Positions 1-64,000 of a stretch of DNA of 64,000 bases are shown here, in pieces. Within the stretch, counting starts at the first letter, position 1, and every line of letters starts with the position of its first letter. Location of the stretch: the NCBI GenBank assembly GCA_030038235.1, contig JASHPE010000058.1, positions 1-64,000 on the forward strand, in the 5' to 3' direction. The translations under genes and the position numbers were made by a program. This DNA is from Terriglobia bacterium (lineage in GTDB: Bacteria > Acidobacteriota > Terriglobia > UBA7540). The notes under the pieces are model-generated. The model searched no databases, had not been told where the DNA came from, and saw only the letters and a program-made list of their open reading frames with translations.

Positions 1-1056
1 GTCGGCTACCATGGGGCAGTCATCAACAAGGGACTCGTCCTGAACCTTTCCAACCTCACCGCCTTCACCAGTGAGAACTACCCGGGCTCGGCGCAGACGC
101 AGGTTGTGGCGATCAATACTGCGGGCGACACCGCGGGCTTTTACATCGATACGGCCGGCGTGGTCCACGGCTTTACCGACACCGCCGGCGTGTTTGCAAC
201 CGTCGATGCGCCCGGCACGGCCTTCAATCAGCTTCTTAGTTGGAACGACGTGGGCCAGGTTTCCGGCTATTCCTCCACAGACCCTACGGGTATGACGCTG
301 CAAATGGCGTTTACCCTGAAGTCGGGGACTTACACCTACCTCACCAAGTATTTTCCCGCCGGCACTCAAGACTCGCAGGCCACCGGCGTGAACAACTCCG
401 GCGAGGTCTGCGGATTCTACGTGGACAGCGTTGGGGTGAACCACGGCTTTCTGCTGAACAATGGCGTCCTGACCACTCTGAACTATCCGGGGTCCACCTT
501 CACGCAGGCGCTTGGTTTGAACAACTCGAACGAAGTGGTGGGAACCTTCACGGATGCCGCCGGCAACAGCCACGGGTTCGCTTACAACAGCCAGTACGGC
601 ATCTACCAGCAGGTGGATGATCCGCTGGCGGTGGCTCCCGCGGGAACCGTCGTCAACGGCATCAACAGCACAGGCGATATCGTGGGCTTCTACGTCGACG
701 TTGACGGGAATACCGACGGATTTGTGGGTACCCCTTCGGCGGCGTGCAGCACCGCGTCGCCCACATCATTGAATTTCGGCACGGTGGCGGTGGGCAGTAC
801 GAGCGCCGCGCAAGCGGTGACGGTGACCAATTGCGCTGCGACGCCGACCGTCATCACGAAATACCTGTTCACAGCTCCCTACGTTTTCAGCGAAACCAAC
901 ACGTGTCCGGTGTCGCCGGCGGCGCTGCCGTCGAAGGTCAGTTGTACCGTGAACCTTTGGTTTACACCCAAGTCGGATGGGGCCGTGACAGACTTCCTCT
1001 TTGTGGTGCCGCTCTTCCCGGGGCAGCTTATTAAGCTGACCGGCACGGGTGATTAG
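1..1056 (+). CDS. Secreted HAF-type repeat protein with C-terminal choice-of-anchor/Ig-like domain (5' truncated by window)
   Basis: Frame 1 is open from base 1; repeated G-F-Y-x-D-x-x-G-x-x-H-G-F units; C-term CSTASPTSLNFGTVAVGSTSAAQAVTVTNC resembles ASH/choice-of-anchor D domains. Confidence 0.7.
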   Translation, partial: VGYHGAVINKGLVLNLSNLTAFTSENYPGSAQTQVVAINTAGDTAGFYIDTAGVVHGFTDTAGVFATVDAPGTAFNQLLSWNDVGQVSGYSSTDPTGMTLQMAFTLKSGTYTYLTKYFPAGTQDSQATGVNNSGEVCGFYVDSVGVNHGFLLNNGVLTTLNYPGSTFTQALGLNNSNEVVGTFTDAAGNSHGFAYNSQYGIYQQVDDPLAVAPAGTVVNGINSTGDIVGFYVDVDGNTDGFVGTPSAACSTASPTSLNFGTVAVGSTSAAQAVTVTNCAATPTVITKYLFTAPYVFSETNTCPVSPAALPSKVSCTVNLWFTPKSDGAVTDFLFVVPLFPGQLIKLTGTGD

Positions 1057-1477
1057 CAAAGTCGCGCGGCAAAGCAGCAATCAAACCAAGAGGGCTGGAG
1101 CAGACCCGAAAGAAAGAAGGATCCGCTCCGGCCCCTTGGATTAGTTAGTTGAATTTAGCAGGATATTAAGAAACACTCTCGACCACTGTCATTCCGATGC
1201 GCTGTCCCGGCCCTACGGCTACTCACGGTGTTGCCCTCCGGGCAATGGGTTCGCTTCGAATAACGGTACCGTGGCCGATTTCATTGGGCAAGGCGAATTT
1301 CTGTGCTATCGCATTCCCATTTCGTTCGCCAAACGAGATGAGGTGTTTGCGTATTGCGTAACAAACATCTCTGCAACAGGTTGCCATCTGCCCCGGCTAG
1401 CCGCCCGTGACTGGCCGTCCCCGTTTGTAGCCTACATCATCAAGCCTCGAACTGCGCGTTCGTGCCCGAAAAACAGC

Positions 1478-1507
1478 TTGACAAATGCAGTTCAAATGTC
1501 GTATAGG
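1478..1507 (+). promoter_or_regulatory. Putative sigma70-type promoter TTGACA-N18-TATAGG
   Basis: TTGACA at 1478-1483 and TATAGG at 1502-1507, followed by GTG at 1513. Confidence 0.4.
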
Positions 1508-1512
1508 TAGGC

Positions 1513-1770
1513 GTGAGTAATCCATCCGACTCCCTCGCAGCTTCTCAGTTGGCTGCCTCTGCGCAATCGTCCGGTGCAACCAGTCCCGTGAGCGCCCATC
1601 GCCTGCGCCAACGCTGGATGAGGCGACTGGCGGAAGCGGTCGGAAGTTCCCATCGGACGCCCTGCCGAGGTGCGACGGCAGATTGAGGATCAACTGGCGC
1701 TTTTCGGGGCCAAGCCTCGCACTCGAAAAGCCGATAGAAATGAGGCCTCCAAAGCCAACCAAACCCATTA
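1513..1770 (+). pseudogene. Small ORF interrupted by an apparent frameshift, ending in repeat A1
   Basis: Frame a gives [12 protein letters not shown]...[17 protein letters not shown]; continuation [36 protein letters not shown] is in another frame; switch near 1650. Confidence 0.35.
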
Positions 1771-2062
1771 GGCTTAAAGGCAGCAGAATGAGCAAGATGA
1801 GCCGGAATCGGATCCGTCCAAACCCATTGCAGGTATCTTCATTGTTTTCAGCCGATTACGCGCAAAAAACGCCCCTTTTTTGCAAAAGGATAGTTGCGCC
1901 GCGCTCTCCAAAGCCACCAAACCCATTGAGGTTAACCCTCACACCATCTGTAGCTTACGCTAGAATCGGCACTCTCCAAACCCATTGTGGTTATCTCCAG
2001 CTTTTTCAGGGGTTTAACTGCCAAAAAAGGCCTGTTCTTGAGCAAAGGATAGTGGCAAGGGT
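1745..2062. repeat. Composite tandem repeat locus A (two ~158-bp units) upstream of recA
   Basis: CAAACCCATT at 1760, 1819, 1918, 1977 (59, 99, 59 bp steps); odd sites TCCAAAGCCA(A)CCAAACCCATT, even sites CCAAACCCATTGYRGKTATCTYC. Confidence 0.9.
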
Positions 2063-2122
2063 GATTCTCGCGTCCGACCGGCCGCGACACGGCCGATTTT
2101 GCTGTAGCGAAACTAATTTGGC

Positions 2123-2153
2123 TTGCCTCTCTGCACCGGCTTGGCGCTATAAT
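2123..2153 (+). promoter_or_regulatory. Putative recA promoter (perfect TATAAT -10)
   Basis: TATAAT at 2148-2153; weak -35 TTGCCT at 2123-2128; 27 bp upstream of recA ATG. Confidence 0.5.
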
Positions 2154-2180
2154 TGCTCCAGTTTTCAAAGGAGACATGTG

Positions 2181-3248
2181 ATGCCGGAAATGAGCGCCGA
2201 GCGCGGGAAGGCGATCGAGACCGCCCTGATCCAGATCGAAAAGCAGTTTGGCAAGGGATCGATCATGCGTCTGGGCACCAAGGACGCGCTGGTGCCGGTG
2301 GACGTGATCTCGACCGGCGCGCTTTCGCTCGACGCGGCGCTCGGAATCGGCGGCATTCCGCGCGGCCGCGTGGTGGAGATCTTCGGGCCGGAGTCGAGCG
2401 GCAAGACGACCCTCGCGCTCCAGGTGGTGGCCGAAGCCCAGAAGCGCGGCGGCATGGCGGCGTTCATCGACGCCGAGCACGCCCTCGACGCCATGTACGC
2501 CAAGAAGTTGGGCGTGGACGTGGATAACCTGCTGGTGTCGCAACCGGACTACGGCGAGCAGGCGCTCGAAATCGCTGAAGCCCTGGTGCGCTCCAATGCC
2601 ATCGATGTAGTTGTAGTAGATTCGGTGGCCGCTTTGGTGCCCAAGGCCGAACTCGAAGGCGAGATGGGCGATTCGCTTCCCGGTCTGCAGGCGCGCCTGA
2701 TGTCGCAGGCGTTGCGCAAACTCACCGCCATCGTTTCCAAGTCGAAAACCTGCCTGATGTTCATCAACCAGATCCGCGAGAAGATCGGGGTGATGTTCGG
2801 TAATCCCGAAACCACTACCGGCGGCCGAGCCTTGAAATTCTACTCGTCTGTCCGGGTGGACGTGCGCCGTATCGCTTCCATCAAGGACGGCGAGCGCGTG
2901 GTGGGGAATCGCACCAAGGCCAAAGTCGTAAAAAATAAAATGGCGGCTCCCTTTCGGGAGGCGGAATTTGATATTCTGTACGGCGAGGGGATTTCAAAGG
3001 AAGGCGACCTGATCGACCTGGCGGTTGGGCTGAACCTGGTCGAGAAGAGCGGCGCTTGGTTTTCCTTTGGTGGCGAACGCATCGGGCAGGGCCGGGAAAA
3101 CGCCCGGCAGTTTGTGCGCGATAACGCGGACGTTAGCCGCAAGCTCGAACTCGAAGTCCGCAAAGCATTGCACCTTCCGTTTCCGCCTGAGTCTCAGCCC
3201 CAGGCCGAAGCGGCAACAGCATCAGCCGTCGCACGTGGAAAGAAGTAA
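2181..3248 (+). CDS. recA: Recombinase RecA
   Basis: [32 protein letters not shown]...[13 protein letters not shown]...[41 protein letters not shown] upstream; longer ORF from 1683 is read-through of the repeat. Confidence 0.97.
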
Positions 3249-3372
3249 GCAGAGTTCCGCCACCGGCCTCGCTCGCCGGGCGTAACGACCTGACTACCGT
3301 TGTCTGCCTTCCGCTGCCGGCGCCAGAAACGGAATTGCAGATCACAGACTCGACCCCGGGGGACCAGGCGCC

Positions 3373-4629
3373 TTGAAAAAATACGCTCTCGCTTTTACTC
3401 TTGCCGCCGGCTTGATGCTGGCTGCACTCCTAACACCCGCGTCCGCCGCGGCTTCGGCGGGCACCGCCACCAAACGATCTCTTACCGGTTCGTCTTCGAA
3501 TCCCAAGCGCATCGTTCATCTGCACCATACCCGTCGCCGGGCGTCGCACACTGAGGCTCGGTCGCATAGCCAGACGGCGCCGCACGCTGGAACCCCGTCG
3601 CACACCCGATTGAGCGCCACCGCGCGCCGCCGCCACGTCCGCACGTCAGGCTGGACCTCGCCCACGTGGTTCGGCGATCCGACTCTGGGGGACGACATCG
3701 CCGGTGAAGACCCGTGGATCCGGCAGGCCGCCATCAGCGCGCTGGGGAATCTGAACGGAAGCGTGGTGGTGGTCGACCCGAACACCGGGCGCGTGCTTTC
3801 CATCGTCAATCAAAAGCTTGCCATGACGGGCGCCTTCACACCCTGCTCCACCATCAAGCCGGTGGTGGCCGCGGCCGCCTTGCAAGAGGGCATCATCACT
3901 CCGGAAAGCAAGCTGCGGGCGGAAGGCAAGTTCGCGTACATTTACGGCAGTGCGCACATCGACCTGGCGCAGGCGATGGCCGCTTCCAGCAACGAGTTCT
4001 TTGCGAAGCTCGGCCAGATGATGGGCTACGATCGCTTCAGCCAGTACGCGCACGAATTCGGCCTGGGCGAGCGCGCCGGCCTGGATATTCCGGGCGAGGC
4101 GCCGGGCGTGTTTCCGGACGCGCCGCCGGCCGAAGGCGGCGTGGGCATGTTGACGAGCTTCGGCACGGGAATCGAAATGACGCCCATGCAACTGGCGGCC
4201 ATCGCCTCAGCCTTTGCCAACGGCGGCACGCTTTATTACCTGCAGTATCCGCGCTCGCCTGAGGAGCTGGCTGATTTCGAGCCGCGCGTGCGGCGGCACC
4301 TGGATGGGCTGGTTTCGTACATTCCCGGCATCCGCGACGGCATGGCGGCCTCTGTGCTTTACGGAACAAGTAAACTAGCCTACAATCCGGATGAGCAGAT
4401 CTTCGGGAAGACCGGCACCTGCAGCGACGGCGGCACGCACCTGCGCTGGTTCCAGTCCTTTACCGGCGACCAGAACAAGGCCTACGTGGTCGTGGTGCTG
4501 CTGCGCGGCGAAGGCTCCATGTTCGGCCTGCACGCTCCCGAAGTAGGCGGGAAACTCTATCACGCGCTGCTGGCGTATCCCGGCACCCAGGCGACGGCGT
4601 TGCTGCCGGCCACCCTGGTAGGGAAGTAG
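3373..4629 (+). CDS. Penicillin-binding protein transpeptidase domain protein
   Basis: SxxK (CSTIKPV), SxN (SSNEFF), KTG (GKTGTCSDGG); TTG start. Confidence 0.85.
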   Translation: MKKYALAFTLAAGLMLAALLTPASAAASAGTATKRSLTGSSSNPKRIVHLHHTRRRASHTEARSHSQTAPHAGTPSHTRLSATARRRHVRTSGWTSPTWFGDPTLGDDIAGEDPWIRQAAISALGNLNGSVVVVDPNTGRVLSIVNQKLAMTGAFTPCSTIKPVVAAAALQEGIITPESKLRAEGKFAYIYGSAHIDLAQAMAASSNEFFAKLGQMMGYDRFSQYAHEFGLGERAGLDIPGEAPGVFPDAPPAEGGVGMLTSFGTGIEMTPMQLAAIASAFANGGTLYYLQYPRSPEELADFEPRVRRHLDGLVSYIPGIRDGMAASVLYGTSKLAYNPDEQIFGKTGTCSDGGTHLRWFQSFTGDQNKAYVVVVLLRGEGSMFGLHAPEVGGKLYHALLAYPGTQATALLPATLVGK

Positions 4630-4720
4630 CGCCGGGCTCTAGCCCGGCATGCCGCCCACTGCACTCGGCAAGTAGCGCCGCTTAGCCCGATATGCCGGCC
4701 TGAAGGCCGGCGCTACTTGG
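4623..4720. repeat. GTAGCGCC-type palindromic intergenic element between convergent genes
   Basis: AAGTAGCGCCGGG...CCGGCGCTACTT termini plus internal GCCGGCCTGAAGGCCGGC palindrome. Confidence 0.8.
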
Positions 4721-5264
4721 AGTCGTCGGGCACGGAGAAGTCGTAAAGGAATCCCGGCAGATCGCGTCCGCGAAAAAGATAGAAGCCATATTCGCCCGGA
4801 TCGAGATCGTCCGCCGGCTCCAACCGAAACACTCCGCTTTCCACCTGCCGGGCATTGAATTCCACTTGCGATCGCAAAGGAACGCCGGTGTTGGAGTTCC
4901 ATTCCGGGTCGGTACTGATCGTGAACTCGCGCAGCGTTTTTCGCGGGTGCAGCTTCACCAGCACCAGATCGCCGGCGCCGGTGGATTCCTGGCCTGCAGG
5001 AACGCGGTAATAGAAGACCGGCGTCGAGCTCACAACTTGCGTGGCATGCGCGCCGAGAATCTCGGCGCTGGTCTTGTTGGCGCCCGCCACCGGAATCGAT
5101 CCGCTGAGCGGCACTTTCTTGCGCGAACGCGTCACGGAGACGGAGCGTCCTTCGATCCGGACGAGGCCCTTCGGAGTGAGGTAATAAAGACCGGGATCGT
5201 GCGGCGGTGTAATGGAGGCCGCGGCTTGGAGAAGAAGCAAAACGATTGCAGTCGCAATCGACAT
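4713..5264 (-). CDS. Hypothetical secreted protein
   Basis: 183-aa ORF with N-terminal hydrophobic leader MSIATAIVLLLLQAAASI. Confidence 0.6.
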   Translation of the reverse strand: MSIATAIVLLLLQAAASITPPHDPGLYYLTPKGLVRIEGRSVSVTRSRKKVPLSGSIPVAGANKTSAEILGAHATQVVSSTPVFYYRVPAGQESTGAGDLVLVKLHPRKTLREFTISTDPEWNSNTGVPLRSQVEFNARQVESGVFRLEPADDLDPGEYGFYLFRGRDLPGFLYDFSVPDDSK

Positions 5265-5300
5265 GGTATTGGGGCGCCGGGATTGTCCCTAGCGAGGATT

Positions 5301-6656
5301 CTATCGAATAGTGCAAGCAAGCGCCAGCGCTCCGGCCAGCGCGGTTCCGGCAAAGTTCACCACGCCGTTGGTCACGAGGCCTCGCCGCTCGATGGTGGCG
5401 CCGATCAGGCTGTCCGCGATATTACCCCCGGCCGCCGCTGCGAGCGCAATTCCGGCGCCGCCGGCGCTGACCAATCCCAGGCTCCAGGCGAGCGCCACGA
5501 TGATGCCCCCGGCTGCAAGTCCTGCTGCCGATCCTACCAGCGACACGCCGCCGTTCTCGCCGGCGCGGACGCGTCGAAAGCTGGTGATCAGGTAAGCGTC
5601 GGTTGCAAGCCACTGCCCGAGCTCACTCGACACCGTGTCGCCGGCCGCTTCGGCGAAAGCGGCGGTGAAGGCCACGAGGAAGGCAGTCTGGTGGTGCGTG
5701 GTGATCACGAGTACGGCGAAGAAGGCGCCCGGGCCGACGTTCGCCAGTGCCTCGCGCCAGCTTCGCGCTCCGCGGTCACGCTCGGCAGCGCCACGCGCGA
5801 GCTTCTCGCCATATCCGAGTCGCGTCGCCAGCGAGCCGAGCAGAAAGAACGTGAAGAGAACCAGGAAGCTCTTCCATCCCCAGCCGAGATAGATCAGGAC
5901 GCCGAGCACGAATCCGAGCGTGGCGCCGGAGCGGCTGGCGGATTTCAGCCGCAGCGCGATCAGAGCGAAGGCCAGGTTCACGACCACGGCCAGGATCAGG
6001 CGGATGCGGAGGTAGGGCAGGTTACTATCCAGGGCCGAGCGCGAGGTTAGCCAGGCGCAGAAGATGAATCCGCCGGTCGAGAGCGGCACGGTGAGATTGT
6101 CGTCGAGCTTGATCGGCGCGCTCTCCACGGCTGCGCCCAACAGAGCAGCCAGAGCTGAGATCAGAAGAGTCTTGCTCACCGGGAGTGCAGGATTCACCCA
6201 GAGCGCGAGCACCAGCGCGCCGGCTGTGCCGGCCAGTATGAATGCCGTGAATCCCGCCAAGGTTTTGGCCGGATTCCAAGGCAGCGCCGGACTCTTAAGC
6301 GCCTGCCCCGCAACTGCGGCGGCGCCGTCGCCAATCGCCATGAGCGCCCAGGCGGCCGCGGCCACGTCCAGGTGGTGGCGGAAGATCAGGATGAGGGCAA
6401 GGACCGAAATTGGGTAAAGAATAATCCCGGTCCACGGACTTCGATCGCGTTCGAGACTCGCCGTGGAGGCCGGGCTGGCGGAATGCTTGCGCAGATCAAA
6501 ATCAAGCTGCGACAGCAGATGGCGAATGAAAAGCAGGGCGAACAGAGCTCCGAGCGCCGCCTGCGGCCAGGTGACAAACGGCAGCAGAAGAGCCAATCCG
6601 AGTAGAGACAGCAGCAGAATCCGGCGCGGCATGAGACCTGAAGCTGGCATGCGCAT
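5301..6656 (-). CDS. Fused phytol/dolichol-kinase-like plus DUF92 (VTE6-like) integral membrane protein; start uncertain
   Basis: N-half ALMAIGDGAAAVAGQ...WNPAKTLAGF...VESAPIKLDDNLTVPL (phytol kinase-like); C-half FAEAAGDTVSSELGQ...GGVSLVGSAAGLAAG...GATIERRG (DUF92). Confidence 0.75.
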   Translation of the reverse strand: MRMPASGLMPRRILLLSLLGLALLLPFVTWPQAALGALFALLFIRHLLSQLDFDLRKHSASPASTASLERDRSPWTGIILYPISVLALILIFRHHLDVAAAAWALMAIGDGAAAVAGQALKSPALPWNPAKTLAGFTAFILAGTAGALVLALWVNPALPVSKTLLISALAALLGAAVESAPIKLDDNLTVPLSTGGFIFCAWLTSRSALDSNLPYLRIRLILAVVVNLAFALIALRLKSASRSGATLGFVLGVLIYLGWGWKSFLVLFTFFLLGSLATRLGYGEKLARGAAERDRGARSWREALANVGPGAFFAVLVITTHHQTAFLVAFTAAFAEAAGDTVSSELGQWLATDAYLITSFRRVRAGENGGVSLVGSAAGLAAGGIIVALAWSLGLVSAGGAGIALAAAAGGNIADSLIGATIERRGLVTNGVVNFAGTALAGALALACTIR

Positions 6657-6680
6657 CCAATATGATCGCGTGAGGCTGGT

Positions 6681-6760
6681 TGCTGTAGCGCCGGTGTCCT
6701 CAGCGGCGCGATCGAGCCGAAAATCTGAAAATCGCCGGTGAGGACACCGGCGCCACAGCA
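6681..6760. repeat. GTAGCGCC-type inverted repeat between divergent genes
   Basis: TGCTGTAGCGCCGGTGTCCTCA (6681-6702) versus TGAGGACACCGGCGCCACAGCA (6739-6760), 21/22 complementary. Confidence 0.9.
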
Positions 6761-6846
6761 AACTGGAGCACTACCTAATGCCGATCTCGCGTTGAAACTT
6801 CACGCCTGAACGGATAAAATACCAGATTGCATCCCGAAGGAGATTC

Positions 6847-7101
6847 ATGAAAAAGGATATCCATCCCGCTTACCACGACGTTACGGTTGTCTGTGCCTGC
6901 GGCAGCACGTTCAAAACGCGTTCCACATACAAGGGCGACCTGCTGCATCTGGAAATCTGCTCAAATTGCCACCCGTTCTTCACCGGCAAGCAGAAGCTGG
7001 TGGATAGCGCCGGCCGTGTGGAACGTTTCCAGCGGAAGTACCAGCGCGGGCCCAAAGCGGAACCGGCAGAGACCAAGGCTCCAGCCGCCACCACTCATTG
7101 A
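6847..7101 (+). CDS. rpmE: 50S ribosomal protein L31
   Basis: [22 protein letters not shown]...[30 protein letters not shown]. Confidence 0.95.
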
Positions 7102-7949
7102 GCGCGTCCGGCAGTCCCATGAGCGAAGAGAAACCCTCGGGAACGACCGTGGCTACCGAGCAGCCCCCTGATCCCTACATTACGAGGCCGAAGGTCTACC
7201 TGCTCGGCCGGCAGGTCGTGGTGGAAGACGAACTCGCCCGGTTTCTCAACGACGAGGGGCTGCAATTCTCGACCGATACGCCCCAGGCGGCCGAGGTGCT
7301 GGCCGAAATCGCCGGCCGCACCTGCTACATGTCGTTCGGCAAAGGCCGCAAATCCAACCAGGAATACATCGAAAACATACTGGCTTCAAAGCACGGCAGC
7401 GTTCTCGAGCACGCGGTCTGGAACCTGCTGATCACGGGCGTGAGCCGGGCGCTGACCCACGAGTTGGTGCGGCATCGCGCGGGATTCGGATACTCACAGC
7501 TCTCGCAACGCTACGTGGACGAGAGCGACGCGCGCTACGTGGTCCCGCCGCTCTACCAGCGGAACGAAGAGTTGCGCGCCAAATGGCAGGAGACCGTCGA
7601 CTTGCTGCGCCAGGCCTACGAGAACTTGGCCGTCGCTACGACTGATTACGTCCAGCAACAACATCCCGAGATGGCGCCGCGCGATCGCCGCAAGTGGGCG
7701 CGTCAGGCGGCGCGATCGATTCTGCCCAACGCGTGCGAAACCAAGATTTTTGTTACCGGGAACTCGCGCGCCTGGCGTCACTTTCTCGAACTGCGGGGCA
7801 GCATCCACGCCGACACGGAGATTCGTCTGCTCGCGGTCGAAGTAGGCCGCGTGCTGACGAAAGAAAGCCCGAATATCTTTCATGACGTCGAGATTGTCGA
7901 CGAACCCGACGGCATGCCGTCGGTGCGCGTCCAACATTCCAAAGTTTGA
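7098..7949 (+). CDS. thyX: FAD-dependent thymidylate synthase ThyX
   Basis: [24 protein letters not shown] signature; [28 protein letters not shown]. Confidence 0.9.
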
Positions 7950-7986
7950 CCGTGTTTCCGTGAGGCTCGTCTGTCGATGTGTCAGT

Positions 7987-9171
7987 CTAAAGCCGCGCGA
8001 TGAGCTTGCGAATCCCTTCCGCGAAAAGTCCAGGAGCCGGCAGCAGGCTGAGCACGAGGTGGCCTTCATCGGGGAAACCGTAGAAATGGCCCGGGTGCAC
8101 GAGTACGCCGTCTTCGCGCGCGAGGGCTGTGGCAAGCTCGTCGTCGGTGTGACTGGTGCCGGCGTCGAGTTTCAGAATCGCGTACCAGCCCCCTTCTACT
8201 CGCAATCGAACGGCGCCCGCGCCGGGTTCTTCGAGGCGCCGATCGAGCTCCGCGAGATTCTGCCGGAGCCGAGCGATAAGCTGGGGCTGCATGCCGCGCC
8301 GTGTTTCGAGCAATTCCGCCGCTGCCGACGCCACCGGTATGCTCACCGAGAGATACGTGTCGGCGATGATCTCGAGGCGCTCCACCGCGTTTCGGCGCGC
8401 CTGCTCAGGACCGTTTACGACGATCCAGGCGAGCTTCATCTGCGGCAGGGCCGAGATTTTAGAGAGTCCGCTGAGAGTGAACGTCAGGACGGCATCGCGG
8501 GCGGCGTGCGTCAGCCGCGATTGCCCATCGAGTGCGTAATCGCTGAAGACCTCGTCGGCAATGATCGCCAATTCGCGGCGCCGGGACAGTTCTACAAGCG
8601 CTGCCGACTCCTCCAGCTTCACGAACGAGCCCGTCGGATTGTTAGGATGGACGACGATGATGGCGCCCGGAACCCCCAGCGCGTGGTTAGCGCGTTCCAG
8701 GCGGGCCGCGAGGCCGTCGAGATCGATGCGCCATTCCGATTCGTAAGTCAGGGGATAAGGAATGACCTCCAGATCGTTCAAGCCGGCAAGGAAGTCAAAC
8801 AATGGATAACTCGGCTGCGGCGCGAGTACCGCGTCGCCGGGATCAGCGAGCAGCCGGAAGAGACAAGAATAGGCTTCACTGGTGCTGGCGGTGAGGAATA
8901 TCTGGTCCGGATCGACACGCACGCCGCGCTCTTCGTAATACGCTGCCACGGCGCGGCGAGCTTCCCGCGGTCCGCGCGGATCCGGCGCGTATTCGAGCGC
9001 CGCAGGCTTCGAGAGCGCCCGCAGAATCGCTGCCGAGTCGTAACTGAAGCCGCAGTGAGTGGGATTCGATTCCGTCAGGTCGATGACCGGCAGGCCGCGG
9101 GCGCGCCGTGATTCGATCTCGCGGGTGAGAGCGTTCGGTTCCAGCGGCCAGTCGGTTCGGCGGGAAAACAT
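7987..9171 (-). CDS. Pyridoxal-phosphate-dependent aminotransferase (class I/II)
   Basis: ESNPTHCGF, HPNNPTGSFV, DEVFSDYAL, SGLSKISALPQMKLAW. Confidence 0.88.
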   Translation of the reverse strand: MFSRRTDWPLEPNALTREIESRRARGLPVIDLTESNPTHCGFSYDSAAILRALSKPAALEYAPDPRGPREARRAVAAYYEERGVRVDPDQIFLTASTSEAYSCLFRLLADPGDAVLAPQPSYPLFDFLAGLNDLEVIPYPLTYESEWRIDLDGLAARLERANHALGVPGAIIVVHPNNPTGSFVKLEESAALVELSRRRELAIIADEVFSDYALDGQSRLTHAARDAVLTFTLSGLSKISALPQMKLAWIVVNGPEQARRNAVERLEIIADTYLSVSIPVASAAAELLETRRGMQPQLIARLRQNLAELDRRLEEPGAGAVRLRVEGGWYAILKLDAGTSHTDDELATALAREDGVLVHPGHFYGFPDEGHLVLSLLPAPGLFAEGIRKLIARL

Positions 9172-9220
9172 GCAGGGTTCACAAATGCGGTCAGCTCGGT
9201 CGTGCTGAGAGCTGCGATGC

Positions 9221-9916
9221 TCAAGGCGATTCGTGCCGGCTCTGAGGCGCAGGCGCCGGTGAAGAGGGTTGCGTCACCGCCGCCGGTGGAACAGCGGGCT
9301 TCGGCTCGAGCACCTGTGTAAGCTCGGCGTTATAGTACGGAAAGAATGCCCCGCCGGGCGGCGCCACCGCGACCTTTTCCGAAAAGAACCCGGAGCCCAG
9401 GCGCGAAATCACGCGACGGAAAAGAAATCCGGGCGGCGGATTCGCCCCGCCCTGGGGATCGAAGGTCGCCTGCTCATCGCTGACCGTGACGTGATACTGG
9501 CTGATGAAGCCGGTGCTCGAAAAGGACCACAGCACAAAACCAGCTCCGGAAGGATCCGAGCTCAGGAATCCGGTACAGGTTTCGCGCAGGGCGGGAGAAG
9601 TCCGTCCCGCCGGCAAGGAGATTTCCTCGTGCACCAGCAGGAAGCGTTTGTCGAGCGTAAAGGAGACGGTCAAATGCACGTCGCCTTGCGTCGCCTTGCC
9701 GGTGGTGACGTCCGTCGTGTGCCCGGCCCAGTCGCCGATCAGCCAGTTGAGCGCCGAAAAATCAGGGCGGGCCGGCAAGGGAATGTCATAGGTGGACGGC
9801 GTCTTTTGCTTTTGACCCGCCGCGAACACAAATCCCGGGAGTAGCAGAACACACACCGCGCTGAATGACCGGCAAAGTCGCATTCGGAACCTCAAGACGC
9901 ACGAGCCGCTGAACAA
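9221..9916 (-). CDS. Hypothetical secreted protein
   Basis: N-terminal signal-like segment; 231 aa; LNWLIGDWAGH...VSFTLDKRFLLVHEEISL. Confidence 0.6.
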   Translation of the reverse strand: MFSGSCVLRFRMRLCRSFSAVCVLLLPGFVFAAGQKQKTPSTYDIPLPARPDFSALNWLIGDWAGHTTDVTTGKATQGDVHLTVSFTLDKRFLLVHEEISLPAGRTSPALRETCTGFLSSDPSGAGFVLWSFSSTGFISQYHVTVSDEQATFDPQGGANPPPGFLFRRVISRLGSGFFSEKVAVAPPGGAFFPYYNAELTQVLEPKPAVPPAAVTQPSSPAPAPQSRHESP

Positions 9917-10027
9917 CCTCGATTTACACTCCTATCATAAGACAAGCCATACGGGAAGCAGGTTGATAGATTGGTAATCGCTGATGCGCGGTCGCGCGTT
10001 TCAGCCCTATAATGTGGGGCAGGCTCA

Positions 10028-10702
10028 ATGCGAATTCTGCTGGTTGAAGACGAGCGTAGAGTGGCAAGCTTCATCGCCCGGGCTTTGCGCGAGCAGGCTT
10101 ACGCGGTCGATGTAGCCGATACCGGTGTGCGCGGGTTGGAACTGGCCTGGGATACGTCCTACGACACCATCCTGCTCGACCTCCGCTTACCGGATGTGGA
10201 TGGCTTGGCAGTCTGCCGTGAGCTGCGCCGCCGTGGTGTGAACTCTCCCGTGCTGATGCTAACCGCGCGGGGCATGGTCGAGCAGCGGGTCGAGGGGCTC
10301 GACGCCGGCGCGGACGACTACCTGACCAAGCCATTTGCCATCGCCGAACTCCTGGCGCGGGTGCGCGCGCTGGTGCGCCGCGGCCTCCAGAGAAGCGACG
10401 CCACACTGCGCGCGGGCGACCTGGAGTTGGACCGCCATCGCCGGCGGGCCCAGCGCGGCGGAGTCAACATTCCCCTCACCTCCAAGGAATTTGCCCTGCT
10501 GGAGTTGCTTCTTCTGCGAGCTCCTGAGATCGTGCCGCGTGCCGAAATCGTGGAGCACGTCTGGGACGTGCATTTCGACAGTGGCACGAATCTCGTCGAG
10601 GTATACATCAACCGGCTCCGCCAGAAGATCGATCACCATTACTCCGTCAAGCTGATTCATACCGTGCGGGGCGCCGGTTATCGGCTGGGCAGGGAAGAAT
10701 GA
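10028..10702 (+). CDS. OmpR-family response regulator
   Basis: MRILLVEDERRVASFIARALRE receiver and winged-helix C-term ...VYINRLRQKIDH...IHTVRGAGYRL. Confidence 0.94.
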   Translation: MRILLVEDERRVASFIARALREQAYAVDVADTGVRGLELAWDTSYDTILLDLRLPDVDGLAVCRELRRRGVNSPVLMLTARGMVEQRVEGLDAGADDYLTKPFAIAELLARVRALVRRGLQRSDATLRAGDLELDRHRRRAQRGGVNIPLTSKEFALLELLLLRAPEIVPRAEIVEHVWDVHFDSGTNLVEVYINRLRQKIDHHYSVKLIHTVRGAGYRLGREE

Positions 10703-12171
10703 AACGCACTCTCTCGCTCCGATCCCGCATGATGTTGCTGTTCGCCGCCGTGGTGGGCGTTTTGCTCGCCGCCTGCACCCTGGCATCGTATGCGCTGCTG
10801 GCGCATCAGGCCCGCGCTCAACTCGACAAGGAATTGCTGGAGACGGCCGCTCCCGTAGCTGCCGATCTGGCGCCGGGTCCTGAAGAGCAGGACGTGAATG
10901 AGATGAAGATCCCGAACCAGTACTTCGAGCTTCTCGATCCGACACGGCGTGTGCTGCAACACTCCGGAAATCTGGCGAAAGGCCCGTTGGAGATCGGACC
11001 GGAGCCGATCGATCCGCTGCACAACCAGTTTCGCACCCTATATGAGTCGCCCTACGGAAAGCTGCGTGTGGTGCTCGTTCCCTTTGCGCAAGCAGGAAGC
11101 ACGAGACTTCTGGTGATCGCGATGTCAACGCGGCGTGTGGACCAGGTGCTGGTCCTATATCGCGATGCCGTCTGGATTTTTCTGCCACTCAGTCTGCTCA
11201 TTACCGCACTGCTCTCCGCTTGGTATGTTGGCCGGAGTCTAAGACCACTCGCCGATCTCACAGACCGCGCGTCCGCCATGGCCGACCGGGTCACTTCCGC
11301 GGGCAGCGCCGCCGGAAAGCCCCTGTGGTCACCCTTGCCCGCCGCAATGACATCCGACGAAATCGGCCGCCTCACCCAAACGTTCAATCGTCTGGCGGAA
11401 CGCGTGGAGGCCGCGCTGACGCAGCTTCGGCAGTTTGTGACCGACGCCTCACACCAGCTCCGCACGCCCCTCACGGTGCTCCACGGTGAGACCGAGTTGG
11501 CCCTCGCCGAGCCGCGCAGCCCCGAGTCGTATCGGAACACATTGCGGCTACTGGAGGACGAACTCTCCAAGCTCAGCCGAATGGTAGAGGGGCTGTTTAC
11601 TCTCTCGATGGCCGACGCGGGACAGCTTCGCCTGGCGTGCAATCCGCTGTATCTCGATGAGGTGCTCGAGGACAGTTGCCTGCTGGTGACGCCTCTGGCC
11701 CAAGCCAGGGGAATCACCCTGGAGCGCCATCTGGTGCGTGACGTTCCCTATCGCGGTGATGAGGTGTTCCTGCGGCAGCTCTTTCTCATCTTTCTCGACA
11801 ACGCCCTGAAGTACTCGCCGCCCGAGAGCGTGATCACGGTCCAGTTGGAGAAGCAGGATGGAAAGCTGCGGGCAAGCTTCAGCGATCAAGGTCCCGGCAT
11901 AGGCCCCGAACATCTGCCGCACATTTTCAAGCGATTCTTCCGAGTGCCGCGCCTGGGTGCGGACGAGAGCCATAGCGGTGGTCTTGGCCTCGCGATCGCC
12001 GAGGCGATCGCGCACTGTCAAGGTGGGGTGATTGAATGCCAGAGCGCACCGGGCCTCGGGTCCACGTTCACGGTCACACTTCCCTTCGAGACCGGGCCTG
12101 AGCCCGGGCAGGCGCCGCCAGAGAAGACCTCTCCGGCGCGCCATACCACGGCGGCAGAGAGAGGCATCTGA
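10699..12171 (+). CDS. Sensor histidine kinase
   Basis: HAMP, DASHQLRTPLTVLHGETELAL H-box, NALKYSPP N-box, DQGPGIGPEHLPHIFKRFFR; overlaps regulator by 4 bp. Confidence 0.94.
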   Translation: MKRTLSLRSRMMLLFAAVVGVLLAACTLASYALLAHQARAQLDKELLETAAPVAADLAPGPEEQDVNEMKIPNQYFELLDPTRRVLQHSGNLAKGPLEIGPEPIDPLHNQFRTLYESPYGKLRVVLVPFAQAGSTRLLVIAMSTRRVDQVLVLYRDAVWIFLPLSLLITALLSAWYVGRSLRPLADLTDRASAMADRVTSAGSAAGKPLWSPLPAAMTSDEIGRLTQTFNRLAERVEAALTQLRQFVTDASHQLRTPLTVLHGETELALAEPRSPESYRNTLRLLEDELSKLSRMVEGLFTLSMADAGQLRLACNPLYLDEVLEDSCLLVTPLAQARGITLERHLVRDVPYRGDEVFLRQLFLIFLDNALKYSPPESVITVQLEKQDGKLRASFSDQGPGIGPEHLPHIFKRFFRVPRLGADESHSGGLGLAIAEAIAHCQGGVIECQSAPGLGSTFTVTLPFETGPEPGQAPPEKTSPARHTTAAERGI

Positions 12172-12195
12172 TTCGAGAGAAGGCCGCGAACCTGG

Positions 12196-12705
12196 TCAGC
12201 TGGGCAGCGACATGCGCAGGTTCGATTTGCTGAGGCTTTTCAGGAGTTGAGTTTCCACCAGGTCCTTGCTCCAGCCGCGAGCAAACGAAATCTCATCCAC
12301 CAGCAGGACCCAGGCCCGGTCGAACATGCGCTTTTCGCGGAAGGAAAGCGGCTTCGCTTGGCTGAGGATCAGCAGGGTCTTGAAGACTTCGGCCACCTCC
12401 AGCAACGAACCGCTGCGCATCTTTTCCGAATTCGCTTTGAAGCGATCCTTCCAGTCGTGGGCGGTTTTCATACCGCCCGAATCGAGGTACTCGAAGACGG
12501 CCGAAATCTCCCGCAGCCTGGCCACGCGCCGCAATCCCAGGTTGGCCACGTTGGTGGTGGGCACCATGACCCGAATCCCGTTGGAATTGAGCTTCAGCAT
12601 GTAGAACATTTCGTTCTGACCGGTCAAATTGCGGTGGGAAATCTGCTCGACGGTTCCTACACCCTGATTCGGATAGACAACCTTATCGCCTACCGTGAAG
12701 TGCAT
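12196..12705 (-). CDS. CarD-family transcriptional regulator
   Basis: MHFTVGDKVVYPNQGVGTVEQI...VMVPTTNVANLGLR. Confidence 0.9.
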   Translation of the reverse strand: MHFTVGDKVVYPNQGVGTVEQISHRNLTGQNEMFYMLKLNSNGIRVMVPTTNVANLGLRRVARLREISAVFEYLDSGGMKTAHDWKDRFKANSEKMRSGSLLEVAEVFKTLLILSQAKPLSFREKRMFDRAWVLLVDEISFARGWSKDLVETQLLKSLSKSNLRMSLPS

Positions 12706-12792
12706 AACCCCCCCGGCTAACAATTTGCCTGCTATGAAGCCAGAATAACGCCGGACCCGCTTTCTGTCAACCTGAAATGCATCTCACAGCCC

Positions 12793-13773
12793 TCAGATCC
12801 CCAAGTTTTCAGGCTCTTCATCCGGGCGCCCAGCGCGCCCCGTAATCGGGAACCGGATGTCGCGGCAGAAGTGATTGAACACAAGGAACATGATGGCAAT
12901 GATTACGAACACCAGGGCGCTGCCCTCTGGCCCAACGCTGCCGCCGGTCAGCCAGCGCGGGCCATGAAGCGACGAGTTCAGGAGGTGCCCCGGAACCATG
13001 GCGCCGCTGTCGGGAACTGAGTAAAGGAAGCTTTCGGAAAAATCCCAGCCGGCGTGCATGCCAATGGCAAACCAGAGGCTTCCGGTCCTCCGCAACGTCA
13101 GGCAGAAGAAGAGTCCGATCAGACCGGCACATAGCGCTCCGGCCCAGTCTTCGCCGGGATTACTGATGTGGACGGCGCCGAAAACGGCGGAGAGCACGAT
13201 CGCGGAAGGCCAGAATCCCATCCCAGTGGTAAGCGTGAACAGGGCGTAGCCACGGAAGACGTACTCTTCGGCGAAGCCAACTGCCAGGAACGAAACGCCC
13301 CAGAGAGCGGCATATTTCCCGATCGCGGCACCGGTCAAGGCTCTTGTCCCAAAATCAAACCCGTGGTCCAGATGAATCAGACCCAGCAGTGCGCTGAGCG
13401 CGAGGAAGCCCGCCAGGAGACCGGCCCAGAACCAGCGACCGAATGCGCCGCGGCCCGGCAGCCCGTAGTCGGCGAGGGATCGATGCTCGGTAAGGCGGGC
13501 CATCACCAGCGACGCTCCAAGCGCGGCGAGAAACGCGCTACCTTCGCCGGTGAGCACGCCCGGCGGATGGAATCGGCGCACCAGCGGTCCGATGGCAATG
13601 ACCAGGGCAAAGCCGATGAGGATCATGAAAGCGACGAACGCCAGCAGACGCCATCCGGCCCTGAGGCCGTTGGGGCCGAGAAAGACTCCGTGGACGGCAC
13701 TCGGTATGGGCGCGGGCGGAGGCATCGCCTCGCCGGGTTGCGGTGGATTCAAAGTCTGGCCGGGCTCATCCAT
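12793..13773 (-). CDS. CPBP family intramembrane metalloprotease
   Basis: FAEEYVFRGYALFTL motif, multiple TM segments. Confidence 0.85.
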   Translation of the reverse strand: MDEPGQTLNPPQPGEAMPPPAPIPSAVHGVFLGPNGLRAGWRLLAFVAFMILIGFALVIAIGPLVRRFHPPGVLTGEGSAFLAALGASLVMARLTEHRSLADYGLPGRGAFGRWFWAGLLAGFLALSALLGLIHLDHGFDFGTRALTGAAIGKYAALWGVSFLAVGFAEEYVFRGYALFTLTTGMGFWPSAIVLSAVFGAVHISNPGEDWAGALCAGLIGLFFCLTLRRTGSLWFAIGMHAGWDFSESFLYSVPDSGAMVPGHLLNSSLHGPRWLTGGSVGPEGSALVFVIIAIMFLVFNHFCRDIRFPITGRAGRPDEEPENLGI

Positions 13774-13792
13774 TTCCTTCTCTGCTCCTCTT

Positions 13793-13862
13793 GACGTGGC
13801 ACACTCACGCGCCCGTCAATGGCCACGGCCAAGATGGCCGTGCCACGTCAGACTGGGTCGCT
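13793..13862. repeat. Palindromic element with CACGGCCAAGATGGCCGTG core
   Basis: TTGACGTGGCAC...CACGGCCAAGATGGCCGTGCCACGTCAGACTGGGTCGCTG. Confidence 0.8.
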
Positions 13863-14000
13863 GGCGGTTCGGCGCAACATTTTGTTCCTGCACAGAGGAC
13901 TGGTAACATGATGAGGTGAGTGTCCACCGTGTGTTCGAAGACTTCAAGCCGCTTTCGCGGCGCTCGCTGCGGTGAGCGCCTGGTCCTGCACTTCCCCAGC

Positions 14001-14843
14001 ATGAAGTTCGCCTGCGCAACCGTGCTCGGCGCCATCCTTGCGACGAGTGCTGCGCCTCGTTCCGGCGCGAAATCCCAGGCTGCCAAATCCTCGCCGGGAG
14101 ACGCTCCGTCCTCATCCCCCGAGACTACTCCTGCAGCGACCAAACAGGGCAAGAGCGTTCCGCTCACCAAGGAGGGCGAAATCGGCCTCATCCGCGGACT
14201 CTCCAGCGAGGTTGCCGTGGCGAAGGTTGCGTTTCCCCGCGGCAAGCATGGCATTTACCTGGATTCGATGGGGAAGATTGACCAGGCCAAGGCAAAGCAG
14301 GAGATAAAAGAGAATGGGATTGCCATCAATCCCGGTTCCCCCATAGAGATCACCAAGGTCGTTTTCCGCGAGAATCATCTGCTGTTCGAAATAAACGGAG
14401 GCGGGAAGGGTGGAACCCATTGGTATCAGCACATCGAGGTCGGCATGGGGACCACCACCGCGCCGGTCGCCCCCACTAATCCGAACCAGGTGATGGCGAA
14501 CGGCTCGTATATCACTTTGCGATTCCAAGGCCACGTCCCCAACCTCACCGTCGACCAGGCCAAGCTGCTGCTCGCCTACGCTCTCGACTTCTCCCGCCAC
14601 TCCCCCACCGTACTCTATTCACCCTCGGTGCCGCCGCAGTTCAAGGAAGCGATCAAGAATCACAAAGTGCTGGTCGGCATGGACCACGACGCCGTCCTCT
14701 CCGCCAAGGGCCCGCCGGACCGCAAGGTCCGCGAGGATCAGCCCGACGGCACCGAGAAGGAAGACTGGATCTACGGCCTGCCGCCGCACGTGCTGTTCGT
14801 CACCTTCGACGGCGACAACGTGGTCAGCGTGAAGCAGTATTAG
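14001..14843 (+). CDS. Hypothetical secreted protein
   Basis: MKFACATVLGAILATSAAPRSGA leader; ~280 aa. Confidence 0.65.
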   Translation: MKFACATVLGAILATSAAPRSGAKSQAAKSSPGDAPSSSPETTPAATKQGKSVPLTKEGEIGLIRGLSSEVAVAKVAFPRGKHGIYLDSMGKIDQAKAKQEIKENGIAINPGSPIEITKVVFRENHLLFEINGGGKGGTHWYQHIEVGMGTTTAPVAPTNPNQVMANGSYITLRFQGHVPNLTVDQAKLLLAYALDFSRHSPTVLYSPSVPPQFKEAIKNHKVLVGMDHDAVLSAKGPPDRKVREDQPDGTEKEDWIYGLPPHVLFVTFDGDNVVSVKQY

Positions 14844-14872
14844 CCGAAGGCCCGCTCGCCGTCCGGCTGGCG

Positions 14873-17767
14873 CTACCACTGGAACTCCACCCTGGTCCGC
14901 CGGGTCGCGAATTCCTCATAGGGCGCGACAACCAGCGTCCGGAGAACTTCGAGCCCATCGGTGTAGGCGAGAGCTACAGTAACCACATTGCCGGTCTTGG
15001 GCCCGAAGGCGAGGTAGGGCTCCGGCACATAGAAATCTTTCTGGGGCCCTGCGATCACGTAGCGGCCTACAAAACGGCCGTTCAGATAGAGGAGCGCGTC
15101 GCGATCCGCCTCGATCGTGAGCTTGCGCGGAAGCGACCATCCCACGGGATCCGACTCCAGGCTGAATTCGGCGCGGCACCAGGTGAACGCGGGGACAATG
15201 CCGGCCGGCGCGCTCTCAGTCGCGGCCGGTGGGGCACTCGCAGCAGACCCTCCGGCTTGCGGTTGCTCCCAACCCTCACCCAGGAAGTGCACGTTGAGCT
15301 TCCGCCCCTCCATGATGGCGGGAAAGCGCTGCACCTGCCATTTATCCAAAACCGTACCTGACGATTCGTCCCGGCCCATACGCACGGACTGGATGCCCCT
15401 CAACTCGCCGATTTCCACATCGAAGTTGGGATTGCCGAACTGCTCATAGGCGATCTCGATTCGGTTGGCGCCGCGGCGCGCATACCGCGCCAGGGCGAAA
15501 TCGACGTTCTTGGCCGGCCGGGAAGCCTCAGGTACGAGCTTGCCGTTTACAAAGACCTTCTTGGCGTCCTTGCCGTCGTTCGCAAAGGAGGTAATGAACA
15601 TGCGCGGCTGGCCCGCGTAAGCAAACTGGGCGCGATACTTCACGTACCCATAAGGCAGCGCGCCCAGATCGTCGAGCGAACGGAGCGGTGTGGCCAGCCA
15701 CTCACCGGCACTCGTGCCAAGGCGTTCCACACCCATCAATTCGGGCTTGAGCGTCTGAGCTGGTACCGGCAGTTTGGGCACGCTGACGTGGAAGCGGCAC
15801 GTGTGCAAGTGGCGTTCGTATTGGAAGTCTGTCTGCACGCTGTCCAGCCACATGGTCTGCGGCAGCGGGGGGACCAGCCCCGCCACATCGTGCTCGCCCG
15901 GAGCGAAATCGAGCTCGGCCCAAAGCGTTTTCTTCTCGTGGCCGCTTCCTGCCGCGAGGGCCGCGTCCGTGAAGAAGGGAACGGCGACCATGTCCTTCCG
16001 TTCATCCTCCGGCAAGGCTGCACCTCCAGGTAACGCGGCAACCGGCCATTCGATGATCCAGCTCTTGAGGGCCCGCTCGCGAGGCAGGATGATCACCTGA
16101 AAATGATTCTCCACCAGCAGCATCTTTTCGGACGCCTCTACGGTCACGCCCACCACGACCGATTCGTAGTCCTGGTCCCAGTATCGGTAGGCCGTGTCGC
16201 CTTCGATCTGCGGCTCTTTCTCGGTCGCGAGACCGAACTCGATGAGCCGTCCCGGGTCATCGTAGAGGATGAGGTGCGGCCGGCTGCCCTGGCCGTATGT
16301 CAACACCTCAGCGGTGGAGTAGCGCAAAACCGTGTCACCGATGGGAATCTGCACGGGAAGCATCTTCATTTCGCGCGCGCCCAGCTCCAGGGTGCCTTCG
16401 CGCGGCACGCTGATCATGCGATGCGTGGGCGAATTGGGATCCTGGAAGCTGGCCTTATACTGCTGGACGGCATTCGCATTTTCGCGAATGAAAACGGCGC
16501 CGCTCTTCCCGTGTGCGCGTAGTGTGACGCTGACCTGGGGATTTTCGGACTTGGCTCCGTCCGCGACCAGGTCCGCACGGGCGATCACCCGTCCGAACAG
16601 CCGCAAAGAGTCTCCGATGCCGCGCGCGGCGTAGTACTTCTCCCAAAGCCCGCCGGGCTCGCGCAGAGGGGCGGCGTAATCATAGGTCGTGGTCAGGTTC
16701 TGCGCCGCCCAATCGAAATTGGTGCCGCCGAATCCCATGTAGTAGTTGAAAAAAGTCACGCCCCGCTCGATGGCCGTCTTGCTCAGCATGTTGAGCTGGG
16801 CGCCGTCCACGCCCGGCTGATCCACCGAGAGCTTGCCGCCGAATTCGCTGAACCAGCCGCCTTGCAACTCGGTGACGCCCATGGGCGCGTCCGGCTGCTC
16901 GGAGCGCAATTGGGTGAGCGCCGGGACGGTCTCGCGGGTTATGTCCCACCGCGGATAGAAATTGCAAGTGTCGACGATGCGCGCGAAGTCGGGATCCTGC
17001 CGGTCGCGGACCTGCTTCGTCCAGCAGGTGATGAGCGGAACGTCGATCCCGCCTTGCCACGCCATCTGGGCGAGCGCCTTGATGTATGCGCGCTTCTGAT
17101 CGTCCGCGAGCTTCCAGTAGTCGTACTCGTTCTCAACCTGCATCAGGATGATGGGACCGCTGTGCGTCACCTGGTGGCGCGCGATCACCGGCAGCACCTC
17201 GTTGTACCAGTGTTGCGAAGTTTGAATGCTCCCGGGGTCGTTTGAACGCAGCGGAAACTGGCGCTTGATCACCCAGCGGGGAAATCCGCCGGAATCCCAC
17301 TCCGCGCAAACGTAAGGGCCGGGCCGCGCGATCATGTAGAACCCCATGCTGGCCACCAGCTTGACGAAGTCCTCAAATTCGCTGAGGTCCACCTGGCCTT
17401 CCACGGGCTCGTGATAGTTCCAGAAGACGTAGGTTTCGATCACGTTAAAACCCGCAACCTTCAGCTTCAACAGCCGGTCGTGCCAGAGCTCGCGGGGGCA
17501 ACGCGGATAGTGGAAGCAGGCGCCGAACAGAAACGCGTCGCGGTCATTGATGGTGAAGCAATGGCTGTCATAGCGGATGAAATGCGGCTGCGGAAAATCG
17601 ACGGGCGGGACGCCGGAAGCATCGGCGCTCAGAATCGCGCGAGCTGACGGCACGAGCATCGCGCCCGATCCCAAGGTCGAACCCAGCCCGGCGACGAGCG
17701 GCGCCGAGAGCATGGATTTCAGAAAATCACGCCGCGATTCGCGGTTCTTTCGCGAAGATGTGCCCAT
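14873..17767 (-). CDS. Glycoside hydrolase family 35 (beta-galactosidase-like), Tat-type leader
   Basis: RRDFLKSMLSAP; ACFHYPRCPRELWHDRLLKLKVAGFNVIETYVFWNYHEPVEG; ARPGPYVCAEWDSGGFPRW. Confidence 0.9.
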   Translation of the reverse strand: MGTSSRKNRESRRDFLKSMLSAPLVAGLGSTLGSGAMLVPSARAILSADASGVPPVDFPQPHFIRYDSHCFTINDRDAFLFGACFHYPRCPRELWHDRLLKLKVAGFNVIETYVFWNYHEPVEGQVDLSEFEDFVKLVASMGFYMIARPGPYVCAEWDSGGFPRWVIKRQFPLRSNDPGSIQTSQHWYNEVLPVIARHQVTHSGPIILMQVENEYDYWKLADDQKRAYIKALAQMAWQGGIDVPLITCWTKQVRDRQDPDFARIVDTCNFYPRWDITRETVPALTQLRSEQPDAPMGVTELQGGWFSEFGGKLSVDQPGVDGAQLNMLSKTAIERGVTFFNYYMGFGGTNFDWAAQNLTTTYDYAAPLREPGGLWEKYYAARGIGDSLRLFGRVIARADLVADGAKSENPQVSVTLRAHGKSGAVFIRENANAVQQYKASFQDPNSPTHRMISVPREGTLELGAREMKMLPVQIPIGDTVLRYSTAEVLTYGQGSRPHLILYDDPGRLIEFGLATEKEPQIEGDTAYRYWDQDYESVVVGVTVEASEKMLLVENHFQVIILPRERALKSWIIEWPVAALPGGAALPEDERKDMVAVPFFTDAALAAGSGHEKKTLWAELDFAPGEHDVAGLVPPLPQTMWLDSVQTDFQYERHLHTCRFHVSVPKLPVPAQTLKPELMGVERLGTSAGEWLATPLRSLDDLGALPYGYVKYRAQFAYAGQPRMFITSFANDGKDAKKVFVNGKLVPEASRPAKNVDFALARYARRGANRIEIAYEQFGNPNFDVEIGELRGIQSVRMGRDESSGTVLDKWQVQRFPAIMEGRKLNVHFLGEGWEQPQAGGSAASAPPAATESAPAGIVPAFTWCRAEFSLESDPVGWSLPRKLTIEADRDALLYLNGRFVGRYVIAGPQKDFYVPEPYLAFGPKTGNVVTVALAYTDGLEVLRTLVVAPYEEFATRRTRVEFQW

Positions 17768-17811
17768 GCGTATATTCTCGCAGAACCCCGTGCCTCAAAG
17801 CGATAGGTCCC

Positions 17812-17840
17812 TTGACGTGACACGGCCATCTTGGCCGTGG
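17812..17840. repeat. CACGGCCATCTTGGCCGTG palindrome (same core, inverted)
   Basis: TTGACGTGACACGGCCATCTTGGCCGTGG. Confidence 0.75.
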
Positions 17841-18551
17841 GCATCGTGGGGCGTTGTGATGCAGGCGTGATGGCGCACGCCTCGTGGTGCACGCATCCCT
17901 GCGCGCGTTCCCCCAAAGCCGACAGCCATCGCAGGCTGGAAGCCTGCACCACAAAACCGGCCGTGACCAAGACGGCCCCGCCCGCGTTGGGTTCCAAATC
18001 CGCAATCGGACCGACATTTCCGTATCTTCCTTGTTTTCTGTAACATTCCGGCTTTCTTTGTGTTTAATCGCCCGGCGCCGGGCCTCCCCAGCTTCAACTC
18101 GCGCTCGAGGGCTCCCGGCACCAGCCGGCGCGATTGCAGGTTCAGCGCAGAACGGAACTTCCCGGCCTGGATGCGCGGCTCGGTGGATTTCACGGTGTTC
18201 AGACGACGGGTAGCGGTGCAGCGGGAGGCACGGGCGGGATCTCCGCGGAGGGACATAAGTTAACCTCCAAGCGCCGGCGAGTGTTTACCGGCCGGGCGCG
18301 AGTGGATCAATGCTGTTTATGTCGTAGCGGCGCGCGCCATCCGGCCTATTTGGGGCGGGGCGAATGAAGGTCGAGGGAACCCGGAATAATTCAGAAAACA
18401 GGATGCTTACAAGAATATCGCTTCGAACGCAGCATTTGCCGCAGGGGAGCCCGCAGAACCGCCGGCTCGCCACTTGCCACTCGTCACTGCTTTCGTCCGG
18501 CGTGTGTTATGATCGCTTTACGTCAGCATAGGGAAAACGAGCGATTTTCAG

Positions 18552-21335
18552 TTGCTGGATAAAACTATCTCCCACTACCGGATTGTGCAGAAGCTGGGCA
18601 GCGGCGGCATGGGGGTGGTGTATCGCGCCGAGGACCTGACTCTGGGGCGCAACGTCGCCTTGAAGTTTCTGCCTGACGCCGTGGCCGCCGACCCGCAGGC
18701 CATCGAGCGCTTCCGCCGCGAAGCGCGCGCCGCAGCGGCGCTCAATCATCCCAATATCTGCGGCATTTACGAGATTGACCAGCATGAGGGCCACTGGTTC
18801 ATCGCGATGGAGCTGCTGGAGGGACAGACCCTCCGTGAGCGGATCTCGACCGGCGCCGGCCTCGGGTTGGCGCCGGCCCGCCCATCGGCGGCACATGGCG
18901 TCCCCCGTGGAGCGCCCCTGCAGATGAATGAACTGCTCGAAATTGCGATCCAGATCGCCGACGCCCTGCAGGCGGCGCACGCCAAAGCCATAATTCATCG
19001 CGACATCAAGCCGGGGAACATTTTCGTCACCACCCGCGGACACACATTGCAGTGCAAGGTCCTGGATTTTGGCCTGGCCAAGCTGAATGTCGGGCTCGAC
19101 GTCCAAGCTTCGCCAGGCGGAGGGAACGGGCACTCGCAAGGAACGCTCTTCGGAGAGACTCTGCAGGACTCGCCCACCCAGTCGCTGAATCCCGAGCACC
19201 TCACCAGTCCGGGCGCGAGCGTGGGCACGGTTTCCTACATGTCGCCGGAGCAGGCGCGGGGCGAGGAACTCGATCCCGGCACGGACCTGTTCAGTTTCGG
19301 CGCCGTGCTCTACGAGATGGCGACGGGGCGGCAGGCGTTTTATGGCGCCACCACCGCTTTGATCCACGATGCGATCCTGAATCGCGCGCCCGCGCTGGTG
19401 ACAAGCGTGAATCCGCAGGCGCCCTTCCGGCTGGAGCAGATCATCGATAAGGCGCTCGAGAAAGATCGCGCCGTGCGGTATCAGCACGCGTCCGACCTCG
19501 AGGCCGATCTGAAGCGCCTGAAGCGCGATCTCGAATCGGGAAAGTCGGCGGTGGTCGCAAATGCCGCTGAACGGGCCGAGTTTACCGCGCCCGCAGTGCG
19601 GCGGGCTCCCCGGAGATGGCCATGGACGCTCGCCGCACTGGTTGTGGTGGCGGGCCTGGCGCTCGTTTACGAGTTTGCGCGTCCGTTGCCGGTCCCGAGC
19701 GTGACGAAGTACACCCAGCTCACAAATGACGCGCACGCGAAAGTAAACGTGTCATTCTCGCCGCCTCGAATCGTTACCGATGGAATCCGGCTTTACTTTC
19801 TGAAGACCGTCGAAGGACGCTCCGCCATCGCCCAGGTATCCACTTCGGGCGGCGACGTGGCACTGGTACCGACCCAGTTTCCCAACGTGGCCCTCTGGGA
19901 CATCGCCCCCGACCACTCGCAACTGCTGGTGTCCGGCTCGATCAGCGACCTCGACCGCGAGAGTCCGCTGTGGATCGTGCCGCTGCCCGCGGGGAATCCG
20001 CGGCGGCTCGACGACGTGACCGGGCATGACGCCTCATGGTCTCCGGATCAGCGTCACATTGTCTACGCGCGCGGGACGGACCTGTACGCGGCCCAAAGCG
20101 ACGGGACGGGCGCGCGGAAGGTCGCAACCGTCTCCGGGGTGCTTTGGTGGCCGCGGTGGTCGCCCGATGGAAAGGCCATCCGCTTCACTGTTGTGGACCA
20201 GGCTGGGACCAGCTCGCTGTGGCAGGTCAAGGCCGACGGCAGCAAGCTCGAACGGCTGCTCCAGGGCTGGAACCAGCCGGCCGCGGAATGCTGCGGCGAC
20301 TGGAGTCGGGACGGGCGCTATTACTTTTTCCAGTCCACGCACGATGGCGACACCGGCATCTGGGCCGAGCGCGAAGCGAGAGGCATTCTCGGGAGGGAGG
20401 GAAGCCCGGTGGAGTTGACGGCCGGGCCGATCCATTACTTGTCGCCGGTGCCCGGCCTCGACGGCAAAGAGATTTTCGTCATCGGCGATCAGCCCAAGGG
20501 CGAGTTGATGCGCTACGACCGGAGGACCGGCCACTTCTTTCCTTTCCTTTCGGGCATCTCGGCCCAGGGCGTCAGCTTTTCGAACGATGGCCAGTGGGTA
20601 GCCTACTCGACTTACCCCGATGGCAGTTTGTGGCGGAGCAGGATCGACGGAAGCGAGCGCCTTCAGCTTGCCGCGGCGCCGATGGTGACGCATCAGGCTT
20701 ACTGGTCGCCGGACGGGAAGAGCGTCGCCTTCATGGCGACGGAGCCCGGCAAGTCCTGGCAGGTTTACGTGGTGCCGGCGGATGGCGGCGCACCCCGCAT
20801 GGTGACGCCGCCCGACCGGAATCACGGCGACCCGAGCTGGTCGCCCGACGGAACGTCCCTGGCGTTCGGCGCCATGCCCTACTTTGAGCCGGACAACGCC
20901 GGTGGCGTTTTCATCCTCGATCTGAAAACCGGCAGGGTCTCCAAGCTCCCCGGCTCAGAGCACATGTTCGCACCTCACTGGTCGCCGGACGGCCAATTCA
21001 TCAACACCCAGATCGCGGACAGCCAGGAGCAGATGCTCTTCGATCTTCAGGCGCGAAAGTGGCAGGAACTCACCAGCGGCATTTATGTTGGGTATCCCAA
21101 TTGGTCGAGAAATGGGAAGTACCTTTATTTCGACTCCGAGATAGGGGACCAGGCCGGCTTCTATCGCGTGCGGATCAGCGATAAGAAGGTGGAGCGGCTG
21201 GTGGACTTCAAGAACGTCACGCGCGTGGTCGGCACTCTCGGCTCCTGGGGCGGGCTTGCCCCGGACGATTCTCCGCTGCTGCTGCGTGACACCAGCACGC
21301 AGGAAATCTACGCTCTCGGCGTCGACCTACCCTGA
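18552..21335 (+). CDS. Serine/threonine protein kinase with C-terminal WD40-like (PD40) repeats
   Basis: GSGGMGVVYRAEDLTLGRNVALKFLP, IIHRDIKPGNIFV, DFGLAK, TM, then repeated WSPDGK units; TTG start. Confidence 0.93.
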   Translation: MLDKTISHYRIVQKLGSGGMGVVYRAEDLTLGRNVALKFLPDAVAADPQAIERFRREARAAAALNHPNICGIYEIDQHEGHWFIAMELLEGQTLRERISTGAGLGLAPARPSAAHGVPRGAPLQMNELLEIAIQIADALQAAHAKAIIHRDIKPGNIFVTTRGHTLQCKVLDFGLAKLNVGLDVQASPGGGNGHSQGTLFGETLQDSPTQSLNPEHLTSPGASVGTVSYMSPEQARGEELDPGTDLFSFGAVLYEMATGRQAFYGATTALIHDAILNRAPALVTSVNPQAPFRLEQIIDKALEKDRAVRYQHASDLEADLKRLKRDLESGKSAVVANAAERAEFTAPAVRRAPRRWPWTLAALVVVAGLALVYEFARPLPVPSVTKYTQLTNDAHAKVNVSFSPPRIVTDGIRLYFLKTVEGRSAIAQVSTSGGDVALVPTQFPNVALWDIAPDHSQLLVSGSISDLDRESPLWIVPLPAGNPRRLDDVTGHDASWSPDQRHIVYARGTDLYAAQSDGTGARKVATVSGVLWWPRWSPDGKAIRFTVVDQAGTSSLWQVKADGSKLERLLQGWNQPAAECCGDWSRDGRYYFFQSTHDGDTGIWAEREARGILGREGSPVELTAGPIHYLSPVPGLDGKEIFVIGDQPKGELMRYDRRTGHFFPFLSGISAQGVSFSNDGQWVAYSTYPDGSLWRSRIDGSERLQLAAAPMVTHQAYWSPDGKSVAFMATEPGKSWQVYVVPADGGAPRMVTPPDRNHGDPSWSPDGTSLAFGAMPYFEPDNAGGVFILDLKTGRVSKLPGSEHMFAPHWSPDGQFINTQIADSQEQMLFDLQARKWQELTSGIYVGYPNWSRNGKYLYFDSEIGDQAGFYRVRISDKKVERLVDFKNVTRVVGTLGSWGGLAPDDSPLLLRDTSTQEIYALGVDLP

Positions 21336-21389
21336 CTGCGGTGCTGGCGGCGGGCCCTGCGACCGGCTAAACTCGGGAAGGAGGCGACC

Positions 21390-22301
21390 ATGTCACTTCG
21401 ACCCGTCAAGCGGCTCATCAAGTCGAAACCGACCCTCGAAGGCGCGGGCGTTCACTTGCGGCGCGCGTTCGGCTTCGGCAACACGTCGGACTTCGATCCT
21501 TTCCTGCTTCTCGACGATTTCCGCAACGACGTCCCCGAGGATTATCTGGCCGGATTCCCCTGGCATCCGCATCGCGGCATCGAGACCGTGACCTACGTGC
21601 TGGCGGGGACCGTGGAACACGGCGACAGCATGGGGAATCGCGGCAGCATCGCCGCCGGCGATGTGCAATGGATGACGGCCGGCAGCGGCATCATCCACCA
21701 GGAAATGCCGAAAGGCGACCCGGCAGGACGCATGCACGGGTTTCAACTGTGGGCGAATTTGCCGTCAACCCTCAAGATGACGCCTCCGCGCTATCAGGAG
21801 GTCAAGGCGACGGACGTTCCCGAGGTCACGGACGATGACGGCACCCACGTCCGCGTGGTCTGTGGGAATTTCTGGGGTAAGAAAGGCCCGGTCGATGGCA
21901 TCGCAGCCGATCCGATCTATCTCGACGTCTCCGTCCCTCCCGGCCGCAGGAAAGCGCTGCCCGTCGAGACCACGCGCCACGTGTTTGCGTACGTGTTCGC
22001 CGGAAACGGAAAATTCTGCAACGCCTCAGGTCCTCTCGCCGTGCCCACGGAGCCGGTCGGATGGCTCGATACAACGCCGCCGGCCGAAGCGGACAATCGA
22101 TCACTGATCCTGTTCGACCGCGGCGACGAGCTGATGGTGCAGGCCGGCGATGACGGAATCCGATTCCTGCTCATCTCAGGTCAGCCGCTGCAGGAGCCTG
22201 TCGCCTGGTATGGTCCGATCGTGATGAATACCCAGGAGCAGCTCCGGCAGGCGTTTCAGGAGTTGGAGCGGGGCACGTTCCTAAAAGGCAGTGACAAGTG
22301 A
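21390..22301 (+). CDS. Pirin family protein
   Basis: FPWHPHRGIETVTYVLAGTVEHGDSMGNRGSIAAGDVQWMTAGSGIIHQEMP. Confidence 0.93.
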   Translation: MSLRPVKRLIKSKPTLEGAGVHLRRAFGFGNTSDFDPFLLLDDFRNDVPEDYLAGFPWHPHRGIETVTYVLAGTVEHGDSMGNRGSIAAGDVQWMTAGSGIIHQEMPKGDPAGRMHGFQLWANLPSTLKMTPPRYQEVKATDVPEVTDDDGTHVRVVCGNFWGKKGPVDGIAADPIYLDVSVPPGRRKALPVETTRHVFAYVFAGNGKFCNASGPLAVPTEPVGWLDTTPPAEADNRSLILFDRGDELMVQAGDDGIRFLLISGQPLQEPVAWYGPIVMNTQEQLRQAFQELERGTFLKGSDK

Positions 22302-22409
22302 CAGGTGGCAAGTGACAAGAACAAGAGAAGAGAGGCGAGAGACAAGAGACGAGAATGAGACTCAGTCGTCTCCTGTCTCTCGTCTCCTGTCTCTCGCCTC
22401 TCGACTCCG
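22291..22409. repeat. Low-complexity word tract forming a long hairpin between convergent genes
   Basis: GAGAGGCGAGAGACAAGAGACGAGAATGAGAC ... GTCTCCTGTCTCTCGTCTCCTGTCTCTCGCCTCTC; preceded by GTGACAAGTGACAGGTGGCAAGTGACAAG. Confidence 0.85.
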
Positions 22410-22410
22410 A

Positions 22411-25110
22411 TCACTCGTAACGCAGCGCCACCATGGGATCGATCTGCGTCGCCCGGCGCGCCGGGAGGTAGCTGGCGAGCAGCGCCACTGCCATCAGAAC
22501 CGCGGAGACGGCGATAAACGTGAGTGGATCTGTGGGGCGCACTCCGAAAAGCAGACTCGAGAGGTATCGAGTCATCGCGAGCGCTCCCACGACGCCGAGA
22601 CCGACGCCGATCACCGTAAGTCTGAATCCGTGTCCCATCACGAGCTTCAGCACGTTGCCGCGCTCCGCGCCTAGCGCCATGCGCACACCGATTTCGTGGG
22701 TGCGCTCGGAGACTCCGTATGAGATCACGCCATAAAGTCCGATCGCGCCGAGCAGCAGCGCCAGCACCGCGAACGATCCCAACAACTCCAGCTTGAACCG
22801 CGAGGGGGCAACCAGGTTCTCGACGTGCTCGTCCATCGTCTCCATCCTCGCCACCGGCTCATTCGGGTCCACGCTGGCCACGGAGCGCCGCAAGCTGCCC
22901 ACCAAAGCCATCGGATCACCTTTCGAGCGCAGTACGAAGAACATGACGAGCGTTGGATCCTGTTCGTACGGGACATAAATCTCCGGCCATGGTTCGCGCT
23001 CCAGCGTGTAGTTCCGCGTGTCCGCGACTACACCCACCACTTCGCGCCATGGACCCTTGGCGCCGTCCATGCTGATCTCGTGACCCACTGCGTCGCGTCC
23101 GGCGAATATGCGGCGCACCGCTGCTTCATTCAGGATCACAACCTTGCGCGAGTTGTCCGCGTCCTGCTCGTTGAAGAACCGTCCCGCGCGCAGTGGAATG
23201 CCGAGAGTGCTGAAAATGCCCGGACTGACGTCGGCGGTGGAGATTACCTGGGAAAAGACCGACGTTCCCACCGAGCCTGCGCGACCAGCATCATCACCGG
23301 GCTCGGGAACGGGCCCGCCGGAAACGAGCACTCCCGCTGTCAGTGAATTGAACACGCTCACCGGCGGATGCGTGGTGGCTGCTGCGGATTCCACACCGGG
23401 CAGAGCGCGCAGATGATCGAGCGCTTCGTGAAAAAAATTGGCCTGGCGCTGCGGCTGATCGACCAGCGTCACGGGCAGCGTGGTTTCGCCGAGCAGGAGG
23501 TGATGCGGATCGAAGCCGAGATCAACTTCGGTGAGCCGGTAGACGCTGCGCGCCAGCAGGCCCGCGCCGGTGAGCAGGATCAGAGCCAGCGCCGTCTCCG
23601 CGATCACCAGCAGGCCGCGCAGCCGATGCGTGCCGCGTCCGAGGCCGGCGCGCTCACCGCCTTCCTTCAGTGCCTCACTCACATCGACGCGCGACGCCGA
23701 AAGCGCCGGGATCAGCCCAAAGAGCATTACGGCGCAGGCCGAGATGCCAATCACGAACGCAAGAATCCGGGCGTCGAGACCAACGTCGTTCGGAAGCTGC
23801 GGCGGAATCAATTGGGTCATGGCCCGAACCGCCCAGATACCGATCAGAGCGCCAAGCGCTCCTCCCAAGGCCGCGAGCAGCGCGCTCTCCACCAGGAACT
23901 GCCGTACCAGCCGACCGCGGCGTGCGCCCAGCGCCGCCCGCAGCGCCACCTCTTTCCTTCGAGCGGCAGCCCGCGCCAGCAGCAGATTGGCGAGATTCGC
24001 GCACGCGATCAGGAGAACGAAGCCGACCGCGATCAGCAGGATCACCAGCAGATGTCCGACGTCGCCCGCCAGCAGTTGCCGAAGCGGAATCACTTCCACA
24101 TGCCAGCGCGAGCGTCCCTTTTGTCGTCCTGCCGAGAACTGGGAGTCGAGGCGATGCGTCACGACCTCTAGGTCCGCGCGCGCCTTGGCGAGGCTCATTT
24201 CCGGTTTCAGGCGGCCGATCACGAACAGCATCGGCCAGCTCGCGCTCTGGGGCAAAGAGTTGGAAGCGTCCAGCACGGCCGGCACCCAAAGATCTCCGGG
24301 CGGATAAAGCAAGCCGGCCGGCATCACCCCTACGACGGTAAACGGCATTCCATCGAGATGGATGGTTTTGTTCAGCACATTGCGGTCACCGCCGAACTCG
24401 CGGCGCCACACGGCCGCGCTGAGGAGCGCCACTTGATTGTGACCCGCCCTCCCTTCATCCGGTCCGAACTCGCGGCCGAGAATCGGACGCACTCCGAGCA
24501 TCTTGAAGAATCCGGGCGTGATCGAGTGAACCTCAACGTGCGCCGGCTCACCGGTACCGGTAAGATTCGCCCCCCGGCTATACGAATTCCAACCCGCTCC
24601 GAAAGCGCCAACGGAGTCGAGTACCCCGCTCTGCTCCCGCCACACTTTGAAATCCGGCGCGATTACCATCCCGTTGCCATTCAGATGCAAGGTTGAGATC
24701 TCGACGAGCTGCTCCGGCCGGTCGTAGGGCAGAGGACGCAGCAGCGCGGCATCGATCACGCTGAAGATCGCAGTGTTGGCGCCGATGCCGAGGGCCAGCG
24801 TCACCACCGCAACCGCGGTGAACCCCGGCTTCATCCGCAGCATTCGCAATCCGTACTGAATGTCCTGGGCGAGTGCCTCGAGCCATGGCAGACCATAGAG
24901 AGCGCGGTGTGTCTCGCGAAGCTGCGTCAATCCACCCAAACGCATCCGAGCCGCGCGGAGGGCTTCTTCCGGCGTCATGCCGCCCCGAAGATTCTCATCA
25001 ACCAGCAACGCAAGATGGGCTTCGAGCTCGCACTCGAAGTCCCGGTCGATACCTCGCCGCGTCAGTAAGCCATGAAGTCGCGAACTCTGGATCCTCAGCC
25101 AGCCGAACAT
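22411..25110 (-). CDS. ABC-transporter-type permease of the MacB/FtsX class, ADOP-like (copy 1)
   Basis: 899 aa; LAQDIQYGLRMLRMKPGFTAVAVVTLALGIGANTAIFSVIDAALLRPLPY; two FtsX-like halves; no ATPase nearby. Confidence 0.9.
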   Translation of the reverse strand: MFGWLRIQSSRLHGLLTRRGIDRDFECELEAHLALLVDENLRGGMTPEEALRAARMRLGGLTQLRETHRALYGLPWLEALAQDIQYGLRMLRMKPGFTAVAVVTLALGIGANTAIFSVIDAALLRPLPYDRPEQLVEISTLHLNGNGMVIAPDFKVWREQSGVLDSVGAFGAGWNSYSRGANLTGTGEPAHVEVHSITPGFFKMLGVRPILGREFGPDEGRAGHNQVALLSAAVWRREFGGDRNVLNKTIHLDGMPFTVVGVMPAGLLYPPGDLWVPAVLDASNSLPQSASWPMLFVIGRLKPEMSLAKARADLEVVTHRLDSQFSAGRQKGRSRWHVEVIPLRQLLAGDVGHLLVILLIAVGFVLLIACANLANLLLARAAARRKEVALRAALGARRGRLVRQFLVESALLAALGGALGALIGIWAVRAMTQLIPPQLPNDVGLDARILAFVIGISACAVMLFGLIPALSASRVDVSEALKEGGERAGLGRGTHRLRGLLVIAETALALILLTGAGLLARSVYRLTEVDLGFDPHHLLLGETTLPVTLVDQPQRQANFFHEALDHLRALPGVESAAATTHPPVSVFNSLTAGVLVSGGPVPEPGDDAGRAGSVGTSVFSQVISTADVSPGIFSTLGIPLRAGRFFNEQDADNSRKVVILNEAAVRRIFAGRDAVGHEISMDGAKGPWREVVGVVADTRNYTLEREPWPEIYVPYEQDPTLVMFFVLRSKGDPMALVGSLRRSVASVDPNEPVARMETMDEHVENLVAPSRFKLELLGSFAVLALLLGAIGLYGVISYGVSERTHEIGVRMALGAERGNVLKLVMGHGFRLTVIGVGLGVVGALAMTRYLSSLLFGVRPTDPLTFIAVSAVLMAVALLASYLPARRATQIDPMVALRYE

Positions 25111-25155
25111 GACAAGTCCTCAAACTTTGCTGTAATCGTCCAGTCGCTCAATCGC

Positions 25156-27855
25156 TCAATCGCTCAATCGCCCGATCACCCGATGACTTCGCTCGCACCG
25201 AAGCGCGTCCATGGGGTCCACTCTGGTGGCCCGGCGCGCGGGGACGTAGCTGGCGGCGAGCGCAGCGACGGCGAGCACCGCGGCCACGGCAACAAGGGTC
25301 GGTAGGTCCCATGCCGCGATGCCGAAGAGCAGCCTGCGCATCAGTGTGGCCGCGGCCACCGAACAAGCGACCCCGGCGCCGATCCCGATGCCCGTCAGCC
25401 ACGCCGCCTCTTTCAGCACGAGCCCATAGACCGAGCTGCGCTGTGCGCCCAGCGCCATGCGAACTCCGATCTCGCGCGTCCGCTGGCTGACCGAGTAGGC
25501 GATCACGCCGTAAAGTCCGACGACGCCCAGCACGAGCGCCAGGGCGGCGAATCCTCCAACCAGCCACATGACCGATCGGTGCAGATAGGCCGTGGGCGAG
25601 GCGTCGATTCTCTCGTTCATTGTGCTTTCGTTCACCAGGCCGATGTCGCGGTCGATCTGATGAAACACCGTCTCCAGCGTAGGGAGGATCGATTCTGGCG
25701 CCTGCGCCGTGCGAACGATGACGCCCATATAGGTGTCGGGGCTCTGGTTAATCGGTAGATACTCCGTGGGCCAGATTTCGGAATCGAGCGAGCCTTCGCG
25801 GACGTCATCGACAACGCCGATGATCTGCCGGAGGGACTTGGGCGTCAATTGGGTGTCGCCGAACTGGTGACCGATCGGGTCTTCGTTCGGGAAGTATTTT
25901 CGGGCCAGAACCTGATTAATGATCACCACGTTGGGCCTGGACTCGTCCTCAGCGTCAGTGAAATAGCGGCCGCGCCTGAGTCTGGCTTGCAAGGTCGTGA
26001 AATAATCCCCGCTCACGTCACGCTCGCTCACCTCGATATGGTGGCCGTCGTAGGGCTTGCCCACGAATCGGATCCAATCGGTGTCGTTGTTAGAGCTCAC
26101 GGGAAGCTGCCGGGTGGCGACGGCCACAGACCTCACTCCGGGCAGGCTCGCAATTCGACTCGTGATTTTACGTTCCAGGACGATCTGCTGCGCGTCCTGC
26201 CCATAAGTGGCATCGGGAGCCGCGATCTCGAGCGTCGCCAGATGATCGGGTTGGAAGTTCAGGTCGACGTGGAGCAGGCGATAGAAGCTCTGCCCCAGCA
26301 ATCCCGCGCCGACCAGCAGCACCACCGCCACGGCCAGCTCCACCACCACCAGATTGGAGCCGAACCGCCGCCACAGATTTCCCGTCGAACTCCGCCCGCC
26401 TTCTCCGAGACCGTTTCGTACCTCGGAGAGCGGCAGGCGCAAGGTTGGAGTGAGAGCCAGCAGCCCGGCCACCCCGAACGCGATGGCGGTGGTGAAAGCG
26501 ATAACCCGCGAGTCCAGGCCAAGTCCCTGGAGATAAGGCATGGAGGCCATCATGTCCGCCGGGATAAGCCCGACCAGGAGCTTCATGGCCCAGGTGGCCG
26601 CGAGCAGCCCGAGCACGACCGCGGCGGCGACCAGAACCAGACCTTCGGTAGCGAATTGGCGAACCAATCTTGATGACGATGCGCCCAGGGCGCCCCTGAC
26701 GGCGATCTCGCGCCGGCGACTCTCGGAGCGCGCGAGCAGCAGGCTGGTGACATTCACGCAGGCAATCAGCAGCAGCAAGGCCGCTCCGCCCAGCAGCAGC
26801 AGGAGAACGGGCCGAATCGTTCCCACGATGTCTTCGCTCAGCGGCGCCACAATCGCGCTCCGATCGCGATTGGAATCGGGGTACTGCTTCTCCAACTGTG
26901 CGGCGACCGCCTTCATGTTGTCCGAAGCCGTCTGCAGGGAGATGCCGTCCTTGAGCCGCGCTATTCCATTGAGGGTGTGGCAGCTTCGCAGGGGCGCACA
27001 GGAGTCCGAGGCATGAAGGGTGGTCCACAGCTGCGCGGCGCCCTGCGGAGCGAACTGAAAATCGCGCGGCAGTACTCCGATGATCGTAAAGGAATTCCCG
27101 CTGAGCAAGACCGACTGGCCAAGCACATCGCGCCGGCCGCCGAACCATTTTTGCCATGCTGCATAGCTCAGAATCACGCTCCGAGGCCCGCTCGGCAGGT
27201 CCTCTCCAGGGTAGAAATCCCGTCCCAAGATCGGGCTGACGCCCAGCGTGTGAAAGAACCCGTCGCTGACGCGGGAGCCGGGAACAGGCTGCGCGCCCGC
27301 CGCGGTCCTCAGCAGGTAGCCGGTCCCGGTGTAAACGTCGATCGAACTCAAGACCTTATTGAGCCGCTTCCAATCGAGATAGTCCGGATACGACAGGTTG
27401 GCGCGCGAGAACGTTCCGTTGCGCTCCCCGTTGCTCTCCGTGGCCATCGCCAGGCGATCGGGATTCGGGTAGGGCAAAGGCTTGATCAGCGCTGCATCCA
27501 CAAAGGCAAACATGGCCACGCTGGCCGAGATGCCAAGGTCAAGCACCAGCACGGCGATCGATGCAAATCCCGGATTCTTGCGCAACATGCGGAGCGCGTA
27601 GCGGACGTCCTGGGTCAGCGCCTCGAGCCAGGGCAGTCCCCGCAGCTCGCGATTCGTCTCGCGGAGCTGCGCTACGCTCCCCAGGCGCATGTGCGCCTCG
27701 CAACGGGCCTCCTCCGGCGTCATGCCGCCACGGACGTTCTCGTCTGTAAGGAACGACAGATGAGAATCGAGTTCCTGCTGGAAATCCTGATCCAGCCGGC
27801 GGCGCGTCAGCAGTCCGCGAGCCCGCGATGCGAGAATACGCAGCTTGTCGAACAT
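25156..27855 (-). CDS. ABC-transporter-type permease of the MacB/FtsX class, ADOP-like (copy 2)
   Basis: 899 aa; paralogous to the preceding gene; LTQDVRYALRMLRKNPGFASIAVLVLDLGISASVAMFAFVDAALIKPLPYPNP. Confidence 0.9.
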   Translation of the reverse strand: MFDKLRILASRARGLLTRRRLDQDFQQELDSHLSFLTDENVRGGMTPEEARCEAHMRLGSVAQLRETNRELRGLPWLEALTQDVRYALRMLRKNPGFASIAVLVLDLGISASVAMFAFVDAALIKPLPYPNPDRLAMATESNGERNGTFSRANLSYPDYLDWKRLNKVLSSIDVYTGTGYLLRTAAGAQPVPGSRVSDGFFHTLGVSPILGRDFYPGEDLPSGPRSVILSYAAWQKWFGGRRDVLGQSVLLSGNSFTIIGVLPRDFQFAPQGAAQLWTTLHASDSCAPLRSCHTLNGIARLKDGISLQTASDNMKAVAAQLEKQYPDSNRDRSAIVAPLSEDIVGTIRPVLLLLLGGAALLLLIACVNVTSLLLARSESRRREIAVRGALGASSSRLVRQFATEGLVLVAAAVVLGLLAATWAMKLLVGLIPADMMASMPYLQGLGLDSRVIAFTTAIAFGVAGLLALTPTLRLPLSEVRNGLGEGGRSSTGNLWRRFGSNLVVVELAVAVVLLVGAGLLGQSFYRLLHVDLNFQPDHLATLEIAAPDATYGQDAQQIVLERKITSRIASLPGVRSVAVATRQLPVSSNNDTDWIRFVGKPYDGHHIEVSERDVSGDYFTTLQARLRRGRYFTDAEDESRPNVVIINQVLARKYFPNEDPIGHQFGDTQLTPKSLRQIIGVVDDVREGSLDSEIWPTEYLPINQSPDTYMGVIVRTAQAPESILPTLETVFHQIDRDIGLVNESTMNERIDASPTAYLHRSVMWLVGGFAALALVLGVVGLYGVIAYSVSQRTREIGVRMALGAQRSSVYGLVLKEAAWLTGIGIGAGVACSVAAATLMRRLLFGIAAWDLPTLVAVAAVLAVAALAASYVPARRATRVDPMDALRCERSHRVIGRLSD

Positions 27856-27900
27856 CGCCTCACCTCCACGCCTTCGGCATACTTAGGCGTAATGTCCTGA

Positions 27901-27999
27901 TTTCAGACGTACGGGCGGCCCTTGTAGCGGTCCAACTGATGGCAGGCCAAGGAATGCGCTGTGATTGGGCGGCCACAAGGGCCGCCCGTACGTCTGAAA
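27901..27999. repeat. Perfect 25-nt inverted repeat with 49-nt loop
   Basis: TTTCAGACGTACGGGCGGCCCTTGT (27901-27925) and ACAAGGGCCGCCCGTACGTCTGAAA (27975-27999). Confidence 0.95.
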
Positions 28000-28001
28000 C
28001 T

Positions 28002-28343
28002 CTAGCGCTCCGAGAGATTTAACAATCTTCCGATCACGCCCGAGACTCGCTCCCAGTTCTCCGCTTCGGCGGTGAGCTGTTTGCGGCCCCGCCTGGTGAT
28101 GGAATAGAACTTCGCCTTGCGATTATTCTCGGACGCGCCCCACTCCGCGCTGATCCAGCCCTTTTGCAGCAGCCGCACCAGCGACGCGTAAATGGTCCCC
28201 TGATTCACCCGCAGCACTTCCTCGCTGAGCTGCTCGATGCGCCGCGCGAGGCCGTAGCCGTGCAGCGGTCCCATGGCTTCGAGCGTCTTGAGCACCATCA
28301 GGTCAAGCGTCCCTTGCAGAATCTCCGACCGATCGTTCGTCAT
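28002..28343 (-). CDS. PadR family transcriptional regulator
   Basis: ILQGTLDLMVLKTLEAMGPLHGYGLARRIEQLSEEVLRVNQGTIYASLVRLLQKGWI. Confidence 0.93.
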   Translation of the reverse strand: MTNDRSEILQGTLDLMVLKTLEAMGPLHGYGLARRIEQLSEEVLRVNQGTIYASLVRLLQKGWISAEWGASENNRKAKFYSITRRGRKQLTAEAENWERVSGVIGRLLNLSER

Positions 28344-28430
28344 CCTCCGGCCTCCTGTGGCTTACCCAGAGGAGTATGGACCCGCGTCTTGTGGGATGTC
28401 AACAGGAAAAGTTGGGAGCGGGCCGGCAAG

Positions 28431-28516
28431 GTAGCGCAGGGCCCGCCTTCGGCCCTGCGGCATTTGCCCCGGAATTCTGAAATGCCGCACGGCATGGAAG
28501 ACGAGCCGTGCGCTAC
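28431..28516. repeat. GTAGCGCA-type inverted repeat
   Basis: GTAGCGCA...TGCGCTAC ends with internal GCAGGGCCCGCCTTCGGCCCTGC. Confidence 0.75.
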
Positions 28517-28559
28517 TTCGCTATCACTTGCGTTCATAACAACGAAATCGCTTGACGCC

Positions 28560-28569
28560 GGGGGGGGGG
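28560..28569. repeat. Poly-G tract (10 G) downstream of TTGACG
   Basis: TTGACGCC-G10-TAACGC. Confidence 0.85.
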
Positions 28570-28614
28570 TAACGCAGCATGATGGACGCCATGCTCGGGT
28601 AAGTCTCCATCAGC

Positions 28615-28690
28615 AGTGGCACAGTTACTCTTGACTGTGCACGCGAAGGTCAAGCAACGGGAATGCACAGGCAAGAGTGCCTGTGCCACT
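28615..28690. repeat. Inverted repeat AGTGGCACAG...CTGTGCCACT
   Basis: 10-nt perfect terminal arms with internal GCACAGGCAAGAGTGCCTGTGC palindrome. Confidence 0.75.
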
Positions 28691-28716
28691 CACGGCCGAT
28701 GTACGGGGAGGACACG

Positions 28717-30312
28717 ATGGGCGACGCGTCGCGACAGTCTGGACTTCGGGCACTTTTCTTATCGAGAATTCTCGCGAGCCTGCTGATCGCTCTTCCGGCT
28801 GCGGCAGCCGGGACGGCGTGGGCGCAGTCGAATCCCATGCCGCTGATCAATCAGCCGCTGGTGCCGGATGCCGTCGCGCTGGCTCAGAGTTTCAGGACGC
28901 TCTTCAACTTCGACTCTGCGGACGGTGACCTTCCGTTCGCGGGCCTCATTCAAGCCACCGACGGCAATCTGTGGGGGACGACCGGTTATGGCGGGGCTGA
29001 TAACGGATGTGTTTCTGGTTGTGGCACAATCTTTAAAATCACTACCAATGGCGAGCTAACCACGACGCACAGCTTTGCCGGTTACCCTACGGAGGGCTCC
29101 TCTCCCGCTGCTGCGCTGATCCAAGGGACTGACGGGAACTTCTATGGGACAACCTTCCTCGGAGGCGACGAGTGCGAGGCGGGTGGCGGCTGCGGGACCG
29201 TATTCAGAATGACCCCGAGCGGGACTCTGACAACCCTGTATAGCTTTTGCTCGCATACCAACTGCGTCGATGGTGTATTCCCTGAGGCGGGCCTGATCGA
29301 AGGCAGCAGCGGGAATTTCTATGGAACGACGAACGAGGGCGGGGTGAACGCTGACTGCAATGGCGTCGGCTGTGGAACTGTTTTTAGAATCACGCCTACC
29401 GGAACTCTGACCGTCTTATATAACTTTTGTTCCCAGAGCAATTGCGTCGATGGTTCCCGTCCATGGGCGGGGCTGCTTGAGGCTAGCGACGGCAATTTCT
29501 ACGGAACCGCAGGAGCCGGCGGGGCCAATGGCTATGGCACGGTGTTCAAAATCACCCCGGCGGGCCAACTCACGGTGCTCTACAGCTTTTGCGCCGATGG
29601 CGGCTGCTCGGACGGGGCGGAGCCTGAAGCAGGCCTGATCCAGGCGACGGACGGGAACCTGTACGGCACAACCTATGGTGGTGGTGCTCACCAGGACGGC
29701 ACCGTTTTCAAGATCACCATGCAGGGAGTGCTGACCACTCTCTATAGCTTCTGTACGCAAACAAACTGCTCGGATGGTTACTTCCCGGCCGATGCGTTGG
29801 TTCAGGCAACGGACGGCGAGTTCTACGGGACCACGCCTGGCGCCGGGCTACTCAACCAGGCGAAGGGCACGATTTTTCGGATCACTTCCACAGGATCGTT
29901 TACGACGCTGCACGCCTTCTGCTCCCAAGACGATTGCCAGAACGGCGCTGCTCCCCTGGGAGCGTTGATCCAAGAAACCAACGGCAGACTTTATGGGGTG
30001 GCTTCAGACGGTGGGTTGGGCAGCGAATGTGCAGGTGGGTGTGGCACGATCTTCGGCTTGTCTGTGAACCTTGCGCCATTTATTGAACCGCAGCCTAGCT
30101 TCGGCGTTGTAGGGTCAACCGTAAAGATCCTGGGTAACAGCCTGAAGGGTGCAACTAATGTGACGTTTAACGGCACCCCGGCGACTTTTGGCATAAAGGG
30201 TCCAGCTCTCATCGTTACCACCGTACCCGCAGGCGCCACGACCGGTACGGTCCAGGTAGTCACGCCCGGCGGGACGCTGTCGAGCAACGTGCCGTTCCGC
30301 GTGGTCCAGTAA
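28717..30312 (+). CDS. GloVer-type tandem-repeat secreted protein with C-terminal IPT/TIG-like domain
   Basis: Repeated (A/G)LIQATDGNLYGTTYGGG..GTVFKITx.G.LTTLYSFC units; start chosen at MGDASRQSG. Confidence 0.88.
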   Translation: MGDASRQSGLRALFLSRILASLLIALPAAAAGTAWAQSNPMPLINQPLVPDAVALAQSFRTLFNFDSADGDLPFAGLIQATDGNLWGTTGYGGADNGCVSGCGTIFKITTNGELTTTHSFAGYPTEGSSPAAALIQGTDGNFYGTTFLGGDECEAGGGCGTVFRMTPSGTLTTLYSFCSHTNCVDGVFPEAGLIEGSSGNFYGTTNEGGVNADCNGVGCGTVFRITPTGTLTVLYNFCSQSNCVDGSRPWAGLLEASDGNFYGTAGAGGANGYGTVFKITPAGQLTVLYSFCADGGCSDGAEPEAGLIQATDGNLYGTTYGGGAHQDGTVFKITMQGVLTTLYSFCTQTNCSDGYFPADALVQATDGEFYGTTPGAGLLNQAKGTIFRITSTGSFTTLHAFCSQDDCQNGAAPLGALIQETNGRLYGVASDGGLGSECAGGCGTIFGLSVNLAPFIEPQPSFGVVGSTVKILGNSLKGATNVTFNGTPATFGIKGPALIVTTVPAGATTGTVQVVTPGGTLSSNVPFRVVQ

Positions 30313-30633
30313 CGAAGCTTTTGAGTGCGCCAGTCTTGCTGCCGCTTTAGTGGGGCCAGCTCGCTGGCGGCGGACAGGGCCGGGATCGAGAGAATTGCGC
30401 GAGACGCCGCGAGCAAGCTCGCGGGAAGAAAGCGGCGGCAAGTCTGCCGCACTCAAGAGGCTTGCGCCGTCGGCTGCATGACTTCGCCCACAGCACGGCC
30501 TCCTGCGTCGAACCCTCCGGGTAATGACACCGGAAGTCGGGTGGAGTTCGTTGTGCACGGGCGCCCGACCACAGCCACGACGAGACTCATGTCCTCACAC
30601 GGCTTCAAATGGGCGAATTCCTGCCACAATGAG

Positions 30634-30882
30634 TTAGGGACGGCTGACGGGGTGTTCGATACGATCGATACGATCTTCGAGGCGGCGAATCTCCGAGCGG
30701 ATCCAGTCCTTGAGGTCGTCGAAGCGCTTGTCGATCGAGCTTTTCAAATCGTCAATGCGCTTGTCCATCGCCTCGAACTGCTTTTCCAGCGCGTTGAAGC
30801 GTGCCTGGTTGTAGACGAGCGTGACGGCGATGCCGACCACGATGATCGCACTCTGCGCCAGGAGAAGCTCGTTCGTGCTCAC
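30634..30882 (-). CDS. Small membrane-anchored coiled-coil protein
   Basis: One TM segment then heptad-rich KQFEAMDKRIDDLKSSIDKRFDDLKDWIRSEIRRLEDRIDRIE. Confidence 0.6.
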   Translation of the reverse strand: MSTNELLLAQSAIIVVGIAVTLVYNQARFNALEKQFEAMDKRIDDLKSSIDKRFDDLKDWIRSEIRRLEDRIDRIEHPVSRP

Positions 30883-31047
30883 CGCATGATCGTAGCGTTA
30901 AAAGGACGTCAAGAACAAGCACCACCCCGAGCGAAGCGAAGGTCCCCGTGCTCTTATACGAGCCGGCCCGGCCAATTGGTGGGTGGCTCGGTCGGGAGGC
31001 CGTGCCGTGCCACAACGAGACATTGGTCCCCATGCGGCAATCTCGCG

Positions 31048-31344
31048 CTATCGCCGGCCGGCCTCGCGCCGGAGGGCTTCGCGCAACAGCATTCTGACGT
31101 AGGTCTGGTATGCGATGCCCTTTCGGGCGGCCAGGCCGCGCGCGGTGTCAATGTCCTCGATGGGCAGCCGGATGGTGACGGGGCGCAGTTTAACGCGGGT
31201 CCCAGCCTGCTCAAGGCTCAGCGTCGAACCCTCCCGGATGCGCTGCTCCACCGCTCGTTCCAATTCCCGCCGGTGCCGATCGTGCCATCTCGCGTCGTCG
31301 GCTTCGGAAGCAAACTTCGGAATGATCGGTTTCGTTTTCGCCAT
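31048..31344 (-). CDS. CopG/BrnA-like antitoxin
   Basis: VTIRLPIEDIDTARGLAARKGIAYQTYVRMLLREAL; directly downstream of BrnT-like gene. Confidence 0.75.
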   Translation of the reverse strand: MAKTKPIIPKFASEADDARWHDRHRRELERAVEQRIREGSTLSLEQAGTRVKLRPVTIRLPIEDIDTARGLAARKGIAYQTYVRMLLREALRREAGRR

Positions 31345-31353
31345 CCTCTCACC

Positions 31354-31626
31354 TCAAAGGCTTTTCTGGCTGAACCAGGCTTCACGCAGCTTCCGGCCCG
31401 CACTCCAACCCGTAACCGGGCGGATACACTCACCGCGGTAAGTGAACACCATGAAGAGAACACGTGAAGCCCCGGTCGCACCCAACGCGTACCAACGTTC
31501 TTCGCCGCTTTCGTCGCTGAAGTCAACGAGGATCGGGTCATTGGCCATAGCTTCCTCGAACTCCTGCCGGTTGATCTTGTGACGCGCCAGATGCTGCAGG
31601 TTGGATTCGTCCCATTCAAACTCCAT
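31354..31626 (-). CDS. BrnT family (DUF497) toxin
   Basis: MEFEWDESNLQHLARHKINRQEFEEAMANDPI...RWYALGATGASRVLFMVFTYRGECIRPVTGWSAGRKLREAW. Confidence 0.85.
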   Translation of the reverse strand: MEFEWDESNLQHLARHKINRQEFEEAMANDPILVDFSDESGEERWYALGATGASRVLFMVFTYRGECIRPVTGWSAGRKLREAWFSQKSL

Positions 31627-31686
31627 AGGCGATCCTTTGCTGGAGCCGCTCACTCATTGTACACACAATGTAAAACAGGCGGCAAA

Positions 31687-31786
31687 CGTCCGTGGCGCAG
31701 AGCACCAAGCGTCTCCAGGGTATTGAACCACCCGAGTTCCTGGCTGCGGATCGGCGACTACCGTATCCGCTTCCATCGGCGGCACA
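31687..31786 (+). pseudogene. RelE/ParE-like toxin C-terminal remnant with frameshift
   Basis: One frame STKRLQGIEPPEF, next frame LRIGDYRIRFHRR; together they match the usual RelE/ParE KxLxG...RLRVGDYRxxF ending. Confidence 0.5.
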
Positions 31787-31800
31787 AAGGCAGGTTTGCA

Positions 31801-31890
31801 GGTAGTGACTCAGTCTGACGTATCACGGGCGTCTCGCCCGTGAATGCTCACGGCCAAGATGGCCGTGATACATCAAACTGAGTCACTACC
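31801..31890. repeat. 90-bp Y-shaped palindromic element
   Basis: Outer arms GGTAGTGACTCAGTCTGACGTATCACGG / CCGTGATACATCAAACTGAGTCACTACC (26/28); inner hairpins CACGGGCGTCTCGCCCGTG and CACGGCCAAGATGGCCGTG. Confidence 0.93.
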
Positions 31891-32009
31891 GGTCTGCACA
31901 CCTGCTTGACTTTTGGCTCCGACTGGTACTACCTTCTAAATATCAGCTCAAGAAAGCGACACGAAAGCGACCAAGGCCGCTCGATTGCCGCGCGTTTGAG
32001 GTGCGGGCA

Positions 32010-32690
32010 ATGTCTCTGCGATTCACCTCCGTCACTCCCAGTTCCCTGGCCGCTCGCCGGTCGAATGCCCTTAAATCCACCGGACCGCGCACCCGGCGCG
32101 GCAAGGCTCGCGTCTGCCTGAACGCTCTGAAGCACGGCCGGTATGCCGTCCTCGTGGGGCGCTCGGCGCGGCTTCGGGAGAGGCTCTTCGAAGCCGGCCA
32201 GACCCAGCAAGAAGCCGTTTACGGCGCCGTCCGATCCCGGGTGGTGCAGGCCATTGGCGCCCAGGACCCGGCCTCGCGGCGGAAAATCGACGAGATCACG
32301 CTGCGCGTCTGGTGCCTGACCTTGCGGACGCACCCTGTGGGAACAAAGCTGGAAAGTCCCGCAGATTCAGCAAGTAAGAGACCTCGGGTGTCGACCGAGT
32401 GCAGATTCGCCCCCCGGCGGCACACGATTATCGACCGCTGGACGCGCGCCGCGGTGGTTTTCTGGTGCCAGCGGCGTCGCCGGCTGACGGGTTGGCCCGC
32501 CGGCTACCGTTTGTACGAGGGGGCAGTGCGCTCTCTGTGGTACCGGATCGCCAAACCGGGAGCGTTGGAGCGCTATCGGTACAAACTGCTGGCCAACGGC
32601 GATCCGGACCGGACTCAGGAACCATGGAAGAGTCTCAAAGGCGATGAATGGAGAAAATTGCCGCGGCCAAAGGGCTCGCCGTGGGGATGA
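32010..32690 (+). CDS. Hypothetical protein with RRSNALKSTGPRTxxGKxxxxLNALKHG motif
   Basis: SLAARRSNALKSTGPRTRRGKARVCLNALKHGRYAV near N-terminus. Confidence 0.55.
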   Translation: MSLRFTSVTPSSLAARRSNALKSTGPRTRRGKARVCLNALKHGRYAVLVGRSARLRERLFEAGQTQQEAVYGAVRSRVVQAIGAQDPASRRKIDEITLRVWCLTLRTHPVGTKLESPADSASKRPRVSTECRFAPRRHTIIDRWTRAAVVFWCQRRRRLTGWPAGYRLYEGAVRSLWYRIAKPGALERYRYKLLANGDPDRTQEPWKSLKGDEWRKLPRPKGSPWG

Positions 32691-32869
32691 AACGGTGTAT
32701 GGTGTCTCAGTTTGTGGTGCGGGCGTCTTGCTCTATGCTCCAAGCGTACGCGAGGAAGCGTGCGCCGCGAAGTCAGACAACGACGGCTGGAAACCCGTCG
32801 CGTCTTCCCGTATGCTGTTAAACGTGGCTGTGAACGTGTGTCCCCGGCCCCGGACGATCATCTAACGGT

Positions 32870-33472
32870 ATGAGCGAGACTTCGCCACAGACGGTCGAGC
32901 AGAGTGAATCGACGCTGGTGACGGCCGCCAAGGCGGGCGATTACGACGCCTTCGAGCAGCTCGTCAACCGGTACGAACACAAAATCTACCGCCTGGGCCT
33001 GAACATCACGGGCAACCCCGAGGATGCTGAGGACGTGCTGCAGGAGACGTTCCTGAAGGCGTTCGAGAATCTGCCGAGGTTTCGCGAGGACTCGCGGTTT
33101 TACACCTGGATTGTGCGCATCGGCGTGAATCAGGCGCTGATGAAATTGCGCAAGCGCCGCACGGACAAGTCGGTCTCGCTCGACGATCCGATCGAGGAGA
33201 ACGGCGAGGTTATTCCGCGCGACTTCGCGGACTGGAAGCCGAACCCGGAGCAATTGCTGGGGCGCACCGAAACGCGGGAAATCATGGAAAGGGCGATTCA
33301 GAATCTTCCGGTTTCGTTTCGAACCGTTTTCCAGTTGCGAGATGTGGAGGGCCTCTCCACCGAGGAGACGGCCGAGATGCTGGGTCTCACGATCAGCGCC
33401 GTCAAAGCGCGGCTGTTCCGGGCGCGCCTCCGGCTGCGCGAGGAATTGGCCAAGTTTTTCAAGCGAGGTTAG
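32870..33472 (+). CDS. ECF RNA polymerase sigma factor
   Basis: DYDAFEQLVNRYEHKIYRLGLNITGNPEDAEDVLQETFLKAFENL...LPVSFRTVFQLRDVEGLSTEETAEMLGLTISAVKARLFRARLRLREEL. Confidence 0.95.
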   Translation: MSETSPQTVEQSESTLVTAAKAGDYDAFEQLVNRYEHKIYRLGLNITGNPEDAEDVLQETFLKAFENLPRFREDSRFYTWIVRIGVNQALMKLRKRRTDKSVSLDDPIEENGEVIPRDFADWKPNPEQLLGRTETREIMERAIQNLPVSFRTVFQLRDVEGLSTEETAEMLGLTISAVKARLFRARLRLREELAKFFKRG

Positions 33473-33474
33473 CT

Positions 33475-33714
33475 TTGGACTGTCAGGACGTTTTTCGCCA
33501 GATTTCAGATTACCTGGATGGGGACCTGGACGACGAGTTGAAACGCGCTATTAAGGCGCACGCCTGCGGCTGCCATCACTGCGAAGTGGTGGTCGACACC
33601 ACGCGCAAGACGATCGAGCTCTACTGCGACGGGCGCTTGTTCGCGCTGCCCGTGCCGGTCCGCACGAGATTGCACGCGGTGCTGCAGCGCCGATGCCGCG
33701 ACCGGCTGGCGTGA
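33475..33714 (+). CDS. Putative zinc-finger anti-sigma factor (small)
   Basis: LDCQDVFRQISDYLDGDLDDELKRAIKAHACGCHHCEVVV, HxxxCxxC-type zf-HC2 pattern; follows sigma factor. Confidence 0.75.
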   Translation: MDCQDVFRQISDYLDGDLDDELKRAIKAHACGCHHCEVVVDTTRKTIELYCDGRLFALPVPVRTRLHAVLQRRCRDRLA

Positions 33715-33852
33715 ATCGGTTGCCGGTTGTCAGTCGTCGGTTATCGGTGGCGGCGGAACTGGCGGCAACTCAATCTCGACGCCGGGCCGGCTAGCCGGGA
33801 CTCACCTGATAGCCCACCTGACCGCGCAAAAAGGAAATCCGGTAGAACGAAT

Positions 33853-35034
33853 ATGCGAGAACCAGTGATTCTTTCCGCAGTCCGGACTCCGATCGGGAAG
33901 TTCCAGGGGTCGCTTTCCCCGCTTTCCGCGACCGATCTCGGCGCGATTGTAGTTCGCGAGGCCGTGAAACGTGCCGGTATCGAGCCGATCGCGGTCGACG
34001 AGATCATCATGGGCAACGTGATCTCGGCGGGACTCGGCCAGAATCCCGCCCGCCAGGCGGGACTGAAGGGCGGGCTCGACAATCGCGTGGCTGCCATGAC
34101 GATCAACAAGGTTTGCGGCTCAGGTCTGAAAGCCGTGGGCCTCGCGGCGCAGGGCATCCAGACCGGCGACGTGGATGTGGTCGTCGCAGGTGGCATGGAG
34201 TCGATGACCAACGCGCCCTACCTGCTGCCGCAGTTTCGGCAGGGCTATCGCCTCGGACACGCCAAAGTGCTCGACTCGATGATCCAGGACGGCCTCTGGG
34301 ACCCTTACAACGACTTTCACATGGGCATGACGGCCGAACTGGTGGCCGACAAGTACCAGATCACGCGCCCGCGTCAGGACGCCTACGCCGTTGAGAGCCA
34401 TCGGCGTGCGATGGACGCAATCAAGAGTTGCCGCTTCAGCCAGGAGATTGTCCCGGTGACGATTCCGCAGAAGAAAGGCGAGCCGGCGGTGTTCAAGACC
34501 GACGAGTCGCCGCGTGCGGACACGACGCTCGATGCTCTGGCGAAGCTGAAGCCCGCTTTCAAGCCCGACGGCACCGTGACGGCCGGCAACGCCCCCGGCA
34601 CGAACGACGGCGCCGCCGCCCTGGTGGTGACGTCCGCCGAACGCGCGCGCGAATCCGGGCAGAAACCGCTAGCTAGAGTTGTAGGCCAGGCCGTGAGCGG
34701 CGTCGAGCCGAAATGGGTGATGATGGCGCCGGTCGAGGCGGTGCGGAAACTGCTGGGCAAGGTCGGCTGGAAGCTCCAAGACGTGGACCTCGTCGAGTTG
34801 AACGAGGCCTTTTCCGTGCAGGCTCTGGCCGTGATTCAGGAACTCGGACTCGATCCCGAAAAGACCAATGTGAACGGAGGCGCGGTGGCGCTCGGACATC
34901 CCATCGGAGCGTCGGGCGCCCGCATTCTGGTCACGCTGCTGCACGAAATGGGTCGGCGCCATGCGCAACGCGGCATCGCAGCTCTGTGTTTGGGCGGCGG
35001 AAATGCTGTAGCGCTGGCCGTGGAAAGAGATTGA
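33853..35034 (+). CDS. Acetyl-CoA C-acetyltransferase (thiolase)
   Basis: [68 protein letters not shown]. Confidence 0.95.
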
Positions 35035-35094
35035 GTCATTGGGTCTTTGTGCCATTGACTCAATGAATCAATCACCCGATCATCAGATGATCCG

Positions 35095-35970
35095 ATGACT
35101 CAATCACCCAATCTCTCGATCAGTTCGGTTGGGGTCGTGGGCGCCGGCGCGATGGGCCACGGCATCGCTCAAGTCCTGCTTCGCCACGGTTGCAGCGTGG
35201 CGTTAGCCGACGCTTCCGAGACGTTCCTCGCCAAAGGTAAGGAGCGCATCGCGAAAGGTCTGGCGCGCGACGTGGAAAAGTCGCGGCTGATCGCCAAGGA
35301 CCGCGATCAGGCGCTGGCGCGGCTCAGCACCTCGACATCCCTCGAAGCCGTTGCCGCCGCCGACTTCATCATCGAGGCCATCACCGAGAACTTCGACTCC
35401 AAGGCGAATGTCTGGCGTGAGCTCGACGCAAGCGCGCGTCCCGAAGCGATCTTCGCGAGCAACACCTCGTCAATATCGATCACCCGTCTGGCCGCCGTCA
35501 CAAAGCGTCCGCAGCGATTCCTGGGTCTGCACTTCTTCAATCCCGTCCCGGTAATGAAGCTGGTCGAGATCGTCCCGGGTCTCGAGACATCCGCGGAGAC
35601 CTTGGACGCAGCGGAGAAGCTGGCGGTGTCGCTCGACAAGACTCCGGTGCGCGTCAACGACTTTCCCGGGTTTATCTCGAATCGCGTGCTGATGCCGATG
35701 ATCAATGAGGCTGTTTATGCGGTCATGGAGGGAGTGGCCGAACCGCAGGCGCTCGACAGCGTGATGAAACTCGGCATGAACCATCCCATGGGTCCGCTCG
35801 AACTCGCGGACTTCATCGGACTCGACGTTTGCCTGGACATCATGAAAGTGCTCCACGAAGGCTTTCACGATTCCAAATATCGCCCCTGCCCTTTGCTCGA
35901 GAAGATGGTGGCGGCAGGAAGGCTGGGACGCAAAACGGGTCGCGGGTTTTACGACTACGCCATGCAATAG
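35095..35970 (+). CDS. 3-hydroxyacyl-CoA (3-hydroxybutyryl-CoA) dehydrogenase
   Basis: [60 protein letters not shown]; start codon lies in a repeat tract. Confidence 0.94.
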
Positions 35971-36071
35971 CCTCGCGGCGGTCGGCCTTCCGTGTTTCAG
36001 ACAAGTCCCTTTGATTAGACGGGTGTTGGCGATAAAGGCGTCAAAATCTATCAAGAATCCCTATTGACAAA

Positions 36072-36080
36072 GGGGGGGGG
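36072..36080. repeat. Poly-G tract (9 G) downstream of TTGACA
   Basis: TTGACAAA-G9-AAATCTGCTTATCCT. Confidence 0.85.
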
Positions 36081-36121
36081 AAATCTGCTTATCCTCGTGT
36101 ATCGTAGGCAGGAGGGTGACC

Positions 36122-36394
36122 ATGGCGAGACTTGGGACTGTCCTTTGGTTGGCCTTAGTGGCGGTTTTTGCGGCCGCTCTTGGTGCCAACGCTAACTTCC
36201 CATACGACTGCGTCGGCGGCAATAACAACCTCGGGCAGTACCTCTACGCTTCGTGCCAAGCCGAGGTTTGTGGCCCCGACACGTGCGAGACTGACGAGTG
36301 CGGCGGGACTTGCGGGCCCGGATACCAGCAGTTTTGCGTGAGCCCTAACTATTGTGGCGTCATTCAAGGCTGCTTTAACGACAGCTGTGCTTAA
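36122..36394 (+). CDS. Small secreted cysteine-rich protein (10 Cys)
   Basis: Signal peptide MARLGTVLWLALVAVFAAALGANA; mature part C-x14-C-x4-C-x4-C-x4-C-x3-C-x7-C-x5-C-x5-C-x4-C; SD GGAGG at 36111. Confidence 0.75.
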   Translation: MARLGTVLWLALVAVFAAALGANANFPYDCVGGNNNLGQYLYASCQAEVCGPDTCETDECGGTCGPGYQQFCVSPNYCGVIQGCFNDSCA

Positions 36395-36475
36395 CTGCAA
36401 AGAACGCCAGGGCAGCATCCGCTTCCGACAAACACGACGTGGATACTGCCGGCGCTTTCGAGTCGGAGGTGCTGT

Positions 36476-37216
36476 ATGCAACGAGTGATGCGGCTGATTG
36501 CCCTGACTCTGCTCGTCTTCATCGCGGGGTTCTTTTCTGCCAGGCAAGTGCGGGTGAGGTCGCAGGAGCTGGGCCGGAAACCCTTCACGGCCATGGTAGT
36601 GGAGCGGCAGTATGACGGCAGCGGACGGCAAATTGTTCTCGAGGAAATCGTGAGCGCCGTGCGGAGCGATGGCTCGCAAGTGCGCATGTTTCACCGGCAG
36701 CTACCGGACGGCAGTTGGTTTCAGCCAAAATGGGTTCTGCTGGTCCCGGCGGGGGTCCGCATTTCAGTCGACCCCGCAACTGAGTCCATTGTGACCTATC
36801 ACCTCCCGTCACGTCCGGCAGCTCCGTCTTCGACGTGCGGCGTCAGCCCCGACGCACCACGGTCATCTTGGCTGGGCTATGCGGTCGTCGTCGACGATGT
36901 GCGTGTGAAGCCGCCGGAGATGCTGAGCGACAAGCACTGGCTGGCTCCCAATCTGGGATGTTTTCCGCTGCGAGATGAAATCTCATATGCGCCGGGCCCG
37001 GCAGGTGCAGCAACCAAGATGGTGCGCGAGGCCGTGTTCGTGATACCAGGGGATCCTTCACCTTCGCTCTTTGAGATTCCGGCGTCTTACCGCGAACGGT
37101 CTCCTTCAGAACTCGCGGCTGAGTTTGCGCGCCGGTTTCCGGGGCATCAGGCTTGGCGTAGCGGATCGTCTTCCGTGCTCGATCAAGCCTACCAGTCGTC
37201 CGGCGCGCAACGTTAG
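36476..37216 (+). CDS. Hypothetical membrane-anchored/exported protein
   Basis: N-terminal TM; KPFTAMVVERQYDGSGRQIVLEEIVSAVRSDGSQ...LFEIPASY. Confidence 0.65.
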   Translation: MQRVMRLIALTLLVFIAGFFSARQVRVRSQELGRKPFTAMVVERQYDGSGRQIVLEEIVSAVRSDGSQVRMFHRQLPDGSWFQPKWVLLVPAGVRISVDPATESIVTYHLPSRPAAPSSTCGVSPDAPRSSWLGYAVVVDDVRVKPPEMLSDKHWLAPNLGCFPLRDEISYAPGPAGAATKMVREAVFVIPGDPSPSLFEIPASYRERSPSELAAEFARRFPGHQAWRSGSSSVLDQAYQSSGAQR

Positions 37217-37239
37217 TATGTCCGGGTAGGAATCCCGGT

Positions 37240-38037
37240 TCAATTGGCGCCGTTCCCGCGAGCGCCGAAGTTCGGGCCATCTTTAACTGTGTAATCCGCA
37301 GGAACCTGGAACAGAGCCGCATTGGGCTCCTGGCGTGAGATGTTGGTGAGCTGGTAGATCGTGGTGCCGAAGCGCGGATCGCTGCGCTTGCTGTAGATCG
37401 TCTCCTGCAAGTCAGGCGAATACCAGCGTTCGGAAACAGTCACGATCGCGTCCTTGTTGCCCATGGCTCCGGCTGGGATGGTCTCCGTGGTCCGCGCGCC
37501 CTCGGCGTTCACGCCCGCCATCACCTGACTGCCCAGCGACTCGGTGGTGCGCTGAATGTTCCCATTTCCATTGGGCCTCATGCGCGGCTCCCCGCTGTTT
37601 GACCTCTGGTGATACGGCAGCTTCACCACCGTCTTGCCGGTAACATCCACCATGTAGCTGGCTCCCGCCACCGGGTCGACGATCCTCACGATCTCGCGCG
37701 GCGTGCCCGCTGCGGACCACGGCCCGATGTGCGAAATGGTGCTATCGTGCCGAGTCCGGCCGGCTGAGTCACGGGCCACGGTCGCGGTTTCGGTGTGATT
37801 GATCTGATTGCCGTCCGCCAGCACCTGGGTTGTCTGGGTCGTCGCCGTCGCGGAAAACGGCGCGCCTGTCACCGGCTTCACGCCTTCGAACATCGGCCGG
37901 CCGTGCACAAATGCAAAGTGCCCGTCGGGCGGTGGTGGCGGGGGCTCGGTAGAATCGGGCGCTTGCGCCCATCCCGCGGCGGTGCACAAGAGGAGAGCGA
38001 GCGCGAGGCCTAGCTTGGGGAAGATCGCTGCTTTCAT
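37240..38037 (-). CDS. Hypothetical secreted protein co-transcribed with sigma/anti-sigma pair
   Basis: Signal peptide; GAPFSATATTQTTQVLADGNQINHTETATVARDSAGRTRHDSTI...ALFQVPADYTV; 4-bp overlap with upstream gene. Confidence 0.7.
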   Translation of the reverse strand: MKAAIFPKLGLALALLLCTAAGWAQAPDSTEPPPPPPDGHFAFVHGRPMFEGVKPVTGAPFSATATTQTTQVLADGNQINHTETATVARDSAGRTRHDSTISHIGPWSAAGTPREIVRIVDPVAGASYMVDVTGKTVVKLPYHQRSNSGEPRMRPNGNGNIQRTTESLGSQVMAGVNAEGARTTETIPAGAMGNKDAIVTVSERWYSPDLQETIYSKRSDPRFGTTIYQLTNISRQEPNAALFQVPADYTVKDGPNFGARGNGAN

Positions 38038-38849
38038 GGTTTGGCTCCTTGGTCGTTGGATGTTGTAAGGTTCAACTGCGCCAGTTCGGCAGGGACGGGT
38101 CCGGAGACGATGCGGATGGCGCGCGCCACGCCGTCCTCGCCGATCACGACATCGGCGGTAATCGGTTGCGCCCGCGTCTCCTCGCTTACCGGGAAACCGA
38201 GAAAGCCGAGGGCGGATTCTGACAGGCGGACCCGGATCAACTCACCGGCTCCGAGGGGCGTATCGTCATCAGCGTAGGGCAACGGAATAAACCCGGTGAG
38301 ATCCGCCATTTCATCGAGTTGCGCCGCGGACTTAGACGTTCGAGCCGCCTTCGGAATGTGGGCCTTTGTCTGCAGACCTCGAACCGGGGACAGCGCCGGT
38401 CCGATCGACTCCGGCTGGACATCCGTGCCGGCCGCCCGACTCCCGGGTGTTGCTGGCAAGGGGCGGGCGATGATGGACGCCTGCGCCGCCCTTGTTGCCG
38501 GCGACGACGCGCGAATGTGGCGCCAAACCAGGAGAGCACTGCCCGCCAGAATCAGTATGGCGGCGGCAGCACCCACCCATCCGAGCGTACGTCCCGCATC
38601 AATCCGCACCGGGGCCTGCGCCCGGAAGGCCCGCAGGAGCTGCGCTTGCACTCGATAGGGCGTCTCGCGGCGCTCATCGGCGCGGGACAGCGCTTCGAGC
38701 GACACATCAAGCCGCCGGGTCTGATAAAGCAGCCGGGCGCAGCGGGTGCAAGTCTGCGCGTGCGCCACGGCTCGGTCGTAGGCGCCAGCGTCCAGAAGGC
38801 CATCTCGATCCATCTCGTGGACTGCTTCCCGAAAAGATGTGCAGTTCAT
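38034..38849 (-). CDS. Anti-sigma factor (zf-HC2 N-term, TM)
   Basis: MNCTSFREAVHEMDRDGLLDAGAYDRAVAHAQTCTRCARLLYQTRRLD; 4-bp overlap with sigma gene. Confidence 0.75.
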   Translation of the reverse strand: MNCTSFREAVHEMDRDGLLDAGAYDRAVAHAQTCTRCARLLYQTRRLDVSLEALSRADERRETPYRVQAQLLRAFRAQAPVRIDAGRTLGWVGAAAAILILAGSALLVWRHIRASSPATRAAQASIIARPLPATPGSRAAGTDVQPESIGPALSPVRGLQTKAHIPKAARTSKSAAQLDEMADLTGFIPLPYADDDTPLGAGELIRVRLSESALGFLGFPVSEETRAQPITADVVIGEDGVARAIRIVSGPVPAELAQLNLTTSNDQGAKP

Positions 38850-39514
38850 CGGATTCCTTCGCTCTCGCGTGGCGCCGCGACGCCTATGCTGGCGGTATGC
38901 AAGGCAAGGCTTCGCAGTTTCGCCAGTAACAGGTCGCGCGCGCGGTGAAGCCGCGACCGCACCGTGCCCACGGGACATTTCAGCACGCCAGCCGCATCCT
39001 CGTAGGTCATCTCATGTAGATCGCAAAGCACGACCGCTTCCCGGTAAGTCGCAGGCAGGGAGAGCACTGCCTTTCGCACCTGCTTCACCGTCTGGGCCGT
39101 GGCCAGATCGGCGAACAGATTCGAAGAGTTGGCGATTTCCGAGAAGCCGTAGCCATCCTCCACGGCGGTGTCCGTCAGGCCCAGGTAGGGACTCTCGGCC
39201 GCGACGGAGCGCAGCACATGGTTTCTGCAGATGCCGTAAAGGAAGCCCCGCAGGGGGCCGCGCGAGGCATCGTAGTTGCGAGATGTCCGCATCAGGGTCA
39301 TGAAGGTGTCTTGGACGATCTCCTCCGAGAACCCGGCGTTGCCGGTCATCTGCAACGCAAAGCGGTACAGAGGCCCTTGCCAGCGCCGGTAAAGCTCGGC
39401 AAACGCGTGTTCGTCACCGGCGATCATGCCTCGCAGCAAATCGCCATCTGACGCCTGAAGTTCGAGTCCCATTCCCTTAGCTTGACGATCCGCTTGCGTC
39501 CGAGTTACACCCAT
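38846..39514 (-). CDS. ECF RNA polymerase sigma factor
   Basis: DEHAFAELYRRWQGPLYRFALQMTGNAGFSEEIVQDTFMTLMRT...YREAVVLCDLHEMTYEDAAGVLKCPVGTVRSRLHRARDLLLAKL. Confidence 0.93.
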   Translation of the reverse strand: MGVTRTQADRQAKGMGLELQASDGDLLRGMIAGDEHAFAELYRRWQGPLYRFALQMTGNAGFSEEIVQDTFMTLMRTSRNYDASRGPLRGFLYGICRNHVLRSVAAESPYLGLTDTAVEDGYGFSEIANSSNLFADLATAQTVKQVRKAVLSLPATYREAVVLCDLHEMTYEDAAGVLKCPVGTVRSRLHRARDLLLAKLRSLALHTASIGVAAPRESEGIR

Positions 39515-39651
39515 ATTCACGAAATACCGGCCGGGAGTTCCAAAAAAGGCGTGCCTGAGACAAGAATTCGGAAGGTGGTTCGCTCGTGTGAAGGGAAGGC
39601 TTGCGCGGCGTTCGCTGCCCGGTGAAAGCATATCCCGCCCGGTTCTCCGAG

Positions 39652-40009
39652 TTATGCCTCAGCCGGCGCTGTCAGTCTTTTCCGGGCGTCTTCGTCCGAT
39701 GCGAGATCGATCGCGGTCCAGACCATGGCCAGGGCACCGTCGACCAGCGCTTTGTCCGCTGCCGGCGTGATGCAGTGCGCGGCGAATTCGGGCTGGTGGT
39801 TCACTGCGGGCAGCGAGTCGATCGCAATCATGATCGCACACACCGCGCTCGACGGTGAAGCCGGCAGCGTCAAGCGATTCCGCCACCCAGGCCGCAGATT
39901 TCTCCTCTTCAAATCCCAGTTCCGGATGGGCATGAATGCGATGGCTCAGTGCGATGAGGTCGACACGAACCTCGTGGAAGCGTTCGCGGGAGCCGGTTTT
40001 GGCGTCCAT
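39652..40009 (-). pseudogene. M20 amidohydrolase remnant: N- and C-terminal ends joined, middle deleted, out of frame
   Basis: Frame 1 VDLIALSHRIHAHPELGFEEEKSAAWVAESLDAAGFTVERGV; other frame SLPAVNHQPEFAAHCITPAADKALVDGALAMVWTAIDLASDEDARKRL*. Confidence 0.75.
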
Positions 40010-40031
40010 GGGTCTTCCTCCGTTTCCAATC

Positions 40032-40274
40032 TTACGCCCGGCCGCTTCTTGTTGAAGCGATGAGCGCTATTACGAAAAAGACGATTCCGCCGAGCGTGCC
40101 AAGCATTCCGAGTACGGCCCAGCCTCCACTGCTGGTGACGGAGAAGTAGATGGAATTGGCGCTCAAGGGATATCCGAACTTCGCGCCGGCATTTCCGTTG
40201 GCGCCCTGGGCCAGGGAACCCAGACCGACAATCGTGAGAACGAGACAGATCAGAAGGTAGCGTGTGGTTCGCAT
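40032..40274 (-). CDS. Small membrane protein
   Basis: 80 aa, two hydrophobic segments. Confidence 0.5.
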   Translation of the reverse strand: MRTTRYLLICLVLTIVGLGSLAQGANGNAGAKFGYPLSANSIYFSVTSSGGWAVLGMLGTLGGIVFFVIALIASTRSGRA

Positions 40275-40348
40275 CCCGGAATCATAACACCGCCCGGCAG
40301 CCTTGCTTGCTCTTTCACCTTTCCGCGTTTTCTCATAAAATGCCAGCC

Positions 40349-41398
40349 ATGAGAATTACCACGGTCTGCCTGCCATTTCTGCTGCTAATCCTCGCTGCGA
40401 GCCTTGGAGGATCGGGCGCGCAATTTGAAACTGTCGGCGCCGTTGAAAAGACGGACCCGGGCTTTGACGCGATTGTCCCCGCGGGCGCCAAGATCGAGAA
40501 GGTGGCGACCTGCTGCAAGTGGCTGGAAGGCCCGGTCTGGACGCATCAGGGCTATCTGCTGTTCGCCGACATCCCTGGCAATCGCATCTTGAAGTGGACG
40601 CCCGAAGCCGGTATTAGCATCTTTCTCCAGCCCAGCGGCTATCTGGGCAAGGAGGCTTATGCCGGACCCGAGTCAGGCTCGAACGGCATGACGCTCGACC
40701 GTCGCGGACGCCTGACCGTGGCCGGGCACGCGCGCCGCAACGTCTACCGGCTGGAGAGCATGAGCGCGAAGGCGCAAATCACGGTGTTGGCCGACCGCTA
40801 TCAGGGCAAGCGATTGAACAGCCCCAACGATCTGGTCTACCGAACGGACGGCTCGCTGTACTTTACCGATCCGCCTTATGGATTGCCGACGCAAAGCAAC
40901 TCCGATCCGCAGAAGGAACTCGACTTCAACGGCGTGTTCCGCGTCCGCGATGCGGTGGCGCACAAGCCGGGTGCGCCAGCCGATCCCGCCAGGCTGGAGC
41001 TGATCATCAAAGACCTGACGTGGCCGAACGGCATCGCCTTTTCGCCCGATGGGAAGTTCCTGTACATCGCCGTCTCCGATCCGCAGCATAAGATCTGGAT
41101 GCGCTATGACGTGAAGCCGGACGGCTCCGTCGAGAATGGCAAGGTATTCTACGACGCCACGTCGGCGCCGGGCGACGGCGGGCCGGACGGTATCAAGGTG
41201 GACGAGAAGGGCAATCTTTATGGTGCGGGACCGGGCGGCGTCTGGGTCTTTTCGCCGGACGGGAAACACCTCGGCACCCTTAAAATACCCGAGCGAGTCG
41301 CCAACCTGAACTGGGGCGATGACGGCCGGATGCTGTACATCACCGCCAGCAGCAGCCTTTACCGGGTTCGGCTGAAGATTCCCGGTGTGCGGCCGTGA
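40349..41398 (+). CDS. SMP-30/gluconolactonase/LRE family protein
   Basis: KWLEGPVWTHQGYLLFADIPGNRILKWTPEAG; NSPNDLVYRTDGSLYFTDPPYGLP; PDGIKVDEKGNLYGAGPGGVWVFSPDGKHLG. Confidence 0.93.
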   Translation: MRITTVCLPFLLLILAASLGGSGAQFETVGAVEKTDPGFDAIVPAGAKIEKVATCCKWLEGPVWTHQGYLLFADIPGNRILKWTPEAGISIFLQPSGYLGKEAYAGPESGSNGMTLDRRGRLTVAGHARRNVYRLESMSAKAQITVLADRYQGKRLNSPNDLVYRTDGSLYFTDPPYGLPTQSNSDPQKELDFNGVFRVRDAVAHKPGAPADPARLELIIKDLTWPNGIAFSPDGKFLYIAVSDPQHKIWMRYDVKPDGSVENGKVFYDATSAPGDGGPDGIKVDEKGNLYGAGPGGVWVFSPDGKHLGTLKIPERVANLNWGDDGRMLYITASSSLYRVRLKIPGVRP

Positions 41399-41428
41399 GG
41401 GGCAACGGCCATTGCGATCGATCCGGTT

Positions 41429-41818
41429 TCACCAGATGGTGTTCAAGAGAGGACTCCGCCGGACTCCCTCGTCGCGCGTGACCAGTGCCAGACCCTCTGC
41501 CCTCGCCGTGGCACCAATGAGCCGGTCGGCAGGATCGCGCGGATAGTCATCGGGGAATTGGGCCGCCAGCGCCGCAATCTCGGCCGTAAGGGGTTTGATC
41601 GTTACGCCTTCCACGAGCAAACGCACCGAAGCCTCAAGTGTTCCATAAGCTTGGATCCGCCCTCTGGCCATCAGGCTCGCGAGTTCCCAGAGTGTGATAG
41701 CAGCGACCGCCAGTCCATCCTCCGTGCGGGCTTTGCGGATTGCTGCGAGAGCGGGGCGGGACAACCGCCTGGACTCAGCGACCGCCCAGACCAAGGCATG
41801 GGTATCCAGAAGGATCAT
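41429..41818 (-). CDS. PIN domain toxin (VapC-type)
   Basis: MILLDTHALVWAVAES...ITLWELASLMARGRI...DPADRLIGATARAEGLALVTRDEGV. Confidence 0.9.
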   Translation of the reverse strand: MILLDTHALVWAVAESRRLSRPALAAIRKARTEDGLAVAAITLWELASLMARGRIQAYGTLEASVRLLVEGVTIKPLTAEIAALAAQFPDDYPRDPADRLIGATARAEGLALVTRDEGVRRSPLLNTIW

Positions 41819-42054
41819 CTGAGCGCCTCCCAACTCTCGGGAGGCTCCACCGGGGATTCGATGTCGCCCACGACCCTGATAACACCTTCAAGGTGTCCGA
41901 TAAAGTCGTCACGTGCGGTATCAACAGGTACCAGCTTAGCCACCGGACGTCCCCTTTTCGTGATTACGACAGGGTGTCTCGTCGAGCGCACCTCATCCAT
42001 GACGGTGAGGCAATGGGTTTTGAATTGAGCAGCGGACATCTTCTTCATGACCAT
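41815..42054 (-). CDS. Phd/YefM family antitoxin
   Basis: KMSAAQFKTHCLTVMDEVRSTRHPVVITKRGRPVAKLVPV; overlaps PIN toxin start. Confidence 0.9.
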   Translation of the reverse strand: MVMKKMSAAQFKTHCLTVMDEVRSTRHPVVITKRGRPVAKLVPVDTARDDFIGHLEGVIRVVGDIESPVEPPESWEALR

Positions 42055-42171
42055 CTCCTGATGTCCATGATCATATCATGGAATCTGCTCGAAGTCCTGA
42101 CTGGCCTCCCTGTGCCCCAGACGCGGCTCGGCGCAGTGTTATAACTGTAGCCTACACATGGGTTTAGTCCC

Positions 42172-42199
42172 TCGACAACGGGCGCGTGAAATGGTACAA
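42172..42199 (+). promoter_or_regulatory. Putative promoter upstream of gyrB leader
   Basis: TCGACA (42172-42177), 16-bp spacer, TACAAT (42194-42199). Confidence 0.4.
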
Positions 42200-42255
42200 T
42201 AATTGGTGTCCAAGGCCCAAAAGGGCGGTCATGGTACTTGCAAGGAGAGCGGGCG

Positions 42256-42293
42256 CTAAGTAAAGGCCTCTAAGGCACTTAGTTCTATTTTTT
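42256..42293 (+). terminator. Terminator-like hairpin inside the gyrB leader
   Basis: CTAAGT-AAAG-GCCT-CTA-AGGC-ACTTAG followed by TTCTATTTTTT. Confidence 0.55.
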
Positions 42294-42405
42294 GACCAGC
42301 CACATCGGGACACAACCTCGAGAATTCAGCCCGAGAGGCATGGGGCCGTGCTGTCGTCGAGAGGGCAGATCCGGGCGTCGTGTCCAGAGAACCCGCGCAG
42401 ACTGA

Positions 42406-44859
<2,454 letters not shown>

Positions 44860-44949
44860 TGCTGTAGCGCCGGTGTCCTCACCGGCGCCGTGGCGGTCTA
44901 TGACCGCCAGGCGTTTGCGCAGGCAGGGAAACCGCCGAAGAGATTTGAG

Positions 44950-45099
44950 ATGACACTCAAAGTTATCGTTCACGAGGCTGAAGAAGGCGGATTCTGGGCT
45001 GAAGTTCCGGCGATCCCCGGCTGCGCAACCGAGGGCGCCACGCTCGAGGAACTGATGCAGAACGTGCGGGAAGCTGTCGAAGGCTGTCTGTCCTGCTGA
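44950..45099 (+). CDS. HicB family (UPF0150-like) protein, orphan
   Basis: MTLKVIVHEAEEGGFWAEVPAIPGCATEGATLEELMQNVREAVEGCL; no HicA-like ORF adjacent. Confidence 0.8.
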   Translation: MTLKVIVHEAEEGGFWAEVPAIPGCATEGATLEELMQNVREAVEGCLSC

Positions 45100-45125
45100 A
45101 CACCGCACTAGAAGCTACAACTCTC

Positions 45126-46145
45126 ATGGATCTTCAGAAAACCAGCGCTGAACAATCAGGCAGTACCGCGGCCGGGACGTCGCGAATCGGACTCGTCTTC
45201 GACGAGACTTGCCTCCGCCATCTTTCCGGCAATGTTGGTCACCCCGAGCGGCCCGAGCGGCTGACCGCGGTGCAAACGGCACTCGAGGCCGCCGGCTGGC
45301 TCAAGACAGCTCAGCGGATCAGGTCGCGTGCGGCCACAGACGAGGAACTGGCGCTCGCTCACAGTTGGCGCTATGTGGACCTGGTGCGCCGGGAATTGTC
45401 AGGCCTGCATGTTCTCAGCGAGCTCAGCACCGGCGACACGCTGGTTTCGGCGGACTCGCTGGAAGCAGCTCGCTTCGCGGCAGGCGGCGTACTGGCGGCC
45501 GTGGACGCGGTGATGGCGGGCGAGGTAGGAACCGCATTCTGCGCGGTAAGGCCGCCCGGCCACCACGCCACGCGGGATCGCGGCATGGGTTTCTGCATCT
45601 TCAACAACGCGGCCGTGGCGGCGCGGTATGCCCAGCAGAGGCATGGGATCGAGCGGGTTCTGACTGTCGATTGGGACTACCATCACGGTAACGGCACGCA
45701 GGACATCTTCTACGAAGACGGCTCAGTCTTCTACTTCAGCACTCACCATTTCGGAGCTTACCCGGGTACAGGTCACCCTTCGGAAACGGGAGCGGGAAGC
45801 GGCGCCGGAACCACCCTGAACGTGCCTCTGCCTGCCGGTGCGAGCGACGCACAGATCCTGGATGCGTTCGAGAACAAGCTTGTGCCCGCCGTGCGTGACT
45901 TCGGGCCGGACTTTGTTCTGATTAGCGCAGGCTTCGACGCGATGCGTAATGACCTGCTCGGCGAGTTCGACGTCACGCCGGAGGGCTTTGCGGCGCTCAC
46001 GCGTGTAGTCGTGAGGTTGGCCGGTGAATTTGCCCGTGGACGCGTGGTCTCGGTCCTCGAAGGCGGGTACAGGCTGGATGGCCTCGGTGAGTGCGTGGTT
46101 GCGCACCTGAACAGCCTCGAGGCCTTACATCACGCCGCCGTTTGA
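45126..46145 (+). CDS. Histone deacetylase/AcuC family protein
   Basis: GHPERPERLTAVQTAL; RPPGHHATRDRGMGFCIFNNAAVAARYAQQ; VDWDYHHGNGTQDIFY; SAGFDAMRNDLLGEF. Confidence 0.94.
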   Translation: MDLQKTSAEQSGSTAAGTSRIGLVFDETCLRHLSGNVGHPERPERLTAVQTALEAAGWLKTAQRIRSRAATDEELALAHSWRYVDLVRRELSGLHVLSELSTGDTLVSADSLEAARFAAGGVLAAVDAVMAGEVGTAFCAVRPPGHHATRDRGMGFCIFNNAAVAARYAQQRHGIERVLTVDWDYHHGNGTQDIFYEDGSVFYFSTHHFGAYPGTGHPSETGAGSGAGTTLNVPLPAGASDAQILDAFENKLVPAVRDFGPDFVLISAGFDAMRNDLLGEFDVTPEGFAALTRVVVRLAGEFARGRVVSVLEGGYRLDGLGECVVAHLNSLEALHHAAV

Positions 46146-46762
46146 TGAACTCCGCGCGGAGACGCCTGCCGCAGATGGACACGAAGGCTGAACTGAGAAC
46201 TGCCCGCCTCGTCCTACGGCGCTGGCGACCCGCAGATCGCGCGCCCTTCGCCACCCTCAATGCCGATCCCGCAGTCATGGAGTATTTCCCCGCCCTGCTT
46301 TCACGCGCCGAGAGCGACTCTGCCGTGGGTCGGATTGAAGCTCATTTCGCGAAGCACGGCTTCGGCCTCTGGGCCGTCGAAATCCCAGGCGTGGCGCCCT
46401 TCGCAGGATTCATCGGCCTTTCCATCCCGTCATTTCAGGCGCATTTCACGCCCGCCGTCGAGATCGGCTGGCGCCTCGCGCACGACCAGTGGGGAAAAGG
46501 CTACGCGACCGAAGGGGCGTGCGCGGTCCTTGCGTTTGGATTCGAGGAACTGAAGCTGGACGAGATCGTCTCGTTTGCGACCGCGGCCAACTTACCCTCG
46601 CGACGCGTGATGGAGCGGATCGGCATGAGTCATTCGCCCGCAGATGATTTCGATCATCCCGGCCTTCCGGAGGGACACCCGCTGCGCCGTCACGTGCTCT
46701 ATCGCATCCGAAGGCGGCCGGAACAGCCGTGCCACACTGCGGGCCAGGGTAGCGCCGAATGA
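46145..46762 (+). CDS. GNAT family N-acetyltransferase (RimJ-like)
   Basis: ELRTARLVLRRWRPADRAPFATLNADP...IGWRLAHDQWGKGYATEGACAVLAFGFEEL...NLPSRRVMERIGM; TGATG overlap. Confidence 0.92.
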   Translation: MNSARRRLPQMDTKAELRTARLVLRRWRPADRAPFATLNADPAVMEYFPALLSRAESDSAVGRIEAHFAKHGFGLWAVEIPGVAPFAGFIGLSIPSFQAHFTPAVEIGWRLAHDQWGKGYATEGACAVLAFGFEELKLDEIVSFATAANLPSRRVMERIGMSHSPADDFDHPGLPEGHPLRRHVLYRIRRRPEQPCHTAGQGSAE

Positions 46763-46860
46763 GCTTTGAGGACTGCAAGATTGTGCTCTATCGCCGGGAA
46801 GGCGCGTCGTGGGTGATCGCGGAAGAATACCGCGAACGCGGGTCGCCACGGTCCCGTACC
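46759..46860 (+). pseudogene. HicB/UPF0150-type antitoxin remnant with internal deletion
   Basis: MSFEDCKIVLYRREGASWV joined directly to IAEEYRERG. Confidence 0.45.
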
Positions 46861-46893
46861 GCCACACCAACACCCCGTCATCGCAGGGCGCAC

Positions 46894-49497
46894 CTACTTG
46901 TACCCTCCTTCAACCTTGATCCCGAAATTCACTTTCCCATGTGGGAAGTGCCTCTGGACCACGGTTGTCTTTGATAGGTTCGCGACTTGGACGCTGTATC
47001 CTTCCGGAACATCGATTTGATATGCCCGTGAATCTTCAGCACGGGTCCAACGCATGAATACGAACCCATCCGGAGTGGGCACGCGGCCTTCACACCAGTC
47101 GAGCGACAAATCCGTGAAGCGCAGGTGGACCGTTTTGTGAACCATGTCCACCTTGTAGAGGCCGAGCATGTCGCGATATAGCGCCGTCACGATATGCGCT
47201 TCAAAAGCGTGGTTCATGCTGGCTTCATTGGTGCTGTTCTCCCACAAGGTGCCGCTGATTTCCGCCATGTAGAGGAGATTGCTGATGGCTTCGTGCAGCA
47301 GTTGCTCGGTAAGGCCCGCACGCGAAAGCAGGTCCTGCCGCATGACATTACCCATGAAGGCATTGGACGGAGGTATGTCGGGATACGCATGGGTGGTGTG
47401 GCGGGCCGGTCCGAAGTCCGTGACGAGCGTGTGCCACAATTGCGGATAGCTTTGCGGCGTGGCAAGGTCGAAGAAGAAGGCATAGTACTGGCACGTTTCC
47501 GTGCGGTTGTGCGTGGGAGTCAACTTCCCGTCCTGGCGCACGGCGTTATCGACAAAGAAGTGACCGTCATATGATTGCTGACGAATAACCTTGCGAAGCG
47601 CTTCCGCCTGATCCGTCAACGTCGCGAGTTCGTAAAGGCGGCCGGCTGCCGCGAGCGCCGCCGCGTACAGCATGTTGCTGGGATAATTCACCGGCTGGAC
47701 ATAGTCGTTGGATTTCGACCACTCGACAAAGACCCATCCCTTCAAGTTCTCGACGAGGCCGTCGGAATTTTGAAATGGTTTGAAGTAGTCAAAAACCTTC
47801 AGCACGCGCTCCCGCAGCCCATCAACCATGGCGCGATCGCCGCTCCGCTCAAGGTATTGTTCCAGTTGGATAACGAACCAGAGAGCCCAGTTGGGGACGA
47901 AGTCTCCTCCCAGATGATCCGAGGGGTAGCAATCCGGCAGCATGCCGTCAGGCATATCCGCAAAATGATCGGGCAGCAGGTAGTTTTGAAACAGATTCCT
48001 CTCGGCGCAGGTGTGCCCGGTGAGCAGCGGCGCGGCGCTGGCTGAGAACAAAGGATCGCATAGCCAGCCGCCGCGTTCGCGCGTAGGGTTGTCCTGGTAA
48101 GTGTCGATCACGTTGCCGCGGAAGCATTCCCGTCCCGCCGCGAACAGCTTGTTCAACCGATCGTCACTGCTCGAGAAGTGTGCCGTCCAGACATCGGAAG
48201 CGGCATATTCGCGCAGATAGATGTGGTCGACGTCGCACTCGCCTTCGGTCACCATCAACTTGAGGAACTCAAGCCCGTAGGGCTCGAACGTCTCGAGATG
48301 GTACTCGCCGGGAGCCAGCCGGTAGGCAACAATGTTATCGCACATCAGGCGCTTGAAATCCACGTCGCCGTCGGTCAGCGTTTCGTCGAACGTGAAATAG
48401 AGCTTCGTCGGCGCGTGCGCCGTGACATGCGCGCCAAAGAAGCCCGGCAGGTCCGTGCCAAAGTCAAGCGTCTTGAATTGATTGGCCTTTAGCCGGATAG
48501 GATCATCACAAACGTAAGGCTCGTCAATGCGCGTGTTGACCGTGTTCTCCGTTCCTTGCAGCTCCAGGTAGGGTATTTCCGTCAGATCCGACCAGGCGTA
48601 ACCCAGCATGTCCGGGCCGATTCTGGCCGCGGAGGGAATCGAGCGGTCCTCGTACAGACTCTTTGGCGCCTTTGCGCCCCACTTGAACTCTCCCTCCGCC
48701 GCGATCATTTCCGGTTGACGCTTCGCGTAGTTCGGATACGGAACTCCACGATCGATGTAAAGTGCAGGCGGAAACACCGCGCACGTCACCGTCTGCATCG
48801 GCGCCTCGGGTCGCTCGCGCCACGCCGCCGATTGCTGGTCCAGGTGGTAGATCTCAGAGAACGTACGCTGGAACGTGTAGCGTTGCACCTTCTGCACGCG
48901 CTCGGTAAGGATCTGCGCCTCAAAGCGCTCCCCTTCGCCTGCGGTGGACGCCAGCACCTCGGAATCCGTCGTGACCTCGGCTTGGAGAAAAGATGGCTGG
49001 TCCAGGACGTAATAACTGTTCACGTTGTAGCCGGCCACTTCGGCACAGACAAAGTTGCGGCCATTCACCAGCAGCGGAGTGATGTCCCAAAGATCAACCC
49101 GGAAGTGGCCTTTGGGACCGCGCGCGGGTCCCCAGGCGTGAAACCTGCCATTAAGATAAAGGCGATAAAACGTGCACCCCGCCATGCGCAAATAAACGCG
49201 CTTTCCGACGGGAGCGTCAAACCCCGCGCGGAACCCAACCCAGAGATTCATCTCTTTCTCACGGCCCTCCGGCCAGATGCGCTTGGCGGAACGAAACGCA
49301 ATAAATGACCCTCGCGCAGCACTTCCCTGCCCGGCGTCATCAGCCGCGTACACCGGGAGATTCTTCGGCAAGCCGATGGATGCAACGGTCGCAGCAACGG
49401 AGCGGCCCAGAAATCGCCGGCGGTTGAAGAGTTCGTTTCTCACCCGATTCTTCAAGATGGTCTCCTCACGAATTGCCCTGGGGAGGCGAGCAGGCAC
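46894..49497 (-). CDS. GH78-like (alpha-L-rhamnosidase family) protein with Tat-like leader
   Basis: NRRRFLGRSVAATVASIGLP; DTYQDNPTRERGGWLCDPLFSASAA; GDFVPNWALWFVIQLEQYLERSGD. Confidence 0.8.
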   Translation of the reverse strand: MPARLPRAIREETILKNRVRNELFNRRRFLGRSVAATVASIGLPKNLPVYAADDAGQGSAARGSFIAFRSAKRIWPEGREKEMNLWVGFRAGFDAPVGKRVYLRMAGCTFYRLYLNGRFHAWGPARGPKGHFRVDLWDITPLLVNGRNFVCAEVAGYNVNSYYVLDQPSFLQAEVTTDSEVLASTAGEGERFEAQILTERVQKVQRYTFQRTFSEIYHLDQQSAAWRERPEAPMQTVTCAVFPPALYIDRGVPYPNYAKRQPEMIAAEGEFKWGAKAPKSLYEDRSIPSAARIGPDMLGYAWSDLTEIPYLELQGTENTVNTRIDEPYVCDDPIRLKANQFKTLDFGTDLPGFFGAHVTAHAPTKLYFTFDETLTDGDVDFKRLMCDNIVAYRLAPGEYHLETFEPYGLEFLKLMVTEGECDVDHIYLREYAASDVWTAHFSSSDDRLNKLFAAGRECFRGNVIDTYQDNPTRERGGWLCDPLFSASAAPLLTGHTCAERNLFQNYLLPDHFADMPDGMLPDCYPSDHLGGDFVPNWALWFVIQLEQYLERSGDRAMVDGLRERVLKVFDYFKPFQNSDGLVENLKGWVFVEWSKSNDYVQPVNYPSNMLYAAALAAAGRLYELATLTDQAEALRKVIRQQSYDGHFFVDNAVRQDGKLTPTHNRTETCQYYAFFFDLATPQSYPQLWHTLVTDFGPARHTTHAYPDIPPSNAFMGNVMRQDLLSRAGLTEQLLHEAISNLLYMAEISGTLWENSTNEASMNHAFEAHIVTALYRDMLGLYKVDMVHKTVHLRFTDLSLDWCEGRVPTPDGFVFMRWTRAEDSRAYQIDVPEGYSVQVANLSKTTVVQRHFPHGKVNFGIKVEGGYK

Positions 49498-49503
49498 GTC
49501 GGA

Positions 49504-51156
49504 TTAGAGCGTCTTCAGGTACGCGATCAGCGCGGCTTTGTCCGCAGCAGACAGGTCCAGGCCGTATTCATGGCCGGGGACGGCACGGTGAATGACCCCA
49601 TATCCCTTGAATCCCGTGGGCACGTAGTCGTCACGCAGGCGATTGGGATCGAACCAGTCTTCGAGCGTCGCGCAGGAGCCGTCGTGAGGAAACATACCGC
49701 GGTACCAGACGCCGCGCAGGGACGGCACCTTGTAGAAGCCCGTACCGCGCCGGGTCTTGAGCGCCAGCGCCGGGTCGGTGTGCAGTGAAACCGGCAGGAT
49801 GTCGAACTCCTTCAACCGATCCGCGGGCGGCGTGAAGCCTTCGGCAGGCGTCAGACGGTTGTTGGTGTAGAGCGGCGGCGTATGACAGCGCCCACAACCC
49901 TCCTCGGCGAACACCTGCTGCCCGCGTGCCGCGAGAGCGCTGAATTTGTTGGGATTTGGCGGAGGCTGGAGCGAATAGATGTAGAGCGCCAAAGCATAGA
50001 GCTGCTCGTCGCTGTACCGCTTGCGTTCCATAGGATCCGGAAGCGCTCCGGAGCCCGGTCCTTCGGGAACAAATCCGCTATAGCGTGCGAGGCCGCCCAC
50101 GTCCTGATTGAGCGAAGCGTAGGTCATGAGATCGCCGATCGACCTCTGCCGAACGAGGCCAGTGTGGTCGAGGTAGCGCCGCGCTTTCAGGCCCATCAAG
50201 TCCGGAGTCTGCACAGGATGAAACAAGCTGCTTCCGCTGCGATCCGTCATGCCGGGAGGAATCGCGCGCAAAGCGTCCACGATTTCATCGAGCGACATGG
50301 TTTCGAACCGATCGCTCAGGCCCGGGTCGATCCACGGCGCCGCGAATGACGATCGCAGAAATTTTCGCACCTGAGCCAGCAGCGCCTGGTGATCGCCCGC
50401 GCGCTCAAGTCCTTCGAGTCTTTCTGCCGCAGCCCCGTCGAAGGGGAAGTTTCCCTGGGCGCCCTTCACGACGGTTCCATCGTTCAGCACGCGGGTGTGA
50501 CACATCCCGCACGATTGCTGCCCGATCTCCACCACGCCTCTTTTGCGGATTACGTATCGGGCGAAGGGCAGGACGCCGTCACGCCCCACAGGCGGATGGA
50601 TGGCCCCATACCAGGCTGGGGTTCGAACCTGGTCCACGCTGACCACCGACGCCCCCCACGGGTCGGTGTCGTAGGCAATGGGAGCGTCGAAAACAAGTTC
50701 GCCGGCCTTGATCCAGTCCGCCTCGGTCTCAAGCGGAGGCGCGTGTGACTGTCCGTCGTAGCCGACACCCCAGAGAATCTGCGGCTCCTGCTGCTTGAGC
50801 CAGTCAAAGTATCCAGCGGGCTCACGGCCGGGCGCGTAGACCGCATAGCTCTTGTAGATCAGCCGCCGCGGGATCCGGTAGTAGTACTCCCAGGCGATCT
50901 CCACGGGCGAGTATTTCGCTTCAGCGAGAGGCACCTGAAGGTTGACGACCGTTCCCTCGTCCCACCCTTGTGGGATGTTCGGGCGAAACCCTGGAGCGGC
51001 GGCCGGCGCGGACCCGTCCGCCGCACGCGTATTTACCGACAGGATGCCCGTGTGACCCGCTTTTTCGCCCTGGCCGGACCGCACGCCGCAGTAGTCCGCC
51101 GTTGCGGTCGCGAATCCGAACCATGAGAGTGCGAGAACAATGAGCGCGCGTCGCAT
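49504..51156 (-). CDS. Di-haem cytochrome c / c-peroxidase-like protein
   Basis: Two CxxCH motifs: CGMCHTR, CGRCHTPPLYTN; signal peptide. Confidence 0.85.
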   Translation of the reverse strand: MRRALIVLALSWFGFATATADYCGVRSGQGEKAGHTGILSVNTRAADGSAPAAAPGFRPNIPQGWDEGTVVNLQVPLAEAKYSPVEIAWEYYYRIPRRLIYKSYAVYAPGREPAGYFDWLKQQEPQILWGVGYDGQSHAPPLETEADWIKAGELVFDAPIAYDTDPWGASVVSVDQVRTPAWYGAIHPPVGRDGVLPFARYVIRKRGVVEIGQQSCGMCHTRVLNDGTVVKGAQGNFPFDGAAAERLEGLERAGDHQALLAQVRKFLRSSFAAPWIDPGLSDRFETMSLDEIVDALRAIPPGMTDRSGSSLFHPVQTPDLMGLKARRYLDHTGLVRQRSIGDLMTYASLNQDVGGLARYSGFVPEGPGSGALPDPMERKRYSDEQLYALALYIYSLQPPPNPNKFSALAARGQQVFAEEGCGRCHTPPLYTNNRLTPAEGFTPPADRLKEFDILPVSLHTDPALALKTRRGTGFYKVPSLRGVWYRGMFPHDGSCATLEDWFDPNRLRDDYVPTGFKGYGVIHRAVPGHEYGLDLSAADKAALIAYLKTL

Positions 51157-51505
51157 AGCGTATTATCGAGTTTAACGCGACTCGGGTGGCATGAGCCCAC
51201 CACAAACTGTAAGACCGTGGCGCGAATTCAACCGAAAGTCAAGGGTCTCGTGAACAAGAGTTCAATCAGAACACACCATCCCCTGGGCTTCGGTTCCAGC
51301 GGCGGCGAACATCACCCCCGTTGGCGGAGCGGGCGGGCTGGCGCGGGGTCGAAACCCCGGCTCGTGAAAAAGCAGCCGCCTGCGCCAGCCCGCTTTTTTG
51401 CTTGACATCTCGACCACAGTATGATAAGAGTAATATTTACATGTCAATCGGATTGAGCCTCGCTCATTCCAACGGCTCCTCGCCACCTACCGGACACCGT
51501 CGTGC

Positions 51506-51816
51506 CTTCCAAAGCCAACCAAACCCATTGCAGTTAACTGGCGTGGATTCAGTGGGTTACGTCATAAACTGGGACTGCCAAACCCATTGCGCTTATCCCG
51601 AGTGTTTTCATCAACTTAACCCCGAAAAATGGCCCCTTTTTCGCAAAAAGATAGTTGTCCGCCGCGCTCCAAAGCCAGCAAACCCATTCCAACTAACCTC
51701 AACGTATTCAGTGGCTTATACTCGAAATGGCCTGCGCCAAACCCATTGCAGCTATCTCCTTCTGTTTCAGTATCTTAAGCCAGAAAATCGCACGCTTTTG
51801 AGCGCAAGATGGCCGT
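51506..51816. repeat. Composite tandem repeat locus B upstream of ilvB, same family as locus A
   Basis: CAAACCCATT at 51520, 51579, 51679, 51738 (59, 100, 59 bp steps). Confidence 0.9.
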
Positions 51817-52113
51817 TCGTAGTGTCGGTGCCGTCCCATGAGCTCAGTCATCAGTTGGTCAGGCGGTCAGGACGTCAGTTCGTCAGAGTTCTCAGTCACC
51901 AGGGATGGGGCGGGCGCTCGGCGGTCACTGGGGCGGCCAAGAGCCGAAAATGTGGTCGGAACGAAGCTGGAATCTCCAACCGATTCAGCGACTTGTCCCG
52001 AAGACTTCGCCCTCTTTGGCTGTCAACTGTCAACTCCCTTCAAAATCCACTTTACCTACCGACCGGTCGGAAGGTATTATGATTGGGTCAGAATTGAGGG
52101 AGAAGGTTGAGCC

Positions 52114-53826
52114 ATGACCAAGACCGGCGCCGCGATTCTTTGGGAATGCCTGGAGCGCGAAGGCGTGCAGCATGTCTTCGGATACCCGGGCGGTGCGATC
52201 CTGCCCGCCTATGACGCGCTGAAGCACAGCACGATTCATCATGTGCTGGTGCGCCACGAGCAGGGCGCCACCCACATGGCGGACGGCTATGCCCGCGCCA
52301 GCGGACGCGTGGGCGTCGCCGTCGCAACCTCCGGGCCGGGCGCGACCAACATGGTCACGGGCATCGCCACCGCCATGCTCGACTCGTCGCCGATCGTCTG
52401 CATCACCGGCCAGGTGGGCAGCAAGCTGATCGGCTCGGACGCGTTCCAGGAGACTGACATCACCGGCGTCACGCTGCCCATCACCAAGCACAATTACCTG
52501 GTGACGCGCCCGGACGACTTGGCGCGCACGCTGCGCGAGGCGTTCTATGTGGCGCGTTCCGGACGGCCGGGGCCGGTGCTCGTGGACATCACCAAGGACG
52601 CGCAACAGTCGTCCTGCGAGTTCGATTGGGAGGCGGCGCGGCCGCAGTTGCCCGGCTACCGTCCCGATCTATCGCCGACCCCGAAAGAGTACGCGCAGGC
52701 GCTCGACTTGATCCAGAACGCGAAGCGCCCGGTGATCCTCGCCGGTCACGGCATCCTGGTGTCGGGCGCGATGCCAGAGATCCGCGAGTTCGCCGACCGG
52801 ACCGGCATCCCCGTCGCCATGACGCTGCTCGGTCTCGGCGCCTTGCCCGCTTCCCACCCGCTTAATCTCGGCATGATGGGCATGCACGGTGAAGCCTGGG
52901 TGAATCAAACCATTCAGGACGCCGACCTGCTGATCGCCGTCGGCATGCGTTTCGACGATCGCGTGACGGGCAGCCTGAAGACCTACGCTCCGAGCGCCAA
53001 AAAGATCCACCTCGATATCGATCCCGCCGAAATCAACAAGAACGTCAAGGTGGACGTGGCGCTCATCGGCGACGTGCGCGAAGTGCTGCGCGAGCTGCTG
53101 CCGCAGATCCAGGCGGCCGATTGCAGCGAGTGGCGCGATCATATCGACGGTCTGAAAGGCGACGCCGCCGTGCGTGACATCCAGAACCTGCCCGACAACG
53201 GCCATCTCTACGCCGCGCACGTGATCAACGACCTGTGGCGCGAGACCCGCGACGGCCAGACCGTGGTGGTTACCGATGTAGGCCAGCACCAGATGTGGGA
53301 GGCCCAGTACTACAAGCACGATCAGCCGTACTCGCTCATCACTTCCGGCGGCCTCGGCACCATGGGATTCGCGCTCCCGGCCTCCATCGGAGTCAAAGTG
53401 GCGTGCCCCGAGGCGGAGGTCTGGGTTGTGGTGGGCGACGGCGGATTCCAGATGACCATGGCGGAGCTCGCCACCATGGTGCAGGAGAATCTCAAGATCA
53501 ACATCGCCATCATCAATAACGGCTATCTGGGGATGGTGCGCCAGTGGCAGGAGTTCTTCTACGAGCGCAACTACGCCGCCACGCCGCTGCTGAATCCCGA
53601 CTTCGTGAAGTTGGGCGAGGCGTACGGCATCCGCAGCCTGGCGGTCAGCGAGCGCGCGGGCGTGATTCCGGCCGTGCAGGCGGCGCGCGAGCACGATGGT
53701 CCGGTGCTGATTGATTTCAAGGTCGAGCAGGAAGACTCCGTCTATCCGATGGTCGCAGCCGGAGCCGCGCTGCACGAGATGATCCGCCGGCCGAATCCGC
53801 TGGAGGAGACAGCGGAGGACGAGTGA
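52114..53826 (+). CDS. ilvB: Acetolactate synthase large subunit
   Basis: LEREGVQHVFGYPGGAILPAYDAL; HEQGATHMADGYARASGRVGVAVATSGPGATNMVTGIATA; VGDGGFQMTMAELATMVQENLKINIAIINNGYLGMVRQWQEFFY. Confidence 0.97.
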   Translation: MTKTGAAILWECLEREGVQHVFGYPGGAILPAYDALKHSTIHHVLVRHEQGATHMADGYARASGRVGVAVATSGPGATNMVTGIATAMLDSSPIVCITGQVGSKLIGSDAFQETDITGVTLPITKHNYLVTRPDDLARTLREAFYVARSGRPGPVLVDITKDAQQSSCEFDWEAARPQLPGYRPDLSPTPKEYAQALDLIQNAKRPVILAGHGILVSGAMPEIREFADRTGIPVAMTLLGLGALPASHPLNLGMMGMHGEAWVNQTIQDADLLIAVGMRFDDRVTGSLKTYAPSAKKIHLDIDPAEINKNVKVDVALIGDVREVLRELLPQIQAADCSEWRDHIDGLKGDAAVRDIQNLPDNGHLYAAHVINDLWRETRDGQTVVVTDVGQHQMWEAQYYKHDQPYSLITSGGLGTMGFALPASIGVKVACPEAEVWVVVGDGGFQMTMAELATMVQENLKINIAIINNGYLGMVRQWQEFFYERNYAATPLLNPDFVKLGEAYGIRSLAVSERAGVIPAVQAAREHDGPVLIDFKVEQEDSVYPMVAAGAALHEMIRRPNPLEETAEDE

Positions 53827-53960
53827 GGGTCGAAGTCGAAAGCTGAAAGTCGAAAGTCGAAGAGCGAAACTCGGTGTCCTTAGGAGTCAGACCGGCTTGG
53901 TGCTGCGAGTTTCGAATTTCGAGTTTCGGCTCTGAACTGTCGACTCTCGACTTCTGGACG
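53824..53960. repeat. GTCGAAA-word tract forming an inverted repeat between ilvB and ilvN
   Basis: GTCGAAGTCGAAAGCTGAAAGTCGAAAGTCGAAGAGCGAAACTCG ... CGAGTTTCGAATTTCGAGTTTCGGCTCTGAACTGTCGACTCTCGACTTC. Confidence 0.85.
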
Positions 53961-53966
53961 ACAGAC

Positions 53967-54521
53967 ATGATGAACACATTTGTAGTCTACGTGGAAAACA
54001 AGCCGGGCGTGCTGACGCGTGTGGCGTCGCTGTTCCGACGCCGCGCCTTCAACATCGACTCGCTGACCGTCGGGCGCACGGAAAAGCCGGAAGTCTCGCG
54101 CATGACGATCACGGCGGACGCCGACCCGGACCAGGCGCGCCGCATCGAGGCGAATCTCTACAAGCTGGTGAACGTCCTGCTGGTGGAGAACGTCACCCAG
54201 GAAGCCACCATCGTGCGCGACCTTGCCATGATCAAGGTCTCGGCGCAGCACGAGGAACGATCTCACGTGCTGGAGCTGGCCAGCGTATTTCGCGCGCGCG
54301 TGGTGGACGTGTCGCCGGATTCGCTCACCATCGAGATTACCGGCGCCGAAGACAAGATCGATGGGCTACTGGAGGTCCTGCGGCCTTACGGCGTGCTGGA
54401 AATGGTGCGGACCGGGATCGTGGCCATGCGGCGCGGCAAGAAGTCCGGCGCACTGGCCGCGTCGGCGACTAATGGCACAGCGCAAATTGCAATGGATGAC
54501 GACGCGTCGCAGTCGGTGTAG
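53967..54521 (+). CDS. ilvN: Acetolactate synthase small subunit
   Basis: MMNTFVVYVENKPGVLTRVASLFRRRAFNIDSLTVGRTEKPEVSRMTI. Confidence 0.96.
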   Translation: MMNTFVVYVENKPGVLTRVASLFRRRAFNIDSLTVGRTEKPEVSRMTITADADPDQARRIEANLYKLVNVLLVENVTQEATIVRDLAMIKVSAQHEERSHVLELASVFRARVVDVSPDSLTIEITGAEDKIDGLLEVLRPYGVLEMVRTGIVAMRRGKKSGALAASATNGTAQIAMDDDASQSV

Positions 54522-54697
54522 CGCCGGTGTTCCGGCGGGCGGTTGTAGCGCCGGCATCCTCACCGGCGGGCGGTTGTAGCGCCGGTGTTCCGACGGGCGG
54601 TTGTAGCGCCGGCATCCTCACTGGCGGGCGGTTGTAGCGCCGGTGTCCTCACCGGCGGGCGGGTTGTAGCGCCGGTGTCCTCACCGGCGGGCGGTTG
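54515..54697. repeat. Tandem array of six GTAGCGCCGG(T/C)...GGCGGGCGG units
   Basis: TGTAGCGCCGG at 54517, 54544, 54575, 54602, 54633, 54665 (27/31/27/31/32-bp steps). Confidence 0.97.
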
Positions 54698-54720
54698 TGT
54701 GTGAGAGGCGGGAGGAAACG

Positions 54721-55332
54721 TTAAAAAGACGGATTCCAGATCGCGCGCAAATCCAGCACGAAGCCGGGAGGCACCGGCTCACCCGAGATCGAGGCAGGCG
54801 CCTCGAGGGTCCGCACTTCGCCGGGAGTATAAACGTTGACTTGAACCGACGCGGGCAGGATCAGCCATCCGAGACGCAATCCGCACTCGCAGTATTCTTC
54901 CATCTTTGCCGTCAGTTCGGAGATCTCATCCGTCGGCGAGGCAACCTCGATCACGAAATCCGGACACAGGGGCAGAAACCGCTTCTTGTCGGCGCTCGCC
55001 AGTTCCGCCAGCCGCGAACGCAGGACCCAGGCTGCGTCCGGCGCGCGCGTGGCCCCATTGGGAAGCGCAAATCCCGTGCTGGAATCGAAAGCGACGCCGG
55101 TACCGTCTTGCAGCGCCCAGACCCTGAGTTGTCCAAACACTTCTCCGCTTTGATAACCGGAGTAACCCCCTGCCGGCGACATCACGAGGATCTCTCCTTT
55201 CGCGGTCCGCTCGATGCGGAGTTCACGGTTGGCCTGACAGAAGCGGAAAAACTGCTCCTCGTTCCAGTTCAATACGCCGGGGGGCAGGCGCAGCGCGCCC
55301 GGGACGTCCGGAATGGAAACGGTGAGTTGCAT
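54721..55332 (-). CDS. Uma2 family endonuclease-like protein
   Basis: LRIERTAKGEILVMSPAGGYSGYQSGEVFGQL...DSSTGFALPNGATRAPDAAWV...CPDFVIEVASPTD. Confidence 0.9.
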   Translation of the reverse strand: MQLTVSIPDVPGALRLPPGVLNWNEEQFFRFCQANRELRIERTAKGEILVMSPAGGYSGYQSGEVFGQLRVWALQDGTGVAFDSSTGFALPNGATRAPDAAWVLRSRLAELASADKKRFLPLCPDFVIEVASPTDEISELTAKMEEYCECGLRLGWLILPASVQVNVYTPGEVRTLEAPASISGEPVPPGFVLDLRAIWNPSF

Positions 55333-55347
55333 CGCACTTATTCTACA

Positions 55348-55440
55348 TCAGGGAGCGGGGAATCGGGAGTTGGGAGTAGGGCGGCGAGGATCTCGCGAAT
55401 CCTACGCCCTGTTCCCGATTCCCAACTCCCTGCTCGCCAC
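55348..55440. repeat. TCGGGAGTTGGGA-type inverted repeat tract
   Basis: GGGAGCGGGGAATCGGGAGTTGGGAGTAGGGC ... GCCCTGTTCCCGATTCCCAACTCCCTGCTCGCC. Confidence 0.8.
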
Positions 55441-55561
55441 TCCGGTTATAATCGTTCATTTCCAACGGGCCAAGCGCAAATTGCCAGGCAGCGGCCGGCG
55501 CTTGCGGCGCATCGGACTTTCTGGACTTGCTCGGGCGGAATCCGTAATCAGTGGAGACAAG

Positions 55562-56824
55562 GTGAATTCGTTGCACACTCGACGTGTTTCGGCGGCGCTT
55601 GGCGCGGTAACGGCTTGCTTGCTGGCCGCGCTCGGCGCGCGCGCGGCGGGTCAGGCGGGCGGCGCCACATCCGTGCTGTCCGCCACCAGCTTTACCTTCG
55701 GCGCTGAGCCCGTGGGGACGCCGGGCCCATCGCAGACTCTGACCGTGACCAATACCGGCGCTGCGACGCTCAACATCGTGACCATCGCCGTCGTAGGTCC
55801 CGACTTCTCTCAAACGAATACCTGCGGCAACTCGGTTGCCCCCGGAACGAACTGCGCCATCGACATCGTATTCGACCCTATCGCGTTCGGAACGCGAAAC
55901 GGGAGCATTACCATCTCGTCGAACGCCGCCAATAGCCCGCAGAGTGTGACTCTTGTGGGTACGGGAATGGGCCCGGCCGTGAGGATCTCCTCCGCAGCTC
56001 TGACCTTTCCGAGCCAGCTCGTGAGCACCACCAGTCCGCAGCAAACGCTGGTGGTCGGCAGCACGGGTGACACACCGCTGACGATTTCCACGATCACCGT
56101 GACAGGTCCTTTCAGCGAAAACGATACCTGTGTGATCGCGGCGCTGGATCCCGGTCAGGTGTGCTTTATCAATGTTTTCTTCAGTCCGCTTGCCGGCGGC
56201 CCAGCTCCGGGCACTCTGACGCTCAATGACGACGCTTACCCCATTATACAGACGGTAGCCCTGAGCGGCACGGGCGCCGATTTCTCCATGGTGCTCTCTC
56301 CAACCACAAATTCGACCTCGTCGGGCGGGAGCGCCAATTACAGCGTGTCGGTCGGTTCGGTTGGCGGCTTTTCAGGCACCGTGACTCTCGGTTGCGGCGG
56401 TCTCAGCTCCGGGATCGGCTGCAGCTTCTCTCCTTCCAGCGTCTCCGTGAGCGGGTCGACTGCCGCAACATCCATGATGACGGTGTCCACCACCGCGTCG
56501 TCGTCCCGCGTTCCGCCCGGCGGAGGCCGGCGTCCGCGGGATCCTGGCTTCCGACTTGGTCCGTTGTGGCTCGGGATTTGCCTGTTGTCAGCTCTGACCG
56601 GCTTGGCTGTGCTTCGCCGGCGTCACAGGGGATTGGTGCTCGGAACAATCGCCGCGGCTGCGGTGCTTCTGGCTGCTTTGGCGATGCCCGGCTGCGGAGT
56701 CAGTCACAGCACCGCTCCCAAGACTACCGGCGCGGGCACTTACTACCTTATTGTGACCGGAACCACGCCCGCGGGATCTCTTACGATACAAAACACCGCG
56801 ACTTTCAGCCTGGTCGTGAACTAG
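55562..56824 (+). CDS. Choice-of-anchor D / Ig-like domain secreted protein
   Basis: SATSFTFGAEPVGTPGPSQTLTVTNTGAATLNI...ISSNAANSPQSVTLVGTG; C-terminal TM; GTG start after GGAGACAAG. Confidence 0.8.
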   Translation: MNSLHTRRVSAALGAVTACLLAALGARAAGQAGGATSVLSATSFTFGAEPVGTPGPSQTLTVTNTGAATLNIVTIAVVGPDFSQTNTCGNSVAPGTNCAIDIVFDPIAFGTRNGSITISSNAANSPQSVTLVGTGMGPAVRISSAALTFPSQLVSTTSPQQTLVVGSTGDTPLTISTITVTGPFSENDTCVIAALDPGQVCFINVFFSPLAGGPAPGTLTLNDDAYPIIQTVALSGTGADFSMVLSPTTNSTSSGGSANYSVSVGSVGGFSGTVTLGCGGLSSGIGCSFSPSSVSVSGSTAATSMMTVSTTASSSRVPPGGGRRPRDPGFRLGPLWLGICLLSALTGLAVLRRRHRGLVLGTIAAAAVLLAALAMPGCGVSHSTAPKTTGAGTYYLIVTGTTPAGSLTIQNTATFSLVVN

Positions 56825-56976
56825 CCCGAGCCAGCCGGGCGACTGGCGTCACCCGCGCACCCGCCAACACAACGCGCTACCAAACAGCCCTGCGGCTCGA
56901 TTATCATGAGAGGCAGGGCGTTGCCGCGGGCGGCTCCAAGCGTACAGGTTGGGGTCAGCCGCGAGCTGGGCGGTCT

Positions 56977-57396
56977 GTGCAGGATTTTCGAGTGCTGGAG
57001 CACACGGCGGACGTCGGTTTCGAGGCTTTTGGCGCCACGCAAGCCGAGGTCTTTCGAAATGCAGGCCGCGCTCTGATGAACGTCATCGTCGACCTTGAAT
57101 CGGTGACGCCTCGGGAACAGGTCGCTGTGACGGCGCAAGGCCGCGAGCCACCCGGACTTCTGGTGGCGTGGCTCAGCGAGATCCTTTATTTGTTCGACGC
57201 CGAGGGCTGGCTCTTCCGGGATTTTGAGGTTGCCGGGCTCACGGATCGCTCCATCGAGGCTTCGGGAGGCGGGGAGCGCTTTGAGCGCGGAAGGCATCAG
57301 ATTAAACTGCTGGTGAAGGCGATCACCTATCATCAATTGGCCCTCGACGAGATCGGCACAGGGCGTTGGCGTGCACGGGTCTATGTGGACATCTGA
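56977..57396 (+). CDS. Archease
   Basis: FRVLEHTADVGFEAFGATQAEVFRNAGRALMNVI...AWLSEILYLFDAEGWLF...VKAITYHQLAL. Confidence 0.9.
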   Translation: MQDFRVLEHTADVGFEAFGATQAEVFRNAGRALMNVIVDLESVTPREQVAVTAQGREPPGLLVAWLSEILYLFDAEGWLFRDFEVAGLTDRSIEASGGGERFERGRHQIKLLVKAITYHQLALDEIGTGRWRARVYVDI

Positions 57397-58387
57397 ACGG
57401 CTCCGGTGTGTGAGAGCGCTGGCCTTGCGCCACCCGCTTTTGACTTGCGCCGCGTTTCTCGCGGCCGCGTTCGCGGGATTGCTGTCGGTGATCGGCCGCG
57501 CGGCGGGCTGGCAGTATCAGGTTCGCGAGTTGAAGCCCAGCGTGTTCGCCTGGATCCCCGATGACGTCATCGAGGCGGACGGCGATCCCCAATACGAACG
57601 CGCCGGCAACGCCGGATTCGTGATCACTGCCGAAGGCGTGGTGGTGATCAATGCCACCAACAGTCCTTTCCATGCCCGCGAGGTGCTCTACGAGATTCGT
57701 CATCACACGGAAGCGCCGGTCCGCTACCTGATCGATACCGGAAGCGCTAGCGACGAGACTCTGGGTAACCAGGTGTTTGGCGATCTGCAGGCGTCAATCC
57801 TCTCCACGCCACGCATTCAGGCCGAAATCCGCGATCGCGGTCAGGCGCTCTTGCAGCGTGAGAACGGCAGCGAGGAATTCCAGCGCCGTCTGCGCGGGGT
57901 CCACATCACTCCTCCAAACCAGACCTTCGACAGCGCGGAAACGATCGCGCTCGGCGGCCAGACCGTCCGGGTGCTTGCCTTTGCGGGACTTGACGCGCTG
58001 GCCGTCCAACTGCCCGCTCTCAAGGTCGTCTATCTGGGCGACCTCTTTGACAACCAGTATTTCCCGAAGTTGGACTCGAGGGATGTTCAGCGATGGATCG
58101 AGGCGCTGCGCGAAGCCGAGGCGCTCGACGCCGACGTCTACGTTCCCGGACATGGTGATCCGGGCGGCAGGCAAAACGTGAGGGATTTCAGGCAATTTCT
58201 CGAGTGGATCACCCACGAAGTCCAGGTGCGCCAGGCCAAGGGCGAGACTCTCGAGCAGACCGAGGCCGACTTGCTGCCCTTGAAAACTTACTCCTGGCAT
58301 GCCGCCGAGCTGCAACACGATCTGGTGAGTGATCTCTATCAACAACTGGCGTCGCGCGGAAGCTCGGCGTCAAATCCGCCTCGCTAG
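57371..58387 (+). CDS. MBL-fold family protein lacking the usual HxHxDH motif
   Basis: VVVINATNSPFHAREVLYEIRHHTEAPVRYLIDTGSASDETLGNQVFGD...KVVYLGDLFDN...DVYVPGHGDPGG. Confidence 0.75.
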   Translation: MHGSMWTSERLRCVRALALRHPLLTCAAFLAAAFAGLLSVIGRAAGWQYQVRELKPSVFAWIPDDVIEADGDPQYERAGNAGFVITAEGVVVINATNSPFHAREVLYEIRHHTEAPVRYLIDTGSASDETLGNQVFGDLQASILSTPRIQAEIRDRGQALLQRENGSEEFQRRLRGVHITPPNQTFDSAETIALGGQTVRVLAFAGLDALAVQLPALKVVYLGDLFDNQYFPKLDSRDVQRWIEALREAEALDADVYVPGHGDPGGRQNVRDFRQFLEWITHEVQVRQAKGETLEQTEADLLPLKTYSWHAAELQHDLVSDLYQQLASRGSSASNPPR

Positions 58388-59253
58388 TTGTTGTTCTGCC
58401 CCTCCACAAGCTGGCGCGCTCGGCCGGCGGCCCGGACCACGGCCTTGATCAGGGTCACACGCAGGCCGCCCTCTTCGAGTTCAAGCAACCCGTCGATCGT
58501 GCATCCCGCGGGTGTTGTGACCACATCCTTGAGCTTGGCGGGGTGCTCGCCCGTCTCGAGAACCATCGCCGAAGCGCCGAGCAGCGTCTGGGCGGAGAGC
58601 AGGGTCGAGAGTTCGCGCGGCAGGCCCATCTTCACGCCGCCTTCGGCGAGCGACTCAATGATCATGTAGACGTAAGCCGGGCCCGAGGCGGAGAGTCCCG
58701 TGATGGCGTCCATGTGCTTCTCATCAGCCACAACCGTGCGTCCCATCGAACTGAACAAAAGCTCGGAGAGAGCGACGTCGGCATCGGTGGCGTGGTGGCC
58801 GCGAGCGATCGCGGTCATGCCCTGCCGGATCAGCGACGGTGTGTTGGGCATGGCGCGGACCACTCGCGCCCCGGATCCGAGCTCCTTCTCGATCAGCGCC
58901 GTGGTCACGCTGGCGGCGGCCGAGATCAGCAGGGCGTCGTGACGTAGTTGCTTCTTCACGTCGTGCAGGAATCCCTTCACCTGCTGCGGCTTCAGGCAGA
59001 TCAGCACCAGGTCGGCGCCGGAAACCGCGGCCTGATTGTTCGTGCCCGCCTCGATCCCGTATTTCTGCGCCAGATGGTCGGCCCGCGGCTGATGCGCGAC
59101 CGTCGCGACCACATGGCTGGCCGGTACCAACTGCGAAGCCAGCAGGCTCGAGAGCAGGCCTTCACCAAGCTTTCCTGCGCCGATCAGCGCCAGTTTCTGC
59201 ACGCCGGCATCGCGTCCGCTCGACGGTGGATGCTTTTCACTCTTTGTCTTCAT
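58384..59253 (-). CDS. proC: Pyrroline-5-carboxylate reductase
   Basis: KLALIGAGKLGEGLLSSLLAS; VRAMPNTPSLIRQGMTAI; ITGLSASGPAYVYMIIESLAEGGVKMGLPRE; TTPAGCTIDGLLELEEGGLR. Confidence 0.95.
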   Translation of the reverse strand: MKTKSEKHPPSSGRDAGVQKLALIGAGKLGEGLLSSLLASQLVPASHVVATVAHQPRADHLAQKYGIEAGTNNQAAVSGADLVLICLKPQQVKGFLHDVKKQLRHDALLISAAASVTTALIEKELGSGARVVRAMPNTPSLIRQGMTAIARGHHATDADVALSELLFSSMGRTVVADEKHMDAITGLSASGPAYVYMIIESLAEGGVKMGLPRELSTLLSAQTLLGASAMVLETGEHPAKLKDVVTTPAGCTIDGLLELEEGGLRVTLIKAVVRAAGRARQLVEGQNNN

Positions 59254-59402
59254 GGCCCTCGGTCCTTCCTTGTGTGCCCAGCGCGGGTTGCATGCGAGAC
59301 GATGGCCACGCAGTGCCATCCGGCAGGCGAATCTGATTTGTGGATGGCTAGAATAGCGCAATCGGCCCGGTGTGGAAAGCCTCGGGCATAGAGGGCGATA
59401 GA

Positions 59403-59467
59403 GAGTAATGACTCATGGCGAAGTGGCACGGCCAAGATGGCCGTGCCACGACAAATGAGTCGCTACT
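59403..59467. repeat. Palindromic element with GTGGCACGGCCAAGATGGCCGTGCCAC core
   Basis: AGTAATGACTCAT...GTGGCACGGCC-AAGAT-GGCCGTGCCAC...ATGAGTCGCTACT. Confidence 0.9.
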
Positions 59468-60430
59468 TCAGACCAGGAGCGGAGAGCGCTGCGTCAGGTC
59501 CCGGCCCACGGGCGGAACGGTTCGAATGTCAGTTCCGGTCGCGTTCCAATCGCGAGCGCCGGAGTTGCTGGCCCGGAACTGCGCCACCGTGGAAGCCACA
59601 CCATGCCACGCCAGGCAATCCGACACCGACCTCGCTGTGGATTCGCTTTCGGCGCCTTGACTGAGGATTCCGATGGACGGCCCCGACCCGCAGACGAACG
59701 TCACTTGACCGGGGGCGCTGAGACGCAACGCCTCGTCGAGACCCGGAACCGTCTTTTCGGCCACGCCCGCCAGGTTTCGGTCGAGTTCGGCGGCGCGGCC
59801 CGGCTGCGAGAGCAAACCTGTCAAGAGCGCTGCGCGATCGAGGCAGGCGGCGCGGTCCTTGGCCGTCAGATTGAGCCCGCCCGCCGCGCGGTTCCGCACG
59901 CTACCGATCTCCGGGATCACGACGCTCAGCACCAGATCGTCGGGGACCATCGTCGAGCGATAGAGCAGCGACGGTCCTTCCTGGAACGACGCTACAAATC
60001 CGCCGAGCCACGCTGCCCGCAGATTATCGGTGCGCGGCTCCAGCATCGAAGCGAGCTCGAACAACTCTTTTTCGCCGAGGCCGAGCCGATAAAGGCGGTC
60101 GGCAGCGAGCAGTCCCGCCCAGACCGCCGCCGTGCTCGATCCGAATCCGACGGCGACCGGAACGGATCCGTACATCTCAAGCTCGACGCCGAGAAACGGC
60201 TGCTCCTTGTGCTCCAGAGCCGATTGCATGGCGCGCACGGCCAGGTTGCTGGAATCGCGCGGCACTCGCTCGCCGTTCTCCCCGAAATAGCGAACGCTCA
60301 CGCGCTCGTCGCGCCGCGCGCTCGCCCGCACGTTCAGGGCGGCATCGAGCGTCAGCGCGGCGCAACCGGTAGCGCCGCCGAAATTGCCCACTGTCGCGGG
60401 GACACGTATCAGCACGGATCGATCGGTCAT
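59468..60430 (-). CDS. thrB: Homoserine kinase-like GHMP kinase
   Basis: VRVPATVGNFGGATGCAALTL; PVAVGFGSSTAAVWAGLLAA; FVCGSGPSIGIL. Confidence 0.8.
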   Translation of the reverse strand: MTDRSVLIRVPATVGNFGGATGCAALTLDAALNVRASARRDERVSVRYFGENGERVPRDSSNLAVRAMQSALEHKEQPFLGVELEMYGSVPVAVGFGSSTAAVWAGLLAADRLYRLGLGEKELFELASMLEPRTDNLRAAWLGGFVASFQEGPSLLYRSTMVPDDLVLSVVIPEIGSVRNRAAGGLNLTAKDRAACLDRAALLTGLLSQPGRAAELDRNLAGVAEKTVPGLDEALRLSAPGQVTFVCGSGPSIGILSQGAESESTARSVSDCLAWHGVASTVAQFRASNSGARDWNATGTDIRTVPPVGRDLTQRSPLLV

Positions 60431-60530
60431 GGCCAGCCTGCCTCCTTGAGGCGTATTCAGGGTAACTCTACAGATGTCATGTTAAGGAATGGTCAACGGG
60501 AAGGGAAATTTGAAATTTTTATCAGCCCGA

Positions 60531-61421
60531 TTAGCGGAGCAGTTCTTCCAATCGCGCGGCTACATCGGTCTTCTCGTCGCGATACTTCACGATGACGGGC
60601 GCTTGCAGCGAGAGGCCCAGTTCGCGCCCGCGGCCGGAGGTGATGGCTCGCGCGCCCGGCACTACCACGGCGCCCGCGGGAATCCGCAGCGGCATCTTTG
60701 CCTCTCGGCAATGAACCACATCGCGCACCAGATCGAAGACCGGCGTGGAGCCGGTCAGAATCACGCCCGCGCCGAGCACCGCGCCCTTGCCCACGATCGC
60801 GCCTTCGTAGACGCCGCAGTTGCCGCCCACCAGCACCTCGTCTTCGACGATCACGGGCAGGGCGCCCACAGGCTCGAGCACTCCGCCGATCTGGGCGGCG
60901 GCTGAGAGATGACAGCGCTTGCCGATCTGAGCGCAGGAACCGACCAGGGCGTGCGAATCGATCAGCGTCTCGTCGCCCACGTACGCGCCCACATTTACGT
61001 ACATCGGCGGCATGCAGACGACGCTGCGCCCGATGTAACAGCCATCGCGAATCGATGATCCGCCGGGCACCACGCGAATGTTGCGCTCGGCCGGCAGGCA
61101 CTGCAGCGGATAAGTGCGCTTGTCGCGAAACTGAAATCCCGCATCCAGTGTGCCCGCAGCCTCATCCGCCAAATGCGCGCATGTGCGCAGCGACATCTCG
61201 ACCGTGTGCCCGATGCGGAATCCGAGCAGAATTCCCTTCTTCACCCAAGCATTCACACGCCATCCGGTAGGCGCGGCGGGATGGGGTTCGGCGGCCCGGA
61301 TCGTGCCCTCGTTGAGGCCGGTTTTCAATTCCTCAAAGGCTTGCAGACAGTCCTCGGGCGAAGAGTCGCGGGAGGCGTAGAGTTCTTCAATGATTCTCGG
61401 CAGTTGGTTGTCCCAAAGCAT
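60531..61421 (-). CDS. dapD: 2,3,4,5-tetrahydropyridine-2,6-dicarboxylate N-succinyltransferase
   Basis: VVPGGSSIRDGCYIGRSVVCMPPMYVNVGAYVGDETLIDSHALVGSCAQIGKRCHLSAAAQIGGVLEP hexapeptide repeats. Confidence 0.93.
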   Translation of the reverse strand: MLWDNQLPRIIEELYASRDSSPEDCLQAFEELKTGLNEGTIRAAEPHPAAPTGWRVNAWVKKGILLGFRIGHTVEMSLRTCAHLADEAAGTLDAGFQFRDKRTYPLQCLPAERNIRVVPGGSSIRDGCYIGRSVVCMPPMYVNVGAYVGDETLIDSHALVGSCAQIGKRCHLSAAAQIGGVLEPVGALPVIVEDEVLVGGNCGVYEGAIVGKGAVLGAGVILTGSTPVFDLVRDVVHCREAKMPLRIPAGAVVVPGARAITSGRGRELGLSLQAPVIVKYRDEKTDVAARLEELLR

Positions 61422-61432
61422 GACGGCGACCG

Positions 61433-61774
61433 CTAGAGAGCAAGCACTTGTCGCAAACCGGCTTCTACCTCGGCCAGCAGGTGGCTCGGCATACTGTGAA
61501 CTCGTTCTGTCAATAGTCGCCTGTCCACAGTAAACAGTTGCGACACAATGACAACGGAGTGGCGCCGAAGGCCAGTGTCGCGTGGCCCGCATAACACGTT
61601 GCCCGGCGCGGCGGCACGGCGCAGGTTCGACGTGATCACTACCACGACGACGGTTCGAATTCTGCTCTCATTGAATTCGTTAGCCTGTACGATCAGGACC
61701 GGCCTGCGATAACCGGGTCCCGCGTCAGTCGGGTCGGCCAACGAAGCCCACCACACTTCACCCCGTCGCATCAC
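61433..61774 (-). CDS. MazF/PemK family toxin
   Basis: MRRGEVWWASLADPTDAGPGYRRPVLIVQANEFNES...VVVVVITSNLRRAAAPGNV. Confidence 0.92.
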   Translation of the reverse strand: MMRRGEVWWASLADPTDAGPGYRRPVLIVQANEFNESRIRTVVVVVITSNLRRAAAPGNVLCGPRDTGLRRHSVVIVSQLFTVDRRLLTERVHSMPSHLLAEVEAGLRQVLAL

Positions 61775-62007
61775 CAGTCCTCGCGTTCGAGGGAGGTCAA
61801 TTGCATCGCCATGAGTACCGGATCGAGACTGGAGTCCTCCTCAGCGTATACCGCATCCAAAGCCTCCTTAACACCCTTCGCCCGGTTCGCCTTCACGTAC
61901 GCCTCGACGGCCTTGCAGTAGAACTCGCTTCGTGACATGCCCAAACGCCTCGAGGTGCGCTCCGCCGCCTTGAACAAAGGATCAGGAATAGAAATGGCTG
62001 TCTTCAT
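61771..62007 (-). CDS. Ribbon-helix-helix antitoxin for MazF
   Basis: MKTAISIPDPLFKAAERTSRRLGMSRSEFYCKAVEAYV; 4-bp overlap with mazF. Confidence 0.88.
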   Translation of the reverse strand: MKTAISIPDPLFKAAERTSRRLGMSRSEFYCKAVEAYVKANRAKGVKEALDAVYAEEDSSLDPVLMAMQLTSLEREDW

Positions 62008-62063
62008 GCGTAGAGTATAACTGTGGTTATACCGGTTGAGCAAGTGCGCCGTCAGGGAAAGAA

Positions 62064-62216
62064 TTATAGGGGCTCGAACAACTTGTTGAGGTCGAGCGCG
62101 AACCCCGGAAGCATGCCGAGGACAAACGTCTCCTTCTCGCTGAAATAGCGCACGGGCTGGCCTTCTTTGCCTGCCGCCAGGAACTCTTCCCAGGAGATTG
62201 TGGTCTGCGTGCGCAT
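62064..62216 (-). pseudogene. Uma2-like remnant with in-frame internal deletion (50 codons)
   Basis: MRTQTTISWEEFLAAGKEGQPVRYFSEKETFVLGMLPGFALDLNKLFEPL: Uma2-like start joined to Uma2-like end. Confidence 0.5.
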
Positions 62217-62272
62217 CGCTTCACCTTGATGCCGATGGTGTCACAGCCCATCTCCGCTCACAAGCGTCGGTG

Positions 62273-63103
62273 CTAGGACATCAGCCGGTTAATCTCCGCA
62301 TAAGGAATCGCCCAGTCACTGAGCGTCGCAAAAGTGCGCTGTTCGATCAGTTCGCGTGTGAATCGAGCAAAAAAGCCGAGGGCGGCGCGCGCCGGCCACG
62401 ATCCGAAGCTCAGTCGCCGCACGCCCAGGCGTTCCAGTTCCTGAATCGACGGCGATGCCGGATTCGCGAGCACGTTGAGCGGACCGGGCGCGGCTTGGGC
62501 CAGCCTGCCGATGGTCTCAGCGTCGTAGACGCCGGGCACGAAAAGCGAATCAGCGCCCGCCTTCCGGTAGGCTGTGAGGCGTTCGAGGGTGTGGTCGAAG
62601 CGGCTGGAGGGCTCGCCGATGCCGGCGAGATATGCGTCCGTACGGGCATTGATCACTACGTGCACCCCCATGCGCTCGCCCGTGTCGCGAATGCACTTCA
62701 CCTTCTCGACGTGCTGCTCGATGGGAATGAGCGCTCTCTCTTCCATGCTGTCTTCAAGATTTAACCCGACCGCTCCGGCTTCGATGAGCGCACGGGCGGT
62801 TCCCGCCATCTCTACGGCGCTCTCGCCGTAGCCGGCTTCGAGATCCGCGCTCACCGGTACCGACACCTTGGCGGCAATGCGCCCCACGACGTCGAGCATC
62901 TCCGACCGGCTGATCTGCTGGCCGTCAGGATAGCCTAGTGAGTTCGCCACCGCGGCGCTCGAGGTGGCGATGGCCGGGAAGCCCGCGTGCTCCACGATGC
63001 GCGCGCTGGCCACGTCCCAGACGTTGGCCAGCACCAGAATCCCGGGACCTTGATGGAGCTTCAGGAACTGATTGGCCTTGGCTGCGAGAGTTGGATTGGA
63101 CAC
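62273..63103 (-). CDS. Isocitrate lyase/PEP mutase superfamily protein
   Basis: LVLANVWDVASARIVEHAGFPAIATSSAAVANSLGYPDGQ; VSADLEAGYGES; GAVGLNLEDSMEE. Confidence 0.92.
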   Translation of the reverse strand: MSNPTLAAKANQFLKLHQGPGILVLANVWDVASARIVEHAGFPAIATSSAAVANSLGYPDGQQISRSEMLDVVGRIAAKVSVPVSADLEAGYGESAVEMAGTARALIEAGAVGLNLEDSMEERALIPIEQHVEKVKCIRDTGERMGVHVVINARTDAYLAGIGEPSSRFDHTLERLTAYRKAGADSLFVPGVYDAETIGRLAQAAPGPLNVLANPASPSIQELERLGVRRLSFGSWPARAALGFFARFTRELIEQRTFATLSDWAIPYAEINRLMS

Positions 63104-63181
63104 GGCAAACACCTCGGAGCAGTCAGGAGATTCTTGGCGACGCTCGGAATGACAACGTAGAAAAGAAGCCGCAATCAAACG

Positions 63182-64000
63182 CTAAGCGCTGCGCCTTGAT
63201 TCCGCCTTCGCGGCCAGCAGTCCTTGCGCTTCCAGCACCTTCTCCAGCCTGACGCGATTCTCCGACTTCAGCGGCACCAGCGGCAGGCGGTAGACTTCCT
63301 CGACCATGCCCATCATAGCCAGTGCAGCCTTGACCGGAATCGGACTGCTCTCGATAAAGTTGATCTGCATCAACGGCAGCAGCTCGAAATGCAGCTTGCG
63401 CGCTTCCTCGATCTTGCCGTCGAGCATGAGCTCAACCAGCCGAGACATCGGTCCGGGTACTTCGTTCGAGGCTACAGAGATGATCCCGACGCCGCCGAGC
63501 GCCATCAGCGGGAAGGTGAATGCATCGTCACCGGAGAGTACGCGGAATCCGGACGGAACCTGCGCCAGAACCTCCATCTGCTGGGTGATGCTTCCCGAGG
63601 CTTCCTTGATGCCGATGATGTTCGGAATCTTCGCGAGACGCGCCACCGTCGCAGGCTCAATATTCGACGAGGTGCGGCCCGGCACGTTGTAAAGTACCAC
63701 TGGGATCCCTGCCGCCTCTGCAATCGTCGTGAAATGCCGGTAGAGTCCCTCCTGTGTCGGCTTGTTGTAGTAGGGCGCAGCTGAGAGGATCGCCTGGACG
63801 CCGAGCGACCCAACTTCGCGCGCCATGGATGCGACTTTGGCGGTGTAATTTCCAGTCACGCCCGGCACCACGGGGACGCGGCCCTGCACTTCTTCGACGA
63901 CGGTGCGGATAACGGCCAGATACTCGTCAGGCTCGAGCGTCGGCGTTTCACCAGTGGTCCCGCAGGGAACCAGGAAGTGGATGCCTTCGTGAAGCTGGAA
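63182..64000 (-). CDS. dapA: 4-hydroxy-tetrahydrodipicolinate synthase (5' end beyond window)
   Basis: FLVPCGTTGETPTLEPDEY; AILSAAPYYNKPTQEGLYRHF; VVLYNVPGRTSSNI; IIGIKEASGSI; VLSGDDAFTFPLMALGGVGIISV. Confidence 0.95.
   Translation of the reverse strand, partial: FQLHEGIHFLVPCGTTGETPTLEPDEYLAVIRTVVEEVQGRVPVVPGVTGNYTAKVASMAREVGSLGVQAILSAAPYYNKPTQEGLYRHFTTIAEAAGIPVVLYNVPGRTSSNIEPATVARLAKIPNIIGIKEASGSITQQMEVLAQVPSGFRVLSGDDAFTFPLMALGGVGIISVASNEVPGPMSRLVELMLDGKIEEARKLHFELLPLMQINFIESSPIPVKAALAMMGMVEEVYRLPLVPLKSENRVRLEKVLEAQGLLAAKAESRRSA

Follow-up and report, generated by a model that had tools for sequence, protein, structure and literature searches.

A paired-decamer repeat upstream of ilvB in a Terriglobia bacterium is probably a reduced member of a family of dispersed, mobile-type elements

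A ten-nucleotide motif recurs at strict intervals upstream of ilvB in the stretch of DNA analysed here (64,000 nucleotides of one contig; referred to simply as the window), and the same layout is found upstream of recA. What kind of sequence holds such spacing while the letters between the motifs vary? An earlier, sequence-only reading had taken the geometry to be under selection, as phased binding sites or as RNA structure. We followed the repeat through this genome (G000), through a genome of the same genus (G001) and through more distant ones.

Results

Core decamers and unit geometry

The decamer CAAACCCATT, which we call the class I core, was found upstream of ilvB at exactly the four positions given in the sequence-only reading, with a spacing of 59, 100 and 59 nucleotides (Table 1). 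The layout said to be repeated upstream of recA was recovered in its 59-bp spacing within units, but the period there is 158 and not 159 (spacing 59/99/59). When the two loci were aligned, the blocks were seen to follow the same order in both, as had been claimed. Allowing up to one mismatch, the window holds 12 matches to CAAACCCATT against 1.95 expected, and no shuffle reached 12. Genome-wide, single decamers numbered 101 (reversed control: 1). In a search with a gap of 40–60 nt, 39 exact pairs were found, and none with the reversed pattern.

Random spacing was not found in the genome-wide check; the interval is 59 in nearly all units. Among 49 half-pair units in the regions cut out around decamers, a few are spaced 57 or 58 and the rest 59. 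The blocks TTAA, TCAG, TATC, TTTTCAG, TTA and AAAAA-GGCC-TTTTT persist between the cores amid variable sequence. Within each unit the 10-nt cores form a fixed array: core 1, core 2 at +59 from it and, about 10–11 nt upstream of core 1, a further core or half-core. The claim that geometry is conserved while the intervening sequence has diverged is borne out, with strong support, and agrees with phased binding sites. The near-identical repeats of tens of bases that mark a CRISPR array are absent, as only the 10-nt cores are invariant and the spacers themselves hold conserved blocks. A literature search with the decamer returned no dispersed bacterial repeats among the matches listed.

Table 1. 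Features of the ilvB-side and recA-side copies in the window, and core arrays in other phyla
Feature	Position or locus	Strand	Basis or remark
Whole ilvB-side copy, B subfamily	51391..52020	+	Extent of similarity to other copies, blastn
Putative promoter-like site TTGACA-N17-TAAGAG, element 5' end	51402..51430	+	Sequence; -10 weak here, stronger in sister copies
Open frame, from ATG after the promoter-like site through both ilvB units	51441..52082	+	ORF listed from upstream TTG at 51321
ilvB unit 1, class I	51508..51658	+	cmsearch, 104.4 bits
ilvB unit 1 core 1, CAAACCCATT	51520..51529	+	Half-core CAAAGCCA at 51510
ilvB unit 1 core 2	51579..51588	+	+59 from core 1
A-tract/GGCC/T-tract block and GATAGTTG, end of ilvB unit 1	51619..51658	+	Alignment; without covariation
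ilvB unit 2, class I	51667..51815	+	cmsearch, 91.4 bits
ilvB unit 2 core 1	51679..51688	+	CAAACCCATT site
ilvB unit 2 core 2	51738..51747	+	+59 from core 1
3' module with second-type core (AACGAAGCTGGAATCT...GATTCAGCGACTTG)	51960..52000	+	Found downstream of units in most elements
Decayed STGPRT gene remnant, recA-side copy	1512..1771	+	tblastn, 64% over 36 aa; ORF 1622-1771
recA-side unit 1, class I	1748..1897	+	CAAACCCATT cores at 1760, 1819; cmsearch
recA-side unit 2, class I	1905..2056	+	CAAACCCATT cores at 1918, 1977; cmsearch
AACAAACCCATT-like core arrays	Thermoflexales L132, L133, L135, L176
AACAAACCCATT-like core arrays	Phycisphaerae L117, L130, L145, L153, L154, L174

Extent of the element and its open frame

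The interval first proposed for the ilvB repeat, 51506–51816, covers the units but is too short for the element, since homology spans from about 51391 to about 52020. By blastn, four copies (L060, L061, L062 and L063) match the ilvB copy from about 51391 or 51421, and two others (L064 and L067) match it to about 52020. The leader differs by subfamily, and the promoter-like site stands at a subfamily-specific fixed distance upstream of the first unit; in many G001 copies it reads TTGACA-N16-TATAAT, identical to the consensus at 12 of 12 positions, about 127 nt upstream of the unit. The second-type core of the 3' module is AAGCTGGAATGT-like. Exact sites for this core number 23 in G001 and 7 in this genome, and three AAGCTGGAATGT second-type cores lie upstream of recA in G001 (L210; at 118, 283 and 339), where this genome has CAAACCCATT units.

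In many copies, the frame starting at the ATG after the promoter-like site is open through the units. Some frame is open in 67 of 78 class I units, against 26.7 in column shuffles, which ignore the relatedness of the units; in simulated drift with 12 changes, only a fraction of 0.60 of the units would stay open. The excess of open frames is suggestive. Five B copies have no stop in the frame, with a pN/pS of about 1.1. Such openness without amino-acid conservation would fit translation that protects the transcript. A conserved protein product of the units was rejected on account of that same ratio and of the half-units, which read the core in different frames.

A gene fused to the first unit

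Full-length members carry a gene whose stop codon is overlapped by unit 1; it encodes an uncharacterised protein of about 230–270 aa, here named the STGPRT protein after its N-terminal signature NALKSTGPRTxAGK. Two copies of the same subfamily, L073 and L079, carry a gene of about 230–245 codons that ends inside unit 1, the last codons (SKPNQTH or SKANQTH, stop included) being part of the unit. In the G001 copy L351 the gene ends KPKANQTH-stop inside unit 1, and the class II copy L277/L318 (described below) ends SEPERTRQA-stop inside its own unit 1. The remnant on the recA side likewise ends EASKANQTH-stop inside unit 1, and the recA copy looks like a reduced member of the longer element.

The dN/dS between copies of the STGPRT gene is 0.19–0.32; hence the gene is under purifying selection as a protein. 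No relative of the protein was detected in Pfam, NCBIfam, PHROGs, PADLOC or PDB sequences, and so none that is a known nuclease, transposase or nucleic-acid-binding protein in those databases. Its AlphaFold model was poor (pLDDT 52) and gave no fold match.

It may be noted that the window contains two further sequences of this kind. One is an STGPRT-signature gene of another subfamily (SLAARRSNALKSTGPRTRRGKARVCLNALKHGRYA) at 31869–32690 (+), with no class I or class II cores in the short stretch past its stop. The other is a decayed remnant at 18089–18253 (-), which shares 69% identity with the L079 protein across 55 aa.

Two core classes on one scaffold

A second class of unit, seen in L277/L318, has the same scaffold and the same 59-nt spacing but the core GCGAACCCGA (class II). 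Of 105 classifiable units, 83 were I/I and 22 were II/II, and none was mixed. This count comes from 114 aligned matches, 107 of which were long enough for a tree; two of the latter had core 2 mutated beyond the class rule. When the core columns were masked, the tree placed the class II units in a main clade and also, some of them, among the class I units of the B subfamily, and the branches that have support split class II into two or more separate scaffold lineages. At L066, one class II unit stands beside two class I units and has its leader and scaffold text in common with class I copies. The scaffold is retained when the cores change, and the cores change together, an agreement across the unit that is observed directly. 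Shared ancestry inflates the concordance count, so that the safe statement is of at least two coordinated changes with no exception; the independent swaps may be just two.

Dispersal and comparison with relatives

A model built on sequence only found at least 73 units in this genome, the assembly of which is fragmented into 481 contigs, and 34 in G001. It found no convincing unit in 39 other relatives, with two marginal matches only. For L066, an empty site with both flanks on one G001 contig was found: the interval there measures 672 bp and has no units, whereas here three units lie in 1054 bp. In G001, the 662 bp available upstream of recA have no class I or II units, with one marginal partial match to the model (13 bits), and no units precede the G001 orthologues of the genes downstream of L071, L074 and L075. 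The ilvB locus is partly covered in G001, where the contig ends about 190 bp upstream of the gene. Such comparisons of orthologous loci point to the gain or loss of whole elements, and absence from G001 could reflect loss as an alternative to gain.

Records of plasmids and phages gave no match. A repeat search of the two window loci returned direct repeats, with no pair of terminal inverted repeats bounding an element in those two regions. Element ends are ragged, and no target-site duplications were found; in the one comparison with a two-flank empty site (L066 against L360), the intergenic sequences were too diverged to read one.

Proposed origin of the ilvB repeat

We consider it probable that the repeat at ilvB belongs to a dispersed, mobile-type family resembling BOX and REPIN elements, of which it is a shortened copy, and that its decamers are candidate sites for recognition by a single partner acting in trans, of which the STGPRT protein is the most likely. 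The partner gene, the second core class and the mobile-element character had all escaped the sequence-only reading. The longer form would consist of a promoter, the STGPRT gene and then at least one unit, with the first core overlapping the stop codon. Shorter copies, such as that at ilvB, retain the units, a short open frame and a promoter-like sequence at the 5' end, and would have arisen from the longer form by internal deletion. The cores may be bound, as DNA or as transcript, by the one partner, for which the STGPRT protein is our best guess, and this binding would be the route by which copies are recognised and spread. That the elements move, and that they are transcribed, we infer. Points against the proposal are the lack of a database relative for the STGPRT protein and its poor structure model, the ragged element ends, the empty plasmid and phage searches, and the Phycisphaerae and Thermoflexales genomes that have core arrays but gave no match to the gene profile.

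A bolder version of this proposal can be offered tentatively, and we hold it to be possible but doubtful. It would be an undescribed bacterial mobile element in which the STGPRT protein recognises short CRAASCC cores, which follow one another at a fixed interval at the 3' end of the gene encoding it, and in which core and protein co-evolve into matched specificity classes and spawn short derivatives. Most dispersed bacterial repeats lack a known agent of spread; in this family a partner gene of unknown function is joined to the repeat in the DNA itself. With two matched classes of core sharing a scaffold, whether each protein recognises its own core only can be tested directly. A positive result would assign a function to a protein family so far annotated as hypothetical and nothing more, and would reveal a new way for repeats to spread. 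The family may also explain the assembly breaks at many of its loci.

Alternative explanations

The repeat could instead be a regulatory leader or upstream array, with phased sites through which a host transcription factor or RNA-binding protein regulates the genes downstream. The fixed spacing and the promoter-like sites at fixed distances are as such an array would have them, and the elements are co-oriented with the downstream gene in 26 of 32 callable cases (by our own codon-usage gene caller; the background is 23 of 49 window genes on the + strand). However, the gene after six of the elements runs on the opposite strand, the loci checked in the sister species have no elements, and this explanation accounts for neither the two core classes nor the gene overlap. 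Shared regulation of the downstream genes, a check proposed in the sequence-only reading, is not supported as the main explanation, because the neighbours are functionally diverse, the orthologous loci checked lack elements, and the element lies upstream of native conserved promoter regions that recA and ilvB have kept. The orientation bias leaves room for a regulatory role, and we regard this explanation as unlikely, though it survives best among the alternatives.

Somewhat less likely again is a structured or antisense non-coding RNA family whose cores are sites of RNA pairing. Promoter-like sites upstream, a strand bias with the cores on the sense strand, and a frame kept open as if translation protected the transcript would all suit such an RNA. 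The structural tests, however, went against it, and they lend no support to the proposal that RNA structure explains the conserved spacing. RNAalifold gave no consensus pairs on 49, and then on 40, aligned units. The sole hairpin candidate, A-tract/GGCC/T-tract, showed covariation no better than shuffles, and the Rfam covariance models did not match the element. No exact complementary, guide-like core site was present within four full elements; class I loci held two class II anti-core sites with one mismatch each, which we judged to be chance.

Spread by gene conversion or recombination alone, in which case the cores would be relics of a coding repeat that closed the STGPRT gene and would owe their conservation to chance, is improbable. 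In its favour, the cores overlap the 3' end of that gene, core-like repeats lie inside the coding end of some other STGPRT genes (L274, L278) and the frame stays open. Against it, conservation of the cores extends to every base, including those at third codon positions, the two half-units read the cores in different frames, the pN/pS is near 1.1, and copies occupy many unrelated intergenic sites.

Comparison with known repeat families

Putative mobile promoters are promoter-bearing intergenic sequences that have been propagated to many loci upstream of genes. The family favoured here, that of mobile-type elements with a partner gene, shares the promoter-bearing intergenic sequence at many such loci; its conserved part, however, is the paired-core array with the partner gene, and native promoter regions remain downstream. 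The short copies resemble MITEs in looking like internal-deletion derivatives of a longer gene-carrying element, but no known transposase is present, and terminal inverted repeats or target-site duplications were not found, the ends being undefined.

BOX elements of Streptococcus pneumoniae have the form boxA-boxB(n)-boxC; comparative evidence points to their mobility, certain copies provide a gene with its stop codon, and larger ones hold open frames (PMC3049150). The present elements share with BOX a short, modular build, a dispersed intergenic location and tandem middle modules that vary in number. Unlike BOX, which is predicted to fold as RNA stem-loops, the present units show no fold, and they differ further in their paired cores, which swap as one, and in the partner gene that overlaps their first unit; the two were compared by description, the host here being an acidobacterium and not a streptococcus. 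REPINs are inverted repeats that form hairpins, and RAYTs are Y1 tyrosine transposases (PMC3116915). That system and the present family both have numerous short copies that are non-autonomous and are linked to a gene associated with the element, groups of repeats being matched to specific partner genes (PMC3116915). The present cores, in contrast, are direct repeats without consensus pairs in 40 units, and the linked gene product has no transposase relative in Pfam, NCBIfam or PDB. The family would work like BOX or REPIN elements, yet the defining structural features of both are lacking.

Cores and the STGPRT gene in distant genomes

A distant acidobacterium (L102, genome G291) gave 29 profile matches to the STGPRT gene, one of them weak. 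The 3' parts of 28 of these genes together hold 50 CRAASCCA cores in sense orientation and 1 in antisense, and 25 of the 28 have at least one core at the 3' end. Cores within a gene agreed at the A/G position more often than in shuffles (0.79 against 0.49, p 0.0012); agreement at the C/G position was not above shuffles. An STGPRT gene is also present on one IMG/VR contig (L392), where sense cores lie +10, +79 and +89 from its stop. In other phyla, AACAAACCCATT-like cores lie on one strand, in pairs or arrays with a spacing of about 50–70 nt, in genomes of Phycisphaerae and Thermoflexales where a profile search found no relative of the STGPRT gene. If true, these arrays and the IMG/VR contig would extend such an element beyond Acidobacteriota.

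Sequences adjacent to the elements

A 15-nt inverted repeat (51333–51393; 93% complementary, 31 nt between the arms) lies upstream of the ilvB element and is followed by a T-run; it is a possible terminator. The sequence GGGGACACCGGCGCT(A/C)CAGCA recurs near several elements (flanks of L063, L073 and L279) and is possibly a separate dispersed repeat. Just upstream of ilvB, at 52053–52076, there is a near-perfect palindrome, TACCTACCGACCGGTCGGAAGGTA, which is largely kept in G001 and which, at a guess, resembles a TetR-type operator.
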